Shown here: piece by piece, positions 1-64,000 of the stretch | Numbering within the stretch: position 1 is the stretch's first letter | Layout: each line of letters starts with the position of its first letter | Source: an uncultured Alcaligenaceae bacterium | GTDB lineage: Bacteria; Pseudomonadota; Gammaproteobacteria; Burkholderiales; Burkholderiaceae_B | NCBI GenBank assembly: GCA_937896225.1 | Contig: CALBMZ010000099.1 | Location: 1 to 64,000 of the forward strand | Length of the DNA stretch: 64,000 nt | Direction: 5' to 3' | Translations under genes and position numbers: made by a program | The notes under the pieces: generated by a model | Databases searched by the model: none | Seen by the model: only the letters and a program-made list of their open reading frames with translations | What the model was told of the DNA's origin: nothing

Positions 1-202
1 CGTTATTTTATTAGCAAGAAATTTTTAACGGTTAAACCATAAACGCTACATTAATGTTTCATTAGAGTTTCATTAAAGCTTCATTAGAGTGTTAAACCGA
101 AATATATATGTTTAATTGTATTGTGTAGTAACAACCCGGCGTACGTTTTTGGGGTTATTTAAACCCTAGTAAATCTTACGCCATTAATAATGAGGTTAAC
201 CC

Positions 203-514
203 ATGTACGCGGTCGTAAAAACTGGTGGCAAGCAGTATCGCATTGCTGTCGGTCAAAAACTTAAAATAGAACAGATACCGGCAGACATTGGGCAAGAAAT
301 TTCGCTAGATCACGTGCTTTCAGTAGGCGAAGGCGACCAACTTCAAGTTGGCACCCCTACCCTTACTGGCGCGGTGATTAAAGCTACAGTTCTTGCGCAA
401 GGACGCCATGACAAAGTCAAGATCTTTAAAATGCGTCGTCGCAAGCACTATCAAAAGCATCAAGGCCACCGTCAAAATTACACTGAGATTCGCATTGATG
501 CGATTTCAGCTTAA
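203..514 (+). CDS. rplU: 50S ribosomal protein L21
   Basis: [25 protein letters not shown]... is L21; followed by L27. Confidence 0.98.
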
Positions 515-538
515 TCATTGCTTTTAGGAAACTAGAAA

Positions 539-796
539 ATGGCACACAAAAAAGGCGGCGGCTCGACGCGAAATGGTCGTGATTCAGAATCGAAACGACT
601 GGGTGTAAAAACTTACGGTGGTGAACTGATTCCTGCTGGTTCAATTATTGTTCGCCAGCGCGGCACAACCTTTCACCCTGGTGTTAACGTTGGTATGGGT
701 AAAGACCACACCTTGTTTGCACTGGTAAACGGTAAGGTTCAGTTTGCTGTGAAAGGTCGGCTCAACAAGTCAACCGTATCAATTATCGCTGCTTAA
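539..796 (+). CDS. rpmA: 50S ribosomal protein L27
   Basis: [24 protein letters not shown]... is L27. Confidence 0.98.
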
Positions 797-822
797 TAAA
801 CAGCTTAGTTAGGTACCCAGCT

Positions 823-857
823 GGCCCTGTCGTTTCTCGGCAGGGCCTTTGTTATTT
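823..857 (+). terminator. Rho-independent terminator after rpmA
   Basis: GGCCCTG-loop-CAGGGCC followed by TTTGTTATTTTT. Confidence 0.85.
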
Positions 858-861
858 TTGA

Positions 862-3119
<2,258 letters not shown>

Positions 3120-3171
3120 GGTTACGGCATGGGCGATGTAATGGGTGACATAGCTGGCGTTATGTTTGGCA

Positions 3172-3765
3172 TTATTGCACCGGTCGATCAGGCGCTAAAA
3201 AATCAGCTAACGCAAATGCACTGTTTCGGCTTGTCACCGCCATAGCAAACAACCCTTTGTCTATTGGCCCATCAATAAGGGCTGAACCGATCAAGTGCCC
3301 CCCCGTCACCAATGCTAACGATTGCCCAATATGATCACGGCTCACACTTGTTAACTTACGTGACCCGCTATCAGACAAACGAATCGCTACAAAAAATTGC
3401 CCCGTTGCGTCAACCATTGGAGACGCCCCCTTAATGTCTGAGCGCGTCAATAACGACTCACGCTGCAGGTAAAGGGTATGCCGCCCTGGCCCATCAGACC
3501 ACGGCAATAGCCCTGGCGCATCTTGCGTCGAGGCCAAATGAAAAGCATAAGTGGGAAGTTTACTGGCCTCAGAAGGGTACATCGATTCCCAAAGCGCGCC
3601 GCAACCCGAGAGCATCAGTAAGCAAGCGACCACTAACATGTCGATGCTGCGTCTGAGCCACATAACTTGCTTAGGGCCGACTATCTTAGGCGTCTGTTGA
3701 AGAAGCGTCATGTCTGAGCCAAACACCCACCGTCTTAATTTACACATCATGTAAGCATAATGCAA
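3172..3765 (-). CDS. putative lipoprotein with stand-alone SecD P1-head-like domain
   Basis: Lipobox-like LMLSGCG after a hydrophobic stretch; LYLQRESLLTRSDIKGASP...FFVAIRLSDSGSRKLTSVSRDHIGQSLALVTGGHLIGSALIDGPI resembles the SecD P1 head. Start likely downstream of the ORF start. Confidence 0.6.
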   Translation of the reverse strand: MHYAYMMCKLRRWVFGSDMTLLQQTPKIVGPKQVMWLRRSIDMLVVACLLMLSGCGALWESMYPSEASKLPTYAFHLASTQDAPGLLPWSDGPGRHTLYLQRESLLTRSDIKGASPMVDATGQFFVAIRLSDSGSRKLTSVSRDHIGQSLALVTGGHLIGSALIDGPIDKGLFAMAVTSRNSAFALADFLAPDRPVQ

Positions 3766-3815
3766 TTTAGTCCCCTAACCACTTGTGAACGAGGTCGTTC
3801 AGCCTATACTGATAA

Positions 3816-3896
3816 CTCAGCGGGGGTACTGGGCAAATTTGCCTGGTTGAGAAACACCCTTCGTACCAGTACGGATAATGCCGATGCTGGGAGCGA
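3816..3896 (+). promoter_or_regulatory. TPP riboswitch (THI element)
   Basis: CAGCGGGGGTACTGG...GGTTGAGAAACACCC...GTACGGATAATGCCGATGCTGGGAGCGA matches TPP aptamer landmarks; upstream of thiC. Confidence 0.93.
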
Positions 3897-3907
3897 ACAC
3901 TATTTGA

Positions 3908-5887
<1,980 letters not shown>

Positions 5888-5901
5888 GCAATTTAGGTAA
5901 G

Positions 5902-8900
5902 TTAAGCAATCACCGGGGCCAACGTACTGTTAAGATCTTTTTCAGTACGTTGGCTTCTTTCTGCGTAATCACGCACCTGATCTTCACCAATCATGCCCAC
6001 GTTAAAGTACTGTGACTGAGGGTGACTAAAGTAAAAGCCCGACACGCTGGCAGCTGGGTTCATGGCATAGCTTTCAGTTAAGATAATGCCGATATCTTGC
6101 GCTTGCAACACATCAAACATGTCGCGCTTCACAACATGCTCTGGGCAAGCTGGGTAGCCGGGTGCGGGGCGAATGCCTTGGTATTGCTCTTTAATCAGCT
6201 CTTCAATTGACAGCGCTTCACCGGGCGCATAACCCCAAAGATCAGTTCGTACACGCACATGCAGGGCTTCAGCAAAGGCCTCAGCTAAACGATCAGCCAA
6301 AGACTTAAACATGATGGCCGAATAATCATCTTGCTCGTCAATAAAGCGCTGTTCTTGCTTTTCAATACCCACACCTGCGGTCACTGCAAACATGCCGATG
6401 TAGTCGATCACGCCGCTTTCTCGTGGCGCAATGAAGTCAGCTAAACACTTATTTTCAACGCCTTCACGCTTCACACCCTGCTGTCGTAAACCACGCCAAG
6501 TAAACAAAACCTCTTCGCGGGATTCATCTCGGTAGACTTCAATATCGTCATCATTGACTTGGTTGGCTGGGTAAAACGCCAAGATGCCGTTTGCGGTTAA
6601 CCAACGACCGTCAATCATGCGCTTGAGCATGGCCTGACCATCAGCAAACACTTTCTTAGCCTGCTCTCCGACGACATGGTCTTCTAAGATGGCAGGGTAT
6701 GAACCGAACAGACTCCATGTTTGAAAAAATGGTGTCCAGTCAATGTGTTGGGCTAATTCATGAAGGTCAAAGTTTTTAAATAAACGACGGCCTAAGAATT
6801 TGGGGCGCAGTGGCGTCTCGTTTTCCCAATCAATCACAGGCTTATTGGCGCGCGCTTGTGCAAGCGGAATAATAGGTGTGGCCTGTCGTGATGCATGACG
6901 ACGCCGCACTTCATCGTACTCTTTGCTTAAGTCTTCAAGGTAAGTGTTGGCGTTTTCTGACACCAGATTTTGAGCCACACCGACGGCTCGACTGGCATCG
7001 GGCACATAAATAACCGGGCCATCGTAATGGGGCGCAATTTTAACAGCTGTGTGTACGCGACTGGTCGTGGCACCACCAATCATCAACGGTATTTTGCGTT
7101 CTCTAAAATAGTCGTCACGTTGCATTTCGCTGGCGACATACGTCATCTCTTCGAGGCTTGGCGTAATTAAGCCTGACAAGCCGATGATGTCAGCTTTTTC
7201 TTCTTTTGCACAAGCGAGAATTTTGGCGGCAGACACCATCACACCCATGTTCACGACTTCAAAGTTATTACATTGCAAGACAACCGTCACAATGTTTTTG
7301 CCGATATCGTGCACGTCACCTTTTACGGTCGCAATGACGATTTTGCCTTTGGCGCGCACATCACCACCGCCTGCTGCGATGAGTTTTTTTTCTTCCTCAA
7401 TGTAGGGCACAAGGTGCGCCACCGCTTGCTTCATGACACGAGCAGATTTTACAACTTGAGGCAAGAACATTTTGCCTTCACCAAACAAGTCACCCACGAT
7501 GTTCATACCGTCCATCAGCGGGCCTTCAATCACTTCAATGGGCCGCCCCCCTCGGTCAGCAATTTGCTGACGTATTTCTTCGGTATCTTCCACAATAAAT
7601 GTCGTGTTACCCGTCACCATGGCTTGCGACAAACGCTTTTCAACTGTTTGATCACGCCAAGCTAAGTCTTCGACTTTTTTACTGCCATCACCTTTGAAGT
7701 CTTCTGACAGCGCAACAAGTCGCTCGGTTGAAGTACGCGTGTCATCGGTGTCTTTGCGCCCCACTGGATCTTGGCGATCGAGCACGACATCTTCAACTTG
7801 GTCGCGCAGCACAGGATTCAGTTCGGCATACACGCCCAACTGGCCAGCATTGACGATACCCATCGACATACCTTCTTTGATGGCGTAATACAAGAAAACC
7901 GTGTGAATCGCTTCGCGCATGAGTTCATTGCCCCGAAACGAGAAACTAACGTTTGACACACCACCTGAAATACGAGCGTGAGGTAGGTTGGCACGTATCC
8001 AACGGGTGGCCTCGATAAAATCAACTGCGTAATGATCGTGTTCTTCAATACCCGTGGCAATCGCAAAGACGTTGGGGTCAAAAATAATATCTTCTGGCGG
8101 AAACCCCACTTCAGTGACCAGTAAATCATATGCACGTTTACAAATAGCTTGACGGCGCTCAAGTGAATCGGCTTGCCCTTCTTCGTCAAACGCCATCACC
8201 ACAACGGCTGCGCCATAGGCACGACACAAACGGGCTTGTTCTAAAAAGGGCGTGACGCCCTCTTTCATTGAGATCGAGTTGACAATCGGTTTGCCTTGCA
8301 CGCACTTCAGACCTGCTTCAATCACTGACCATTTAGAGCTATCGATCATGATCGGTACGCGGGCAATATCTGGCTCTGACGCAATCATGTTTAAGAAGCG
8401 CTGCATGCAAGCCAAAGAATCAAGCATGGCCTCGTCCATATTGATGTCGATGATTTGAGCACCATTTTCAACCTGCTGACGTGCAACGGTTACCGCTTGA
8501 TCGTAATTGCCTTCTTTAATTAGGCGTGCAAACATTTTGCTACCGGTCACGTTGGTACGCTCACCGACGTTGATAAACAATGATTTATCATCAAAATTTA
8601 ACGCTTCCAGGCCAGACAAACGCGTGCGAATTTCAATTTCAGGCACTATGCGAGGCGTCAGGGTGGTGACTTTTTGAGTGATAGCCTCAATGTGTTCGGG
8701 CGTGGTACCGCAGCAACCACCTGCCACGTTGACCAAACCGGCTTTGGCAAATTCTTCAAGCAAGGCTGAAGTATCTGCTGGGCTTTCGTCAAAGCCCGTA
8801 TCGCTCATGGGGTTGGGCAAGCCTGCGTTGGGGTAAACGCACACGTAGGTATCGCTGATTTTGGCGAGCTCGGCAATGTAGGGTCGCATGAGTGCCGCAC

Positions 8901-9675
8901 CTAAAGCGCAGTTCAAACCGATGGTGATGGGTCTAGCATGACGAACTGAATTCCAAAACGCTTCAACCGTTTGGCCAGACAAAATACGACCTGACGCATC
9001 GGTAACGGTACCTGAAATCATGACGGGTAAGCGCTCACCCGTTTCAGCAAAGACTTGCTCAATGGCAAAAATAGCAGCCTTGGCGTTGAGCGTATCAAAA
9101 ATAGTTTCAACCAGCAGCAAGTCTACCCCCCCCTCTAACAAGGCTTTGACTTGCTCAGTGTAGGCGTCGCGCAATTCATCAAATGTGACGTTACGCGCAC
9201 CCGGGTCGTTCACATCGGGTGAGATAGAAGCTGTTTTTGGTTGAGGCCCTAACGCACCGGCAACAAAACGAGGGCGTTCTGGTGTAGAAAACTTGTCGCA
9301 TGCTTGACGCGCCAAACGGGCTGACACCAAGTTCATTTCATACGCGAGTTCAGGTAAATCATAATCACCCTGCGCAATCGTGGTGGCGCCAAATGTATTG
9401 GTTTCAACTAAATCAGCACCTGCTTGCAAGTATTGTTCGTGAATAGTTTGAATAGCATCAGGGCGCACAATTGATAGCAACTCGTTGTTGCCTTTGACAT
9501 CTTTTACATGGTATTTGAATCGCTCACCCCGAAAATCGGCTTCCGTTAACTTGAGCTGTTGCACCATCGTGCCCATTGCCCCATCTAGCACCAAAATGCG
9601 CTCACCTAAGGCACGTGCGAATGCAGCGCCGCGGGTGTAAGACTCGACGGGGTAAGGTAGGTTTGGGTATGACAT
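5902..9675 (-). CDS. metH: cobalamin-dependent methionine synthase, single-chain
   Basis: 1257 aa; N-terminal homocysteine domain ([10 protein letters not shown]), B12-binding [11 protein letters not shown]-terminal activation domain. Confidence 0.97.
5918..5954 (+). terminator. perfect 12-bp inverted repeat at the thiC/metH convergent junction
   Basis: GCCAACGTACTG-13 nt-CAGTACGTTGGC then TTCTTTC; lies in the metH 3' coding end. Confidence 0.6.
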
Positions 9676-9867
9676 GAGTGTATTGCTCTTTTTATGCTTC
9701 TCGTTAGGCTAACGTTAGGCCCCTCTATCTTAACAAAATATGGGCTTGAACCATTTTAATAGCACCTTAAAGCCCTATTTTTAAAGGGGAAAAGCGTTGT
9801 TGTCGCGAGATGAGGTTGTGCAGGCTGATTCGAATCGATCGCTCATCGCAAACCCTCATGCTAAAGT

Positions 9868-10038
9868 GTTGATGCTTTGGTGCTTTCGGTGCCGCATGGT
9901 GCAGGGTCAGTTTGACCTGCATGGCACTGGGAAAGTTAAACGGGAAACAGGACGCATTCTTTTTGAATGCCAGCCTGTGCTGCCCCCGCAACGGTCAACG
10001 TGATGTTTAAAAGCACTCACGCCAGCCCGATACCGGCC
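9868..10038 (+). promoter_or_regulatory. cobalamin riboswitch
   Basis: AAACGGGAAACAGG...CCTGTGCTGCCCCCGCAACGGT...CACTCACGCCAGCCCGATACCGGCC; upstream of btuB. Confidence 0.93.
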
Positions 10039-10085
10039 AAATAGCCATTTTTTGCTGAATAACAGCTCAAAATGTTTCCCTAATT

Positions 10086-10105
10086 AACGTGCGGGGACGC
10101 ACGTT
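10086..10105 (+). promoter_or_regulatory. candidate cobalamin riboswitch expression-platform hairpin
   Basis: AACGTGCG-GGGA-CGCACGTT perfect 8-bp stem, 17 nt before the btuB ATG. Confidence 0.55.
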
Positions 10106-10122
10106 TTACGTGAGTTTTTCTA

Positions 10123-12036
10123 ATGTCTTTCAAGCCATATTTATTGGCAACAGGCACTCTTGCCTGCTTGCTGCCTATCTTATCTGTTGCACAAAATATC
10201 TCTCCCCAGCAAACTGAAGCAACAAAACTCGATGCCATCATCGTGACAGCTACGCGTTCAGCTCAAACACTTAGAAGCACCATAGGTGACAACACGGTTG
10301 TGAATCGTGAAGCGCTTGACCAAACACCTGACTCAACCTTGGCAGAAGTACTTGGCCGCCAACACGCCATTACCTTTGTTAATTATGGTGGCCCACAAAC
10401 GTTATCAACTATTAACATTCGCGGCACCAATAGCAAACAAAGTCTAGTACTCATTGATGGGGTACGAACTAATAGCGGTAGCAGTGGTTTACCAGCCTTA
10501 AACGCGATGCCAATCAATAGTATTGATCGCATTGAAATTGTGCGTGGCGCGAGCAGTAGCTTGTATGGTGCTGATGCGATAGGTGGGGTGGTGAACATCA
10601 TCACCCGTAAACCAGGTGATAAACAACCTTTTAAGGCCTTTGCCAACATGGGTGTGGGCACTTACTCAAGCAGCGAATATGATGCTGGGTTTTCTGGGTC
10701 TCACAATGGGTTGAGCTACAGCTTGTATGGCGGGTATGGGCAGAGCGCGGGCTTCGATGCCACCACCAACAAAAATTATTATGCCAACCCCGATACAGAC
10801 TCTTATTATCGAAGCAATATTGGCGGCCAAATTGGCATGGCCTGGCAGACAGGTCAGACCTTAACGTTGAGTACATACCAATCACGTAGCAATGCAGGGC
10901 TTGATTTTGGTACGCCCTACTTTAATGACCGCGGCATTCAAACGTTAAGTAATACGACATTAACCAGTTCAAATCAAATTAATAAGATTTGGTTAAGTAC
11001 ATTTACGGCATCTATTCTGACTGATCAATACGAAAATAAAATAACACCTACAGGTAATTTCAGTGGTACAGAAACGTACAAAACAGATCAAACTCAATAC
11101 GTTTGGCAAAACAATTTCAAACTTTCTGAAACACAGCAATTTAGCCTCGCTTATGAACGTTTAAACCAAAAAATAACAGGGCAATTTTCTGATTATGATT
11201 ACGTCTCGCCATCTAATGTGGGTTATCAAAACGATGAAGTGTTTACCAATGCGTTTGTAGGCGTCTATCAAGGTGAGTGGGGGCCGCACGCAGTTCAGCT
11301 AAGTGCGCGTAACGATGCCAACTCACAATTTGGTAACTTTGCAACTGGTAGTATTGGCTACGCTTATCAGTTCACATCACAATGGCGCGCTAACGTGGGT
11401 TTTAATACCGGTTTTAGAGCCCCTAATTTTGATGAACTGTATTGGCCCTCAACAGCAGATTACCTCGGCAACCCCAACTTACAACCTGAAAAATCAAAAA
11501 ATATTGAAGTGGGTTTGCAATATACCCACCAGAGTGGTCAGCTTGGTTTAACAGCCTATCAAAATGAAATCAGCAATTTGATCCTGAACCAACCCAGTCA
11601 GCCCGGTAGTTATACTTACCAGCCTTTCAATATTGGGAACGCGACCCTTAAAGGCTTAACGTTTAATGGCAATCAATACATCACTAAGCATACACAAATC
11701 GTGGGTAGCTTTGATTGGTTAAGCCCGATCAATGATGACACTAATGAGTTGTTACCTTTACGTGCGCAACGCGTTTTGCGTATGGCAGCCGAGCATACTT
11801 GGGGTGAAGCGTTATTTGGATTGGAATGGTATTTGTCGAGCGCCAGAAGAGAGGTCTTTAGCAAAAACAATATGGGCGGCTACGGTTTACTCAATGCCTC
11901 TTTGGCCTACAAGGTTTCTAAAAACGCCACCGTTCAAGTACGATGGAACAACCTTTTAGGGAAAGAATATAACCTTGTGGAAAACTACAACACACCGGGT
12001 TCAAACGTGTTTGTTAACCTTGCATTAAGTTATTAA
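10123..12036 (+). CDS. btuB: TonB-dependent vitamin B12 receptor
   Basis: TonB-box-like DAIIVTATR, plug domain, C-terminal beta-barrel; under a cobalamin riboswitch. Confidence 0.9.
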   Translation: MSFKPYLLATGTLACLLPILSVAQNISPQQTEATKLDAIIVTATRSAQTLRSTIGDNTVVNREALDQTPDSTLAEVLGRQHAITFVNYGGPQTLSTINIRGTNSKQSLVLIDGVRTNSGSSGLPALNAMPINSIDRIEIVRGASSSLYGADAIGGVVNIITRKPGDKQPFKAFANMGVGTYSSSEYDAGFSGSHNGLSYSLYGGYGQSAGFDATTNKNYYANPDTDSYYRSNIGGQIGMAWQTGQTLTLSTYQSRSNAGLDFGTPYFNDRGIQTLSNTTLTSSNQINKIWLSTFTASILTDQYENKITPTGNFSGTETYKTDQTQYVWQNNFKLSETQQFSLAYERLNQKITGQFSDYDYVSPSNVGYQNDEVFTNAFVGVYQGEWGPHAVQLSARNDANSQFGNFATGSIGYAYQFTSQWRANVGFNTGFRAPNFDELYWPSTADYLGNPNLQPEKSKNIEVGLQYTHQSGQLGLTAYQNEISNLILNQPSQPGSYTYQPFNIGNATLKGLTFNGNQYITKHTQIVGSFDWLSPINDDTNELLPLRAQRVLRMAAEHTWGEALFGLEWYLSSARREVFSKNNMGGYGLLNASLAYKVSKNATVQVRWNNLLGKEYNLVENYNTPGSNVFVNLALSY

Positions 12037-12157
12037 CAACCCGCGCAAATAAATGACATGCTTTGATACATCATTTCATCATTTAGCATGTAAAACCTCG
12101 TGCTTCAGGGCTGGAAGATGGCAATATATGCTTAAACTTAAATAAAAATGTCTGACT

Positions 12158-13006
12158 GTGTTCAATAAACTCACTATTCACTTAACAGCTATTGTGCTGC
12201 ACCGTTTAAAAACCGGTGCAGCGTTGTTATGCTGCACCGGTTTTTTATCGTTTAACGCTTCTGCACAATCACAAAACGTACCACTGCGCATTGTGACCCT
12301 GACACCGCATGCCACAGAATTAGTCTTTGCAGCGGGTGGGGGGCAGCATATTGTGGCCACAGTGCAGGCCAGTGATTACCCAGCCAGTGTGCAGCATTTA
12401 CCAAAGGTTGGTTCAGGGTTGGGGGTTGAAGTTGAACCCATCATTGCGCAAAACCCAACACTGGTTGTGGGCTGGCCTTCACCCCTTTTAGATCGACTGC
12501 AAACGCTAGGCTTTAAAACCTTTGCCACCCAACCCCAGCAATTAAACGACATTCCAAATGAAATTGACGCCTTGGGCAAAGTATTAAATACTGAGCCTTT
12601 TGCCCACGCACAAAACGCAGCCTTAATAGCGCGCATTCAAGCGTTACCACACTTGGAACCTAAGTCGCCCATTAAGGTTGCTATTTTGGCTGACCAGCAA
12701 GCAAGTTATGCCATTGGTGGTCAGCACATCTTGAACGATGTGTTGAGGCGGTGTGGTGCCATAAATGTATTTGCCTCGCAACCGTCGGCCGCCCCCTTAA
12801 TTAGCCATGAGTCGCTGTGGGCTACCCAACCCGAGCTGATTATTGTGGGGCAAACCACTCAAAAACCATTTCAATTACCCCCAAAACTAGCTGATTTAAA
12901 GGCTAAAGTGTGGGTATTGAATGCTGACACTTTATTTCGACCCGGTCCACGCTTGATTGATGCGGCTGAACTCATTTGCAATCAGTTACAACTGGCCACA
13001 CAATAG
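12158..13006 (+). CDS. btuF: BtuF-like cobalamin-binding periplasmic protein (GTG start)
   Basis: RIVTLTPHATELVFAAGGGQHIVATVQASDYPASVQHLPKVG is typical of BtuF/FhuD-like proteins; next to btuB. Confidence 0.85.
   Translation: MFNKLTIHLTAIVLHRLKTGAALLCCTGFLSFNASAQSQNVPLRIVTLTPHATELVFAAGGGQHIVATVQASDYPASVQHLPKVGSGLGVEVEPIIAQNPTLVVGWPSPLLDRLQTLGFKTFATQPQQLNDIPNEIDALGKVLNTEPFAHAQNAALIARIQALPHLEPKSPIKVAILADQQASYAIGGQHILNDVLRRCGAINVFASQPSAAPLISHESLWATQPELIIVGQTTQKPFQLPPKLADLKAKVWVLNADTLFRPGPRLIDAAELICNQLQLATQ
12196..12246 (+). promoter_or_regulatory. candidate attenuator: three alternating complementary arms plus T6 inside the btuF-like 5' coding region
   Basis: GCTGCACCG (12196-12204), ACCGGTGCAGC (12212-12222), GCTGCACCGGT (12231-12241), then TTTTTT. 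Confidence 0.55.
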
Positions 13007-13092
13007 ACGGTAAATTTCTTGTCCGTATTGAGCATTGAACGACGCATTGATGCTTCATTTGTCTGCATTTCCCCTTAACAACAGAGTGTTTT

Positions 13093-13908
13093 ATGTCCGA
13101 CCCCAAACCCCTCATCATTGCCAATAAAACCTATCAATCGCGTTTATTAATCGGAACCGGTAAGTACCGCGACTTTGAAGAAACGCGTCGAGCGATAGAC
13201 ATGAGTGGCGCTGAAATTGTGACAGTAGCTATTCGCCGAACCAATATTGGACAAAATAAGGGCGAACAAAGCCTGCTCGAATTTGTGCCACCTAACGAAT
13301 TTACACTATTACCCAATACGGCTGGCTGCTACACCGCCGACGATGCGGTTCGAACCTTACGTTTGGCACGCGAACTGTTAGACGATCACCGTTTGGTAAA
13401 ATTGGAGGTTTTGGGCGATGCCCACACATTATTTCCTAATATGCCTGAAACCTTATTGGCCGCAAAAACACTGGTTGATGAGGGTTTTGAAGTCATGGTT
13501 TACTGCACCGACGACCCGATTCAGTGTCGCATGCTTGAAGACATAGGTTGCGTCGCGGTCATGCCTCTAGCCTCTCTCATTGGGTCGGGCATGGGCATTT
13601 TGAACCCTTGGAATTTAAAGTTGATTATTGAACAATCACGCGTACCCGTTTTAGTTGATGCAGGGGTGGGCACCGCGTCTGATGCAGCGATTGCGTTGGA
13701 ATTGGGTTGTGATGCCATCTTAATGAACACCGCCATTGCAGGCGCCACCGACCCTATTTTAATGGCGAGCGCCATGCGTAAAGCCGTTGAAGCTGGCCGT
13801 GAAGCGTTTTTAGCAGGCCGTGTCCCCCGCAAAACCTACTCAGGCATACCTAGCTCACCAAGCGCCGGTTTAATGCCTTCAATTAGCCCTAAAACTAACG
13901 CTTCATGA
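13093..13908 (+). CDS. thiG: thiazole synthase ThiG
   Basis: [15 protein letters not shown]...[29 protein letters not shown]. Confidence 0.96.
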
Positions 13909-14741
13909 CTCAGCCCATACCCAATATTTTAACGATTGCTGGCATTGACCCTTCTGGTGGGGCAGGTGTATTGGCTGATGTCAAAGCAATCAGTGCACTG
14001 GGGGGTTATGCCTGCGCAGTGGTGGCGGCATTAACCGCACAAAATACGCAAACGGTTACTGACATTGAGCCGGTTTCACCCCGCTTTGTTGGGCAACAAA
14101 TTGACACGCTGTTTGATGACGTCAAAATCGATGCTTTAAAAATTGGTATGCTCGGTCAAGCCCCAGTCATCGAAGCAGTTTCGCAATGCTTGGGCCTTAG
14201 AGCGCCGCCACACGTTGTGCTTGACCCCGTGATGGTTTCAAAAAGTGGGGCGATGCTGCTTGAAGCTCGAGCGGTCAGCGCTCTACGTGAAGCGTTGTTA
14301 CCTTTAGCAACCTTCATGACGCCTAATTTGCCCGAAGCTTCTGTTTTACTTGAGCGGGGAGCAATAGAATCAAAACGCGATATGCGTCGGGTAGCCGAGC
14401 AGTTGCGTGAAATGATGAGTCACAAAGGCCAACGATGGGTATTTTTAAAGGGTGGCCACCTACCGGGTGACGATACGACCGATTTTTTGCATGATGGTGA
14501 TGTCATGATCGAACTACCCGGCCATCGTATCACCACTCAAAACACGCACGGTACAGGGTGTACCTTGTCCGCTGCGTTGGCTACTTTGTTGGGCTTAGGG
14601 CACACCGCTCCAGACGCTGCACAGGTGGCAAAAAAATACTTGGTTCAAGCCATTTCACAGGGGCACGAACTATCCGTTGGTCAAGGGCACGGCCCTGTTC
14701 ACCATTTCCATCATTTATGGCGCAAAACCCCCGTACAATAA
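13905..14741 (+). CDS. thiD: hydroxymethylpyrimidine/phosphomethylpyrimidine kinase
   Basis: [22 protein letters not shown]...[17 protein letters not shown] overlap with thiG. Confidence 0.95.
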
Positions 14742-14743
14742 AG

Positions 14744-14763
14744 ATTGTGAAGCTTGTCACAAT
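14744..14763 (+). promoter_or_regulatory. CRP/FNR-type palindrome or short terminator
   Basis: ATTGTGA-AGCTTG-TCACAAT; TGTGA-N6-TCACA equals the CRP half-site consensus. Confidence 0.45.
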
Positions 14764-14768
14764 TTTAT

Positions 14769-15464
14769 ATGAGTAATCGTAAGATGAATGCTATGAATTT
14801 GCCTGAAATTGAAATCGCCCGCTTCAACATGGTTGAGCAACAAATCAAGCCTTGGGACGTTTCAGACCCTAGAGTGACAGACGCTTTGTTCGCTGTGCAT
14901 AGAGAGCTTTACACACCCTCATCTATGCGCGCTATAGCCTTTTCTGATTTAGAAATTCCTTTAATTATGCCGGCGGGCGACACACATCAAACGATGCTAA
15001 CGCCTAAAATGGAAGCCCGTTTAGCCCAAGCGCTTGACTTGAAACCAGATGATTGTGTCCTTGAAATTGGCACCGGTTCGGGGTATCAGGCTGCTTTGTT
15101 AGCCTATATGACGCGTCAAGTCACAACCGTTGAAATTGATGCAAGGTTGGTGACTTTTGCACAAGATAACTTACGTCAGAATCAGTTAAATAACGTAACG
15201 GTTGAACATGGTGACGGTTGCAAAGGCTGGGGCAGTAATGAGTACGACGCCATTTTAGTCACCGGTTCCTTGCCTGCTGTACCTGATTCAATGAAATATC
15301 AATTACGTATTGGTGGGCGTTTAGTGGTTGTGTTGGGTCAAGCTCCGGTGATGACTGCCATTCAAATTACTCGAACAACGGCGGCGAGCTTTGAAACACA
15401 ATCACTCTTTGAAACGGTGATTAAGCCTTTAGTTGGCCCACATGTTTCTCAATTTAAGTTCTAA
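14769..15464 (+). CDS. protein-L-isoaspartate O-methyltransferase family protein
   Basis: MVEQQIKPWDVSDPRV...VLEIGTGSGYQAALLA; start uncertain (14754/14769/14784). Confidence 0.85.
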   Translation: MSNRKMNAMNLPEIEIARFNMVEQQIKPWDVSDPRVTDALFAVHRELYTPSSMRAIAFSDLEIPLIMPAGDTHQTMLTPKMEARLAQALDLKPDDCVLEIGTGSGYQAALLAYMTRQVTTVEIDARLVTFAQDNLRQNQLNNVTVEHGDGCKGWGSNEYDAILVTGSLPAVPDSMKYQLRIGGRLVVVLGQAPVMTAIQITRTTAASFETQSLFETVIKPLVGPHVSQFKF

Positions 15465-15490
15465 CATTAAGCGCTGACGCCACCCATTTT

Positions 15491-16912
15491 ATGAACGCAA
15501 TCTTACGACGCGCTCTGCAGTTTTTTTCGTTGTTGACATTTTGTGTCATCACACCCAACGTATGGGCACTTGACCTTGGCCAAGCTTGGCAGTTAGCGCT
15601 TACTAACGACCCAACCTATGCGGCAGCCCGAGCCAGTTATCGCGCACAATTGCAAAAAATACCACAAGCCCGCGCTGGGCTTTTACCCAACATGTCAGGC
15701 TCGCTTACAGGGGCCTATCTTGAGAGTCGCGCTACGGGCGCACTCAGCCAAGTCTATAACGGCGGCCGCTCTGCTTGGACCTTAGCACTCACTCAACCTG
15801 TATTCAATTGGTCGGCTTTAAACACGTTTCAACAATCAAAAATGGTGGTTGCTAGTGCAGAAATCAGCCTGCAATTGGCTTATCAAGACTTGATGTTACG
15901 GTTGTCTCAATCATACTTTGATGTGTTAATTGCACAAGATAGTTTGGCTGCTCTCAGCGCTGAGCAGCAGTCAATCGGTGAGCAACTGGCGTCGGCTAAA
16001 AGACGTTTCGAATTAGGCAATGCCACTATCACTGATGCACTGGAAGCCCAAGCACGATTTGATTTAATTGCTGCCAATATTATTGGGGCAGAAAACGATG
16101 TGACCAATGCTGAGTACGCTCTGACGCGCATGATTGGTCAGCAACCTCTTGATTTAGCCTCACTACCCTACACGGTTAAACTTCCAGCACCTTCACCAAA
16201 TGATCTAACAGCTTGGTCCAATCAAGCCTCTTTAGCCAACCTTGATGTGGTTCGAGCTCGTATTCAAATTCGAATTTCTGAATACGATGTTCAAATTGCA
16301 AAATCAGGCCATTACCCTACCGTAAATTTGTCAGCTTCATCAACCAGCAACACCGTGGGCAATAGCCAGATTCGCCCCTTTTATGATGGCCGAACCATCG
16401 ACAACGCTGTGGGCTTAACACTGAACGTACCGATTTATAGTGGTGGCGGTGTCAGTGCAACCGTCCTTGAAAAGACTGAATTACAACAAAAATCTGTTTA
16501 TGATCTTGAAGCGGTGCGCCGTCGATCGGTACAACTTTCAAAGCAATACTTCAGTGGTGTGCGCTCTGGTTTAGCTCGCGTCAAAGGCCTTCAGGCTAGT
16601 GAAAAGTCTAGTTTGGCCTCGCTACAGGCCAACTTAACAGGTTATGACGTTGGCGTACGTATCAACTTAGACGTTTTGAATGCTCAACAACAGCTTTTTA
16701 TTGCCAAACGTGACTTGGCTCGGGCACGCTATGATTCACTTATGGCCGGGTTACGCTTACGGGCCAACAGTGGGTCATTGTCAGAAGAAGATTTGGTGGC
16801 CGTGGCGCAGATGTTGCGCCCCCCAGGCTCTGCTGGCACGGGCATCATGTACGACTTACCCAAAGGGTTAAACTTAAACCGACAAGTTGCGGGTTCCGGC
16901 AAGCCTAAATGA
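15491..16912 (+). CDS. tolC: TolC family outer membrane channel
   Basis: LDLGQAWQLALTNDPTYAAARA..., two OEP repeats, signal peptide. Confidence 0.9.
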   Translation: MNAILRRALQFFSLLTFCVITPNVWALDLGQAWQLALTNDPTYAAARASYRAQLQKIPQARAGLLPNMSGSLTGAYLESRATGALSQVYNGGRSAWTLALTQPVFNWSALNTFQQSKMVVASAEISLQLAYQDLMLRLSQSYFDVLIAQDSLAALSAEQQSIGEQLASAKRRFELGNATITDALEAQARFDLIAANIIGAENDVTNAEYALTRMIGQQPLDLASLPYTVKLPAPSPNDLTAWSNQASLANLDVVRARIQIRISEYDVQIAKSGHYPTVNLSASSTSNTVGNSQIRPFYDGRTIDNAVGLTLNVPIYSGGGVSATVLEKTELQQKSVYDLEAVRRRSVQLSKQYFSGVRSGLARVKGLQASEKSSLASLQANLTGYDVGVRINLDVLNAQQQLFIAKRDLARARYDSLMAGLRLRANSGSLSEEDLVAVAQMLRPPGSAGTGIMYDLPKGLNLNRQVAGSGKPK

Positions 16913-16953
16913 ATCTGGAACTATAGAAAAACCTTTACTCAGTCTGCACTTGA

Positions 16954-17436
16954 TTAAGGTTGACGTATTTTTTTGACCAGTGCAGTGGTTGATCGCTCAA
17001 ACTCAAAAGGTATGGCAACCGCTTTACCACCCCAAGACTCAACAATTTTAGTTTCAGGCAAGGTCGACATATCGTAGTCGCCCCCTTTAACAATCACATC
17101 GGGTCGCAGCGCCTCAATCACCTCGCAAGGCGTATCTTCATCGAAAATCGTCACCATATCAACACAACCTAATGCTGCTAATAAGGCCGCGCGATCTTGC
17201 TCGTTGTTCATGGGGCGGTCTGGTGCTTTGCCCAAACGCTTAACCGACGCATCGGTATTGACGCCAACAATTAAGGTTGCACCCAGTTGTGCCGCTTGGT
17301 CTAGGTAGGTCACATGACCTCGATGCAGAATATCAAACACCCCATTTGTAAAAATAATGGGGCGGGGTAAGTTACCCACGAAAATTGCGTCAATACATGC
17401 TTGACGCGTTAGTATTTTGCGTTCAAAGCGAGACAT
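16954..17436 (-). CDS. rfaE2: D-glycero-beta-D-manno-heptose 1-phosphate adenylyltransferase (stand-alone)
   Basis: FTNGVFDILHRGHVTYLDQAAQLGATLIVGVN nucleotidyltransferase motif. Confidence 0.93.
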   Translation of the reverse strand: MSRFERKILTRQACIDAIFVGNLPRPIIFTNGVFDILHRGHVTYLDQAAQLGATLIVGVNTDASVKRLGKAPDRPMNNEQDRAALLAALGCVDMVTIFDEDTPCEVIEALRPDVIVKGGDYDMSTLPETKIVESWGGKAVAIPFEFERSTTALVKKIRQP

Positions 17437-18290
17437 TATGTTGGGCTTGGCGCCACGACACCTAATGACTTGCGATATCGATTCAAGTCTTGCACAGATT
17501 CAAAAGTTGAACCCATTAACAACGATAAGTTATGCAAAATACGCTGACTAACTTTATGTTCCCAACCTTTGTCAAAACGTATTTGATGATCAAGCCACCG
17601 CTCTAACCAACCGGGTTCGGGCATTTTTGATTGCACGGTATCGTTTGGGAACATCTCTTTGTTGACGTGTAAATTTGTAGGGTGCAATGCCTGAGGGGTA
17701 CGATGCGCTGAGGCCATTAAAACGCCGATTTTGGCAAATGCACGACGGGCTTGCAATGCTAAGTCTTGGCTGTGAACAGATAGGGCTCGTTTCATGTAAC
17801 GCAAGTAAGCACCAGCATGACGCGCTTCATCTTGCGCCACAATTTTATAAATAGATTTGATAACAGGCTCAGTATGCCAGTCTGCTGCGCACCTATACCA
17901 ATGGTTTAATCGCACCTCACCACAAAAATGTAACATCAATGTCTCGAGTGGGGGCGCCGCGTCGAACTCAAAACGCACATTGTGCAATTCTTCTTCAGTA
18001 GGCATTAAGTCGGGACGGAAGCGACGTAAGTACTCAATTAAAACTAAAGAGTGCTTTTGCTCTTCAAAAAACCAGATCGACATGAAGGCTGAAAAATCAC
18101 TGTCACCACGGTTATCACGCAAAAACATTTCTGTTGCTGGCAAAGCGGCCCACTCAGTGATCGCGTTCATTTTGATGGTTTGGGCTTGCTCATCAGTGAG
18201 CTTGCTGGCATCAAAATCGTCCCAAGGAATGTCTGCGTCCATATTCCAACGAACAGATTCAAGCGATTTAAATAATTCAGGATAAAGCAT
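17436..18290 (-). CDS. ferritin-like domain protein
   Basis: EEQKHS and EARH di-iron carboxylate/His motifs in a helical protein. Confidence 0.75.
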   Translation of the reverse strand: MLYPELFKSLESVRWNMDADIPWDDFDASKLTDEQAQTIKMNAITEWAALPATEMFLRDNRGDSDFSAFMSIWFFEEQKHSLVLIEYLRRFRPDLMPTEEELHNVRFEFDAAPPLETLMLHFCGEVRLNHWYRCAADWHTEPVIKSIYKIVAQDEARHAGAYLRYMKRALSVHSQDLALQARRAFAKIGVLMASAHRTPQALHPTNLHVNKEMFPNDTVQSKMPEPGWLERWLDHQIRFDKGWEHKVSQRILHNLSLLMGSTFESVQDLNRYRKSLGVVAPSPT

Positions 18291-18425
18291 AAAATACCTT
18301 TTTTTATCGTAGCCCTAGTTTTAACCCACAACCTGCTTCAAAATCATGACACTTAACATTTTACTTCTCGTACGCTACGCATCAGCACGCTGGGTCTATT
18401 TGGCTTAATGTACACATAAATACCT

Positions 18426-19976
18426 TTACCAAAACCGGTACAAACCAACCCCAAGAGCCAATGCAATCACAACAATCAGTACTGTCATCAGACGGTTTGA
18501 CTGTTGTCGCTCTTTTCTAAGTGAGCGTAACTCTTGCCAAACTACCGGGGTTAGATCAGCCCGACTCAATGACTCGTGCATTAACCGAGGAAATTCTGGC
18601 AACCACTGCGCCCACTGCCCAGCCTCTGTTTTAATTTTATTGCGTAATGCACTCAATCCAACCCTATCGTGCATCCATTTTTCAAGGTAGGGTTTAGCGG
18701 TATCCCATAAGTCTAACTGCGGGTCGAGCTCTCGACCTAGACCTTCTACATTCAGTAGGGTTTTTTGCAATAAAACCAATTGCGGTTGTATTTCTACATT
18801 GAAACGGCGTGACGTTTGAAATAATCGTAATAATACTTGACCCAACGAAATTTCAGCGAGAGGTCGATCAAAATAAGGTTCACAAACTGCCCTAATCGCC
18901 CCCTCAAGCTCTTCTTCGCGGGTATTCGCAGGTACCCAGCCTGATTCAATATGCAAACGTGCCACACGCCTATAATCGCGCAAAAAGAAAGCTAAGAAGT
19001 TTTGAGCCAAATAGTTCTTATCAAATTCTGAAAGCGAGCCGACAATGCCAAAATCTAAGGCGATGTAACGGCCCAATGTTTCAGGTTGATTCGATACATA
19101 AATATTGCCGGGGTGCATGTCTGCATGAAAAAAACCATCTGTAAAGACTTGTGTAAAAAAAATTTCGACCCCTTTTTTAGCTAAGTCTTTAATATCAATG
19201 CCAGCCTCTTGCATACGCTTCATTTGGCTGACTGGGAAGCCATACATACGCTCCATGGTGAACACATTGATAGCGCAGAAATCCCAAACCACTTCAGGCA
19301 CCATCAACAGATCACCACGTTCGGTACCTGGCGAAAAGTTGCGGCGTAATTGACTGCAGTTTGAGGCTTCGCGCAACAAATCTAACTCGTCATGCAGATG
19401 TTTATCAAACTCAGCAACCACCTCATAAGGCTTAAGACGTGGGCCGTCAGGCATCAAACGTTGTACTAAACCGGCCACAACACGCATGAGGGAGAGATCA
19501 TTTTCAATCACTTCAAGCATACCTGGGCGCAATACTTTGACGGCCACTTCTCGCCCATCGTGAAGCGTTGCAAAGTGCACCTGAGCAATAGATGCAGAAG
19601 CGACCGGGTCAAACTCAAAATGCGCAAATAGCTGATTGGGTGGCGCCCCTAACGCGAGTTCAATCGCTCGACTAGCCTGCTCAGATGGGAACGGCGCAAC
19701 ATGATCTTGTAGCAACGCCAGCTCATCAGCCAAATCGGGTGGAATCAAATCACGGCGAGTTGACAAAACTTGGCCGAACTTAACAAAGACTGGGCCAAGA
19801 GACTCAAGGGCCAAACGCAAACGCATGCCGCGAGGCATTTTTGGAGCCCGACCAAACGTAATGACACGGACCATAAACACCGCAATTGGGTGATCAAAAC
19901 TTGACAATACCAACTCGTCAAGCCGGTACTTCAGTCCTACCCATATTATGCGTATGAGGCGAAAAAAAGTCATCAT
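18426..19976 (-). CDS. ubiB: ubiquinone biosynthesis regulatory kinase UbiB
   Basis: [26 protein letters not shown] motif; C-terminal TM helix. Confidence 0.96.
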
Positions 19977-20695
19977 TGTGAAGGTTGCCCCTTGGCTTTA
20001 ATTGATTTTTTTAAAACCGAGAGCTGCTCAAGCTTTTCATTCAACTGCTGCTGCCTTGACTGTAACCGTGCCAAATTCGTGTTGAACGACTGCAATGAAG
20101 ACGAAAAGCTGTGCAACAAGACCTCTGGTGTCAACACTCGGCTTTCATGCGACAAATACTCAACCATATTTTCAGTGACTCGCCGCCCAGACTGCATGAG
20201 ACCTTGGTGCAAACTTTTAGCACCTTTAACGAGGTTTCGGGCAGGCACATCACCTAACCGCTCAGCCAATAAGTCTTCAATGTCTGGTCGTAATGTTTTC
20301 ATCAAACCTGATAGCGTTTGAGCTAAAGCAGCATCGCCCGTTACGCGTGTTACCGACACGATGTCGAATTGATGGTCAGCATCAGCCCATTGCGACCAGT
20401 TTATTTTATTCAAATCTATTTCTATTGAAACGTCTGGCAAAATTGCTGAGTCGGCATAAACCACCTGCCCTGTGCTCTCAATCGTAAACAACCCTTTAAA
20501 GGGGGTGGCCACCAATGCGAAGGTTTTGCCAGAATGATGAGCAAGTTGCGCCAGGGCCCCTGGGTAGGGCTGCAGCAAGCGTGTTAAAGCCAACTGAACC
20601 ATCGCGCGGGGCAACAAATCAGGCAAAATTGACTTTGAATTTAGAAAAAATGACACGTTTATAGGCTCGCTTATACAGTCTTTATATGGAAACAC
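19973..20695 (-). CDS. ubiJ: ubiquinone biosynthesis accessory factor UbiJ (SCP2 domain)
   Basis: SCP2-like protein between ubiE and ubiB, ATGA overlap with ubiB; ORF start may be upstream of the true start. Confidence 0.8.
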
Positions 20696-20728
20696 ACTTA
20701 GTGTAACGAATTGCCACCTTTACATGAC

Positions 20729-20753
20729 AAAACGCCCAAATTGAGGGCGTTTT
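20729..20753 (-). terminator. Rho-independent terminator after the Tim44-like gene
   Basis: AAAACGCCC-loop-GGGCGTTTT, downstream of the minus-strand stop at 20785. Confidence 0.85.
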
Positions 20754-20784
20754 GAGAAGAACGGGTAGAAACAAAAAGCGCTAA

Positions 20785-21693
20785 TTAAGCAGCACCAGGC
20801 TGTTGAATACCTGCTAATAACCATCCACCCGACTGACCCTTGTAAAGGTTCCACACTTCTTCGAAACCCTTTGCGTCAGGGTTATCATCTTCACGAATCA
20901 TGCCTGAAAACTGCACACTGGCTAGGTAACCCCCAGACATTTTTTCAATGCCCAACAAGTCAGCATTTAAAATGATAACTTCAGTCGTATTGGCGTTTTG
21001 ACGATTCGCAAGTTGACCAGAAAACTCTTCAAACATATCTTCCGTTAAAACATTGTTCAACATGCCTGTGTTGCCTTCGTCCCAATATTTTTGAATCGCT
21101 ACATACTGCTTTTTAGATTCATTTAAAAATGTTGCTTGATCAAAATCTGCCGGCACAAACCAACTGCCCACAGCGGTTTCATCTGTTGAAGGCTGATCAC
21201 CCCCACCGGTTGATTCATACGCCTGTTTTGTCATGTTGTTTTGTTGATAATTAACACGATTGGCGTTGGATGCTGACCCAGCAGACTGTGTTGCCAATGG
21301 GGTTTGCCCTGAAAGACGGCCCATAATGAAACGAATTGCAAAGAAGGCCAAACCAACAATTAAAGCGATGGTGAGCATATCAGCTAACGCGCCACCCAAA
21401 CCGAAGTGTGAAAGTAACGCTGCAATACCTAAACCCGCAGCAATGCCAGCAATAGGGCCTAACCAGCGTGAGCCACCTGCAGCTTTAGCGCCCGTGGCCG
21501 CCGCACCCGCTGTTGCCGCTGCGGCTGGCGCTTGAACCGCCTGTTTTTGCTTCATCACATTCGTTGATTGGCGCCCAGAACTGAAGCCGCCCCCAAAACG
21601 CTTTGCTTCAGCATCAAAAGTAACGGCAGTCATGGCCAATCCGCTACCGGCTAAAACCGTCACGGCTAAGAGTCGAGACAAAAATAAAGTCAT
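20785..21693 (-). CDS. Tim44-like domain membrane protein
   Basis: Signal/TM segments and C-terminal FEEVWNLYKGQSGGWLLAGIQQ Tim44-like ending. Confidence 0.85.
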   Translation of the reverse strand: MTLFLSRLLAVTVLAGSGLAMTAVTFDAEAKRFGGGFSSGRQSTNVMKQKQAVQAPAAAATAGAAATGAKAAGGSRWLGPIAGIAAGLGIAALLSHFGLGGALADMLTIALIVGLAFFAIRFIMGRLSGQTPLATQSAGSASNANRVNYQQNNMTKQAYESTGGGDQPSTDETAVGSWFVPADFDQATFLNESKKQYVAIQKYWDEGNTGMLNNVLTEDMFEEFSGQLANRQNANTTEVIILNADLLGIEKMSGGYLASVQFSGMIREDDNPDAKGFEEVWNLYKGQSGGWLLAGIQQPGAA

Positions 21694-21932
21694 GGAAACA
21701 CCTTACAGAATAGAATTAAATAGATTTCGGTTAAAGCAACCTGTCAAACATCAAAGCAGTTCAAAAACAATAAATTATTATTGATAATCTTTAATAATCA
21801 TATAGATATACTGACTGAACAGCATAAAGACCACACCAAAAGTAGGAAGTTCCGTTTCGTTTATTTTTGCATGCGGTAGTTGAGATATTATTTATGGGTT
21901 TTTGGGTTGCGTTACTTAAAAAAGAAGATGGC

Positions 21933-22673
21933 TTAAATACCTTTTACACCTTCATGTAAGGCCGCCACCCCACCCGTCAAATTGAAAAACTGTACCCGCA
22001 TGAGACCGGCTACTTCAAGCATATTTTTAAGCGTTTCTTGGTCAGGGTGCATGCGAATAGATTCCGCTAGATATCGATAACTCTCAGCGTCACCCGCCAC
22101 CTTTTTGCCCAACCAAGGCAACACGCTGAAGGAATACCAATCATAAACAGGTGTAAGTGGCTTAGCCACTTTCGAAAACTCAAGAACAAGCAATTTGCCA
22201 CCTGGTTTTAGAACACGCGCCATTTCTGATAGAGCAAGGTCTTTATGGGTCATGTTGCGCAAACCAAAAGCAACCGTTACTCGGTCAAAATAGCGGTCGG
22301 GAAAGGGAAGTTTTTCAGCGTCGCAAACGGCTGTAGGCAAAATTTGCCCCCCATCAAGTAGGCGGTCTCGACCCACCCGAAGCATCGATTCGTTGATGTC
22401 TGATAACCACACCTCGCCTGTCGCACCCGCCTGTTTGGCCATTGACCGAGCTAAGTCACCCGTACCGCCGGCGATATCTAACACTCGCATACCTGGGCGC
22501 ACCGCAGCACGACTCATGGCAAACGCTTTCCAGAGACGATGCAAACCGACTGACATTAAGTCATTCATGATGTCATAACGTGTTGCTACCGAGTCAAAAA
22601 CTTCGGCAACTTTGCGCGCCTTTTCAGACTCTGCTACCTTTTTAAAACCAAAATGTGTTTGTTCGTCTGCCAT
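21933..22673 (-). CDS. ubiE: ubiquinone/menaquinone methyltransferase UbiE
   Basis: [44 protein letters not shown]. Confidence 0.97.
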
Positions 22674-22729
22674 GTTTTTTGAAGTGTTAACTTTTTGGGT
22701 GATGTGTTGCTATTAAAAATAACTATCAA

Positions 22730-22747
22730 ATAGTTTTGTAAAACTAT
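22730..22747. promoter_or_regulatory. operator-like perfect palindrome in the ubiE upstream region
   Basis: ATAGTTTT-GT-AAAACTAT, with overlapping ACTAT-CAA-ATAGT at 22722-22734. Confidence 0.4.
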
Positions 22748-22860
22748 GCTTTGAGTCAAAACACTGTTGGGTGTGATTTGGTTTTATACGAACCATACAT
22801 AATAATGGTACGTTAGCGTCTATCACTCAGCCCTTAAGTATCAGCGTTTATATAATTGAC

Positions 22861-22894
22861 CCTATCTTAGCCTTTATCTTAGCCTTTATCTTAG
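22861..22894. repeat. 12-bp tandem repeat (CCTTTATCTTAG)
   Basis: CC--TATCTTAG then two exact copies of CCTTTATCTTAG. Confidence 0.9.
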
Positions 22895-22917
22895 CTCAAT
22901 CAACTTGAACCTTTACG

Positions 22918-22950
22918 CTGTCACAATCTTGACATATTCAAGTCATATGA
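22918..22950 (+). promoter_or_regulatory. PHO box (PhoB site) before phoB
   Basis: CTGTCAC-AATC-TTGACAT-ATTC-AAGTCAT-ATGA: 7-mers with 4-bp spacers, as in CTGTCAT-N4-CTGTCAT. Confidence 0.75.
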
Positions 22951-22992
22951 TGACACTTTAGTACATCACCCAACTCAAAAAGCGTAGAAACG

Positions 22993-23688
22993 ATGTCAAG
23001 TACCATTTTAGTCGTTGAAGACGAGCCCGCCATTCGAGAGCTGATTGCCGTCAATCTATCGTTTGCAGGACATAAAGTGCTTCGTGCTGACGACGTCGGC
23101 CAAGCTGACACCCTCATTCGCGCCGAACTACCCGACCTTATTTTACTTGACTGGATGTTACCCGGCATGTCTGGGTTGGCCTTTGCCCGTCGATTAAGGG
23201 CAGACAATCGTACCCGTTTAGTGCCTGTCATTATGCTGACGGCGAAAGGGGCTGAACAAGACAAAATTGATGGCCTTGAAGCAGGTGCCGACGATTACAT
23301 TACCAAACCCTTTTCCCCTAAAGAGTTAATGGCTCGCATCAAGGCTGTTTTAAGGCGCCGTGCACCGCAACTCACTGATGACATGACCGAAGTGGCGGGT
23401 TTAATACTTGACCCCGTTTCGCACCGCTTAACGGGAAATGGTCTAGCATTAAATACTGGTCCCACAGAGTTTCGTTTGTTGCATTTTTTTATGACGCACG
23501 CAGAACGAGTTTTTTCTAGAACACAATTACTTGATCAAGTTTGGGGTGATCATGTTTTTGTTGAAGAACGCACAGTCGATGTACACATCAGACGTCTGCG
23601 CAAAGCTTTAGAACCAACAGGCCATGATCGGCACATTGAAACCGTTCGGGGCAGTGGTTACCGCTTTACACGTGAGGTTACCCTTTAA
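22993..23688 (+). CDS. phoB: phosphate regulon response regulator PhoB
   Basis: REC domain plus winged helix (VWGDHVFVEERTVDVHIRRLRKAL). Confidence 0.95.
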   Translation: MSSTILVVEDEPAIRELIAVNLSFAGHKVLRADDVGQADTLIRAELPDLILLDWMLPGMSGLAFARRLRADNRTRLVPVIMLTAKGAEQDKIDGLEAGADDYITKPFSPKELMARIKAVLRRRAPQLTDDMTEVAGLILDPVSHRLTGNGLALNTGPTEFRLLHFFMTHAERVFSRTQLLDQVWGDHVFVEERTVDVHIRRLRKALEPTGHDRHIETVRGSGYRFTREVTL

Positions 23689-23731
23689 CGGGTACCACCA
23701 ACAAACCTCGCTTCATGCGAAAATCATACCC

Positions 23732-25027
23732 ATGCAATGGCATCGTACTTTTTTATGGTTTGTTTTTTGGGCGCTCATGGCCAGCGCCTGGACATTTTAT
23801 TTTGAAAATGCTTGGGGTTGGGCTTTACTAGCACTAAGCACGGGCGGCGTCATGACTTGGCGTCGCTACCAAGCCGTCAAAGTTGCCATATGGGCCAAAT
23901 CACCTGCGAGCAACCTCCCCCCTGAAAACGTTGGCCCTTGGGTCAATGTCGTCGCCGAACTAAAGCACTTTACAAATATTCAGGCACAACTGGTGGCCAC
24001 AACAAAAGAGACGGCTGACGCGATTGTATTGGCAGCACAAGCCTTGCCCGTTGGCGTGGTAGCACTTGACCATCAATTTAAAATTAATTGGTTTAATAAA
24101 TCGGCCCAGCAGCACCTGAATCTCAATCAGACATTAGACATGGGTCAATCGTTATTAAACTTGTTGCGGCAACCTGAATTCATTCAATACGCGAGACGCA
24201 CCCAGTGGCCTGAACCAATATTACAAAAACTCACGCAAGATGGCAGCACAAAACATCTTGTTATGCAGTTTGTAAACTATGCAGGCAATCAACGCTTATT
24301 GATCACCCGCGATATGACCCAAATTGATCGCCTTGAAACCATGCGTCGTGACTTTGTAGCTAATGTTTCGCATGAGTTGCGCACGCCGTTAACCGTCTTA
24401 TCTGGTTTTTTAGAAACTCTTAAAGATGCTCCGCCCGATGCGCTGTCAACTGAACAAAAACAGCATTACATTACTTTAATGTACAACCAAGCGCACCGTA
24501 TGCAGACCATTGTGGCCGAGTTGCTCACGCTTTCAGACCTTGAGGCGAGTGCGCAGGCGGAACGTGTAGACATTGATATGCCAAAGCTCATTGATGTTGC
24601 TCGACAACAGGCCGAGGGCCTTTCAGCAGGCAAGCACCATTTTGTATGGCACGTCAAGCCAAATTTACATCTTCAGGGCAGCCATTCAGAACTCACATCA
24701 GCATTTTCTAACTTATTGAGCAATGCCGTTAGATATACACCTGAAGGCGGCAATATAGAGGTTGAATGGGCCATTGACCCATCTGGCCACCCTAGATTTA
24801 GCGTTACCGACACGGGTTTAGGCATTGCACCTGAGCATATTCCTCGACTCAGTGAACGATTCTATCGGGTTGACCGCGGACGATCACGTGAACTAGGTGG
24901 CACAGGCTTGGGTTTAGCAATTACCAAGCACATTGCCATGCGTCATAACGCCAAACTTGAAATATCCAGCGAATTGAGTTTAGGCAGCTGTTTTAGTCTA
25001 GTGTTCGAAACCTCGCCGATGGCTTAA
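23732..25027 (+). CDS. phoR: phosphate regulon sensor kinase PhoR
   Basis: FVANVSHELRTPLTVLSGFLETL H-box, ATPase motifs; start MQWHRTFLWF at 23732 preferred to ORF start 23624. Confidence 0.93.
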   Translation: MQWHRTFLWFVFWALMASAWTFYFENAWGWALLALSTGGVMTWRRYQAVKVAIWAKSPASNLPPENVGPWVNVVAELKHFTNIQAQLVATTKETADAIVLAAQALPVGVVALDHQFKINWFNKSAQQHLNLNQTLDMGQSLLNLLRQPEFIQYARRTQWPEPILQKLTQDGSTKHLVMQFVNYAGNQRLLITRDMTQIDRLETMRRDFVANVSHELRTPLTVLSGFLETLKDAPPDALSTEQKQHYITLMYNQAHRMQTIVAELLTLSDLEASAQAERVDIDMPKLIDVARQQAEGLSAGKHHFVWHVKPNLHLQGSHSELTSAFSNLLSNAVRYTPEGGNIEVEWAIDPSGHPRFSVTDTGLGIAPEHIPRLSERFYRVDRGRSRELGGTGLGLAITKHIAMRHNAKLEISSELSLGSCFSLVFETSPMA

Positions 25028-25092
25028 ACTCTTGTATGTATATTAAAGTTATTTTTATATTTACTTCATAGCAACTTTTTATAGGTTTTTAT

Positions 25093-25527
25093 ATGAATAC
25101 CGCTGCCCAAGCCATGCCTCCTTTTCATCTTGCTTTCCCCGTAAATAATTTAGATGTTGCCCGTCATTTTTACGGTGAAGTATTAGGCTGTTCAGAGGGC
25201 CGTAGCTCACCCGACTGGATCGATTTTAATTTTTACGGCCACCAAATTGTGGCTCACTTGTCACCTGAGTCATGCAACAGCGACGCCACCAGCGCAGTTG
25301 ATACCCATAACGTACCCGTCAGGCATTTTGGCGTTGTGCTACCTATGTCAGATTGGGAATCATTAGCTGAAAAATTAAAAGTTGCCGGTACAAAATTTAT
25401 CATTGAGCCCTATGTGCGCTTCAAGGGTGAGGTTGGCGAACAAGCCACGATGTTTTTTAAAGACCCTTCAGGCAATGCCATTGAATTTAAAGCCTTTAAA
25501 AACATGACTTCATTGTTTGCAAAGTGA
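25093..25527 (+). CDS. VOC family (glyoxalase-like) protein
   Basis: FHLAFPVNNLDVARHFYGEVLGC...FFKDPSGNAIEFKAFK. Confidence 0.9.
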   Translation: MNTAAQAMPPFHLAFPVNNLDVARHFYGEVLGCSEGRSSPDWIDFNFYGHQIVAHLSPESCNSDATSAVDTHNVPVRHFGVVLPMSDWESLAEKLKVAGTKFIIEPYVRFKGEVGEQATMFFKDPSGNAIEFKAFKNMTSLFAK

Positions 25528-26213
25528 TTCGTACTCAAGGCGATCGTTGCGTCATTTTTGAGCTCGGTGATCACATTGATGCCAACACTGGGCTTAAATG
25601 TTTACACTTGGCGCAACAAATCAGGCGCGCAAATTTAAGAGGGGTGACAGATGTCATTCCCTCTTTTATAACCGTTGCGATTCAGTTTGAACCGCACCCT
25701 GATCATGGTGGTAACCCAACCGAGTACTTCAAAGAAGTCACGCGCTCATTGATTGACCAACCCGTTGACTCATCATTAATTGAATCACGCATCATTGATA
25801 TACCCGTTTGCTATGAAGCCGAGTTTGGTATTGATCTTGATTTTGTCGCGCAAACGGCAAAATGCTCAGTTGAAGACATCATTCGTGAACATACCGAGTC
25901 ATTAAGTCGTGTTTATATGCTGGGCTTTGCACCAGGGCAGCCATACATCGGTATTCATGGTGAGCGGTTAAATATACCAAGGCGTTCAACCCCTCGCACT
26001 GCACTGCCCCAAGGCTCTGTTGCGATTGCTAACCGACAAACCGTTATCTACCCAAACATCTTACCTGGGGGATGGCATGTGATTGGCACAACACCCATTG
26101 CACTGTTTGATCTTCACCGTGCACAACCCAGTTTGCTTGAACCGGGCGATCAAGTTCGCTTTGTTTCCATTTCCTCTGAACATTTTAAATCTATTCAAAA
26201 TAGCGAAACATAG
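25524..26213 (+). CDS. pxpB: 5-oxoprolinase subunit B
   Basis: IPVCYEAEFGIDLDFVAQ...YMLGFAPGQPYIG...PGGWHVIGTTPIALFD; GTG start. Confidence 0.93.
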   Translation: MIRTQGDRCVIFELGDHIDANTGLKCLHLAQQIRRANLRGVTDVIPSFITVAIQFEPHPDHGGNPTEYFKEVTRSLIDQPVDSSLIESRIIDIPVCYEAEFGIDLDFVAQTAKCSVEDIIREHTESLSRVYMLGFAPGQPYIGIHGERLNIPRRSTPRTALPQGSVAIANRQTVIYPNILPGGWHVIGTTPIALFDLHRAQPSLLEPGDQVRFVSISSEHFKSIQNSET

Positions 26214-26216
26214 GAT

Positions 26217-27227
26217 ATGGGCATACTGATTCACAAACCCGGCTTGCTCTCAAGCTTTCAAGACTTAGGGCGATTTGGCTTCCAATACCTAGGGGTATCG
26301 GTGACCGGCGCGATGGACGCTTTAGCGCACCAGATGGCCAACCGCATTGTGGGTAATCGTACCGATTTGGCCACTCTTGAAATGACGTTAATTGGTCCAC
26401 AACTGACCTTGACTGCACCGTGTTGCATCGCGTTAAGTGGCGCTGACATGCAAGCCACGCTTGATGGTCTACCCATGGCTCTCAATCGACCCTATATCGC
26501 TCGGCGTGGTCAAACGTTGAAGTTAATGTCTTTTGTCACGGGAGCACGTACCTACCTAGCGGTGATGGGCGGTTTTGCGCTCGACACGGTCATGAATAGT
26601 CAAAGTACTTATTTAAGAAGTGGCATGGGTGGTTGGCAAGGGCGAGCGCTTAAAAAAGATGACGAGATACCGCTGCAAACGCCGCTACCTGACAACGAAA
26701 CATTACTCAAAAAAATTGAGGCTGCCTGTTGGCAAGTTCAGCTTTACTTACCCCTCGCTTTACAGCTACCCAACCTAAATCGTGAATCGGTTCGGGTCAT
26801 CGCAAGCGACCAATGGCCTGCGTTTACTGCAGACAGTCTCGACCATTTTTTATCAAACCCTTGGCGCATTTCACGCGATTCAGAACGCATGGGGTACCGA
26901 CTTGAGGGTCCAAAACTAGCGCTCAGTCAACCGAAACAAATGCTGTCTGAAGTCACCAGTTTTGGCACCATACAAGTACCTGTTGATGGTCAGCCCATAA
27001 TTTTAATGGCTGACCATCAGAGTACCGGTGGCTACCCTAAAATCGCAACGGTTGCACAAGTCGACCTACCCACCCTGGCTCAACGTAAACCAGGTGACAC
27101 CGTACGATTTAAGTTGATTGATATGGCCGAAGCGCAAAGGCTTGACCAATTGCAGCAAGCAGCGATCAATCACTTAGCTCAACCGCTTGAACCTGTATTT
27201 AAGACGTTCCGTCCAACCTTCAATTAG
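26217..27227 (+). CDS. pxpC: 5-oxoprolinase subunit C
   Basis: HKPGLLSSFQDLGRFGFQYLGVSVTGAMDALAHQMAN. Confidence 0.93.
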   Translation: MGILIHKPGLLSSFQDLGRFGFQYLGVSVTGAMDALAHQMANRIVGNRTDLATLEMTLIGPQLTLTAPCCIALSGADMQATLDGLPMALNRPYIARRGQTLKLMSFVTGARTYLAVMGGFALDTVMNSQSTYLRSGMGGWQGRALKKDDEIPLQTPLPDNETLLKKIEAACWQVQLYLPLALQLPNLNRESVRVIASDQWPAFTADSLDHFLSNPWRISRDSERMGYRLEGPKLALSQPKQMLSEVTSFGTIQVPVDGQPIILMADHQSTGGYPKIATVAQVDLPTLAQRKPGDTVRFKLIDMAEAQRLDQLQQAAINHLAQPLEPVFKTFRPTFN

Positions 27228-27235
27228 GAAATCTG

Positions 27236-27988
27236 ATGACTCTACACATTGATCTGAACTGCGATATGGGTGAAAGCTTTGGTGCCTGGAAAATGGGCCA
27301 AGACGAGCAAATTTTGCCTTATGTGTCTTCAGCTAATATTGCTTGTGGTTATCACGCGGGTGATGCATCAGTTATGCGTCACACAGTTGCCCAAGCGATC
27401 AAGCATGGTGTCAAACTGGGCGCCCACCCAGGCTTGCCCGATTTGGTCGGTTTTGGTCGTCGCAACATGGCCATTTCACCTGAAAATGCATACGACATCA
27501 TGGTCGTACAAATTGGCGCATTAGCCGCCGTGGCTGCAACACAAGGCAAACGCTTGCACCACGTTAAAGCACATGGCGCGCTATACAACATGGCAGTCAA
27601 AGACGCCACCTTAGCGAAAGCTCTCGCGCAAGCCATCTCTGATGTGGATAAATCATTGATCATGTTTGTACTGGCAGGCAGTTGCATGGTTGAAGCGGCA
27701 CAACAATGCGGCTTAACGGTCAAACAAGAAGTGTTTTGTGACCGCACTTACCAACCTGATGGTTCACTGACACCTAGGCGCGAACACAACGCCATGATTA
27801 CAGATGTTAACCAGTCTATTACGCAGGTGTTACAGATGGTTCAAAAAGGGTTTGTCACGGCGGTTGATGGCAGCAAAGTGACTCTAAAAGCTGAAACGTT
27901 ATGTATTCACGGCGACCAACCCAACGCCGTCATTTTTGCTCAATCAATCAGATCTGCTCTACAAGATGCAGGCATCAACATCAGCTAA
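27236..27988 (+). CDS. pxpA: 5-oxoprolinase subunit A (LamB/YcsF family)
   Basis: IDLNCDMGESFGAWKMGQDEQILPYVSSANIACGYHAGD. Confidence 0.96.
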   Translation: MTLHIDLNCDMGESFGAWKMGQDEQILPYVSSANIACGYHAGDASVMRHTVAQAIKHGVKLGAHPGLPDLVGFGRRNMAISPENAYDIMVVQIGALAAVAATQGKRLHHVKAHGALYNMAVKDATLAKALAQAISDVDKSLIMFVLAGSCMVEAAQQCGLTVKQEVFCDRTYQPDGSLTPRREHNAMITDVNQSITQVLQMVQKGFVTAVDGSKVTLKAETLCIHGDQPNAVIFAQSIRSALQDAGINIS

Positions 27989-27994
27989 ATTTCA

Positions 27995-28055
27995 AGCATT
28001 CAAACAAGAGCCATATACTTTCTTATTTGAATGCTCTACTGTTTGAATGCTCTAC
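27995..28055. repeat. inverted repeat with duplicated 3' arm
   Basis: AGCATTCAAA (27995-28004) vs TTTGAATGCT (28026-28035 and 28042-28051); direct repeat TTTGAATGCTCTAC x2. Confidence 0.85.
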
Positions 28056-28115
28056 CGATTGCAACGCATCTGACCAGCTATCAGTAAGTGTTTGTCAATC
28101 GGCCCTAAAATCGCA

Positions 28116-31100
28116 TTACACCAAGACTCGTTCAATACCGCCCGCATTGGCATCGGCAACATATTTAGGCATCCAGTCTTCGCCCAAAATCAGACGCGCC
28201 ATTTCAACCACTATGTAGTCAGCTTTAGCAGCCGTATCTTGCTCAAACCTTGACAGGCCTTGCAAGCAAGACGGGCAAGATGTCAAAACTTTGACTTCGC
28301 CCTCAAAACCATCGCTGCGTATATCAGCCGTATTTTTGGCCAACTCTTCTTCTTTACGGAACCGAATTTGAGTTGAAATATCAGGCCGAGCGACGGCTAA
28401 AGTACCTGCCTCGCCACAGCAGCGATCGGTTTTAATGGTTTCATCACCCACTAAAGCGCGTACCGTTTTCATGGGATCTTGAAGCTTCATGGGGGTATGA
28501 CAAGGGTCGTGGTACATATAGCGCGTACCATTTACCCCCTCTAGCTTGACACCCTTTTCAAGTAGATACTCATGAATATCAATTAATCGGCAACCTGGGA
28601 ATATTTTTTCAAACTCATACCCGGCCAATTGGTCATAGCATGTGCCACAACTGACCACTACGGTTTTGATGTCTAAGTAGTTCAAAGTGTTGGCGACTCT
28701 ATGAAACAACACGCGATTATCAGTAATGATTTCTTGCGCTTTATCAGTCATGCCATTGCCGCGCTGAGGGTAGCCACAGCACAAATAACCTGGGGGCAGA
28801 ACAGTTTGCACACCCACATGCCATAACATGGCTTGCGTGGCTAGCCCGACCTGTGAAAACAATCGCTCAGAGCCACAGCCCGGAAAGTAAAACACCGCTT
28901 CAGTGTCAGCATTCGTGCGAGCTGGGTCACGTATGATTGGTACGTAGTTTGCATCTTCAATATCAAGCAATTTACGGGCTGTTTTTTTAGGCAAACCACC
29001 TGGCATTTTTTTATTAATAAAATGCACGACCTGCTCACGCATGGGCGGCTTGCCCACTGTTGCAGGTGGGCGCTCAGTTTGTTTGCGAGCAACTTTGGCC
29101 AACAAGTCATGGGCAAAACGCTGGGCCTTGTAGCCCACACCGACCATTGCTTGACGGGTTGCATTGATCGTGGCGGGGTCTTTGGCATTTAGAAAGAACA
29201 TCGCCGCAGAAGTGCCTGGGTTAAATGATTTGTGACCCATGCGACGCAACAACGCACGCATGTTCATCGATACTTCACCAAAATCGATATCAACCGGGCA
29301 AGGCGTATAGCACTTATGGCAAACCGTACAGTGGTCAGCCACGTCTTCAAATTCTTCCCAATGTTTTAAGCTAATACCCCGTCGCGTTTGTTCCTCATAC
29401 AAAAAGGCTTCAATTAACAAAGATGTCGCTAAAATTTTGTCACGAGGCGAATAAAGTAAATTGGCACGTGGTACGTGGGTGGCACAGACAGGCTTACACT
29501 TACCGCAACGCAAACAGTCTTTAATAGACGTGCTAATTGCCCCAATTTCGCTTTGCTGCATGATGAGCGACTCATGCCCCATCAAATTGAAACTCGGTGT
29601 CCAGGCGTGACGCAAGTCGGCCCCTGGCATGAGTTTGCCAGCGTTGAAATGGTCGTGCGGGTCAACCTCACGTTTGTACTGCTGAAAAGGCGCCAACTCG
29701 GCTTCAGTTAAAAACTCGTACTTGGTTAAACCAATACCATGCTCACCTGAAATCACACCATCAAGCGCACGCGCTATTTTCATGATGCGTGCAACCGCTT
29801 CATGGGCTTCTTGCAACATGCCATAGTCTTCTGAGTTAACAGGAATGTTGGTGTGCACGTTGCCATCGCCCGCATGCATGTGCAAAGCAACAAAGACCCG
29901 GCTTTTCAAAATACGGTTGTGTACGGCTTGCAACTCAACCATAATCGGTGCGAAGTCAGTGCCACCAAAAATATCTTCTAACTTCGCGCGTACTTCAACC
30001 TTCCAGGAAATACGAACTGTACGATCTTGCAACACATCAAATAACGTTGCGTCAGGCTGATTCACTAAACGTTGATCAATATCAGGCAGCAATGCTTCTA
30101 GGCCATGCGTCATGAAGCTTTGACGCGCATGGTTCAGAGGCAGATCAAGGTTGTCGAGCAACCACTGCCAACGCGCCTTAACATCAACCAATAATTGCGT
30201 GGCATGACGGGTACGATCGCTCAACAACTCTTCGCGAGAAATACCCTCTGCTGAACCACCCTCAAGTTTGGTAATAGGCAAGGGCTCAAGCAAACGCTCA
30301 TCGAGCGCAGTGATGAGTCGCAATTTATTTCGAGTAGACAACTCGACATTTATGCGCTCGATCGCATCGGTGTACTCACCCATACGGTTGAGCGGAATCA
30401 CCACATCTTCATTGATTTTAAAAGCATTGGTATGGCGTGCAATAGCCGCGGTTCGAGCACGGTCAAGCCAAAACTTTTTACGTGATTCTGCACTCACGGC
30501 AACAAAGCCCTCACCGTGGCGGGTATTGGCCATACGTATTACTTCACTGGTAGCAGCAGCCACAGCATTTTCATCGTTACCAACGATGTCGCCGATAAGT
30601 ACCATTTTAGGCAAACCGCCTCTTTTGCTTTTGGTGGAATAACCGACCGCACGCAAATAGCGCTCATCTAAATGCTCGAGGCCCGCCAAAATGGCACCCT
30701 GCTTTAAGCCAGTGCCATCGAGATAGTCTTTAATATCTACAATTGAAGGAATCGCGTCACGCGCTTGCCCAAAAAATTCAAGGCAAACCGTACGAGCATG
30801 TTTCGGCATGCGATGTAATACCCAGCGTGCAGCAATAATGAGGCCGTCACACCCTTCTTTTTGTACGCCAGGCAAGCCTGATAAAAACTTGTCAGTGACG
30901 TCTTTACCGAGACCCACTTTGCGAAATGAGGGGCCAGCGATGTCAAGGGTTTTGCTTCTTAAGGGTCGTTCACCCGGGGCAAATCGACCATCAGACCATG
31001 AAAGCTCAAAGGTGGCTGTTTGGGCATCATGAATTTTGCCCATGTTATGGCCAATTCGCTCAACGTCCAACCAATTACCATCGGGGTCGACCATGCGCCA

Positions 31101-32057
31101 CCAAGCCAAATTATCGAGTGCAGTACCCCATAAAACAGCTTTTTTTCCGCCTGCATTCATGGCGACGTTACCGCCGACACACGAGGCGTCTGCTGAGGTT
31201 GGGTCGACTGCAAAGACGAAGCCAGCCAACTCTGCTGCGTCAGATACACGCCGAGTAACCACACCAGCGCCCGATCTAATCGTAGCAACAGGCGCCGTTA
31301 AGCCGGGTAGCAATGTTTGCTCAACCGCACCTAAGTCAACCAGTTTTTCAGTATTGATGACGGCTGACTTCCAGGTTAATGGAATAGCGCCACCGGTATA
31401 ACCCGTTCCACCCCCTCGTGGCACAATCGTCAGGCCCAACGCAAAACAGCCCCGAACCATTGAGGCTAATTCAGCTTCCGTGTCAGGGGTGAGCACCACA
31501 AAAGGGTACTCAACTCGCCAATCTGTCGCGTCAGTGACGTGCGACACGCGAGATAAGCCATCAAATTTAATATTGTCACGATGAGTGAGCTTACCCAGCA
31601 CTTTCTTGGCTTGTTTGCGCATAACCGCGGTCTGCGCAAAGTCTTTTTGAAAGGTAGCTAGCGCCCGACGAGCGCTATCAAGTAAAGAAGCGACTTTTTC
31701 ATCACGCGCTAAGTCGTCTGAAGCGCGACGTTTATCTACCTCGTTTAACCGATGCTCGAGCGCCTCGATTAAAAGCTTTTGACGCTTTGGGTTATCAAGC
31801 AAGTCATCTTGCAAATAGGGGTTGCGGCGCACCACCCAGATGTCACCCAACACTTCGTAAAGCATACGAGCTGAACGACCAGTACGACGCTCACCCCTTA
31901 ATTCGCTTAACAAAACCCAAGCTGGCTCGCCCAGCAATCGACACACAACTTCACGATCAGAAAAAGAAGTGTAGTTGTAAGGAATTTCGCGCAAACGGGC
32001 ATCTTTTGACGCAGTCGGCAAACTGGCTAAAAATTGGCTAGAAATAGGGGCGTTCAT
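28116..32057 (-). CDS. large FAD/FMN-binding oxidoreductase fused to a 4Fe-4S/CCG-domain module
   Basis: 1313 aa: FAD_binding_4 ([17 protein letters not shown]), FAD-oxidase C-terminal, [19 protein letters not shown] and [16 protein letters not shown], two CCG motifs. Confidence 0.9.
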
Positions 32058-32152
32058 AGGTGACGCTTATAAAAAGATAGGTCTTTAAAATATGATTTTA
32101 AGACAAACCGACATCTATATGGGAATACCCCTATAGGGATATCTCTGAGCGC

Positions 32153-32647
32153 TCACAAACCTGACCAAGCCACAAACACCCAAGCCAATGTCGCGTAGCG
32201 GCCAAACTTACCAATCGCCATAAAAAACAAGCAAGGCAATAGCCGTAAACGCAATGAACCCGCGGCCAAACAAAGCGGATCGCCCACAACCGGCACCCAA
32301 GACAATAGAAGAACGGCCGGGCCAAATCGATTCAACGCATTCAACATTCGACCAGACGTTACAGGGGCTGGGTGAGTGATGGCAGGCTCAGCCTCTGGGT
32401 CTATGCCAAATTTGGGCTTTTGCAATCGTTGTCGCCAGCGATGCCACGCCAAGCGTAAGCCACGACCCATGCCATATGAAACTAATCCACCCAAGGTATT
32501 TCCAAAGCCCGCAACCAAGACAGAGAGCCAAATTAAGGGATGGTCGCTTGAAGCCCAGTAGGCTAACAACACAGGTTCCGAGCCCACAGGCAAAATGGTA
32601 GCGGCTAAAAAAGCAGATAAGAAAATCAGAACCATGCTACCAAACAT
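32153..32647 (-). CDS. YqaA/DedA-like membrane protein
   Basis: FLSAFLAATILPVGSEPVL...GNTLGGLVSYGMGRG...SWVPVVGDPLCLAAG. Confidence 0.88.
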   Translation of the reverse strand: MFGSMVLIFLSAFLAATILPVGSEPVLLAYWASSDHPLIWLSVLVAGFGNTLGGLVSYGMGRGLRLAWHRWRQRLQKPKFGIDPEAEPAITHPAPVTSGRMLNALNRFGPAVLLLSWVPVVGDPLCLAAGSLRLRLLPCLFFMAIGKFGRYATLAWVFVAWSGL

Positions 32648-32750
32648 TCTTTTTTACCTTAATAAAGTCTTTTTACACATAAAAAAACATATTTTTCAGG
32701 GCATGAAATAATAAAGACTTATTTTGTAACGTTCAAAGAGCCCTATTTTC

Positions 32751-34259
32751 ATGTCAACAGACTACCTCAAGCGCATCTTGTCTGCGAAAGTGTATGACGT
32801 CGCCGTCAAAACACCCCTAGAAAAAGCAGAATTATTATCTGAACGTATCGGCAATACGGTGCTGATTAAGCGTGAAGATACTCAAGCAGTGTATAGCTTC
32901 AAATTGCGGGGTGCTTACAACAAGATGGCAAACTTGAGCCCAGCAGCGTTATCAAAAGGGGTCATTGCGGCATCTGCAGGCAATCATGCTCAAGGTGTGG
33001 CGTTATCGGCACAACGCTTGGGTTGCCGAGCAGTCATTGTTATGCCCACCACCACGCCCCCTGTTAAAGTTGAGGCGGTACGTCGTTGGGGTGCTGAAAT
33101 AGTTTTACATGGCGAAAGCTATTCAGATGCATTCGATAAAGCGCAAGAAATTCAAGCTAAGCGTCACTTAACGTTTGTGCACCCCTTTGATGACCCCGAT
33201 GTGATTGCCGGTCAAGGCACCATCGCGATGGAAATCTTGCAACAACACACGGGCCCTATTTATGCAGTGTTTGTGGCAATTGGTGGCGGCGGACTCATTG
33301 CTGGTGTATCAAGCTACATCAAAGCGTTACGACCCGACATAAAAGTCATTGGCGTACAAACGGTTGACTCAGATGCCATGGTGCGCAGCATTCGGGCGGG
33401 CAAGCGTATTCGCTTAAACGATGTTGGTTTATTTTCTGATGGCACCGCCGTCAAGCAGGTTGGGGTTGAAACCTTTAGGCTCGCTAAAGAGTATGTCGAT
33501 GACTACATTATCGTTAACACCGACGAAATTTGTGCCGCAATTAAAGATGTATTTCAAGACTCTCGCCGGGTCTTAGAGCCAGCAGGGGCATTGGCCATTG
33601 CGGGCGCCAAAAAATACGTGGCACAACACAATCTAAAAAAACAAACACTGGTGACGATTGCATGCGGTGCAAATATGAACTTCAATCGTTTGGGCTTTGT
33701 GTCTGAACGCGCCGAAGTCGGTGAAGCGCGTGAAGCATTATTTGCCGTGACCTTACCTGAAGAACGTGGCAGTTTTAGGGCACTTTGCAAACAGCTGGGT
33801 GCGCGCCACATCACTGAATTTAATTACAGAGTATCTGACACAAACGTTGCCCACGTTTTTGTGGGCGTGCAAGTTCAAGGCGCCACTGAAATTACAAAAC
33901 TCGCGTCGAGTTTAAAGAAAAACGGCTTTCCTACGGTCGATCTCAGCCAAGATGAGTTTGCTAAGTCACACTTGCGCCATATGGTAGGCGGGCGTTCAGG
34001 TTTAGCCAAAGATGAACTGCTTTACCGTTTTGAGTTCCCTGAAAGACCCGGTGCTTTATCACGCTTTTTAGATGCCATGCACCCCGAATGGAACATAAGC
34101 CTCTTTCATTACCGCAACCATGGCGCAGATTATGGGCATATTTTGGTGGGCATTCAAATACCTACCGGCCACAAAAAAGGGTTTAAAGCGTTTCTTGACG
34201 AATTGGGCTACCCCTACTGGCATGAAACCCAAAACCCTGCTTATCAACTTTTTCTTTGA
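32751..34259 (+). CDS. ilvA: threonine ammonia-lyase, biosynthetic, two ACT-like domains
   Basis: REDTQAVYSFKLRGAYNKM PLP motif; 502 aa. Confidence 0.96.
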   Translation: MSTDYLKRILSAKVYDVAVKTPLEKAELLSERIGNTVLIKREDTQAVYSFKLRGAYNKMANLSPAALSKGVIAASAGNHAQGVALSAQRLGCRAVIVMPTTTPPVKVEAVRRWGAEIVLHGESYSDAFDKAQEIQAKRHLTFVHPFDDPDVIAGQGTIAMEILQQHTGPIYAVFVAIGGGGLIAGVSSYIKALRPDIKVIGVQTVDSDAMVRSIRAGKRIRLNDVGLFSDGTAVKQVGVETFRLAKEYVDDYIIVNTDEICAAIKDVFQDSRRVLEPAGALAIAGAKKYVAQHNLKKQTLVTIACGANMNFNRLGFVSERAEVGEAREALFAVTLPEERGSFRALCKQLGARHITEFNYRVSDTNVAHVFVGVQVQGATEITKLASSLKKNGFPTVDLSQDEFAKSHLRHMVGGRSGLAKDELLYRFEFPERPGALSRFLDAMHPEWNISLFHYRNHGADYGHILVGIQIPTGHKKGFKAFLDELGYPYWHETQNPAYQLFL

Positions 34260-34370
34260 AGACAACGCGTGCCAAGCTAAATCTCACATACGTTCAGGTC
34301 GACAACATGAAACGGATGATAATTGAGATAATGTGAGCTCACGTCACGGTGCACCATGTAAGCCATGAAA

Positions 34371-35609
34371 TTAAGATTGGCCTGCGGAAACCTTGATGCA
34401 GGCCGCCGCTTTTTTGGCTTTTATGCGGGCGGCAGCAACGCTAAGATCGGTGGCAACACAGACACCTAGTCGGCGTTTCACGAACGATTCGGGCTTGCCA
34501 AACAGCCTGATATCAGTGCCAGGCTCTTGCAAGGCCTCGGCAACCCCCTCAAACACCACGTCATGGGCATCAACCCCACCGTAAATTACAGCGCTGGCTG
34601 ACGGTCCTCGCAACGCCACATTAACCGGTAAACCTAACAAAGCGCGAGCATGCAACTCAAACTCACTTTGCACTTGTGAAATAAGCGTGACCAAACCCGT
34701 GTCGTGCGGCCGAGGGCTCACTTCAGAGAACCAGACCTCGTCGCCTTTCACAAATAACTCAACCCCAAAAATACCTAACCCCCCTAAATTTTCTGTCACG
34801 TCACGTGCGATGTGTTGCGCGCGCTCAAGCGCCAGGTTTTGCATGGCTTGTGGCTGCCAACTTTCAACATAATCACCATCAACTTGATGATGACCAATCG
34901 GCTCACAAATATGCGTCTCTATTGCACCCTCTGCACCCAAAGCTCGAACGGTTAAAAGCGTTATTTCATATTCAAAATCAATAAAGCCTTCAACAATTAC
35001 GCGGCCAGCGCCCACTCGACCACCTGCCTGTGCATACGCCCAACATTTGGCAATATCGGATGCTGAACGCGCCACAGACTGCCCCTTACCAGATGACGAC
35101 ATGACCGGCTTGATCACACAAGGGAAGCCGACCTCAGCAGCCCCTTGTGCCAGTGCCACCTCGGTATCAGCAAATCGGTAGGGCGAGGTTGGCAGACCTA
35201 ATGTTTCAGCTGCTAAGCGACGTATACCCTCTCGGTTCATCGTGAGTTGAGCTGCGCGTGCAGTGGGGGTGACGCGTAAGCCATCACGCCCCTCTATTTC
35301 GACTAACAAATCGGTTGCAATGGCCTCAATTTCAGGCACGATGACATGGGGCTGATACTGGTCAATTACAGCCAGCAGTGCTTGGCGGTCTGCCATATTG
35401 ACGACAACCGAGTGGTGCGCCACTTGATGCCCTGGTGCATCAGCGTAACGATCAACTGCAATCACCTCAACACCGAGCCGCTGCAAAGCAATAATGACCT
35501 CTTTTCCTAACTCGCCTGAACCCAACAACATGACTCTAAAGCCACTTGGTGACAAAGGCGTACCAAATTTGACAGGTAACATTGAAGCGTACATGGCGGT
35601 ATATTCCAT
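34371..35609 (-). CDS. purT: formate-dependent GAR transformylase PurT
   Basis: [43 protein letters not shown]-grasp. Confidence 0.95.
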
Positions 35610-35731
35610 AAAATTAACTGATAATAGATTTAATTATGACTCAAAAAATGGGTCTCTTAAGACAATTTATACCCGAAGCGGCACCGGCACAATCTCATAA
35701 CGATAGGCGTTTACACGACTACAATCAGAAC

Positions 35732-36718
35732 ATGGTCATTAAAACGATTACTCATGAATCAATCTTAGCCAGTGGGCAGCAGACGCTTGATACCGAAGCA
35801 CAAGCCTTAATTGCGCTCAATGCGAGGTTAGGTCAGCCTTTTGTTCTGGCTGTTCAGTCTATGCTGGCTTGCACTGGGCGTGTCGTGGTGTGCGGCTTAG
35901 GCAAAACCGGGCATGTTGGGCGAAAAATAGCCGCAACACTTGCCTCAACGGGCACACCAGCCTTCTTTATGCACGCTGCAGAAGCCTTGCATGGTGATAT
36001 GGGCATGCTCAGTTCAGGCGATTTACTGTTAGCGTTGTCCCATTCAGGTTCAGGCACAGAAATTCTTACCGTGCTGCAAAGTGCGCACCGCTTAGGTAAT
36101 CGCGTCATTGCATTAACTGGCCACCCCGATTCTGAACTGGCTAAATTGTCTGACATTCACCTTGATGTCAGCGTTGACCTTGAGGCCTGCCCGCTCAACC
36201 TAGCCCCAACATCAAGCACCACTGCTGCTATAGCGATGGGTGATGCCCTAGCCGTTGCCTGCTTGCAAGCGCGGGGCTTTGATGCGCAAGATTTTGCGCG
36301 GTCTCACCCCGGTGGTCAACTCGGTCGTCGCCTTCTGACCCGAGTAAGTGATGTGATGCGTCAAGGCACCGCATTACCAACTGTACTTGCGCACACCAGT
36401 ATGACTGAAACGTTAGAAGAAATGTCACGCAAAGGTATGGGCATGACTGTGGTCGTCGATAACTTAGGCACCCCTATTGGCATTTTTACAGATGGTGACC
36501 TGCGACGCTTGCTTGAACAACGGGGCGACATTCGCCACCTGTTTGCAAAAGATGGTATGAGCCCATCACCAAAAGTTATTGATGCCAACATGCTTGCAAT
36601 TGATGCAGCCACTACCATGGACCAACGAAAAATCACCCAGATGTTGGTCTGCTCACCCGAAGGACGACTCATTGGGGCCTTGCACATGCATGACCTCATG
36701 GCCGCCAAAGTCATTTAA
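35732..36718 (+). CDS. kdsD: D-arabinose-5-phosphate isomerase (SIS + CBS)
   Basis: GRVVVCGLGKTGHVGRKIAATLASTGTPAFFMHAAEALHGDMGM; start MVIKTITHES at 35732 preferred. Confidence 0.95.
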   Translation: MVIKTITHESILASGQQTLDTEAQALIALNARLGQPFVLAVQSMLACTGRVVVCGLGKTGHVGRKIAATLASTGTPAFFMHAAEALHGDMGMLSSGDLLLALSHSGSGTEILTVLQSAHRLGNRVIALTGHPDSELAKLSDIHLDVSVDLEACPLNLAPTSSTTAAIAMGDALAVACLQARGFDAQDFARSHPGGQLGRRLLTRVSDVMRQGTALPTVLAHTSMTETLEEMSRKGMGMTVVVDNLGTPIGIFTDGDLRRLLEQRGDIRHLFAKDGMSPSPKVIDANMLAIDAATTMDQRKITQMLVCSPEGRLIGALHMHDLMAAKVI

Positions 36719-36733
36719 TATTTTGTGCTGATC

Positions 36734-37324
36734 ATGAAAAATATCCCTCATCCTGCTGAAGCCCTTGTCTTAGCTCGAACACCCGCCACCTTGCTCGAAC
36801 GATTGATACGAATCAATTTAATGGTGTTTGATGTTGATGGTGTGCTAACCGATGGCAGCCTTTGGTATGGTGATCAAGGTGAAATCTTTAAGCGATTTCA
36901 TGCACACGATGGCCACGGCTTAAAAATGTTACTTAATAGTGGCATACGGGTCGCACTTATAACGGGTCGCACGAGCAAAATTGTAGGCATTCGAGCTGCC
37001 GAACTAGGTATTTCCGACGTTCTACAAGATGTTCGAGACAAGGGCCAAGCATTAACAGAGCTTGTCAATCGTCACCGCTTAAGTTTTGAATCAGTCGGTT
37101 TTATGGGAGACGATTTAATCGACATACCTGCTATGCAAAAATCGGGTTTTGCAGCAAGCGTTCCCAACGCACCCGCCTACATTACCCAAACGGCTCATTG
37201 GGTTTCAACCTTGCAAGGTGGGCATGGTGCCGTTCGTGAGTGTTGCGATTTAATTTTGGCATCTCAAGGCAAGCTGAGCCCATTCTTTCAACCCGGCCTA
37301 TTGGGGTCAGGGGTGATACAGTAA
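36734..37324 (+). CDS. kdsC: Kdo-8-phosphate phosphatase KdsC
   Basis: VFDVDGVLTDGSLWYGDQGE; follows kdsD. Confidence 0.94.
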   Translation: MKNIPHPAEALVLARTPATLLERLIRINLMVFDVDGVLTDGSLWYGDQGEIFKRFHAHDGHGLKMLLNSGIRVALITGRTSKIVGIRAAELGISDVLQDVRDKGQALTELVNRHRLSFESVGFMGDDLIDIPAMQKSGFAASVPNAPAYITQTAHWVSTLQGGHGAVRECCDLILASQGKLSPFFQPGLLGSGVIQ

Positions 37325-37376
37325 TGCTTGAGTGCACCCCCTTCAAGGCACTCGCCTTTACAGCCCAGGTGTCATT

Positions 37377-38021
37377 TTGAACGATCGCTTTTCAACTGGT
37401 ATCACAGCATTTATTTTGACGCTATTGGTGTCGGGTACGTGGTGGGCCTCTGACTATGCGCAACGAGCCGTTGAGCTTGACCCACCCGCCAAAAACACCC
37501 ATGAACCCGATATCTGGGCTAAAAATATTGTTTTGTTACGTAGCAACGAACAAGGGGTTACCGTAAGTAGGCTGGAAGGCGATTACCTTGAGCACTTTCC
37601 CGATGACGACTCTTACGATATAAAAGGTCCACGTGCTTTTAATGTTAAGCCTGATAGCCCAATGACCATGGCTACCTCAGACCACGCGCAGCTACTTGAT
37701 GATGGCAACCGCATTGTGATGAATGGAAACGCTGTACTAACGCGCCTAGGCGATGAAAAAAATAGTGCCATGACTTTTTCAAGTGACCAACTCACCATGC
37801 TGATAGATCAAGACATCGCTTTCACTGAGTTACCCGCAGTGGCAGTCAGTGGTCGTTCACGATTATCGGGCGTAGGCATGAATTACAACAACAAAACTAG
37901 ACGAATAAATGTATTGCGCTCAACCGATATGGATATCGCGCCACGCGCAAATACCAATACAAACAAAACAGAAACGCCTGTTGAACAGCCCCCCTCTCAA
38001 ATCATAAAGACTTCACCATGA
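37377..38021 (+). CDS. lptC: LPS export protein LptC
   Basis: N-terminal TM segment, LptC-like fold, kdsC-lptC-lptA-lptB order; probable TTG start. Confidence 0.85.
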   Translation: MNDRFSTGITAFILTLLVSGTWWASDYAQRAVELDPPAKNTHEPDIWAKNIVLLRSNEQGVTVSRLEGDYLEHFPDDDSYDIKGPRAFNVKPDSPMTMATSDHAQLLDDGNRIVMNGNAVLTRLGDEKNSAMTFSSDQLTMLIDQDIAFTELPAVAVSGRSRLSGVGMNYNNKTRRINVLRSTDMDIAPRANTNTNKTETPVEQPPSQIIKTSP

Positions 38022-38671
38022 AACATTTCATCAAGCCTTTTGGGTTTATTTTTGTCGTCACCCTTTGCACCGCTTCCCTTTCAATTGTTTCGGCGCAATC
38101 AACTGGGCTCAAAGGCATGATGGCCGACGATAGCTCAGCTGAAACACCCTTTACACAAATTTTATCGAATTCTTTAAGCTACGATGACTTAACGAAGCAG
38201 AGCACCTTTGTGGGTCAAGTTGTCATGACTCGGGGCTTGTTATCGATGCATGCCGACACGCTAAAGTTACGTGAAGACAGCGAAGGTTTTCAGCACGGCA
38301 CAGCGCTTGCCAATGAAGGACGACGTATTTATATTCGTCAAGAAAAACCTGAAGCCTTTGAAGTGATGCAAGGCTTAGGTGAAAGCGCTGAGTACGATGG
38401 TAAAGCACAAACCTTTGAGCTGATTGGCAGAGCCATTCTGACGCGTTTTATCTGTGGCAAACCCTTCGATAACGTCAGCGGTGATCGCGTTAAATACAGT
38501 GAAAAAACCGAAATGTATCAAGCGTTTGGAGGTTCAAAATCTGACAACCCTGGCGGCCAAGTTAGATCCATTGCGCAGCCACGCGCCAAGGCTGATGCAG
38601 CCGTTGAGTCATGCCGGCAACTTCAAGCCTCTGGTGGCACAATACCAACCGTGCCATCTCCTACTCAGTAA
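38018..38671 (+). CDS. lptA: LPS transport periplasmic protein LptA
   Basis: Signal peptide; [25 protein letters not shown] OstA-like. Confidence 0.92.
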
Positions 38672-38679
38672 TTTTACTT

Positions 38680-39483
38680 ATGATGCAATCAGATCAACCT
38701 TCCGCAACTCCAGCAATCGAACCTTCCACACCCACGACGCATTATGGCCAGTTGGTTGCAACCGGGCTACGCAAATCATACGGTGGTCGTATGGTTGTGC
38801 AAGACGTATCACTATCGGTTGATAGCGGCGAAATTGTGGGCTTGCTTGGCCCAAATGGTGCAGGAAAAACCACCAGTTTTTACATGATTGTTGGGCTCGT
38901 ACCTGCCGATGCAGGCCGAATTGAAATTGACGATACCACCATCACCAGTATGCCCATTCACCTAAGGGCTAGGCGCGGCCTATCTTATTTGCCACAAGAT
39001 GCCTCAGTTTTTCGACGCTTAAATGTGGCACAAAACATTCGGGCTGTACTCGAGCTTCAATTTGATCAGCACGGCAAACACATCAGTGAAACAGAAATCA
39101 AGCAGCGTCTTGAAACGCTTCTGGATGAACTACAAATTAATCATTTACGCAATAACGGTGCGCTCTCTTTATCGGGTGGCGAACGAAGACGGGTAGAAAT
39201 TGCGCGCGCATTGGCCACCAACCCTCGTTTTATTTTATTAGACGAACCGTTTGCTGGTGTAGACCCGATTGCTGTGATTGAAATTCAACGCATCATTAGG
39301 TTTTTAAAAAGCCGTGGAATTGGCGTGTTAATCACAGATCACAACGTTCGTGAAACGCTTGGCATTTGTGATCGTGCCTACATCATCAGCGAGGGTAAAG
39401 TGTTAACAACAGGTAAGCCTCACGATATTATCAATGACCCAGGTGTCAGACGCGTGTATTTAGGTGAACATTTTAAAATGTAA
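38680..39483 (+). CDS. lptB: LPS export ABC ATPase LptB
   Basis: [28 protein letters not shown]...[15 protein letters not shown]; start MMQSDQPS at 38680 preferred. Confidence 0.96.
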
Positions 39484-39498
39484 ATCTCTACAATAAGA

Positions 39499-39542
39499 AT
39501 TGCATTTTTCACCAAAGTGTATTGCATTCTTCGCCAAAGTCG
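39499..39542. repeat. 22-bp imperfect tandem repeat in the lptB-hpf gap
   Basis: ATTGCATTTTTCACCAAAGTGT / ATTGCATTCTTCGCCAAAGTCG (18/22 identical). Confidence 0.9.
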
Positions 39543-39603
39543 ATACACTTGATACTAGTAAGAACGATATCGATGTGTCCAACCCTTAGAAGGAGCTTTG
39601 GTT

Positions 39604-39930
39604 ATGAACTTACATATTTCAGGTCATCATGTTACGGTTACACCTGCTATTCGAGAGTATGTAGAATCTAAAATGCAACGCATTACTCTGCATTTTGATC
39701 ACGTCATTGATTCTCAAGTTATGCTGTCAATAGAACCCCTAAAACACCGTGCTGAAGTCACGTTACACATTCCAGGTAAAGATATTCACTGCGAATCTAC
39801 CCAAGAAAACCTTTATGCGGCAATTGATACACTTGTAGATAAAGTTGATCGGAAAGTGATTCAACACAAAGATCGTGCGCAAAACCATGCTCATGTGTCG
39901 CCAAAAAGATCTATCTTGCTTGAAAATTAA
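39604..39930 (+). CDS. hpf: ribosome hibernation-promoting factor (short HPF/YhbH)
   Basis: MNLHISGHHVTVTPAIREYVESKMQRI; between lptB and ptsN. Confidence 0.93.
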   Translation: MNLHISGHHVTVTPAIREYVESKMQRITLHFDHVIDSQVMLSIEPLKHRAEVTLHIPGKDIHCESTQENLYAAIDTLVDKVDRKVIQHKDRAQNHAHVSPKRSILLEN

Positions 39931-39950
39931 TTTTATTTAATTTGACTTAC

Positions 39951-40015
39951 AAAACCTTACGCACAATGAAGGCTAAAATATAATTGGTTTTCTTCATTAT
40001 GCGTAGAGGTTTTTT
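39951..40015 (+). terminator. long-stem terminator/attenuator between hpf and ptsN
   Basis: AAAACCT-TACGCACAATGAAG / CTTCATTATGCGTA-G-AGGTTTT with one mismatch and one bulge, then T6. Confidence 0.75.
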
Positions 40016-40038
40016 GCAGTGCATCATATAATTTGCAA

Positions 40039-40500
40039 ATGAAACTCTTGTCGCAAATTTTGCACCCTGAAAATATTTTGCTCGATATCACCGCATCCAG
40101 CAAGAAACGGGCGCTTGAACAAATCGCTTTATTATTTGAAAACAACCAAGGCTTAGAACGTGCCGCGGTATTTGACAGTCTCTTTGCGCGCGAAAGGCTG
40201 GGATCAACCGGCTTGGGCGGTGGCGTTGCTGTGCCACATGGCCGCATCAAAGATATGTCTACCCCCTGCGCAGCTTTTGCACGATTGGCGCAACCTGTTC
40301 TATTTGATTCACCCGATGGTAAACCGGTAGATTTATTACTGGTTTTAGTTGTGCCAGAGGCCGCCACGCAGCAACATCTTGATATATTAGGTGAGGTGGC
40401 ACAATGTCTGTCTGACGATAAAATTGTTGCATCGCTTCGCACTCAAACTGACGCCACTCAAATACATCGTTTATTAACAGGCGATTCAATAGACACCTAA
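40039..40500 (+). CDS. ptsN: PTS IIA-like nitrogen regulatory protein PtsN
   Basis: LLFENNQGLERAAVFDSLFARERLGSTGLGGGVAVPHGRI. Confidence 0.93.
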   Translation: MKLLSQILHPENILLDITASSKKRALEQIALLFENNQGLERAAVFDSLFARERLGSTGLGGGVAVPHGRIKDMSTPCAAFARLAQPVLFDSPDGKPVDLLLVLVVPEAATQQHLDILGEVAQCLSDDKIVASLRTQTDATQIHRLLTGDSIDT

Positions 40501-40514
40501 CAAAAGGCCGTGAA

Positions 40515-41444
40515 ATGCTAACTGTGAAAGACCTAGTCGAAGACAACACCGACGATGTACCGTTTTCATGGTTTGCAGGTAGGTCTAACGATACTCGCCG
40601 TATTGCAAATAACGGCATGGCTGCTGCAGATTTAATAGGTCACCTTAACCTCATTCATCCCGCACGCATTCAAGTGTTTGGCGCCGCTGAAATGGATTAC
40701 TACATGCGTTTTGACGTCAAGCGTCGCACGCATCACATTGAAGAATTATTGGCTGGTGGGGTACCAGCCATTTTACTCAGTGAAGGCTTAACACCACCAG
40801 ACGATCTCACTGAAATTTGCGAAAGAGAACAAGTACCTCTCTTGGGCACCACCGTGACCTCTGCACAAGTTATCGACACGCTTCGCATCTATCTCACCCA
40901 ACGTTTAGCCCCCACCACAACCGTACACGGCGTATTTTTAGATGTTTTAGGCTTAGGGGTTTTAATCACGGGCGAGTCAGGTTTGGGTAAAAGTGAATTG
41001 GCACTAGAACTCATTTCACGTGGTCACGGCCTTGTGGCTGACGATGCCGTTGACTTTTATCGCAAAGCCCCTCATGCCATTGATGGCACCTGCCCATCTT
41101 TACTACAAAATATGCTCGAAGTTCGTGGTCTAGGTTTACTTGATATTCAAACCATTTTTGGTGAAACCTCTGTGCGACGAAAAATGCGTCTCAAACTGAT
41201 TGTTCACTTGGTTCGTGCCTCAGCGCAAGATAAGTTTGAAAGGCTACCAATTCAAGATATGACCCAAGATGTATTGGGGGAACCCATACGTAAGGTCATG
41301 TTGCAAGTGGCAGCAGGCCGTAATTTAGCCGTTTTGGTTGAGGCTGCCGTGCGCAACACCATTCTTAAATTACGTGGTATCGATTCACTGACAGATTTTA
41401 TGGCACGACAATCTGAGGCAATCAAACAAGGGAGCCTCACGTGA
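40515..41444 (+). CDS. hprK: HPr kinase/phosphorylase
   Basis: GVLITGESGLGKSELALELISRGHGLVADD P-loop. Confidence 0.95.
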   Translation: MLTVKDLVEDNTDDVPFSWFAGRSNDTRRIANNGMAAADLIGHLNLIHPARIQVFGAAEMDYYMRFDVKRRTHHIEELLAGGVPAILLSEGLTPPDDLTEICEREQVPLLGTTVTSAQVIDTLRIYLTQRLAPTTTVHGVFLDVLGLGVLITGESGLGKSELALELISRGHGLVADDAVDFYRKAPHAIDGTCPSLLQNMLEVRGLGLLDIQTIFGETSVRRKMRLKLIVHLVRASAQDKFERLPIQDMTQDVLGEPIRKVMLQVAAGRNLAVLVEAAVRNTILKLRGIDSLTDFMARQSEAIKQGSLT

Positions 41445-42322
41445 CCGATGCTTCGACCATGAGTGTTGTCATCATCACCGGTATTTCTGGCTCTGGCAAA
41501 TCAGTCGCTTTAAAGTGGCTCGAAGATGTGGGGTACGCTTGTGTCGATAACCTTCCAGTCGCAATGCTCAGTGAATTTGTTAACAGCATGGCGGCGCAAC
41601 GTTCACCTAGCATTGCCATTGCCATTGATGCCCGCTCAGGTGACGATTTACTCCACTTACCTCAAGCAATTAAAAAACTTCGGGCTAAAGGCTTAAGCAT
41701 TCGTGTCATTTTTTTAGAAGCCAACGACATCACGTTAGTGCAACGTTATTCAGAATCACGTCGACGTCACCCACTCGCTGAAAGGCTTACAAGAGAAGGC
41801 TTATCACCCTCACTTAAGGCCTGTATTAGCCTAGAAAGAGAGCTGCTTGACCCCATTAGAGATCAAGAGCATGTTATTGACACATCTGGGCTGACGCCTG
41901 GTCAACTTAGAGGCTGGATGCGCGACCTCATTCAAGCCGACCGACAGCCTCTTATTGTGACATTTGAATCATTTGCCTTCAAACACGGTGCACCTCGCGA
42001 TGCTGATTTAGTATTTGATGTGCGATGCTTACCCAATCCTCATTATGACTCTCAACTCAAAGCATTGACTGGGCAAGACGCTGCGGTTTCCCAATGGCTT
42101 GATGGCTTTGAAGATGTCAGGCAAATGATTGATCATATTGAAAACTTTGTACGCACCTGGTTACCCCGCTACACCGAAGACACACGCAACTATTTGACGA
42201 TTGCCATTGGCTGTACGGGTGGTAAGCATCGATCGGTTTATGTTGTTGAGTCGTTAGCTAAGCGCTTTAATGTTTTATCTAACGTTCAAATTAGACATCG
42301 CAATCAACCAGAGTGGGCGTAA
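41441..42322 (+). CDS. rapZ: RNase adapter RapZ
   Basis: VVIITGISGSGKSVALKWLEDVGYACVDNLP...IAIGCTGGKHRSVYVVE. Confidence 0.95.
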   Translation: MTDASTMSVVIITGISGSGKSVALKWLEDVGYACVDNLPVAMLSEFVNSMAAQRSPSIAIAIDARSGDDLLHLPQAIKKLRAKGLSIRVIFLEANDITLVQRYSESRRRHPLAERLTREGLSPSLKACISLERELLDPIRDQEHVIDTSGLTPGQLRGWMRDLIQADRQPLIVTFESFAFKHGAPRDADLVFDVRCLPNPHYDSQLKALTGQDAAVSQWLDGFEDVRQMIDHIENFVRTWLPRYTEDTRNYLTIAIGCTGGKHRSVYVVESLAKRFNVLSNVQIRHRNQPEWA

Positions 42323-43233
42323 TGCTTTTTTTTGTTAAAAATATACGTTTAGGTTTTGTTTTTATATTTTTTGTAGCCGTGCTGTTGATATCGGGCTGCT
42401 CATCAGGGGGTAGCAGATCAGGTGGTTACTACAGCACCGATGGCCCGCCTAGCGACGTACCCGAAAACCTTGATTCGGTACCTGATGCCGTGCCTCGCTA
42501 CGAGAAACTAGCCAGAGGCCCAAACAAGCCTTATACCGTAATGGGACAAAATTTTGTTCCTGATATCAGTGGCCAGCCCTACAAAAAGCGAGGCCGTGCG
42601 TCTTGGTATGGCAAAAAATTCCATGGTAGAAAAACATCTAATGGTGAAACATACGATATGTTTGCCATGACCGCAGCGCACCCCACCCTGCCTATTCCAA
42701 GTTATGTGAGGGTGACGCGCGTCTCAAACGGTAAGAGTGTCGTACTCAGAGTCAATGATCGCGGTCCATTTTTACATGGTCGTGTTATTGACTTGTCTTA
42801 TGTTGCAGCCTACAAACTAGGCATGTTGGGTCCTGGTAGCACTGAAGTGGTTGTTGAGCGAGTCACCCCAGACGACATGAACCAAGCCCCTATTCGACCC
42901 ATGGTGGTCGATGCGCCAGCAACTGTGGCACAACCATTGCCCGCCTTTGCCGTTGCGCCGGTCACAAGCCGCTCGCCTCAAGTCAAGCTCTCACCTGGTG
43001 CAGTCTACCTTCAAATCGGCGCCTTTACCCAGCCCAGCAATGCACAACAATTGCTTGAGCAGGCCAGCCAACGCATTCCCTCGCCTTTGAATCAGTCGTT
43101 GCATATTGATAAACAAGCGGGCCCTATTTATCGTGTCCGCATTGGCCCGTTTGCAAACCGTCAAATCGCGCTAGAGTCTGTTGAACCCATTGAACAATCT
43201 ATTGGGCACACACCCAGTATCTCTTTGCCTTAA
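42322..43233 (+). CDS. rlpA: septal ring lytic transglycosylase RlpA
   Basis: ISGCSS lipobox; GRASWYGKKFHGRKTSNGETYDMFAMTAAHPTLP; C-terminal SPOR. Confidence 0.92.
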   Translation: MLFFVKNIRLGFVFIFFVAVLLISGCSSGGSRSGGYYSTDGPPSDVPENLDSVPDAVPRYEKLARGPNKPYTVMGQNFVPDISGQPYKKRGRASWYGKKFHGRKTSNGETYDMFAMTAAHPTLPIPSYVRVTRVSNGKSVVLRVNDRGPFLHGRVIDLSYVAAYKLGMLGPGSTEVVVERVTPDDMNQAPIRPMVVDAPATVAQPLPAFAVAPVTSRSPQVKLSPGAVYLQIGAFTQPSNAQQLLEQASQRIPSPLNQSLHIDKQAGPIYRVRIGPFANRQIALESVEPIEQSIGHTPSISLP

Positions 43234-43301
43234 TCACTTAAAAATTTTTTTAATAGAGATGACATGCGCATGAAGCGCCCGATTTAGAACGCCCCGTTTC
43301 G

Positions 43302-44276
43302 TCAATCTTTAAGTGCTTTACGATTTAGCAAAAGTGCATAACACGCGTCTTTTGCGAGCCCTGTTGCCTGCGCCATAACTTTTGATGCGTCACGTACAGA
43401 CAACGCACCCAACAATGCATCGGCCCAAGCCTGATGTGCGGCTTGCTCTGAAGTATTGGATGACAAACCATCATTTTCTTGTGTGACTGCCGTCATCCGT
43501 CCTAAAGGATGAACGACGACCACGTATTCACCTTGCTCACGGTGCGGTGCAGCCTTAAACCAGTCAAGCAAAGATGCAGCAGGCTGAGAAACCGTTTCTT
43601 CAAACTTCTTCGTTAATTCTCTTGCGAGCGACACCATGCGTTGTGAGCCAAAGACCTCAACGACATCAGTCATGGCGGCCAGGATGCGATGGGGCGCTTC
43701 ATAAAAAACGAGTGCGCCATTAAATGATGAAGCTTGCCTAAGCCATGACAAGCGGGCACTATGCTTGTTTGGTGCAAAACCCAAAAATGCAAACGCTGGA
43801 TTTTCGTCTGAAGTCACCCCTAAGCTCATCAACGCGGTAATTACAGCGCTAGGGCCAGGCAGCGCAACAACTTTGAAGCCAGCTTGCCTCACTGCTGCCA
43901 CCACCAGACCACCTGGGTCACTGACAGCCGGCGCACCCGCGTCAGAGACTAATGCAACCCGTTCACCTTGCGCTAAGCGTTCAATGATTTGTTGCGCAGC
44001 CTGCGTTTCATTGTGTCGATGTGCGGAAATCAGTGGCGTATCAAGCCCCCAGGCCGACAACAGAACACGCGTCGCACGGGTATCTTCAGCCGCAATTAAA
44101 TTTACCAAACCCAATGCATACCAAGCTCGCAAACTTAAGTCACCAAGATTACCAATAGGTGTCGCCACGACATACAGCGCTGGCGTTGGCCAGTCTTGAT
44201 TCGCCACACGAGTAGACATGTGCTGCAAAGGATGGGCACTTGATTCAGACAGCTCAGGTTTAAGAGGCATAGACAT
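43302..44276 (-). CDS. rsmI: 16S rRNA (cytidine(1402)-2'-O)-methyltransferase
   Basis: LYVVATPIGNLGDLSLRAWYALGLVNLIAAEDTR. Confidence 0.95.
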   Translation of the reverse strand: MSMPLKPELSESSAHPLQHMSTRVANQDWPTPALYVVATPIGNLGDLSLRAWYALGLVNLIAAEDTRATRVLLSAWGLDTPLISAHRHNETQAAQQIIERLAQGERVALVSDAGAPAVSDPGGLVVAAVRQAGFKVVALPGPSAVITALMSLGVTSDENPAFAFLGFAPNKHSARLSWLRQASSFNGALVFYEAPHRILAAMTDVVEVFGSQRMVSLARELTKKFEETVSQPAASLLDWFKAAPHREQGEYVVVVHPLGRMTAVTQENDGLSSNTSEQAAHQAWADALLGALSVRDASKVMAQATGLAKDACYALLLNRKALKD

Positions 44277-44378
44277 TTTTGACCATAATGGGTTTTACAT
44301 ATGCAAGCAGGCCATACGATAATACGAAAAGACCTCGGAACCTGTCATGCTGCATGGGGCACATGACAAATACCTATT

Positions 44379-44861
44379 ATGCTTGAACACAAAAACACAA
44401 TTCAACACGCTTTTTTATTGGCCTCCACATCACAAGAACATGATGCGATTAAACCGAAAAAGCCTCAACGTTCACGTTCACAAAGATTACTAAGCAACCA
44501 AGATGCTCAACAAAAAGGGCTTAAAGCTGAGCAACATGCCCAGCAATTACTTGAAAGCGCGGGCTTTCAATGCATTGGTAAGCGTTTAAGCAGCCGCTTT
44601 GGTGAAATTGACTTAGCCATGGCGAAGGGTAGATTGCTCATTTGGGTTGAGGTGCGGTATCGTCAAAACAATCAATTTGGGGGAGCTGCGGCGAGCATTA
44701 ACAATCAAAAGTGGCAACGCATTATCTTAACTGCTGGCTACTGGCTTAAAAGCCTTACACAACAACATTTTAACGGTAAAACACCGTTTTGCCGATTTGA
44801 TGTTGTTATCCAAAGCCCCAAGGGGTTAGATTGGTTACAAGACGTACGGCAACTGACATGA
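44379..44861 (+). CDS. yraN: YraN family (UPF0102) protein
   Basis: GLKAEQHAQQLLESAGFQCIGKRLSSRFGEIDLAM; next to rsmI. Confidence 0.88.
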   Translation: MLEHKNTIQHAFLLASTSQEHDAIKPKKPQRSRSQRLLSNQDAQQKGLKAEQHAQQLLESAGFQCIGKRLSSRFGEIDLAMAKGRLLIWVEVRYRQNNQFGGAAASINNQKWQRIILTAGYWLKSLTQQHFNGKTPFCRFDVVIQSPKGLDWLQDVRQLT

Positions 44862-44899
44862 GATAATTCGTTATCTGTATTTTTGGTTACCCCACCATC

Positions 44900-45496
44900 A
44901 TGAGCACAAAAAACCGAATCTCAGCCCATTTTGAAGACCACATTTCGGCTGCCCAACTGACCCATAACTTATTGGCAACAGAAATTGAACGGGCGATAGA
45001 AACCTGCATCAATACCTATAACCAAGCCGGAAAAATTTTAGCGTGTGGCAATGGTGGCTCAGCGGCTGACGCGCAGCACCTGGTTGCTGAATTGGTGGGT
45101 CGTTTTGAGCGAGACCGTAGGCCTTTAGCCGGCGTAGCGCTCACCACAGACACCTCAATCTTAACTGCTGTCGGTAACGACTACGGGTTTGATCAAGTGT
45201 TTGCTCGGCAAGTCACGGCCCTGGGTCAACCAGGTGACACCCTATTTGCCATTTCAACCAGTGGCCACTCACCGAACGTTCGGCTGGCTATAGATGCTGC
45301 ACACGCCAAAGGTATGCATGTAATTGCCATGACAGGCAAAGGCGGGGGTGCCATGGTTAACATGTTAAAACCAAATGATGTCAATTTATGCATTCCCCAT
45401 GACCGCACCATGCGCATTCAAGAAATGCATTTAATGATGCTCCATTTAATCTGCGACGGTATAGATGCCCACATTCTCGGAACCACACCAACATGA
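44900..45496 (+). CDS. SIS domain phosphoheptose isomerase/DiaA-like
   Basis: GNGGSAADAQHLVAELVGRFERDRRPL; yraN-diaA-dolP-like synteny. Confidence 0.88.
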   Translation: MSTKNRISAHFEDHISAAQLTHNLLATEIERAIETCINTYNQAGKILACGNGGSAADAQHLVAELVGRFERDRRPLAGVALTTDTSILTAVGNDYGFDQVFARQVTALGQPGDTLFAISTSGHSPNVRLAIDAAHAKGMHVIAMTGKGGGAMVNMLKPNDVNLCIPHDRTMRIQEMHLMMLHLICDGIDAHILGTTPT

Positions 45497-46299
45497 TCAC
45501 CCTTAAAAGCCCATTACAAATCATCCTACAACGAGGCGTCATACTCTGCGCTTTGCTCGGCGGGGTTGTCGCGCTACCGGGTTGTGCATTTTTTTTAATT
45601 GGGTCAGCGGTCAGCACCACAGCGGTTGTTGCAAGCGATCGACGTACCGTTGGTGAGCAAGTGACCGATAAAGAAATTGAGCTCAAATCTGCTAACGATA
45701 TGCGTGTCAATTTTGGCGAAACCGCAAACATTACCTCAACTAGCTATTTAGGCGTTGTGCTGTTAACAGGTGAAGTATTTAGCGACAACATCTCTAAAAA
45801 GGCAACCGAGTTGGCAGCAGCCATACCGCAAGTCACAAAAGTTATTAATCAGCTTTATGTTGGCCCGTTATCTTCCTTTGGTCAAATTGCGTCTGATACT
45901 TGGCTAGCTTCAAAAATTCGCACCACCCTCATTGCCACATCTGGTATTCCATCCAGTGCAGTTATCGATGTTGTTCAACGTAACAATGTGTACCTAATGG
46001 GCTTGGTGACACAATCTGAGGCCGACGTCGTGAACCGTACGGTGTCAAAAATTGGTGGCGTGAAAGAAGTATTCCCTTTCTATCAAATCATGACGCCTGA
46101 GCAGGCCCAGGCATTGGCTGAACGTAACAAAATCAACAATAACCTGCCCGAAAGCAACCCAGCCCCATCTGGTTTAGGTAATGCTTACGCACCCCCAGCT
46201 GCCGGCGGTACACCAACGACTGGGTCTACCAACGCTATGGGCACCTCTGCAACCCCCATTGCACCAGCCGGTGGTGCAACCCCAAGGCCCATCAACTGA
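45493..46299 (+). CDS. BON-domain lipoprotein (DolP/YraP-like)
   Basis: LPGCAFFLIG lipobox, two BON domains. Confidence 0.88.
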   Translation: MITLKSPLQIILQRGVILCALLGGVVALPGCAFFLIGSAVSTTAVVASDRRTVGEQVTDKEIELKSANDMRVNFGETANITSTSYLGVVLLTGEVFSDNISKKATELAAAIPQVTKVINQLYVGPLSSFGQIASDTWLASKIRTTLIATSGIPSSAVIDVVQRNNVYLMGLVTQSEADVVNRTVSKIGGVKEVFPFYQIMTPEQAQALAERNKINNNLPESNPAPSGLGNAYAPPAAGGTPTTGSTNAMGTSATPIAPAGGATPRPIN

Positions 46300-46320
46300 T
46301 TTAAAAGCGAACTTACGAAC

Positions 46321-46815
46321 ATGAAAAAAGTTGTGTCAATTGCATTTGTAGCTTGTTTAGTCGCTATTGGGGCTTGGTTTGCTTTTAAACCTTACCCTGC
46401 AGCGCCATCAGTCACCATCAAAACACTACAGGGCAAGTCAATTGAGTTGGCCTCGCTTAAAAACAAGGTTGTGATGGTTAAATTTTGGGCTACAAGTTGT
46501 GTGACCTGCGTCAAGCAAATGCCCGATACCATCGAGCTTTATGACGACCTTGCACCAAAAGGGTTAGAGGTGATCGCCGTGGCCATGTCATACGACCCGG
46601 TAGATTTTGTTCGACGCTTTACTGAGTCACGGCAATTACCCTTCATAGTGGGGCTTGATACTAACGGTTCTGTTGCAAAAGCTTTTGGTGATGTCAAACT
46701 AACGCCCATTGCTTTTCTAATTAACAAAAACGGTCAAATCATCAAACAATATCTTGGTAACTATGACAAAGCTGAAATGCGTCAAACGATTATGAAGGCT
46801 TTAGCCCAATCGTAA
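46321..46815 (+). CDS. TlpA/ResA-type thioredoxin-like protein
   Basis: [27 protein letters not shown]. Confidence 0.88.
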
Positions 46816-46858
46816 TCGCTACACTCACTTTTACTTTTATTCGCCTATTCACGCATCA

Positions 46859-47776
46859 TTGACTCCATCGCTCACAATGACCTCATTACCTGACACCCCA
46901 CGACTCGAATCGCACATCGTTTCGCAAGTACTTACCGAGTCACTGCCTTACATTCAGCGCTTTCATGGAAAAACCATTGTCATTAAATACGGTGGCAATG
47001 CCATGACTGATGTTTTATTGCAGCGCAGTTTTGCCCACGACGTGGTTTTACTCAAACTAATCGGTTTAAACCCGATTGTGGTGCACGGTGGTGGCCCTCA
47101 AATTGATGCCGCACTGAAACGCTTGGGCAAACAAGGTACGTTTATTCAGGGCATGCGTGTGACCGATGCCGAAACAATGGAAGTCGTTGAATGGGTGCTG
47201 GGTGGTCAAGTTCAACAAGACATTGTCATGATGATTAACGAGGCAGGCGGCAAAGCAGTCGGGTTAACCGGTAAAGATGGCGGTCTAATTCGTGCCAAGA
47301 AAAAACTAATGGCCAATGAAAATGACCCCAACTCACCTTTCGATATTGGTATGGTTGGTGACATCACTAAGGTTGACCCATCGGTGGTTAAAGCGTTACA
47401 AGATGATCAATTTATACCTGTCATTTCTCCCATTGGTTTTGGCGAAGACGGCCTAGCCTACAACATTAACGCTGATGTGGTGGCCGGTAAAATGGCTGAA
47501 GTATTGATTGCTGAAAAATTACTAATGATGACCAACACACCAGGTGTGCTCGACAAAGACGGTAACTTGTTGCGAGAATTGTCTGCAAAAACAATTGACG
47601 CCTTGTTCGCAGACGGCACCATTTCTGGTGGCATGCTGCCAAAAATTAGTTCTGCACTTGATGCGGCACGCAACGGGGTCAGATCCGTTCATATTGTTGA
47701 TGGTCGAGTGCCCCACTGCTTATTGCTTGAAGTGCTGACTGACCAAGGTGTTGGTACGATGATTTCGTCGCGGTGA
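46859..47776 (+). CDS. argB: acetylglutamate kinase
   Basis: [12 protein letters not shown]...[17 protein letters not shown]; start may be at 46877. Confidence 0.96.
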
Positions 47777-48507
47777 GGTCTAAAAACGCGCAATTAAAGC
47801 GCGCTCGCATTCACCATCATAAAGCGCACAAACCAAACGAGCCCGTTTGGTTATTCGATCTAGACAATACGCTTCACAATACATCTTTTCGTATTTTTGA
47901 ACATATCAGTTTAGGCATGACTGTCGCCGTTAAAGAGGCGCTCAATATTGATGACGCACAAGCACATCTGATTCGGCGCGCTTACTGGAAGCGCTATGGT
48001 GCAACGGTCATAGGCATGGTCAAACATCATAACGTTGACCCACATGTTTTTTTAAGGCGCAGTCACGACTTTGATGTGAAGCCTCTGGTTCAAGCCGAAC
48101 GCGGCATTCATCGTAAATTGGCACAGTTACCTGGACGCAAAGTCTTGGTCACCAATGCCCCACTACACTACGCAATAGCCGTCCTTAAGCATTTACGTAT
48201 GCATCGTATGTTTGATGCCGTGTGGGCAATCGAGCATTTAAAGTTACACGGTCAATATCGACCGAAGCCCTCAGTCGCCATGATGCGCCATATTGTCGCC
48301 TGCGAGGGCGTGAAGGCACACCGTACGGTTTTAATTGAAGACACGCTCGAAAACCTCAAAGGTGCCCGCGCGGCCGGAATGAGAACCGTTCATGTCTTCC
48401 ACCCAGGTACGCCATTTGCTAAATATGCGCGGGGTCGATCACCTTACGTTGATATGCGTATTAAAAAAGTGAGTGATTTGTTATTGGGCAAGCGCACCTT
48501 AGCTTGA
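47773..48507 (+). CDS. HAD-family pyrimidine 5'-nucleotidase
   Basis: [25 protein letters not shown]. Confidence 0.88.
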
Positions 48508-49251
48508 ATGACTGCACACAGAGCAGCCTGGGTCTTTCGGTATACGCACCTCATGCCAACGCATATGACGGGCATCAAACATCACCAAACGGCCAACCAG
48601 GGGGTCACCTATAGCGGTCAGCATTTTAATCGCTTCAGCGGCCTGCAGACTGCCCACGATGCCAACCAAAGGCGCAAAGACGCCGGTGGTCGCACAATTT
48701 AATTCAGGCGCGCCAATCATCTCAGGAAATAAGCAGTGGTAACAAGGGCTTGCTTGAACGCGCGCGTCATAAACGCATATTTGACCTTCATAACCAATCG
48801 CCGCCCCAGATACCAACGGCTTTTGCGTTGCGACACAGGCACGATTAATCGCATGGCGTGTAGCAAAGTTATCGCAACAATCAATCACTAAATCGACTGA
48901 TTGCATAACGTTGACAAGAGAGGCCTCATCTAAACGGCTAGGCAACACACGCACGATAATATTTGGGTTGATTTGCTGCATGGCGAGTTGCGCAGACTCA
49001 ACCTTTAACTGGCCAATTCGGTCGTCAGTGTGCATAATTTGACGCTGAAGATTGCTTAAATCAACCGTGTCTGCATCAGCAATACTGATGTGCCCAACCC
49101 CAGCTGAAGCAAGATATAGGCAAACAGGCGAGCCCAAACCCCCTGCGCCAACAACCAACACCTTGCTGGCTAGCAAGCGATCTTGGCCTTCTATGCCCAA
49201 GTCATCAAGCAAAATATGCCGCGCATAGCGCAGCAATTGTTCATCTTGCAT
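48499..49251 (-). CDS. moeB: HesA/MoeB/ThiF family adenylyltransferase
   Basis: VLVVGAGGLGSPVCLYLASAGVGHISIADADTVDLSNLQRQI; zinc Cys pairs. Confidence 0.85.
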   Translation of the reverse strand: MQDEQLLRYARHILLDDLGIEGQDRLLASKVLVVGAGGLGSPVCLYLASAGVGHISIADADTVDLSNLQRQIMHTDDRIGQLKVESAQLAMQQINPNIIVRVLPSRLDEASLVNVMQSVDLVIDCCDNFATRHAINRACVATQKPLVSGAAIGYEGQICVYDARVQASPCYHCLFPEMIGAPELNCATTGVFAPLVGIVGSLQAAEAIKMLTAIGDPLVGRLVMFDARHMRWHEVRIPKDPGCSVCSHSS

Positions 49252-50705
49252 TAGGGTTTAGCAGGTGGCGTACTTTGAGTCGGCTTAGCCGCCATATCAG
49301 CCGGTTTTGCTGCGGCAGTTTTACGCGCCTTAATGGGGCCACGATTCACTTTTTTGTTCATTAAAAAATTGACCGCTTGTTGCAACTGAAAATCATCGGC
49401 CTCACCAAACCTGAAAGGCTTAGGTGCGTTATCACCTGTAGGCGCCACTTCTTCGATAATGGTGATTTCTTCAGGCTTTGACTCAACCTCTTTGCGCTGA
49501 TCATTGGTTAAGTGTTTTTGTAAATCAACCTCGCGCACAATGGTAAACAAATCGCCTTTAGCCGTGTCAGTCACCATAACGTCTGGCGTGACACCAAATG
49601 CTTGAATCGATCGACCACTTGGGGTGAAGTAACGAGAAGTGGTGATTTTAATTGCCGTATCTTCAGAGATTGGCAAAATAACTTGCACAGAACCCTTGCC
49701 GAATGTTTGATTACCCATAATCGTGGCACGCTTATGATCTTGCAACGCACCCGCCACAATTTCAGAAGCCGACGCTGAACCCGAATTCACTAATACAACC
49801 ATAGGCACTGTTTTAGCCCATGCGGGCAAGTTTCTTAAATAATCACTTTCACCGCGTGCATAATCGATAGGGTTGGCTAAGTACTTATGGCGTGACTCAG
49901 GCACGCGCCCGTCAGTTGACACCACCAATGTGTCGGGCTTTAAAAATGCGGCTGACACCCCAATAGCCCCAGTCAACAAACCACCTGGGTCGTTTCGAAG
50001 ATCAAGAATTAAACCGCGCGGCGATTTTGTTGCGCTGAGTTCACGCAAGTGCTTAACTAAATCAGCCCCCGTTCGCTCTTGAAACTGAGCAATTCGGACA
50101 TACCCAATATCGTCAGGCAACATTTTGCTGCGCACACTACGAACCTTAATGATGTCGCGCACCAAATTAACAACTATGGGTTGCGTTGCCCCTTGACGCA
50201 TAACTGTAATCGTAAGCGGTGTTTTAACCGGACCGCGCATGAGCTTTACGGCATCAGTCAAAGACATACCTTTGGTTGACGTATCATCAATTTTGATGAT
50301 GAGGTCACCCGCCTGCATACCCGCGCGACTCGCGGGTGTATCTTCAATAGGCGAGATCACTTTGACAAAGCCGTCTTGCGTACCGATTTCTATGCCTAAA
50401 CCGCCAAACTCACCTTGAGTAGCCGTTTGCATTTCTTTAAAAGACTCAGCATCTAAGTATGCAGAATGAGGGTCAAGGTCAGCAAGCATGCCAGCAATAG
50501 CGCCATTAATAAGCTTCGAGTCTTCAACCGACTCAACATAGTTATTTTTGATCGCTGCAAAAACATTTGAAAACTGCCTCAACTCATCTAAAGGTAAGGG
50601 CGAAGTCGTACGCTGAGCGACGGCTGAAATACCGATACTCAACAATACCCCAGCCACTAGGCCTGAACAGATTAAGCCAATATTTCGAAAACGAGAGAAA
50701 CGCAT
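49251..50705 (-). CDS. ctpA: S41 family C-terminal processing peptidase
   Basis: PDZ plus LVNSGSASASEIVAGALQDHKRATIMGNQTFGKGSVQ. Confidence 0.93.
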   Translation of the reverse strand: MRFSRFRNIGLICSGLVAGVLLSIGISAVAQRTTSPLPLDELRQFSNVFAAIKNNYVESVEDSKLINGAIAGMLADLDPHSAYLDAESFKEMQTATQGEFGGLGIEIGTQDGFVKVISPIEDTPASRAGMQAGDLIIKIDDTSTKGMSLTDAVKLMRGPVKTPLTITVMRQGATQPIVVNLVRDIIKVRSVRSKMLPDDIGYVRIAQFQERTGADLVKHLRELSATKSPRGLILDLRNDPGGLLTGAIGVSAAFLKPDTLVVSTDGRVPESRHKYLANPIDYARGESDYLRNLPAWAKTVPMVVLVNSGSASASEIVAGALQDHKRATIMGNQTFGKGSVQVILPISEDTAIKITTSRYFTPSGRSIQAFGVTPDVMVTDTAKGDLFTIVREVDLQKHLTNDQRKEVESKPEEITIIEEVAPTGDNAPKPFRFGEADDFQLQQAVNFLMNKKVNRGPIKARKTAAAKPADMAAKPTQSTPPAKP

Positions 50706-50764
50706 GGAAGTTCCAGTTCGGAAAGGGTCATCAAACCCAATATATTGAGGCTAAATGCCTAATT

Positions 50765-52195
50765 TCAATGACTAATATAAAGCAAAGGGTCAATCGGTTC
50801 ACCTTTATGCCTTATTTCGAAGTATAGGGCTGAATCAAGCTGACCGCCTGTATTTCCCGCCAAAGCAACGGTCTCTCCCTTTTTAACCGCATCTCCAACC
50901 TGCTTGAGTAAGCTTTGGTTATAGGCGTAGATGGTTAAAAACTCTTCTCCATGATCAATAATAATTAGGTTACCAAAGCCACGAAGCCACGTTGAGTAGA
51001 CCACGGTACCCGGTGCAACAGCGCGAACAGGCGCTCCTTCATCAGCATTTAACAACAAGCCCCGCCATACCCCACCGTCAGGTCGATTTGTGCCAAACCG
51101 TGCCATAACTTGGCCCGGCACCGGGGGGGCCATGCCTCGCTTTATGCCGCCACCGTTAGGCAAGGTCGACAAAACAGCTTGTTGTCGTATCAAGGCCTCT
51201 TGCTGTTGTTTTTTACGCGCTTGAGCACGACGTTCTTTATCAATATTTTTATCTTTTTCTAATAGCTGATCGTCATTTGATTTGACGGTTGATAGGGGTT
51301 GTTCAGCCTCTGTTGTTTGAGCCTGCAGTTCTTGCTCAGACTTTTTGAGTGCTTGTTGTGCAAGTTTTGCTTGCTTTGCCTGCTCTACCTTAGCAACCTG
51401 CGCTTGCCTTGTAGCCTCTTGAGCGGCCTTTTCTTCGGTGTCTCGTTGCGCTTGTAATTGCACCTCAAGGCTTTTGACCAGATCGGTTAGGCGCTTTTCA
51501 TTTTGGCCTAAACGGTTCATTTCCGCTTTCTGTAAACGTATGTCATCTTCTAAACGCGCCAACAATGAGGCTTTTTCTTTGCGCTGCTTCACAAGCGCCA
51601 ATTTTCGGTCATCGGTTTCATTGAGGTTGCGCTCAATTTTGTCTCGTCTACTTTTCTCTTCTTGTTCCAGTTCGTTCAAACGAGCCACATCATTTGTTAA
51701 CGTTTGAATAGCTTCAGATCGCGCTTGAGAAACATAATCTAAGTACCCTAACTCTCTGCCTAATGCTTGCGGATTTTCACCTGCCAAAAGCGCGCTCCAG
51801 GGTGACAGACCACTGCTGTACTGGGCTCTAAGCTGCGAAGCTAATCGGTCACGGCTTTGCAGCATGACTTGGCGTTGCGCTTGAACCTCAATGGTTAAGG
51901 TTTTAAGTTGCGACTGAGTCTGCTTGAGCTCCGTTTCAAGAACCTTTATTTGCCTAATTAACTTAGAGATTGCCGCCTCAGAAATCTTGAGCTGGTCAGC
52001 AGCTTGTTGACGCGCTTCGTCGCGCGTTTCAAGCTGCACCTGCATGGATTGAATGCGCGCCCTCAGCGACTCACGATCTTGATCGAGTTTTTTTTGACGT
52101 ACATCTAATGTTTGCGTGGCAGAAAGCGCTTGTGCTGACACTGGGCTGGCTGACAAACAACACATGATGACAAGGACACGAAGCCGCCACATCAC
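50765..52195 (-). CDS. envC: murein hydrolase activator EnvC (coiled coil + LytM)
   Basis: Coiled coil; GLLLNADEGAPVRAVAPGTVVYSTWLRGFGNLIIIDHGEEFLTIYAY. Confidence 0.9.
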   Translation of the reverse strand: MMWRLRVLVIMCCLSASPVSAQALSATQTLDVRQKKLDQDRESLRARIQSMQVQLETRDEARQQAADQLKISEAAISKLIRQIKVLETELKQTQSQLKTLTIEVQAQRQVMLQSRDRLASQLRAQYSSGLSPWSALLAGENPQALGRELGYLDYVSQARSEAIQTLTNDVARLNELEQEEKSRRDKIERNLNETDDRKLALVKQRKEKASLLARLEDDIRLQKAEMNRLGQNEKRLTDLVKSLEVQLQAQRDTEEKAAQEATRQAQVAKVEQAKQAKLAQQALKKSEQELQAQTTEAEQPLSTVKSNDDQLLEKDKNIDKERRAQARKKQQQEALIRQQAVLSTLPNGGGIKRGMAPPVPGQVMARFGTNRPDGGVWRGLLLNADEGAPVRAVAPGTVVYSTWLRGFGNLIIIDHGEEFLTIYAYNQSLLKQVGDAVKKGETVALAGNTGGQLDSALYFEIRHKGEPIDPLLYISH

Positions 52196-52197
52196 AA

Positions 52198-52947
52198 TTA
52201 GGCCCGGGCCTTACCTTGCGCCGCAACAGCTGCTTGGGCTGCAGCAATTTTCGCAGGGTCTGCTAAATATGATCGACTAATTGGCTTGAGGTGTTCATCA
52301 AGCACGTACACCAAAGGCTGACCAGTCGGTATATTCAGCTCGACAATTTCTTCGCCTGAAATTTGATCTAAATGCTTAATGAGCGCCCGTAAGCTGTTGC
52401 CATGCGCAGCAATCAATACGCGACGACCTGCTCGAATAGAGGGGGCAATGGTTTCATTCCAGAAGGGCAAAACGCGTTCGACCGTATCTTTCAAGCATTC
52501 GGTCGCGGGTAATTGCTCTGGCGTTAAACGGCTATAACGCTTATCGAACTTGGGGTGACGAGGATCATTGAGCAAAAGCGGCTCAGGTGCTATGGCATAA
52601 GCACGGCGCCAAACCAATACCTGTGCATCACCATATTTTGCGGCCGTTTCAGATTTATTCAGCCCTTGTAAATTGCCATAATGGCGCTCGTTTAAGCGCC
52701 AGTTGTTATGAATGGGTATATACATCAAATCCATCGCGTCAAGCGCCGTCCAGAGTGTACGAATGGCACGCTTTAAGACAGACGTGAAGGCAATATCGAA
52801 GGTAAAGCCTTTTTCTTTTAAGAGGGCACCCGCTTGCTCGGCCTGCTGGCGACCAACATCGGTCAGGTCAACATCAGTCCAACCTGTGAAGCGGTTTTCA
52901 AGGTTCCATTGGCTTTCGCCGTGACGCATTAAGACTAGTGTGTACAT
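52198..52947 (-). CDS. gpmA: 2,3-bisphosphoglycerate-dependent phosphoglycerate mutase
   Basis: [26 protein letters not shown]. Confidence 0.97.
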
Positions 52948-53037
52948 AATTTATCAATATTTTAAGGTCAATGTGAACAAGCATTTTATAATTGTTAGTA
53001 ATGTCCTGTCTGGACGTCCAAAAATAGGTCAAAAACC

Positions 53038-53451
53038 GTGAATTTTTTTCTTGAAACAAACAACCTGCTTTTAATCAGTATTGCGGTCAGTTCTGGCCTG
53101 ATGCTACTTTGGCCATTTATTCAGCAAAGCCGAGGTGGTAAGGCTTTAGGCACCACTCAAGCGATTCAAATGATTAACCATCAAAACGCTTTAGTGGTTG
53201 ATATTCGGCCCTTGGCCACCTACCAAAATGGCCATGTCGCCGAGTCGCGTAATCTACCCTCTTCTGATTTACCCACTAAAGGCCCTGGCCTCCCTAAAGG
53301 TCGCCCGATCATTTTGACCTGCGACCGAGGGCAAATAGCCTTTGGTGCAGCGGCCAAATTACGTAAAATGGGTTTTGATCAGGTTTTTGTATTGCAAGGC
53401 GGTATTAACGCTTGGGCGCAAGCCGGTTTACCTTTATCAACCAAACGCTAA
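53038..53451 (+). CDS. rhodanese-like domain membrane protein
   Basis: N-terminal TM; ALVVDIRPLATYQNGHVAESRNLPSSDL; GTG start. Confidence 0.88.
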   Translation: MNFFLETNNLLLISIAVSSGLMLLWPFIQQSRGGKALGTTQAIQMINHQNALVVDIRPLATYQNGHVAESRNLPSSDLPTKGPGLPKGRPIILTCDRGQIAFGAAAKLRKMGFDQVFVLQGGINAWAQAGLPLSTKR

Positions 53452-53461
53452 GGTCGTCGTG

Positions 53462-53719
53462 ATGCCCATCTTAATGTATTGCACTGCTATTTGCCCTTTT
53501 TGTGTGCGTGCCGAGCACCTGCTTAAACAACGTGGGGTAACCGAAATTGAAAAAATTCGCATCGATCTTGACCCATCGCAACGAGAAATCATGATGAACC
53601 GCACGCAGCGGCGAACGGTGCCACAAATCTACATCGGCGATACCCATGTTGGCGGTTATGATGATTTAGCTGCACTAGATCAAGCAGGTGGTTTAATACC
53701 TCTATTAAATGCTTCTTAA
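53462..53719 (+). CDS. grxC: glutaredoxin 3
   Basis: MPILMYCTAICPFCVRAEHLLKQRGV...RRTVPQIYIGDTHVGGYDDL; start at 53462 preferred. Confidence 0.94.
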   Translation: MPILMYCTAICPFCVRAEHLLKQRGVTEIEKIRIDLDPSQREIMMNRTQRRTVPQIYIGDTHVGGYDDLAALDQAGGLIPLLNAS

Positions 53720-53779
53720 TCATTTAAATAGCACAATCAATACGAAGTTTTTTAAAATTAGCCCTTTTTAGGAATTTTT

Positions 53780-54319
53780 ATGTCTGACCAACAAGACCAA
53801 GCTGCAAAAACTGCACAAACTGAGCAAGCCCCCGCATTTAACTTACAACGTGTGTATTTAAAAGACATGTCTGTTGAAATGCCAAATGCTCCTCAAACGT
53901 TTCTTGAACAAGAAGCGCCTACCGTTAGCGTGAATGTCGGTGTAGGGGGGCAACGCTTGGCTGACACAGTTTTTGAAGTCACCATTACGGTTACTGTCAC
54001 AACCAAAATCGAAGAAAACATTGTTTATCTGGTCGAAGCCACTCAGGGCGGCATTTTTGAGCTGTCAAATATGCCCGCCGAGCAAATCGATCCAATTTTA
54101 GGCATTGTTTGCCCCACCATGCTCTACCCTTATTTGCGTTCAAACGTAGCCGATGCCATTACCCGTACATCGCTCCCTCCCTTGCACTTAGCAGACATTA
54201 ACTTTCAAGGTCTATACGAACAACGCTTAGCCGAACAAGGTAAACAGCCTGATACAGCGGCCAGCAAGATGCCTGAAGACTCTGGAATAATTTTGCCAGC
54301 CAGCATGACACGTCAATAA
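53780..54319 (+). CDS. secB: protein-export chaperone SecB
   Basis: [23 protein letters not shown]; grxC-secB-gpsA synteny. Confidence 0.96.
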
Positions 54320-54329
54320 AAAACCGATT

Positions 54330-55391
54330 GTGGGCCTGTCAAAACGTCGCTTGCGCGTATCAGTTCTAGGCGCAGGCGCCTGGGGTACGGCGCTGGCGGC
54401 AGCGGCAGCGCCGTACCATGACGTGTGCCTATGGGCTCGAGACACTGATTTAATTCAGTCTATGTCTGTACATCACTGTAATGCGCGATATTTACCTGAG
54501 ATGGCTCTGCCCACAAGCATTCGCTTTACCGCTGACCTCGCGCAAGCCATCGCGCATGGCTGCCCTTCGCAGGCGTCAAATGCCCCCGCACTTATCATTT
54601 TGGGTACACCCGTCATCGGTTTACGTGAAATGTGTATGCAATTGGTGCAACACCTAGATCGGTCAAGCCTAACGGTACCCCACACAACCGCTTCGCTTGT
54701 CTGGACATGTAAAGGCCTCGACCCGCATTCTGGGCAACTGCCCCATGAAATCGTAGCCGAGGTTTTTGGTGACTCAGGCCAGCACGAGCTAGGCGTGTTG
54801 TCTGGCCCTTCTTTCGCTAAAGAAGTGGCTCAAGGGCTACCTGTGGCACTCACCATTGCCAGCCATCATGAGGCTTTACGGGCAACTGTTCGAGAAGTCT
54901 TTCATCACGACCCAATTCGCATTTATGGCACGACTGACATCATCGGTGTCGAAGTCGGTGGCGCACTTAAAAACATTATGGCCATTGCCTGCGGTATTGC
55001 TGATGGGTTAGCACTGGGTAATAATGCACGCGCAGCTTTAATCACTAGAGGCTTAGCGGAAATGACTCGTTTTGGTGTAAGAATAGGGGCTGATGCAACC
55101 ACTTTTTCAGGCTTAACGGGTTTAGGCGACCTCGTATTAACCGCTACGGGCGAGTTGTCCCGTAATCGGCAAGTGGGTCTAGCATTAGGTAAGGGTCAAA
55201 GCTTACCTGAGGTTCTAGCAAGCGGGCTCACCGCCGAGGGGGTGCGTTGCGCGCAAGCCGTTCGGAGCCGCGCCAAGAAACTTGAGGTTGACATGCCAAT
55301 CACAGACTCTGTGTGTCAGGTATTGTTTAACCATGTACCTGTTAAACAGGCTGTTTCGCAATTGCTCGCCCGTGAAGCGAAGTCTGAATAA
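54330..55391 (+). CDS. gpsA: glycerol-3-phosphate dehydrogenase [NAD(P)+]
   Basis: VLGAGAWGTALAAAAA...GPSFAKEVAQGLPVALTIAS; GTG start. Confidence 0.96.
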   Translation: MGLSKRRLRVSVLGAGAWGTALAAAAAPYHDVCLWARDTDLIQSMSVHHCNARYLPEMALPTSIRFTADLAQAIAHGCPSQASNAPALIILGTPVIGLREMCMQLVQHLDRSSLTVPHTTASLVWTCKGLDPHSGQLPHEIVAEVFGDSGQHELGVLSGPSFAKEVAQGLPVALTIASHHEALRATVREVFHHDPIRIYGTTDIIGVEVGGALKNIMAIACGIADGLALGNNARAALITRGLAEMTRFGVRIGADATTFSGLTGLGDLVLTATGELSRNRQVGLALGKGQSLPEVLASGLTAEGVRCAQAVRSRAKKLEVDMPITDSVCQVLFNHVPVKQAVSQLLAREAKSE

Positions 55392-55402
55392 GCTTTATCG
55401 TT

Positions 55403-56404
55403 ATGCCCTCTCCCTTTAAACGCCTCAATTTCAGACACTTAACAATCGTTATTGTTTATGCCTTGAGTGCTTGGTTTCCAAGCGCTCAAGCCGCATGGCC
55501 AAGCGAGCAACCCATTAAGTTGATTGTGCCCTTTGCTTTAGGCTCAATCACAGACATTATGGCGCGTATTGTCGCGCCCGAACTGAGTCAACAAATTGGT
55601 CAAACAATTGTTGTTGAAAACATGCCAGGTGAATCGGGGCATGTTGGAACAGCCTACGCAATTGATCAAAAAGGGGATGGTTACAGCTTGCTCTACACCT
55701 CAAATGGCCCTTTGGTAATCGAGCCCAACCTTTACAAAGGTCACAAACGTAATTTTCCATGGCGTGACCTTTCGCCCGTCAGCCTGATTGCTTACACCCC
55801 GCAAGTGCTATTTGTTAATCGTGATTGGGGGGTTAATAGCCTTTCAAGTTTAGTAAAAAAATTGCAAGACAACCCGGGGAAATTTAACATCGGCTCTGAT
55901 GGCTTAGGCAGCAAATCTGCCGTTGCGGCAAGCCTGTTTATGCGAGCCACTCAAACCGATCTTATGCAGGTGCCCTATACAAGCACTCAGCAAATTGTGG
56001 CAGCTTTGCGTGAAAATGAAATTCAAGTTGCCTTGCTTGAGCCTGGCGTCGTTAACATCTCGCAAGAGCAAAAAAAACTGGTGCCTTTAGCCGCAACTTC
56101 TACGATCAAACCATCACCCTATGCACCAGACTCAACAGATGCCATACCCACTTTTGCAACCTTAGGTTACGACTCTCTTGATACAGAGGTGTGGCATGCC
56201 GTACTTACCCCTGCCGGCACACCCACTCGAATTGTGAACCAAATTAACAAAGCCATTCAAGTGGTGTTGGCTGAGCCGCGCATTCAACAAAAGTTTCAAT
56301 TGCTTTATTTCACACCTAAAGGCTCGTCACCCTATATACTTTCTAATCGCATTGAACTTGAAACGGTGCATTGGCGCGTCAAGTTAAAAGGCTTACAGAA
56401 GTAA
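55403..56404 (+). CDS. tripartite tricarboxylate transporter substrate-binding (Bug) protein
   Basis: AWPSEQPIKLIVPFALGSITDIMARIVAPELSQQIGQTIVVENMPG. Confidence 0.9.
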   Translation: MPSPFKRLNFRHLTIVIVYALSAWFPSAQAAWPSEQPIKLIVPFALGSITDIMARIVAPELSQQIGQTIVVENMPGESGHVGTAYAIDQKGDGYSLLYTSNGPLVIEPNLYKGHKRNFPWRDLSPVSLIAYTPQVLFVNRDWGVNSLSSLVKKLQDNPGKFNIGSDGLGSKSAVAASLFMRATQTDLMQVPYTSTQQIVAALRENEIQVALLEPGVVNISQEQKKLVPLAATSTIKPSPYAPDSTDAIPTFATLGYDSLDTEVWHAVLTPAGTPTRIVNQINKAIQVVLAEPRIQQKFQLLYFTPKGSSPYILSNRIELETVHWRVKLKGLQK

Positions 56405-56413
56405 ATGTAAGGG

Positions 56414-56908
56414 TCAGGTACGTCTTGCGGGTGGCTTAGCGGCCGCACCGGTATACCCAATTTGGCGCCAAGCCTCAAAGACTGTAATGGCCACGGCATT
56501 CGAAAGGTTTAAACTACGCTGGCCGGGTTGCATAGGCAAACGAAACCTTTGCTCAGGCCCAAATAGAGCCAGTTGTTCAATTGACAAACCGGCTGTTTCA
56601 CGACCGAAAACAAACACATCGCCTAATTGAAACTGCGCTTCAGACAGCAGATTTTCAGCGCGGGTAGTTGCTGTAAACGCGCGACCATCAGGCGCCCCAA
56701 TTGAGATCAAGGCTGCCTCTAATGAAGCATGCCGCTTAACCGGTTGCCATTCATGGTAATCGAGCCCTGCACGGCGCAATCGACGGTCGTCAAGCACAAA
56801 GCCAAGAGGCTCGACTAGATGCAAACGCGCCCCCGTGTTGGCGCATAGGCGAATTACATTACCCGTATTGGGCGGAATTTCAGGTTCTACTAAGATGATG
56901 TCAAACAT
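56414..56908 (-). CDS. trmL: tRNA (cytidine(34)-2'-O)-methyltransferase
   Basis: [37 protein letters not shown]; start at 56908 preferred over the longer ORF. Confidence 0.95.
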
Positions 56909-56910
56909 AA

Positions 56911-57657
56911 TTAGAATTGTGCCAGAGATCGGGGGGTGCGTGCGAACACAACTGCAATGACGCCTTTGGCGCCGCCCGACAAAAGCGCTTGCGAACAAGC
57001 ATTTAATGTACTACCTGTCGTCATGACATCGTCAACTAACCCGACCCACTGCCCCTTTAATGCTACACCGGCTTCATAGCGACCCAACGCTTGCTGCCGC
57101 CGACGTTCACGGGAGGCTTGCTTTTGTTCCGCTACAGCAAACGACTCGTTGATACACAATGCGGTTCTAACCAATGGCAATCGGCTATAAGACGACAATT
57201 TACTGGCCAATTCAATCGCAGGGTTAAAACCCCGTCTCTTTAAGGCCCTGGTGCTACTAGGTACGGCAACCCATGCCTGAATGGATGGCACTTCAAGATG
57301 CTGCGTTTGCAACGTTCGCCACATTAAGTCAGCACAAGCCCCAGCCATATGCACCTGACATAAGGTTTTGTATTGATGCATTAAAAGCGGAATGGGAAAG
57401 TCGTAATCAACGGCCGCGACGGTACGACTAAAAAGCGGTGGTCGGCTCTGGCAAGCATGGCAAATCACGTTACAAAAACTGACTTTAATGGCGCAGACTC
57501 GGCAAAAGCACCCGTTTAGTCGAGTAGATAGGCAATCAGACCGGCACGCCTCACACAGCAAACCACCATTTGCTGGCAAACGACATAATGGACATTGACT
57601 GGGCAAGGTTTGCTTCCATTCACCCCATCTTTTTTGAATGTTTTCAATAATCGGCAC
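56911..57657 (-). CDS. comF: ComF family phosphoribosyltransferase-like protein
   Basis: Cys-rich N-terminus; [37 protein letters not shown]. Confidence 0.9.
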
Positions 57658-57733
57658 AATTATTTTTCACGAATTAAAATATCACGGAATCGCTGACTAT
57701 TGTGTCGCGAGCTTTTAGCTTTGATGTTGGGTT

Positions 57734-58648
57734 ATGACAAATTTAGCGCAGTACCCAAGCCTTGATATAGAGACGCGCCATGTTGTGCGTCAATTCGATC
57801 GACGCCAAAATAGCGAATCAGCCGAGTTTTTACAGGGCGAAATTGCGCACCGTATGCTTGATCGACTGACCCTCATAAAACTTGACCCTAAAACGTTGCT
57901 CGACGCAGGCTGTGGCCCCGGACGGCGAATGGCTGCTTTAATGCAACGGTACCCAAACGTCTCGCACGTCATCGGTCAAGACATCAGCTCAGAAGCTTGT
58001 CTGATCGCTTCAAAACTGCATGGGCAGCAAGGCTGGCGCAAACAACTTAGTAACCTTTTACAAAGCAAACAAAAAATTGAGTTTTTAAACTACGACTTAG
58101 TCGACACCAAACTTTTACCCCAATCGGTTGACCTTGTTTGGTCTAACCTTGCCCTGCACTGGCACCCTGAACCCCATCGGGTACTCAACGAGTGGGGTCG
58201 TATTTTGAAGCCAGGTGGCTTAGCTTTTTTTTCAAGTTATGGGCCTGGTACGTTGCTTGAGGTCAGAGAGGCGTATCTGGCTTCCGGCATAAAAACGCAA
58301 TCTATGCCATTTGTTGATATGCATGACTTTGGTGATTTGTTGATTGAGAGTGGTTTTGCTGACCCCGTTATGGATCAAGAAACACTGACCCTAACCTATA
58401 AAAATGGGTTTGATTTATTAAAAGATATTTCAGCTTTAGGTGGCAATGCTGCCACTAATCGTCAAGCCGGGTTGGTAACCCCTCGATGGCGTGATCGGTT
58501 GGTGCAAGCGCTAGAAAGTAAACGTCGCGATACAGGGTTAATTCATTTGACCATCGAGGTGGCGTATGGCCACGCTTGGCGCAGCCATACACTTAAACGT
58601 GGCAACGAAACCCGCATTAGCCTCGATGCGATTAAACGTTCAAAATGA
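57734..58648 (+). CDS. bioC: malonyl-[acp] O-methyltransferase-like (BioC)
   Basis: VRQFDRRQNSES...LDAGCGPGRRMAALMQRYP...SNLALHWHPEPHRVLNEWGRILKPGGLAFFSSYGPGTL. Confidence 0.85.
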   Translation: MTNLAQYPSLDIETRHVVRQFDRRQNSESAEFLQGEIAHRMLDRLTLIKLDPKTLLDAGCGPGRRMAALMQRYPNVSHVIGQDISSEACLIASKLHGQQGWRKQLSNLLQSKQKIEFLNYDLVDTKLLPQSVDLVWSNLALHWHPEPHRVLNEWGRILKPGGLAFFSSYGPGTLLEVREAYLASGIKTQSMPFVDMHDFGDLLIESGFADPVMDQETLTLTYKNGFDLLKDISALGGNAATNRQAGLVTPRWRDRLVQALESKRRDTGLIHLTIEVAYGHAWRSHTLKRGNETRISLDAIKRSK

Positions 58649-58702
58649 TAATCTGACTGCCTTCGAACTATCACACAAGCCCATCGTCAAAATCTTAAGG
58701 GT

Positions 58703-59521
58703 TTAAATAAACCAAGCGATGGCGTTATAAAGCATATAAGCTGCTAATGCAAACAACATATATGAAAAGGCATGTTTCAACGATTTAACCGGTAATTTAT
58801 GAGCAAGCTTAGCCCCAACGGGTGCCATGGGTATGCTGAACGCCACAATCACGAGTAATGCTGGCCAGTATATGTAACCCAGCATGCCGGGAGGCAGGTT
58901 GGTTTCTTGCATGCCAGACCATAAGTAGCCCGACACATTCGCTACAGCGATAGGAAACCCCAAAGCAGCTGATGTTGCCACAGCATGTGGAAGACTAACG
59001 TTGCACCAGGTCATAAAAGGTACTGACATAAAACCGCCCCCAGCACCCACTAAGCCAGACACCAAGCCAATACCTGCACCCGCCGCGCCTGTACCCAAAG
59101 GCCCTGGCATTTGGCGAGAAGGCTTAGGTTGCTGACTAGACCGCATCTGAATCGACATATAGCCTACAAATAATGCAAAGAATAAGGCGATCCAGCCAGA
59201 TTTGAGTGCCGCAAACAAAGCGCCACCCGAAAACAGACCACCAATAATAATGCCAGGTGCTAACGCGATGACGATATCCCAGCGTATGGCACGTTTACGC
59301 TGATGAGCCGCAACACTTGAAACAGAAGTAAAAATAATGGTCGCCATCGATGTGGCCACAGCCGCATGAACCACGAGTTCACCCGTTAGACCGCGCCATG
59401 TCAGCAGTGCGGTTAAAAATGGCACCAATATCATGCCACCCCCAATGCCCATCAAACCAGCCAGGAAGCCAGCAACCGTGCCAAGCATGGCTAAAATGAC
59501 AAAAAAGATAGGGTCCATCAT
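58703..59521 (-). CDS. TauE/SafE family sulfite exporter-like protein
   Basis: GFLAGLMGIGGGMILVPFL; multi-TM. Confidence 0.92.
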   Translation of the reverse strand: MMDPIFFVILAMLGTVAGFLAGLMGIGGGMILVPFLTALLTWRGLTGELVVHAAVATSMATIIFTSVSSVAAHQRKRAIRWDIVIALAPGIIIGGLFSGGALFAALKSGWIALFFALFVGYMSIQMRSSQQPKPSRQMPGPLGTGAAGAGIGLVSGLVGAGGGFMSVPFMTWCNVSLPHAVATSAALGFPIAVANVSGYLWSGMQETNLPPGMLGYIYWPALLVIVAFSIPMAPVGAKLAHKLPVKSLKHAFSYMLFALAAYMLYNAIAWFI

Positions 59522-59597
59522 GATCGTTCAACCTTAAATATGACGCGTGAGTATAGCGCTAGCAAAGAAAGCTCGAATTTTTAAGGTGTATAAGAAG

Positions 59598-61067
59598 TTA
59601 CTTACGCCAAAAACCCGGTGAAAACAACACTAAGACGGTAAACATCTCGAGTCGGCCAATAAGCATTGCAAATGTACAGAGCCAAATTTGAAAACTATTT
59701 AAAACGCTGTAATTAGAGGCTGGGCCAATTGAGCCTAACCCTGGACCAATATTATTTAAGCTACCTAATACTGCCGTAAAGGCTGTCGTTGGGTCTAAGC
59801 CGCTGAGTAGCATAAGCGCTGTGAGCACCGCAATGGAGAAGCCATAGAGCAACATAAATGCTAAAACCGACAGCAAAACACGATGATTAATTAAGCGATT
59901 TGAAAGCATCACTGGCGTAACAGCATGCGGGTGCAAAATACCGATCATTTCTTGCTTGGTTTGCTTGGTGAGCATCATGGCACGAATCATCTTAATACCG
60001 CCACCGGTCGAACCTGAACTGGTACTAAACATGCCCAAAGCAATCATTGTTAAGGGTGCGATCAGAGGCCAGACCGCAAAATCAGTGTTTGCGAAACCTG
60101 CCGTGGTGGCCATTGACACGGTATTGAACATGGCAAAACGTAAGGCGGTTAAGGGATGGTCATAAACACCCATAAACCAAAGGTAACACGCAATCACCAA
60201 GCCTGCGCCCAAAACAATGGTGAGGAAAGGAATGGTTTCAGGGCAACGCCAGTAAGGCCGAAAATCACCATTGCGCAACACATTAAAGTGAGTGGCATAG
60301 TTAATTCCAGACATCAACATAAAAACTATGGCAATGGCTTCAATAACGGGTGAGTCGAAGTAACCAAAGCTGTTGTCGTGGGTTGAAAAACCGCCCAAGG
60401 CTACCGTTGATGCCATGTGGCACCACGCATCAAACCATGTCATACCCGCCAATTTATAAGCGAAAAAACATAAAATCGATAAACCAAAGTAAATGGCGTA
60501 TAAGGCTTTAGCAGTGCTGGCAATACGGGGGGTAAGCTTTTCTTCTTTCATCGGGCCAGGTGTTTCGGCACGAAACATTTGATGCCCCCCCACGCCGAGC
60601 AAAGGCAAAATGGCGACTGCCAAAACAATAATTCCCATGCCACCCACCCAATGCAGGGTGACGCGCCACAAATTAATAGACGGGGCCAGGGTGTCTAGAC
60701 TACTTAAAACCGTACCCCCAGTCGCAGTAAGGCCCGACATGGCTTCGTAATAAGCATCTGTAAACGACAGGTACCTACCAATATCATCAAAATACAATAG
60801 AAGTGGAATGGTCGCGATTAATGGCAAAGTGGTCCACACCAACGAAACCAATAAAAACCCATCACGTTTTCGCAACTCGGCTCTGTATCGACTGGTACCC
60901 CACCATAAAACGCTGCCAATGGAAACGGCTAGGGCAAAGGCCTCAAGAAAAACAATCAGTTGACCGTCTTCCATCAATAAAGAACCCACCATCGGTACAA
61001 TCATCGTACTGGCAAACAGTAAAATGGTGAACCCTAAGACGTGCGCAACGGCGAGCAGGCGACGCAT
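59598..61067 (-). CDS. trkH: Trk potassium uptake protein TrkH
   Basis: MSGLTATGGTVLSSLDTL selectivity-filter-like motifs; start MRRLLAVAHV at 61067 preferred. Confidence 0.93.
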   Translation of the reverse strand: MRRLLAVAHVLGFTILLFASTMIVPMVGSLLMEDGQLIVFLEAFALAVSIGSVLWWGTSRYRAELRKRDGFLLVSLVWTTLPLIATIPLLLYFDDIGRYLSFTDAYYEAMSGLTATGGTVLSSLDTLAPSINLWRVTLHWVGGMGIIVLAVAILPLLGVGGHQMFRAETPGPMKEEKLTPRIASTAKALYAIYFGLSILCFFAYKLAGMTWFDAWCHMASTVALGGFSTHDNSFGYFDSPVIEAIAIVFMLMSGINYATHFNVLRNGDFRPYWRCPETIPFLTIVLGAGLVIACYLWFMGVYDHPLTALRFAMFNTVSMATTAGFANTDFAVWPLIAPLTMIALGMFSTSSGSTGGGIKMIRAMMLTKQTKQEMIGILHPHAVTPVMLSNRLINHRVLLSVLAFMLLYGFSIAVLTALMLLSGLDPTTAFTAVLGSLNNIGPGLGSIGPASNYSVLNSFQIWLCTFAMLIGRLEMFTVLVLFSPGFWRK

Positions 61068-61074
61068 AAAAAAA

Positions 61075-62454
61075 TCAGAAAAAAGAAGCGGAAACTTGAA
61101 ACAGTTTCTCAACTTTAGATATTTGTGTGCGTGATGACACAAATACAATGACATGATCGTCAGGCTCAATCACAGCCTTAGAGTAAGAAATCAAAATTTC
61201 TTGTTTGCGCACAATGGCACCTACCGATGCACCTTTGGGCAACCCCATCTCAGCAACCCGACGCCCGACCACTTTAGATGATTTTTTGTCGCCATGGGCT
61301 ACCATCTCAAGTACTTCTGCCAAGCCACCCCTTAATCTATGTGCGGCAACAATATCGCCACGCCTGACATACCTTAACAACTCACTCATCGTGGCTTGTG
61401 AGGGCGACACAGCAATATCTATGTGACTGCCTTCCATCAGTTCGCCATAAGCTTGGCGATTGATTAATGCAATCACGCGCCGTGCACCCATTCGCTTGGC
61501 AAGCAACGACGACATGATGTTGTCTTCGTCTTCGCTGGTTAAAGCCAGCCAAGTATCCATGTCTTCGATACCCTCACTTTGCAAAAGAGACTCATCGGTT
61601 CCATTGCCTTGCAAAACTAAAACATTGTCAGGTAAAGACATAGCCAATTTTTCACAGCGTGAAGCGCTTTGCTCAATAATACGAACGTTGTAACCGCCCT
61701 CGCCCAATTGTCGAGCCAATCGCGCACCAATGTTGCCACCGCCTGCGATCATAATACGCCGAACCGATGTGTGCCCCACACGCATTTGATCGATTGCAGT
61801 CTGTGCGTCAGCTGTGTCGGTAATCAGCAGAACCTCGTCTTGAGGGCGCAATATCGTTTCAGGCGTCACGTCAACCGAAAACCCTGAGCGCCAAATACTA
61901 ACCACCCGCGCATTAACGTCGGGGTTGAGGACTCGCAAATCTTTTAAAGCATGGTTAGCCATCGAGCTCTGCGAACTCAACCGCACCGTGATAACACTCA
62001 CCAAGCCATCGGCCATATCAACAACTTGAAGCGCTTCAGGGAATTTGATCAGTTTAATTAAATAATTGGTGACGCTATTTTCTGGGCTAATCACCGCGTT
62101 GACACAGAAACCGTCTTCATCTAACAGTTCAGGAATTTTAGGCAACTCAGCTGATCTTATGCGCGCAACCCGACGTGGCACATTGAATATTTTTCGAGCA
62201 ATTTTACAAGCAACTAAATTGATTGAGTCTTGTGACGCGCAGGCAATTAACATGTCGACATCTTCGGCGCCAGCCGCTTGAAGCGTTGAAACTTGCGTGC
62301 CATCACCCACAACACCTCGCAAATCAAAGCGCTCTTGTAGGATAGACAAACATGATGCATCTGAGTCAATGACCGTGATGTCGTTATGCTCTGAAACTAA
62401 ATTTTCAGCAACACTGGAACCCACACGACCCGCCCCTAAAATCAATATTTTCAT
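61075..62454 (-). CDS. trkA: Trk potassium transporter regulatory protein TrkA
   Basis: MKILILGAGRVGSSVAENLVSEHNDITVID; two RCK_N/RCK_C modules. Confidence 0.96.
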   Translation of the reverse strand: MKILILGAGRVGSSVAENLVSEHNDITVIDSDASCLSILQERFDLRGVVGDGTQVSTLQAAGAEDVDMLIACASQDSINLVACKIARKIFNVPRRVARIRSAELPKIPELLDEDGFCVNAVISPENSVTNYLIKLIKFPEALQVVDMADGLVSVITVRLSSQSSMANHALKDLRVLNPDVNARVVSIWRSGFSVDVTPETILRPQDEVLLITDTADAQTAIDQMRVGHTSVRRIMIAGGGNIGARLARQLGEGGYNVRIIEQSASRCEKLAMSLPDNVLVLQGNGTDESLLQSEGIEDMDTWLALTSEDEDNIMSSLLAKRMGARRVIALINRQAYGELMEGSHIDIAVSPSQATMSELLRYVRRGDIVAAHRLRGGLAEVLEMVAHGDKKSSKVVGRRVAEMGLPKGASVGAIVRKQEILISYSKAVIEPDDHVIVFVSSRTQISKVEKLFQVSASFF

Positions 62455-63158
62455 GACGAACGCTTACGAGACTCTATGCCCAGTTGTTTAAGTTTCCGGT
62501 ACAAGTGGGTACGTTCGAGACCCGTACGCTCTGATACGCGGGTCATACTGTGATTTTCGCGGGCCAAATGAAATTCAAAATAAACCCGCTCAAAGGCATC
62601 ACGCGCATCACGCAAAGGTTGCTCAAGCGCAATATTGCCCAGTAAATTAACGGGTGCGGCCTCATCTAAATGATTATCCTCCCCTACTAGCTCGTTCGAG
62701 TCAGAACCTCGCTCATCAACATCAGATGTGCCCTGCACACTCAAAGTGGCCAGAAGCGGGGCAGCCTTGGTCGCACCCGTTGCCAGCGGTAACCGTGTAC
62801 GCGCCAAACCTGATGCAACGGTTTTAAGTAATCGTTGAAGCGTGATAGGTTTTTCTAGGAAATCTATCGCGCCAATGCGAGTTGCCTCGACGGCTGTATC
62901 GATTGTGGCGTGACCACTCATCATAATCACCGGCATATCTAACAGCCCCTGCGAGCCCCATTCGCGTAACAACGTTACGCCATCTGTATCAGGCATCCAG
63001 ATATCAAGCAGCACTAAATCAGGACGCACACGTAAACGTGACGCACGGGCCTGGGCAGCGTTTTCTGCTAAGTCAATGGTATGACCTTCATCATAAAGAA
63101 TTTCAGAAAGAAGTTCGCGAATGCCAACTTCATCATCAACCACTAAAATTCTTGCCAT
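62451..63158 (-). CDS. NtrX-like response regulator lacking the AAA+ domain (REC + Fis HTH)
   Basis: REC domain (235 aa total), C-terminal RVSERTGLERTHLYRKLKQLGIE; no GESGTGKE/Walker or GAFTGA. Confidence 0.88.
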   Translation of the reverse strand: MARILVVDDEVGIRELLSEILYDEGHTIDLAENAAQARASRLRVRPDLVLLDIWMPDTDGVTLLREWGSQGLLDMPVIMMSGHATIDTAVEATRIGAIDFLEKPITLQRLLKTVASGLARTRLPLATGATKAAPLLATLSVQGTSDVDERGSDSNELVGEDNHLDEAAPVNLLGNIALEQPLRDARDAFERVYFEFHLARENHSMTRVSERTGLERTHLYRKLKQLGIESRKRSS

Positions 63159-63181
63159 GTTTTTTATCTACCTATTACTTT

Positions 63182-63997
63182 TTATGTATTATCGTGCGGA
63201 TGCGCTTTGGCGTCTACTTGACCCACAAATTGCGTTAATAGAACAGTGACTCTGGCCCCGCCGTCGCTCTGATTTGAAATGTCAACATGACCGCCATGCT
63301 CTTCAATAATTTTTCGCACGATGGCCAATCCCAGCCCGGTACCTTGAGCTTTGGTTGTTGTGTAGGGTTCAAACGCTCGTTGCAGTATTTGTGCGGAAAA
63401 CCCGGGACCACTATCTGATACTGTCAATCGAACCGCGCGCTGTTCAGCCGCCCCGCCTAAACGCGTGCGAATCACTTCAGTCACCAATTTAATACATTTT
63501 GGGCTGGTTTGATCTATCATAGCTTCACGTGCATTACCCAATAAATTGTGAATCATCTGGCGAAGCTGAGTGGGATCGCCTAACACTTTAGGCAAATCTT
63601 GAGCAAGCAACACATCAAAATTAATTTCTTGTGCATCACCTAATGTTTGACTTGTCATGTTTGGGGGTTCCCAACCATACAAGGCTAAGACGTCATCAAC
63701 AATGTGATTGAGGTCAAGTTCAACAAAGCTCTGTGCAGGCTTACGGGCATATTCACGAAAATCGTTGACCATGTGCTTCAGTGATGTTACTTGGTTAACA
63801 ATCGTTGTGGTTGCACGTTCTAACAGTTTGGCATCATCAACTGACAACTTACCTTCTAACTTCATAGCCAACCTTTCAGCTGACAATTGTATAGGGGTCA
63901 GCGGATTTTTTATTTCATGTGCCATGCGTCTTGCCACTTCAGCCCAAGCCACGCTTCGATTAACTGAAATGAGCTCGGTAATATCATCAAAAACCAA
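63182..63997 (-). CDS. NtrY-like sensor histidine kinase, C-terminal part (continues beyond window)
   Basis: VARRMAHEIKNPLTPIQLSAERLAMKLEGKL H-box and HATPase; 5' end outside window. Confidence 0.9.
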   Translation of the reverse strand: MVFDDITELISVNRSVAWAEVARRMAHEIKNPLTPIQLSAERLAMKLEGKLSVDDAKLLERATTTIVNQVTSLKHMVNDFREYARKPAQSFVELDLNHIVDDVLALYGWEPPNMTSQTLGDAQEINFDVLLAQDLPKVLGDPTQLRQMIHNLLGNAREAMIDQTSPKCIKLVTEVIRTRLGGAAEQRAVRLTVSDSGPGFSAQILQRAFEPYTTTKAQGTGLGLAIVRKIIEEHGGHVDISNQSDGGARVTVLLTQFVGQVDAKAHPHDNT

Positions 63998-64000
63998 TAC

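Follow-up and report, generated by a model that had tools for sequence, protein, structure and literature searches.

Can the codons of a secretion signal double as a transcription terminator? This question is raised by a hairpin with a T-run near the 5' end of a btuF-like gene in an uncultured Alcaligenaceae bacterium. The gene lies in a window of 64,000 nucleotides, which is the whole stretch of DNA analysed here. The relevant features, all on the + strand, are the following:

9865..10055, +, cobalamin riboswitch aptamer (RF00174) upstream of btuB; Rfam score 39.6 bits, gathering threshold 31.5
10123..12036, +, btuB-like gene for a TonB-dependent B12 receptor; TIGR01779 E 7e-108, below the curated cut-off, with Pfam plug and barrel domains
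12037..12157, +, btuB-btuF gap of 121 nt
12158..13006, +, longest reading of the ORF for a btuF-like periplasmic binding protein, with a GTG start; PF01497 (Peripla_BP_2) E 2.5e-14
12194..12196, +, likelier GTG start codon of btuF, giving the signal peptide MLHRLKTGAALLCCTGFLSFNASA followed by Q
12196..12204, +, arm A, GCTGCACCG
12208..12222, +, 5' side of the putative terminator stem, made of an A-tract and arm B (12212-12222)
12231..12245, +, 3' side of the putative terminator stem, made of arm C (12231-12241) and paired T's
12241..12246, +, T-tract TTTTTT, shared with Gly-Phe-Leu codons of the signal peptide
13093..13908, +, thiG, the downstream gene that would feel polarity; PF05690 E 1e-105
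13905..14741, +, thiD; TIGR00097 above its cut-off

A first-pass annotation of this DNA had described three mutually complementary arms and a T-tract in the layout of an intrinsic terminator, and all of these elements are found exactly at the positions it gave (12190-12250 reads TATTGTGCTGCACCGTTTAAAAACCGGTGCAGCGTTGTTATGCTGCACCGGTTTTTTATCG). The B:C stem is perfect, as claimed, but it is longer than the 11 bp originally assigned. Pairing of AAAAACCGGTGCAGC with GCTGCACCGGTTTTT across 12208-12245 yields 15 Watson-Crick pairs, eight of them G-C, around an 8-nt loop; if an extension of one G-U and one U-A pair is counted, there are 17 pairs and the loop shrinks to 4 nt. The isolated stem has a calculated energy of -27.8 kcal/mol, and TTTTTT follows directly on its 3' side. 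These are the stable G+C-rich stem, short loop and U-run of an intrinsic (Rho-independent) terminator. The region 12150-12260 folds with a minimum free energy of -37.1 kcal/mol, compared to -20.8 +/- 2.8 for shuffled sequences (z -5.8), none of which is as good. Stem, U-tract and folding energy thus agree on the terminator layout. As 16-mers, arms A and C are almost identical, and they are read in different codon frames, so their repetition is not explained by codon choice. A long-range pairing of arm A with 12251-12269 (79% complementary) is compatible with B:C, but folding mostly does not predict it and it was set aside.

The nearest relative found is Alcaligenaceae bacterium UBA6179 (locus L039), which is apparently the same contig as C30 of the sister species G004. 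It is the one related locus returned from the genome collection; the viral collection yielded none. The surroundings of the hairpin bear out the earlier claim of a riboswitch-controlled btuB. The RF00174 aptamer, located about 2 kb upstream of the hairpin, precedes btuB with btuF downstream, which is the arrangement of a cobalamin riboswitch-controlled btu operon. The same aptamer is present upstream of btuB in 6 of 6 congener loci searched, and the order btuB-btuF-thiG-thiD-pcm-like gene is conserved in the congeners examined, as far as their contigs reach. In most congeners, btuF begins directly at the btuB stop codon or overlaps it. Here the 121-nt gap separates the two genes, and G004 has a comparable gap; the tight join is therefore absent in these two species. 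Neither a strong promoter nor a T-tailed hairpin was found within the gap, and promoter-like sites in the region show no excess over the chance rate.

Three further observations concern these gene families. The genome's two FecCD permease genes sit on other contigs, and the btuB-linked btuF has no adjoining permease gene. A second BtuF-like protein, encoded outside the window at G000:C163:34640-39836, has genes for a FecCD permease and for a TonB-receptor-like protein as neighbours. The btuB of the sister species is divided between two reading frames near residue 240 (L039:1968-1984); the gene is a pseudogene there, or the assembly contains an error.

The btuF ORF matches the BtuF model NF002894 with E 6e-35, below the curated cut-off, and it has two plausible starts, GTG 12158 and GTG 12194. 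Identity to L039 at the three codon positions has a coding pattern over 12221-12280 (60/75/20%) and is flat over 12158-12193 (33/50/33%), and for this reason GTG 12194 is more likely to be the start. A coding type of conservation sets in only downstream of about 12200. GTG 12194 falls within one codon of ATG 3313 in L039, and GTG 12158 is also present there. The annotated distance of 38-88 nt inside the ORF holds if GTG 12158 is used; from the likelier GTG 12194, the hairpin begins about 15 nt in. Neither GTG has a Shine-Dalgarno sequence as judged by anti-SD duplex energies, which are +1.0 (GTG 12158) and +1.2 kcal/mol (GTG 12194), whereas the median over 208 ORFs is -2.9 kcal/mol. A six-codon ORF encoding MSDCVQ begins at ATG 12148, ten bases before GTG 12158, and occupies window positions 12148-12168. 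L039 has an equally long ORF at the corresponding position, with the differing peptide MPYRAS.

Changes relative to L039 are concentrated at third codon positions over 12221-12268. The signal peptide is kept in the sister species (ALLCC..FLSFNA.AQ; MKPHHIFFGVALLCCAFFLSFNAMAQ in G004/L039 and MLHRLKTGAALLCCTGFLSFNASAQ here), whose btuF protein is 77% identical. Because third positions vary freely and the peptide is retained, the codons that form the hairpin are genuinely coding, and the placement of the arms in signal-peptide codons withstands this comparison. The T-run is also kept in the sister species, as TTTTTTTT, where it encodes Phe-Phe-Leu. The T-tract is largely explained by these conserved Phe-Leu codons.

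The pairing itself is not kept. G004/L039 keeps 4 of the 15 stem pairs while its protein codons stay conserved, and the L039 region equivalent to the hairpin folds no better than shuffles (z +1.25). Relative to this one close relative, arm B differs at 9 of 15 sites and arm C at 6 of 15, in a region that evolves fast. Seven other congener loci were compared at their btuB-btuF junctions, and they contain no comparable hairpin and no perfect stem longer than 6 bp. Thus, among the genomes compared, the hairpin appears to belong to this species only. The conserved pairing or covariation of a transcription attenuator was sought in relatives, as had been proposed, and was not recovered, which is an outcome that the first-pass annotation had named as counting against its proposal. 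Since the nearest relative does not conserve the hairpin, evidence of a selected function is absent.

How unusual is such a structure? Hairpin statistics were compiled from a 346-kb sample (the window plus L064-L078) of the 2.65-Mb, 291-contig genome (G000). The btuF hairpin is the second-longest perfect hairpin in this sample. The longest (L074:8034-8072, 16 bp) and the third (L069:5247-5285, 14 bp) are both intergenic, and both share with it an AAAAA-stem-TTTTT layout. Inside ORFs, the 346 kb hold 20 perfect hairpins of at least 9 bp, including A:B itself, and of these the btuF hairpin alone is followed by a terminator-type T-run. About 0.2 of 19 such hairpins would be expected by chance to precede at least six T's in eight (19 x 0.012), so the T-tract alone argues only weakly for selection. 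When the peptide is fixed and codons are assigned by local usage, a perfect stem of 15 bp or longer turns up in 0.07% of synonymous sequences, and 35 of 20,000 equal the folding stability of the btuF hairpin. Most of the hairpin codons are common ones. The stem therefore requires no unusual codons, and selection on codons as its cause was set aside. A genomic repeat or uptake-type motif was also ruled out, because the genome holds no copy with up to one mismatch apart from the locus itself and 200 family genomes hold no convincing match.

Long perfect hairpins inside genes are in excess in this genome. Compared to synonymous shuffles, the 346 kb contain 19 rather than 7.0 of at least 9 bp, 9 rather than 1.9 of at least 10 bp, 7 rather than 0.5 of at least 11 bp (about 14-fold), and 4 rather than 0.07 of at least 12 bp. 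The congener G007 (340 kb, L084-L100) has 11 rather than 2.7 of at least 10 bp and 2 rather than 0.13 of at least 12 bp. Most of the excess hairpins lack T-runs, so terminator function cannot be their general cause. The excess fits a mutational process that generates palindromes, for instance template switching, which can create perfect hairpins (PMC8794818). Its occurrence in two members of the genus is the more general observation, and it is testable in many genomes.

The btuF hairpin is probably the product of template switching (a fold-back mutation) between signal-peptide codons whose complementarity was imperfect. In the comparison with a single close relative, either arm may have been the one rewritten. 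A palindrome arising upstream of the T-tract would be terminator-like at once, because the sister species also carries that tract. More generally, the T-rich Phe and Leu codons of signal peptides provide free U-tracts, and a palindrome formed just upstream could become a terminator, which would be a simple route to the birth of an attenuator.

Some other hairpins in the sample deserve mention. Five of the nine G000 intragenic hairpins of at least 10 bp lie within the first 110 nt of their ORF. A perfect 12-bp stem (window 54384-54417) occupies early codons of a glycerol-3-phosphate dehydrogenase gene (window 54330); its first arm is more conserved in relatives and its second carries clustered differences, as template switching predicts. 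Another, of 13 bp, lies in early codons of a Methyltransf_28-family gene (L066:14738-14768) and keeps 11 of 13 pairs in G004 despite five base changes in its arms, which implies paired changes.

What, then, would the btuF hairpin do? It lies 3' of both plausible start codons, and every btuF mRNA must therefore cross it. Its possible role is therefore to attenuate btuF and the co-transcribed thiG-thiD; it cannot mark a boundary ahead of btuF, and the proposal that it separates btuB from btuF is not supported. An ordinary terminator of the btuB transcript, with btuF starting downstream from its own promoter, is extremely unlikely: the signal peptide encoded beneath the hairpin is conserved at the protein level, which places the start of btuF translation before the hairpin, and the regional promoter-like sites stay at the chance rate. 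The btuB-btuF gap of L039 does contain a weaker A+T-rich hairpin before TTTTT (3178-3226), and such between-gene termination could have been replaced here, but that region is no better than shuffles (z -1.1). In a dedicated three-arm attenuator, A:B would serve as an antiterminator or sequester the start codon, B:C would be the terminator, and btuF initiation or B12 status would choose between them. Equilibrium folds of successive prefixes have A:B forming first, by 12222 (about -17.1 kcal/mol). Arm A touches the likelier start codon, with the A:B pairing reaching the last base of GTG 12194, and the near-identity of A and C, for which codon choice does not account, also speaks for such a device. 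The competing structure for which the first-pass annotation proposed to fold 12150-12260 is thus predicted to form early, but it does not last. B:C is about 11 kcal/mol more stable and replaces A:B at 12238-12240, before the U-tract is complete. In these models A:B is therefore ineffective at equilibrium, though it might still compete kinetically, and the annotated role of a dedicated antiterminator is unsupported. A ribosome positioned on A would free B for the terminator, favouring termination instead of relief. With neither the pairing, the arms nor the leader peptide sequence found conserved in G004 or other congeners, the three-arm device is very unlikely.

Another possibility is that the hairpin is a neutral palindrome, a fold-back product in signal-peptide codons that is tolerated since ribosomes closely trail the polymerase, with little or no termination in the cell. 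This view is compatible with the general surplus of long perfect hairpins lacking T-tracts within genes of this genome and G007, with the lack of conservation, and with the Phe-Leu codons that account for the T-tract. However, the strongest hairpin inside an ORF happens to be the one with both an A-tract and a T-tract, and the weak translation signals of btuF make protection by ribosomes doubtful. Neutrality is possible but rather unlikely. The reading preferred here, and a somewhat probable one, is that the hairpin acts as an intrinsic terminator whose stem and U-tract double as btuF signal-peptide codons, partially dampening the btuB-btuF-thiG-thiD transcript unless ribosomes cover it.

If the hairpin is such a terminator, polymerase arriving from the riboswitch-controlled btuB transcript, or from an internal promoter before btuF, would make A and then B, giving a transient 9-bp A:B helix. 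Once C was made, arm B would switch to the B:C stem while UUUUUU occupied the exit channel, and a fraction of transcripts would be released near 12246. If a ribosome were already moving through these codons, it would sit on B or C and permit read-through. The yield of btuF-thiG-thiD mRNA would then depend on how well btuF is translated. Partial termination would be expected by default, because the start has no Shine-Dalgarno sequence and has lost its junction with the btuB stop codon. Should the hairpin terminate in the cell, the coding sequence of a secretion signal would restrain B12 uptake and the downstream thiamine genes at the level of transcription.

On this sequence evidence, the terminator anatomy is real, rare and well located; a role as a switch is a candidate only. 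A stronger proposal is distinctly unlikely: that one or two fold-back mutations made a species-specific, coding-embedded attenuator that ties btuF-thiG-thiD transcription to btuF initiation after the tight btuB-btuF join was lost, a regulatory RNA seen soon after its birth.

The btuF hairpin would be a species-specific case of known intrinsic terminators inside ORFs. In E. coli, 3' ends with intrinsic terminators have been mapped in ORFs and 5' regions, including that of ispU (PMC7815308). The ispU/uppS 3' end resembles the btuF hairpin in having a stem and then a U-run near the gene start. Its stem has 6 bp, compared to 15-17 bp here, and it is a mapped 3' end, whereas the btuF hairpin overlaps signal-peptide codons and is a terminator predicted from sequence. 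A trailing ribosome suppresses an intrinsic terminator in a pyrL hairpin reporter (PMC5021804). Unlike translation-sensitive attenuators of this type, the btuF case has no conserved leader peptide with sensing codons and no known relief signal, and the translated gene is btuF itself; as in those systems, a trailing ribosome would block the terminator hairpin. The template-switch hairpins described previously (PMC8794818) are in RNA genes, whereas this one is in a protein-coding gene and was compared with one relative. Like them, it combines a perfect stem with a short loop and is absent in the relative.
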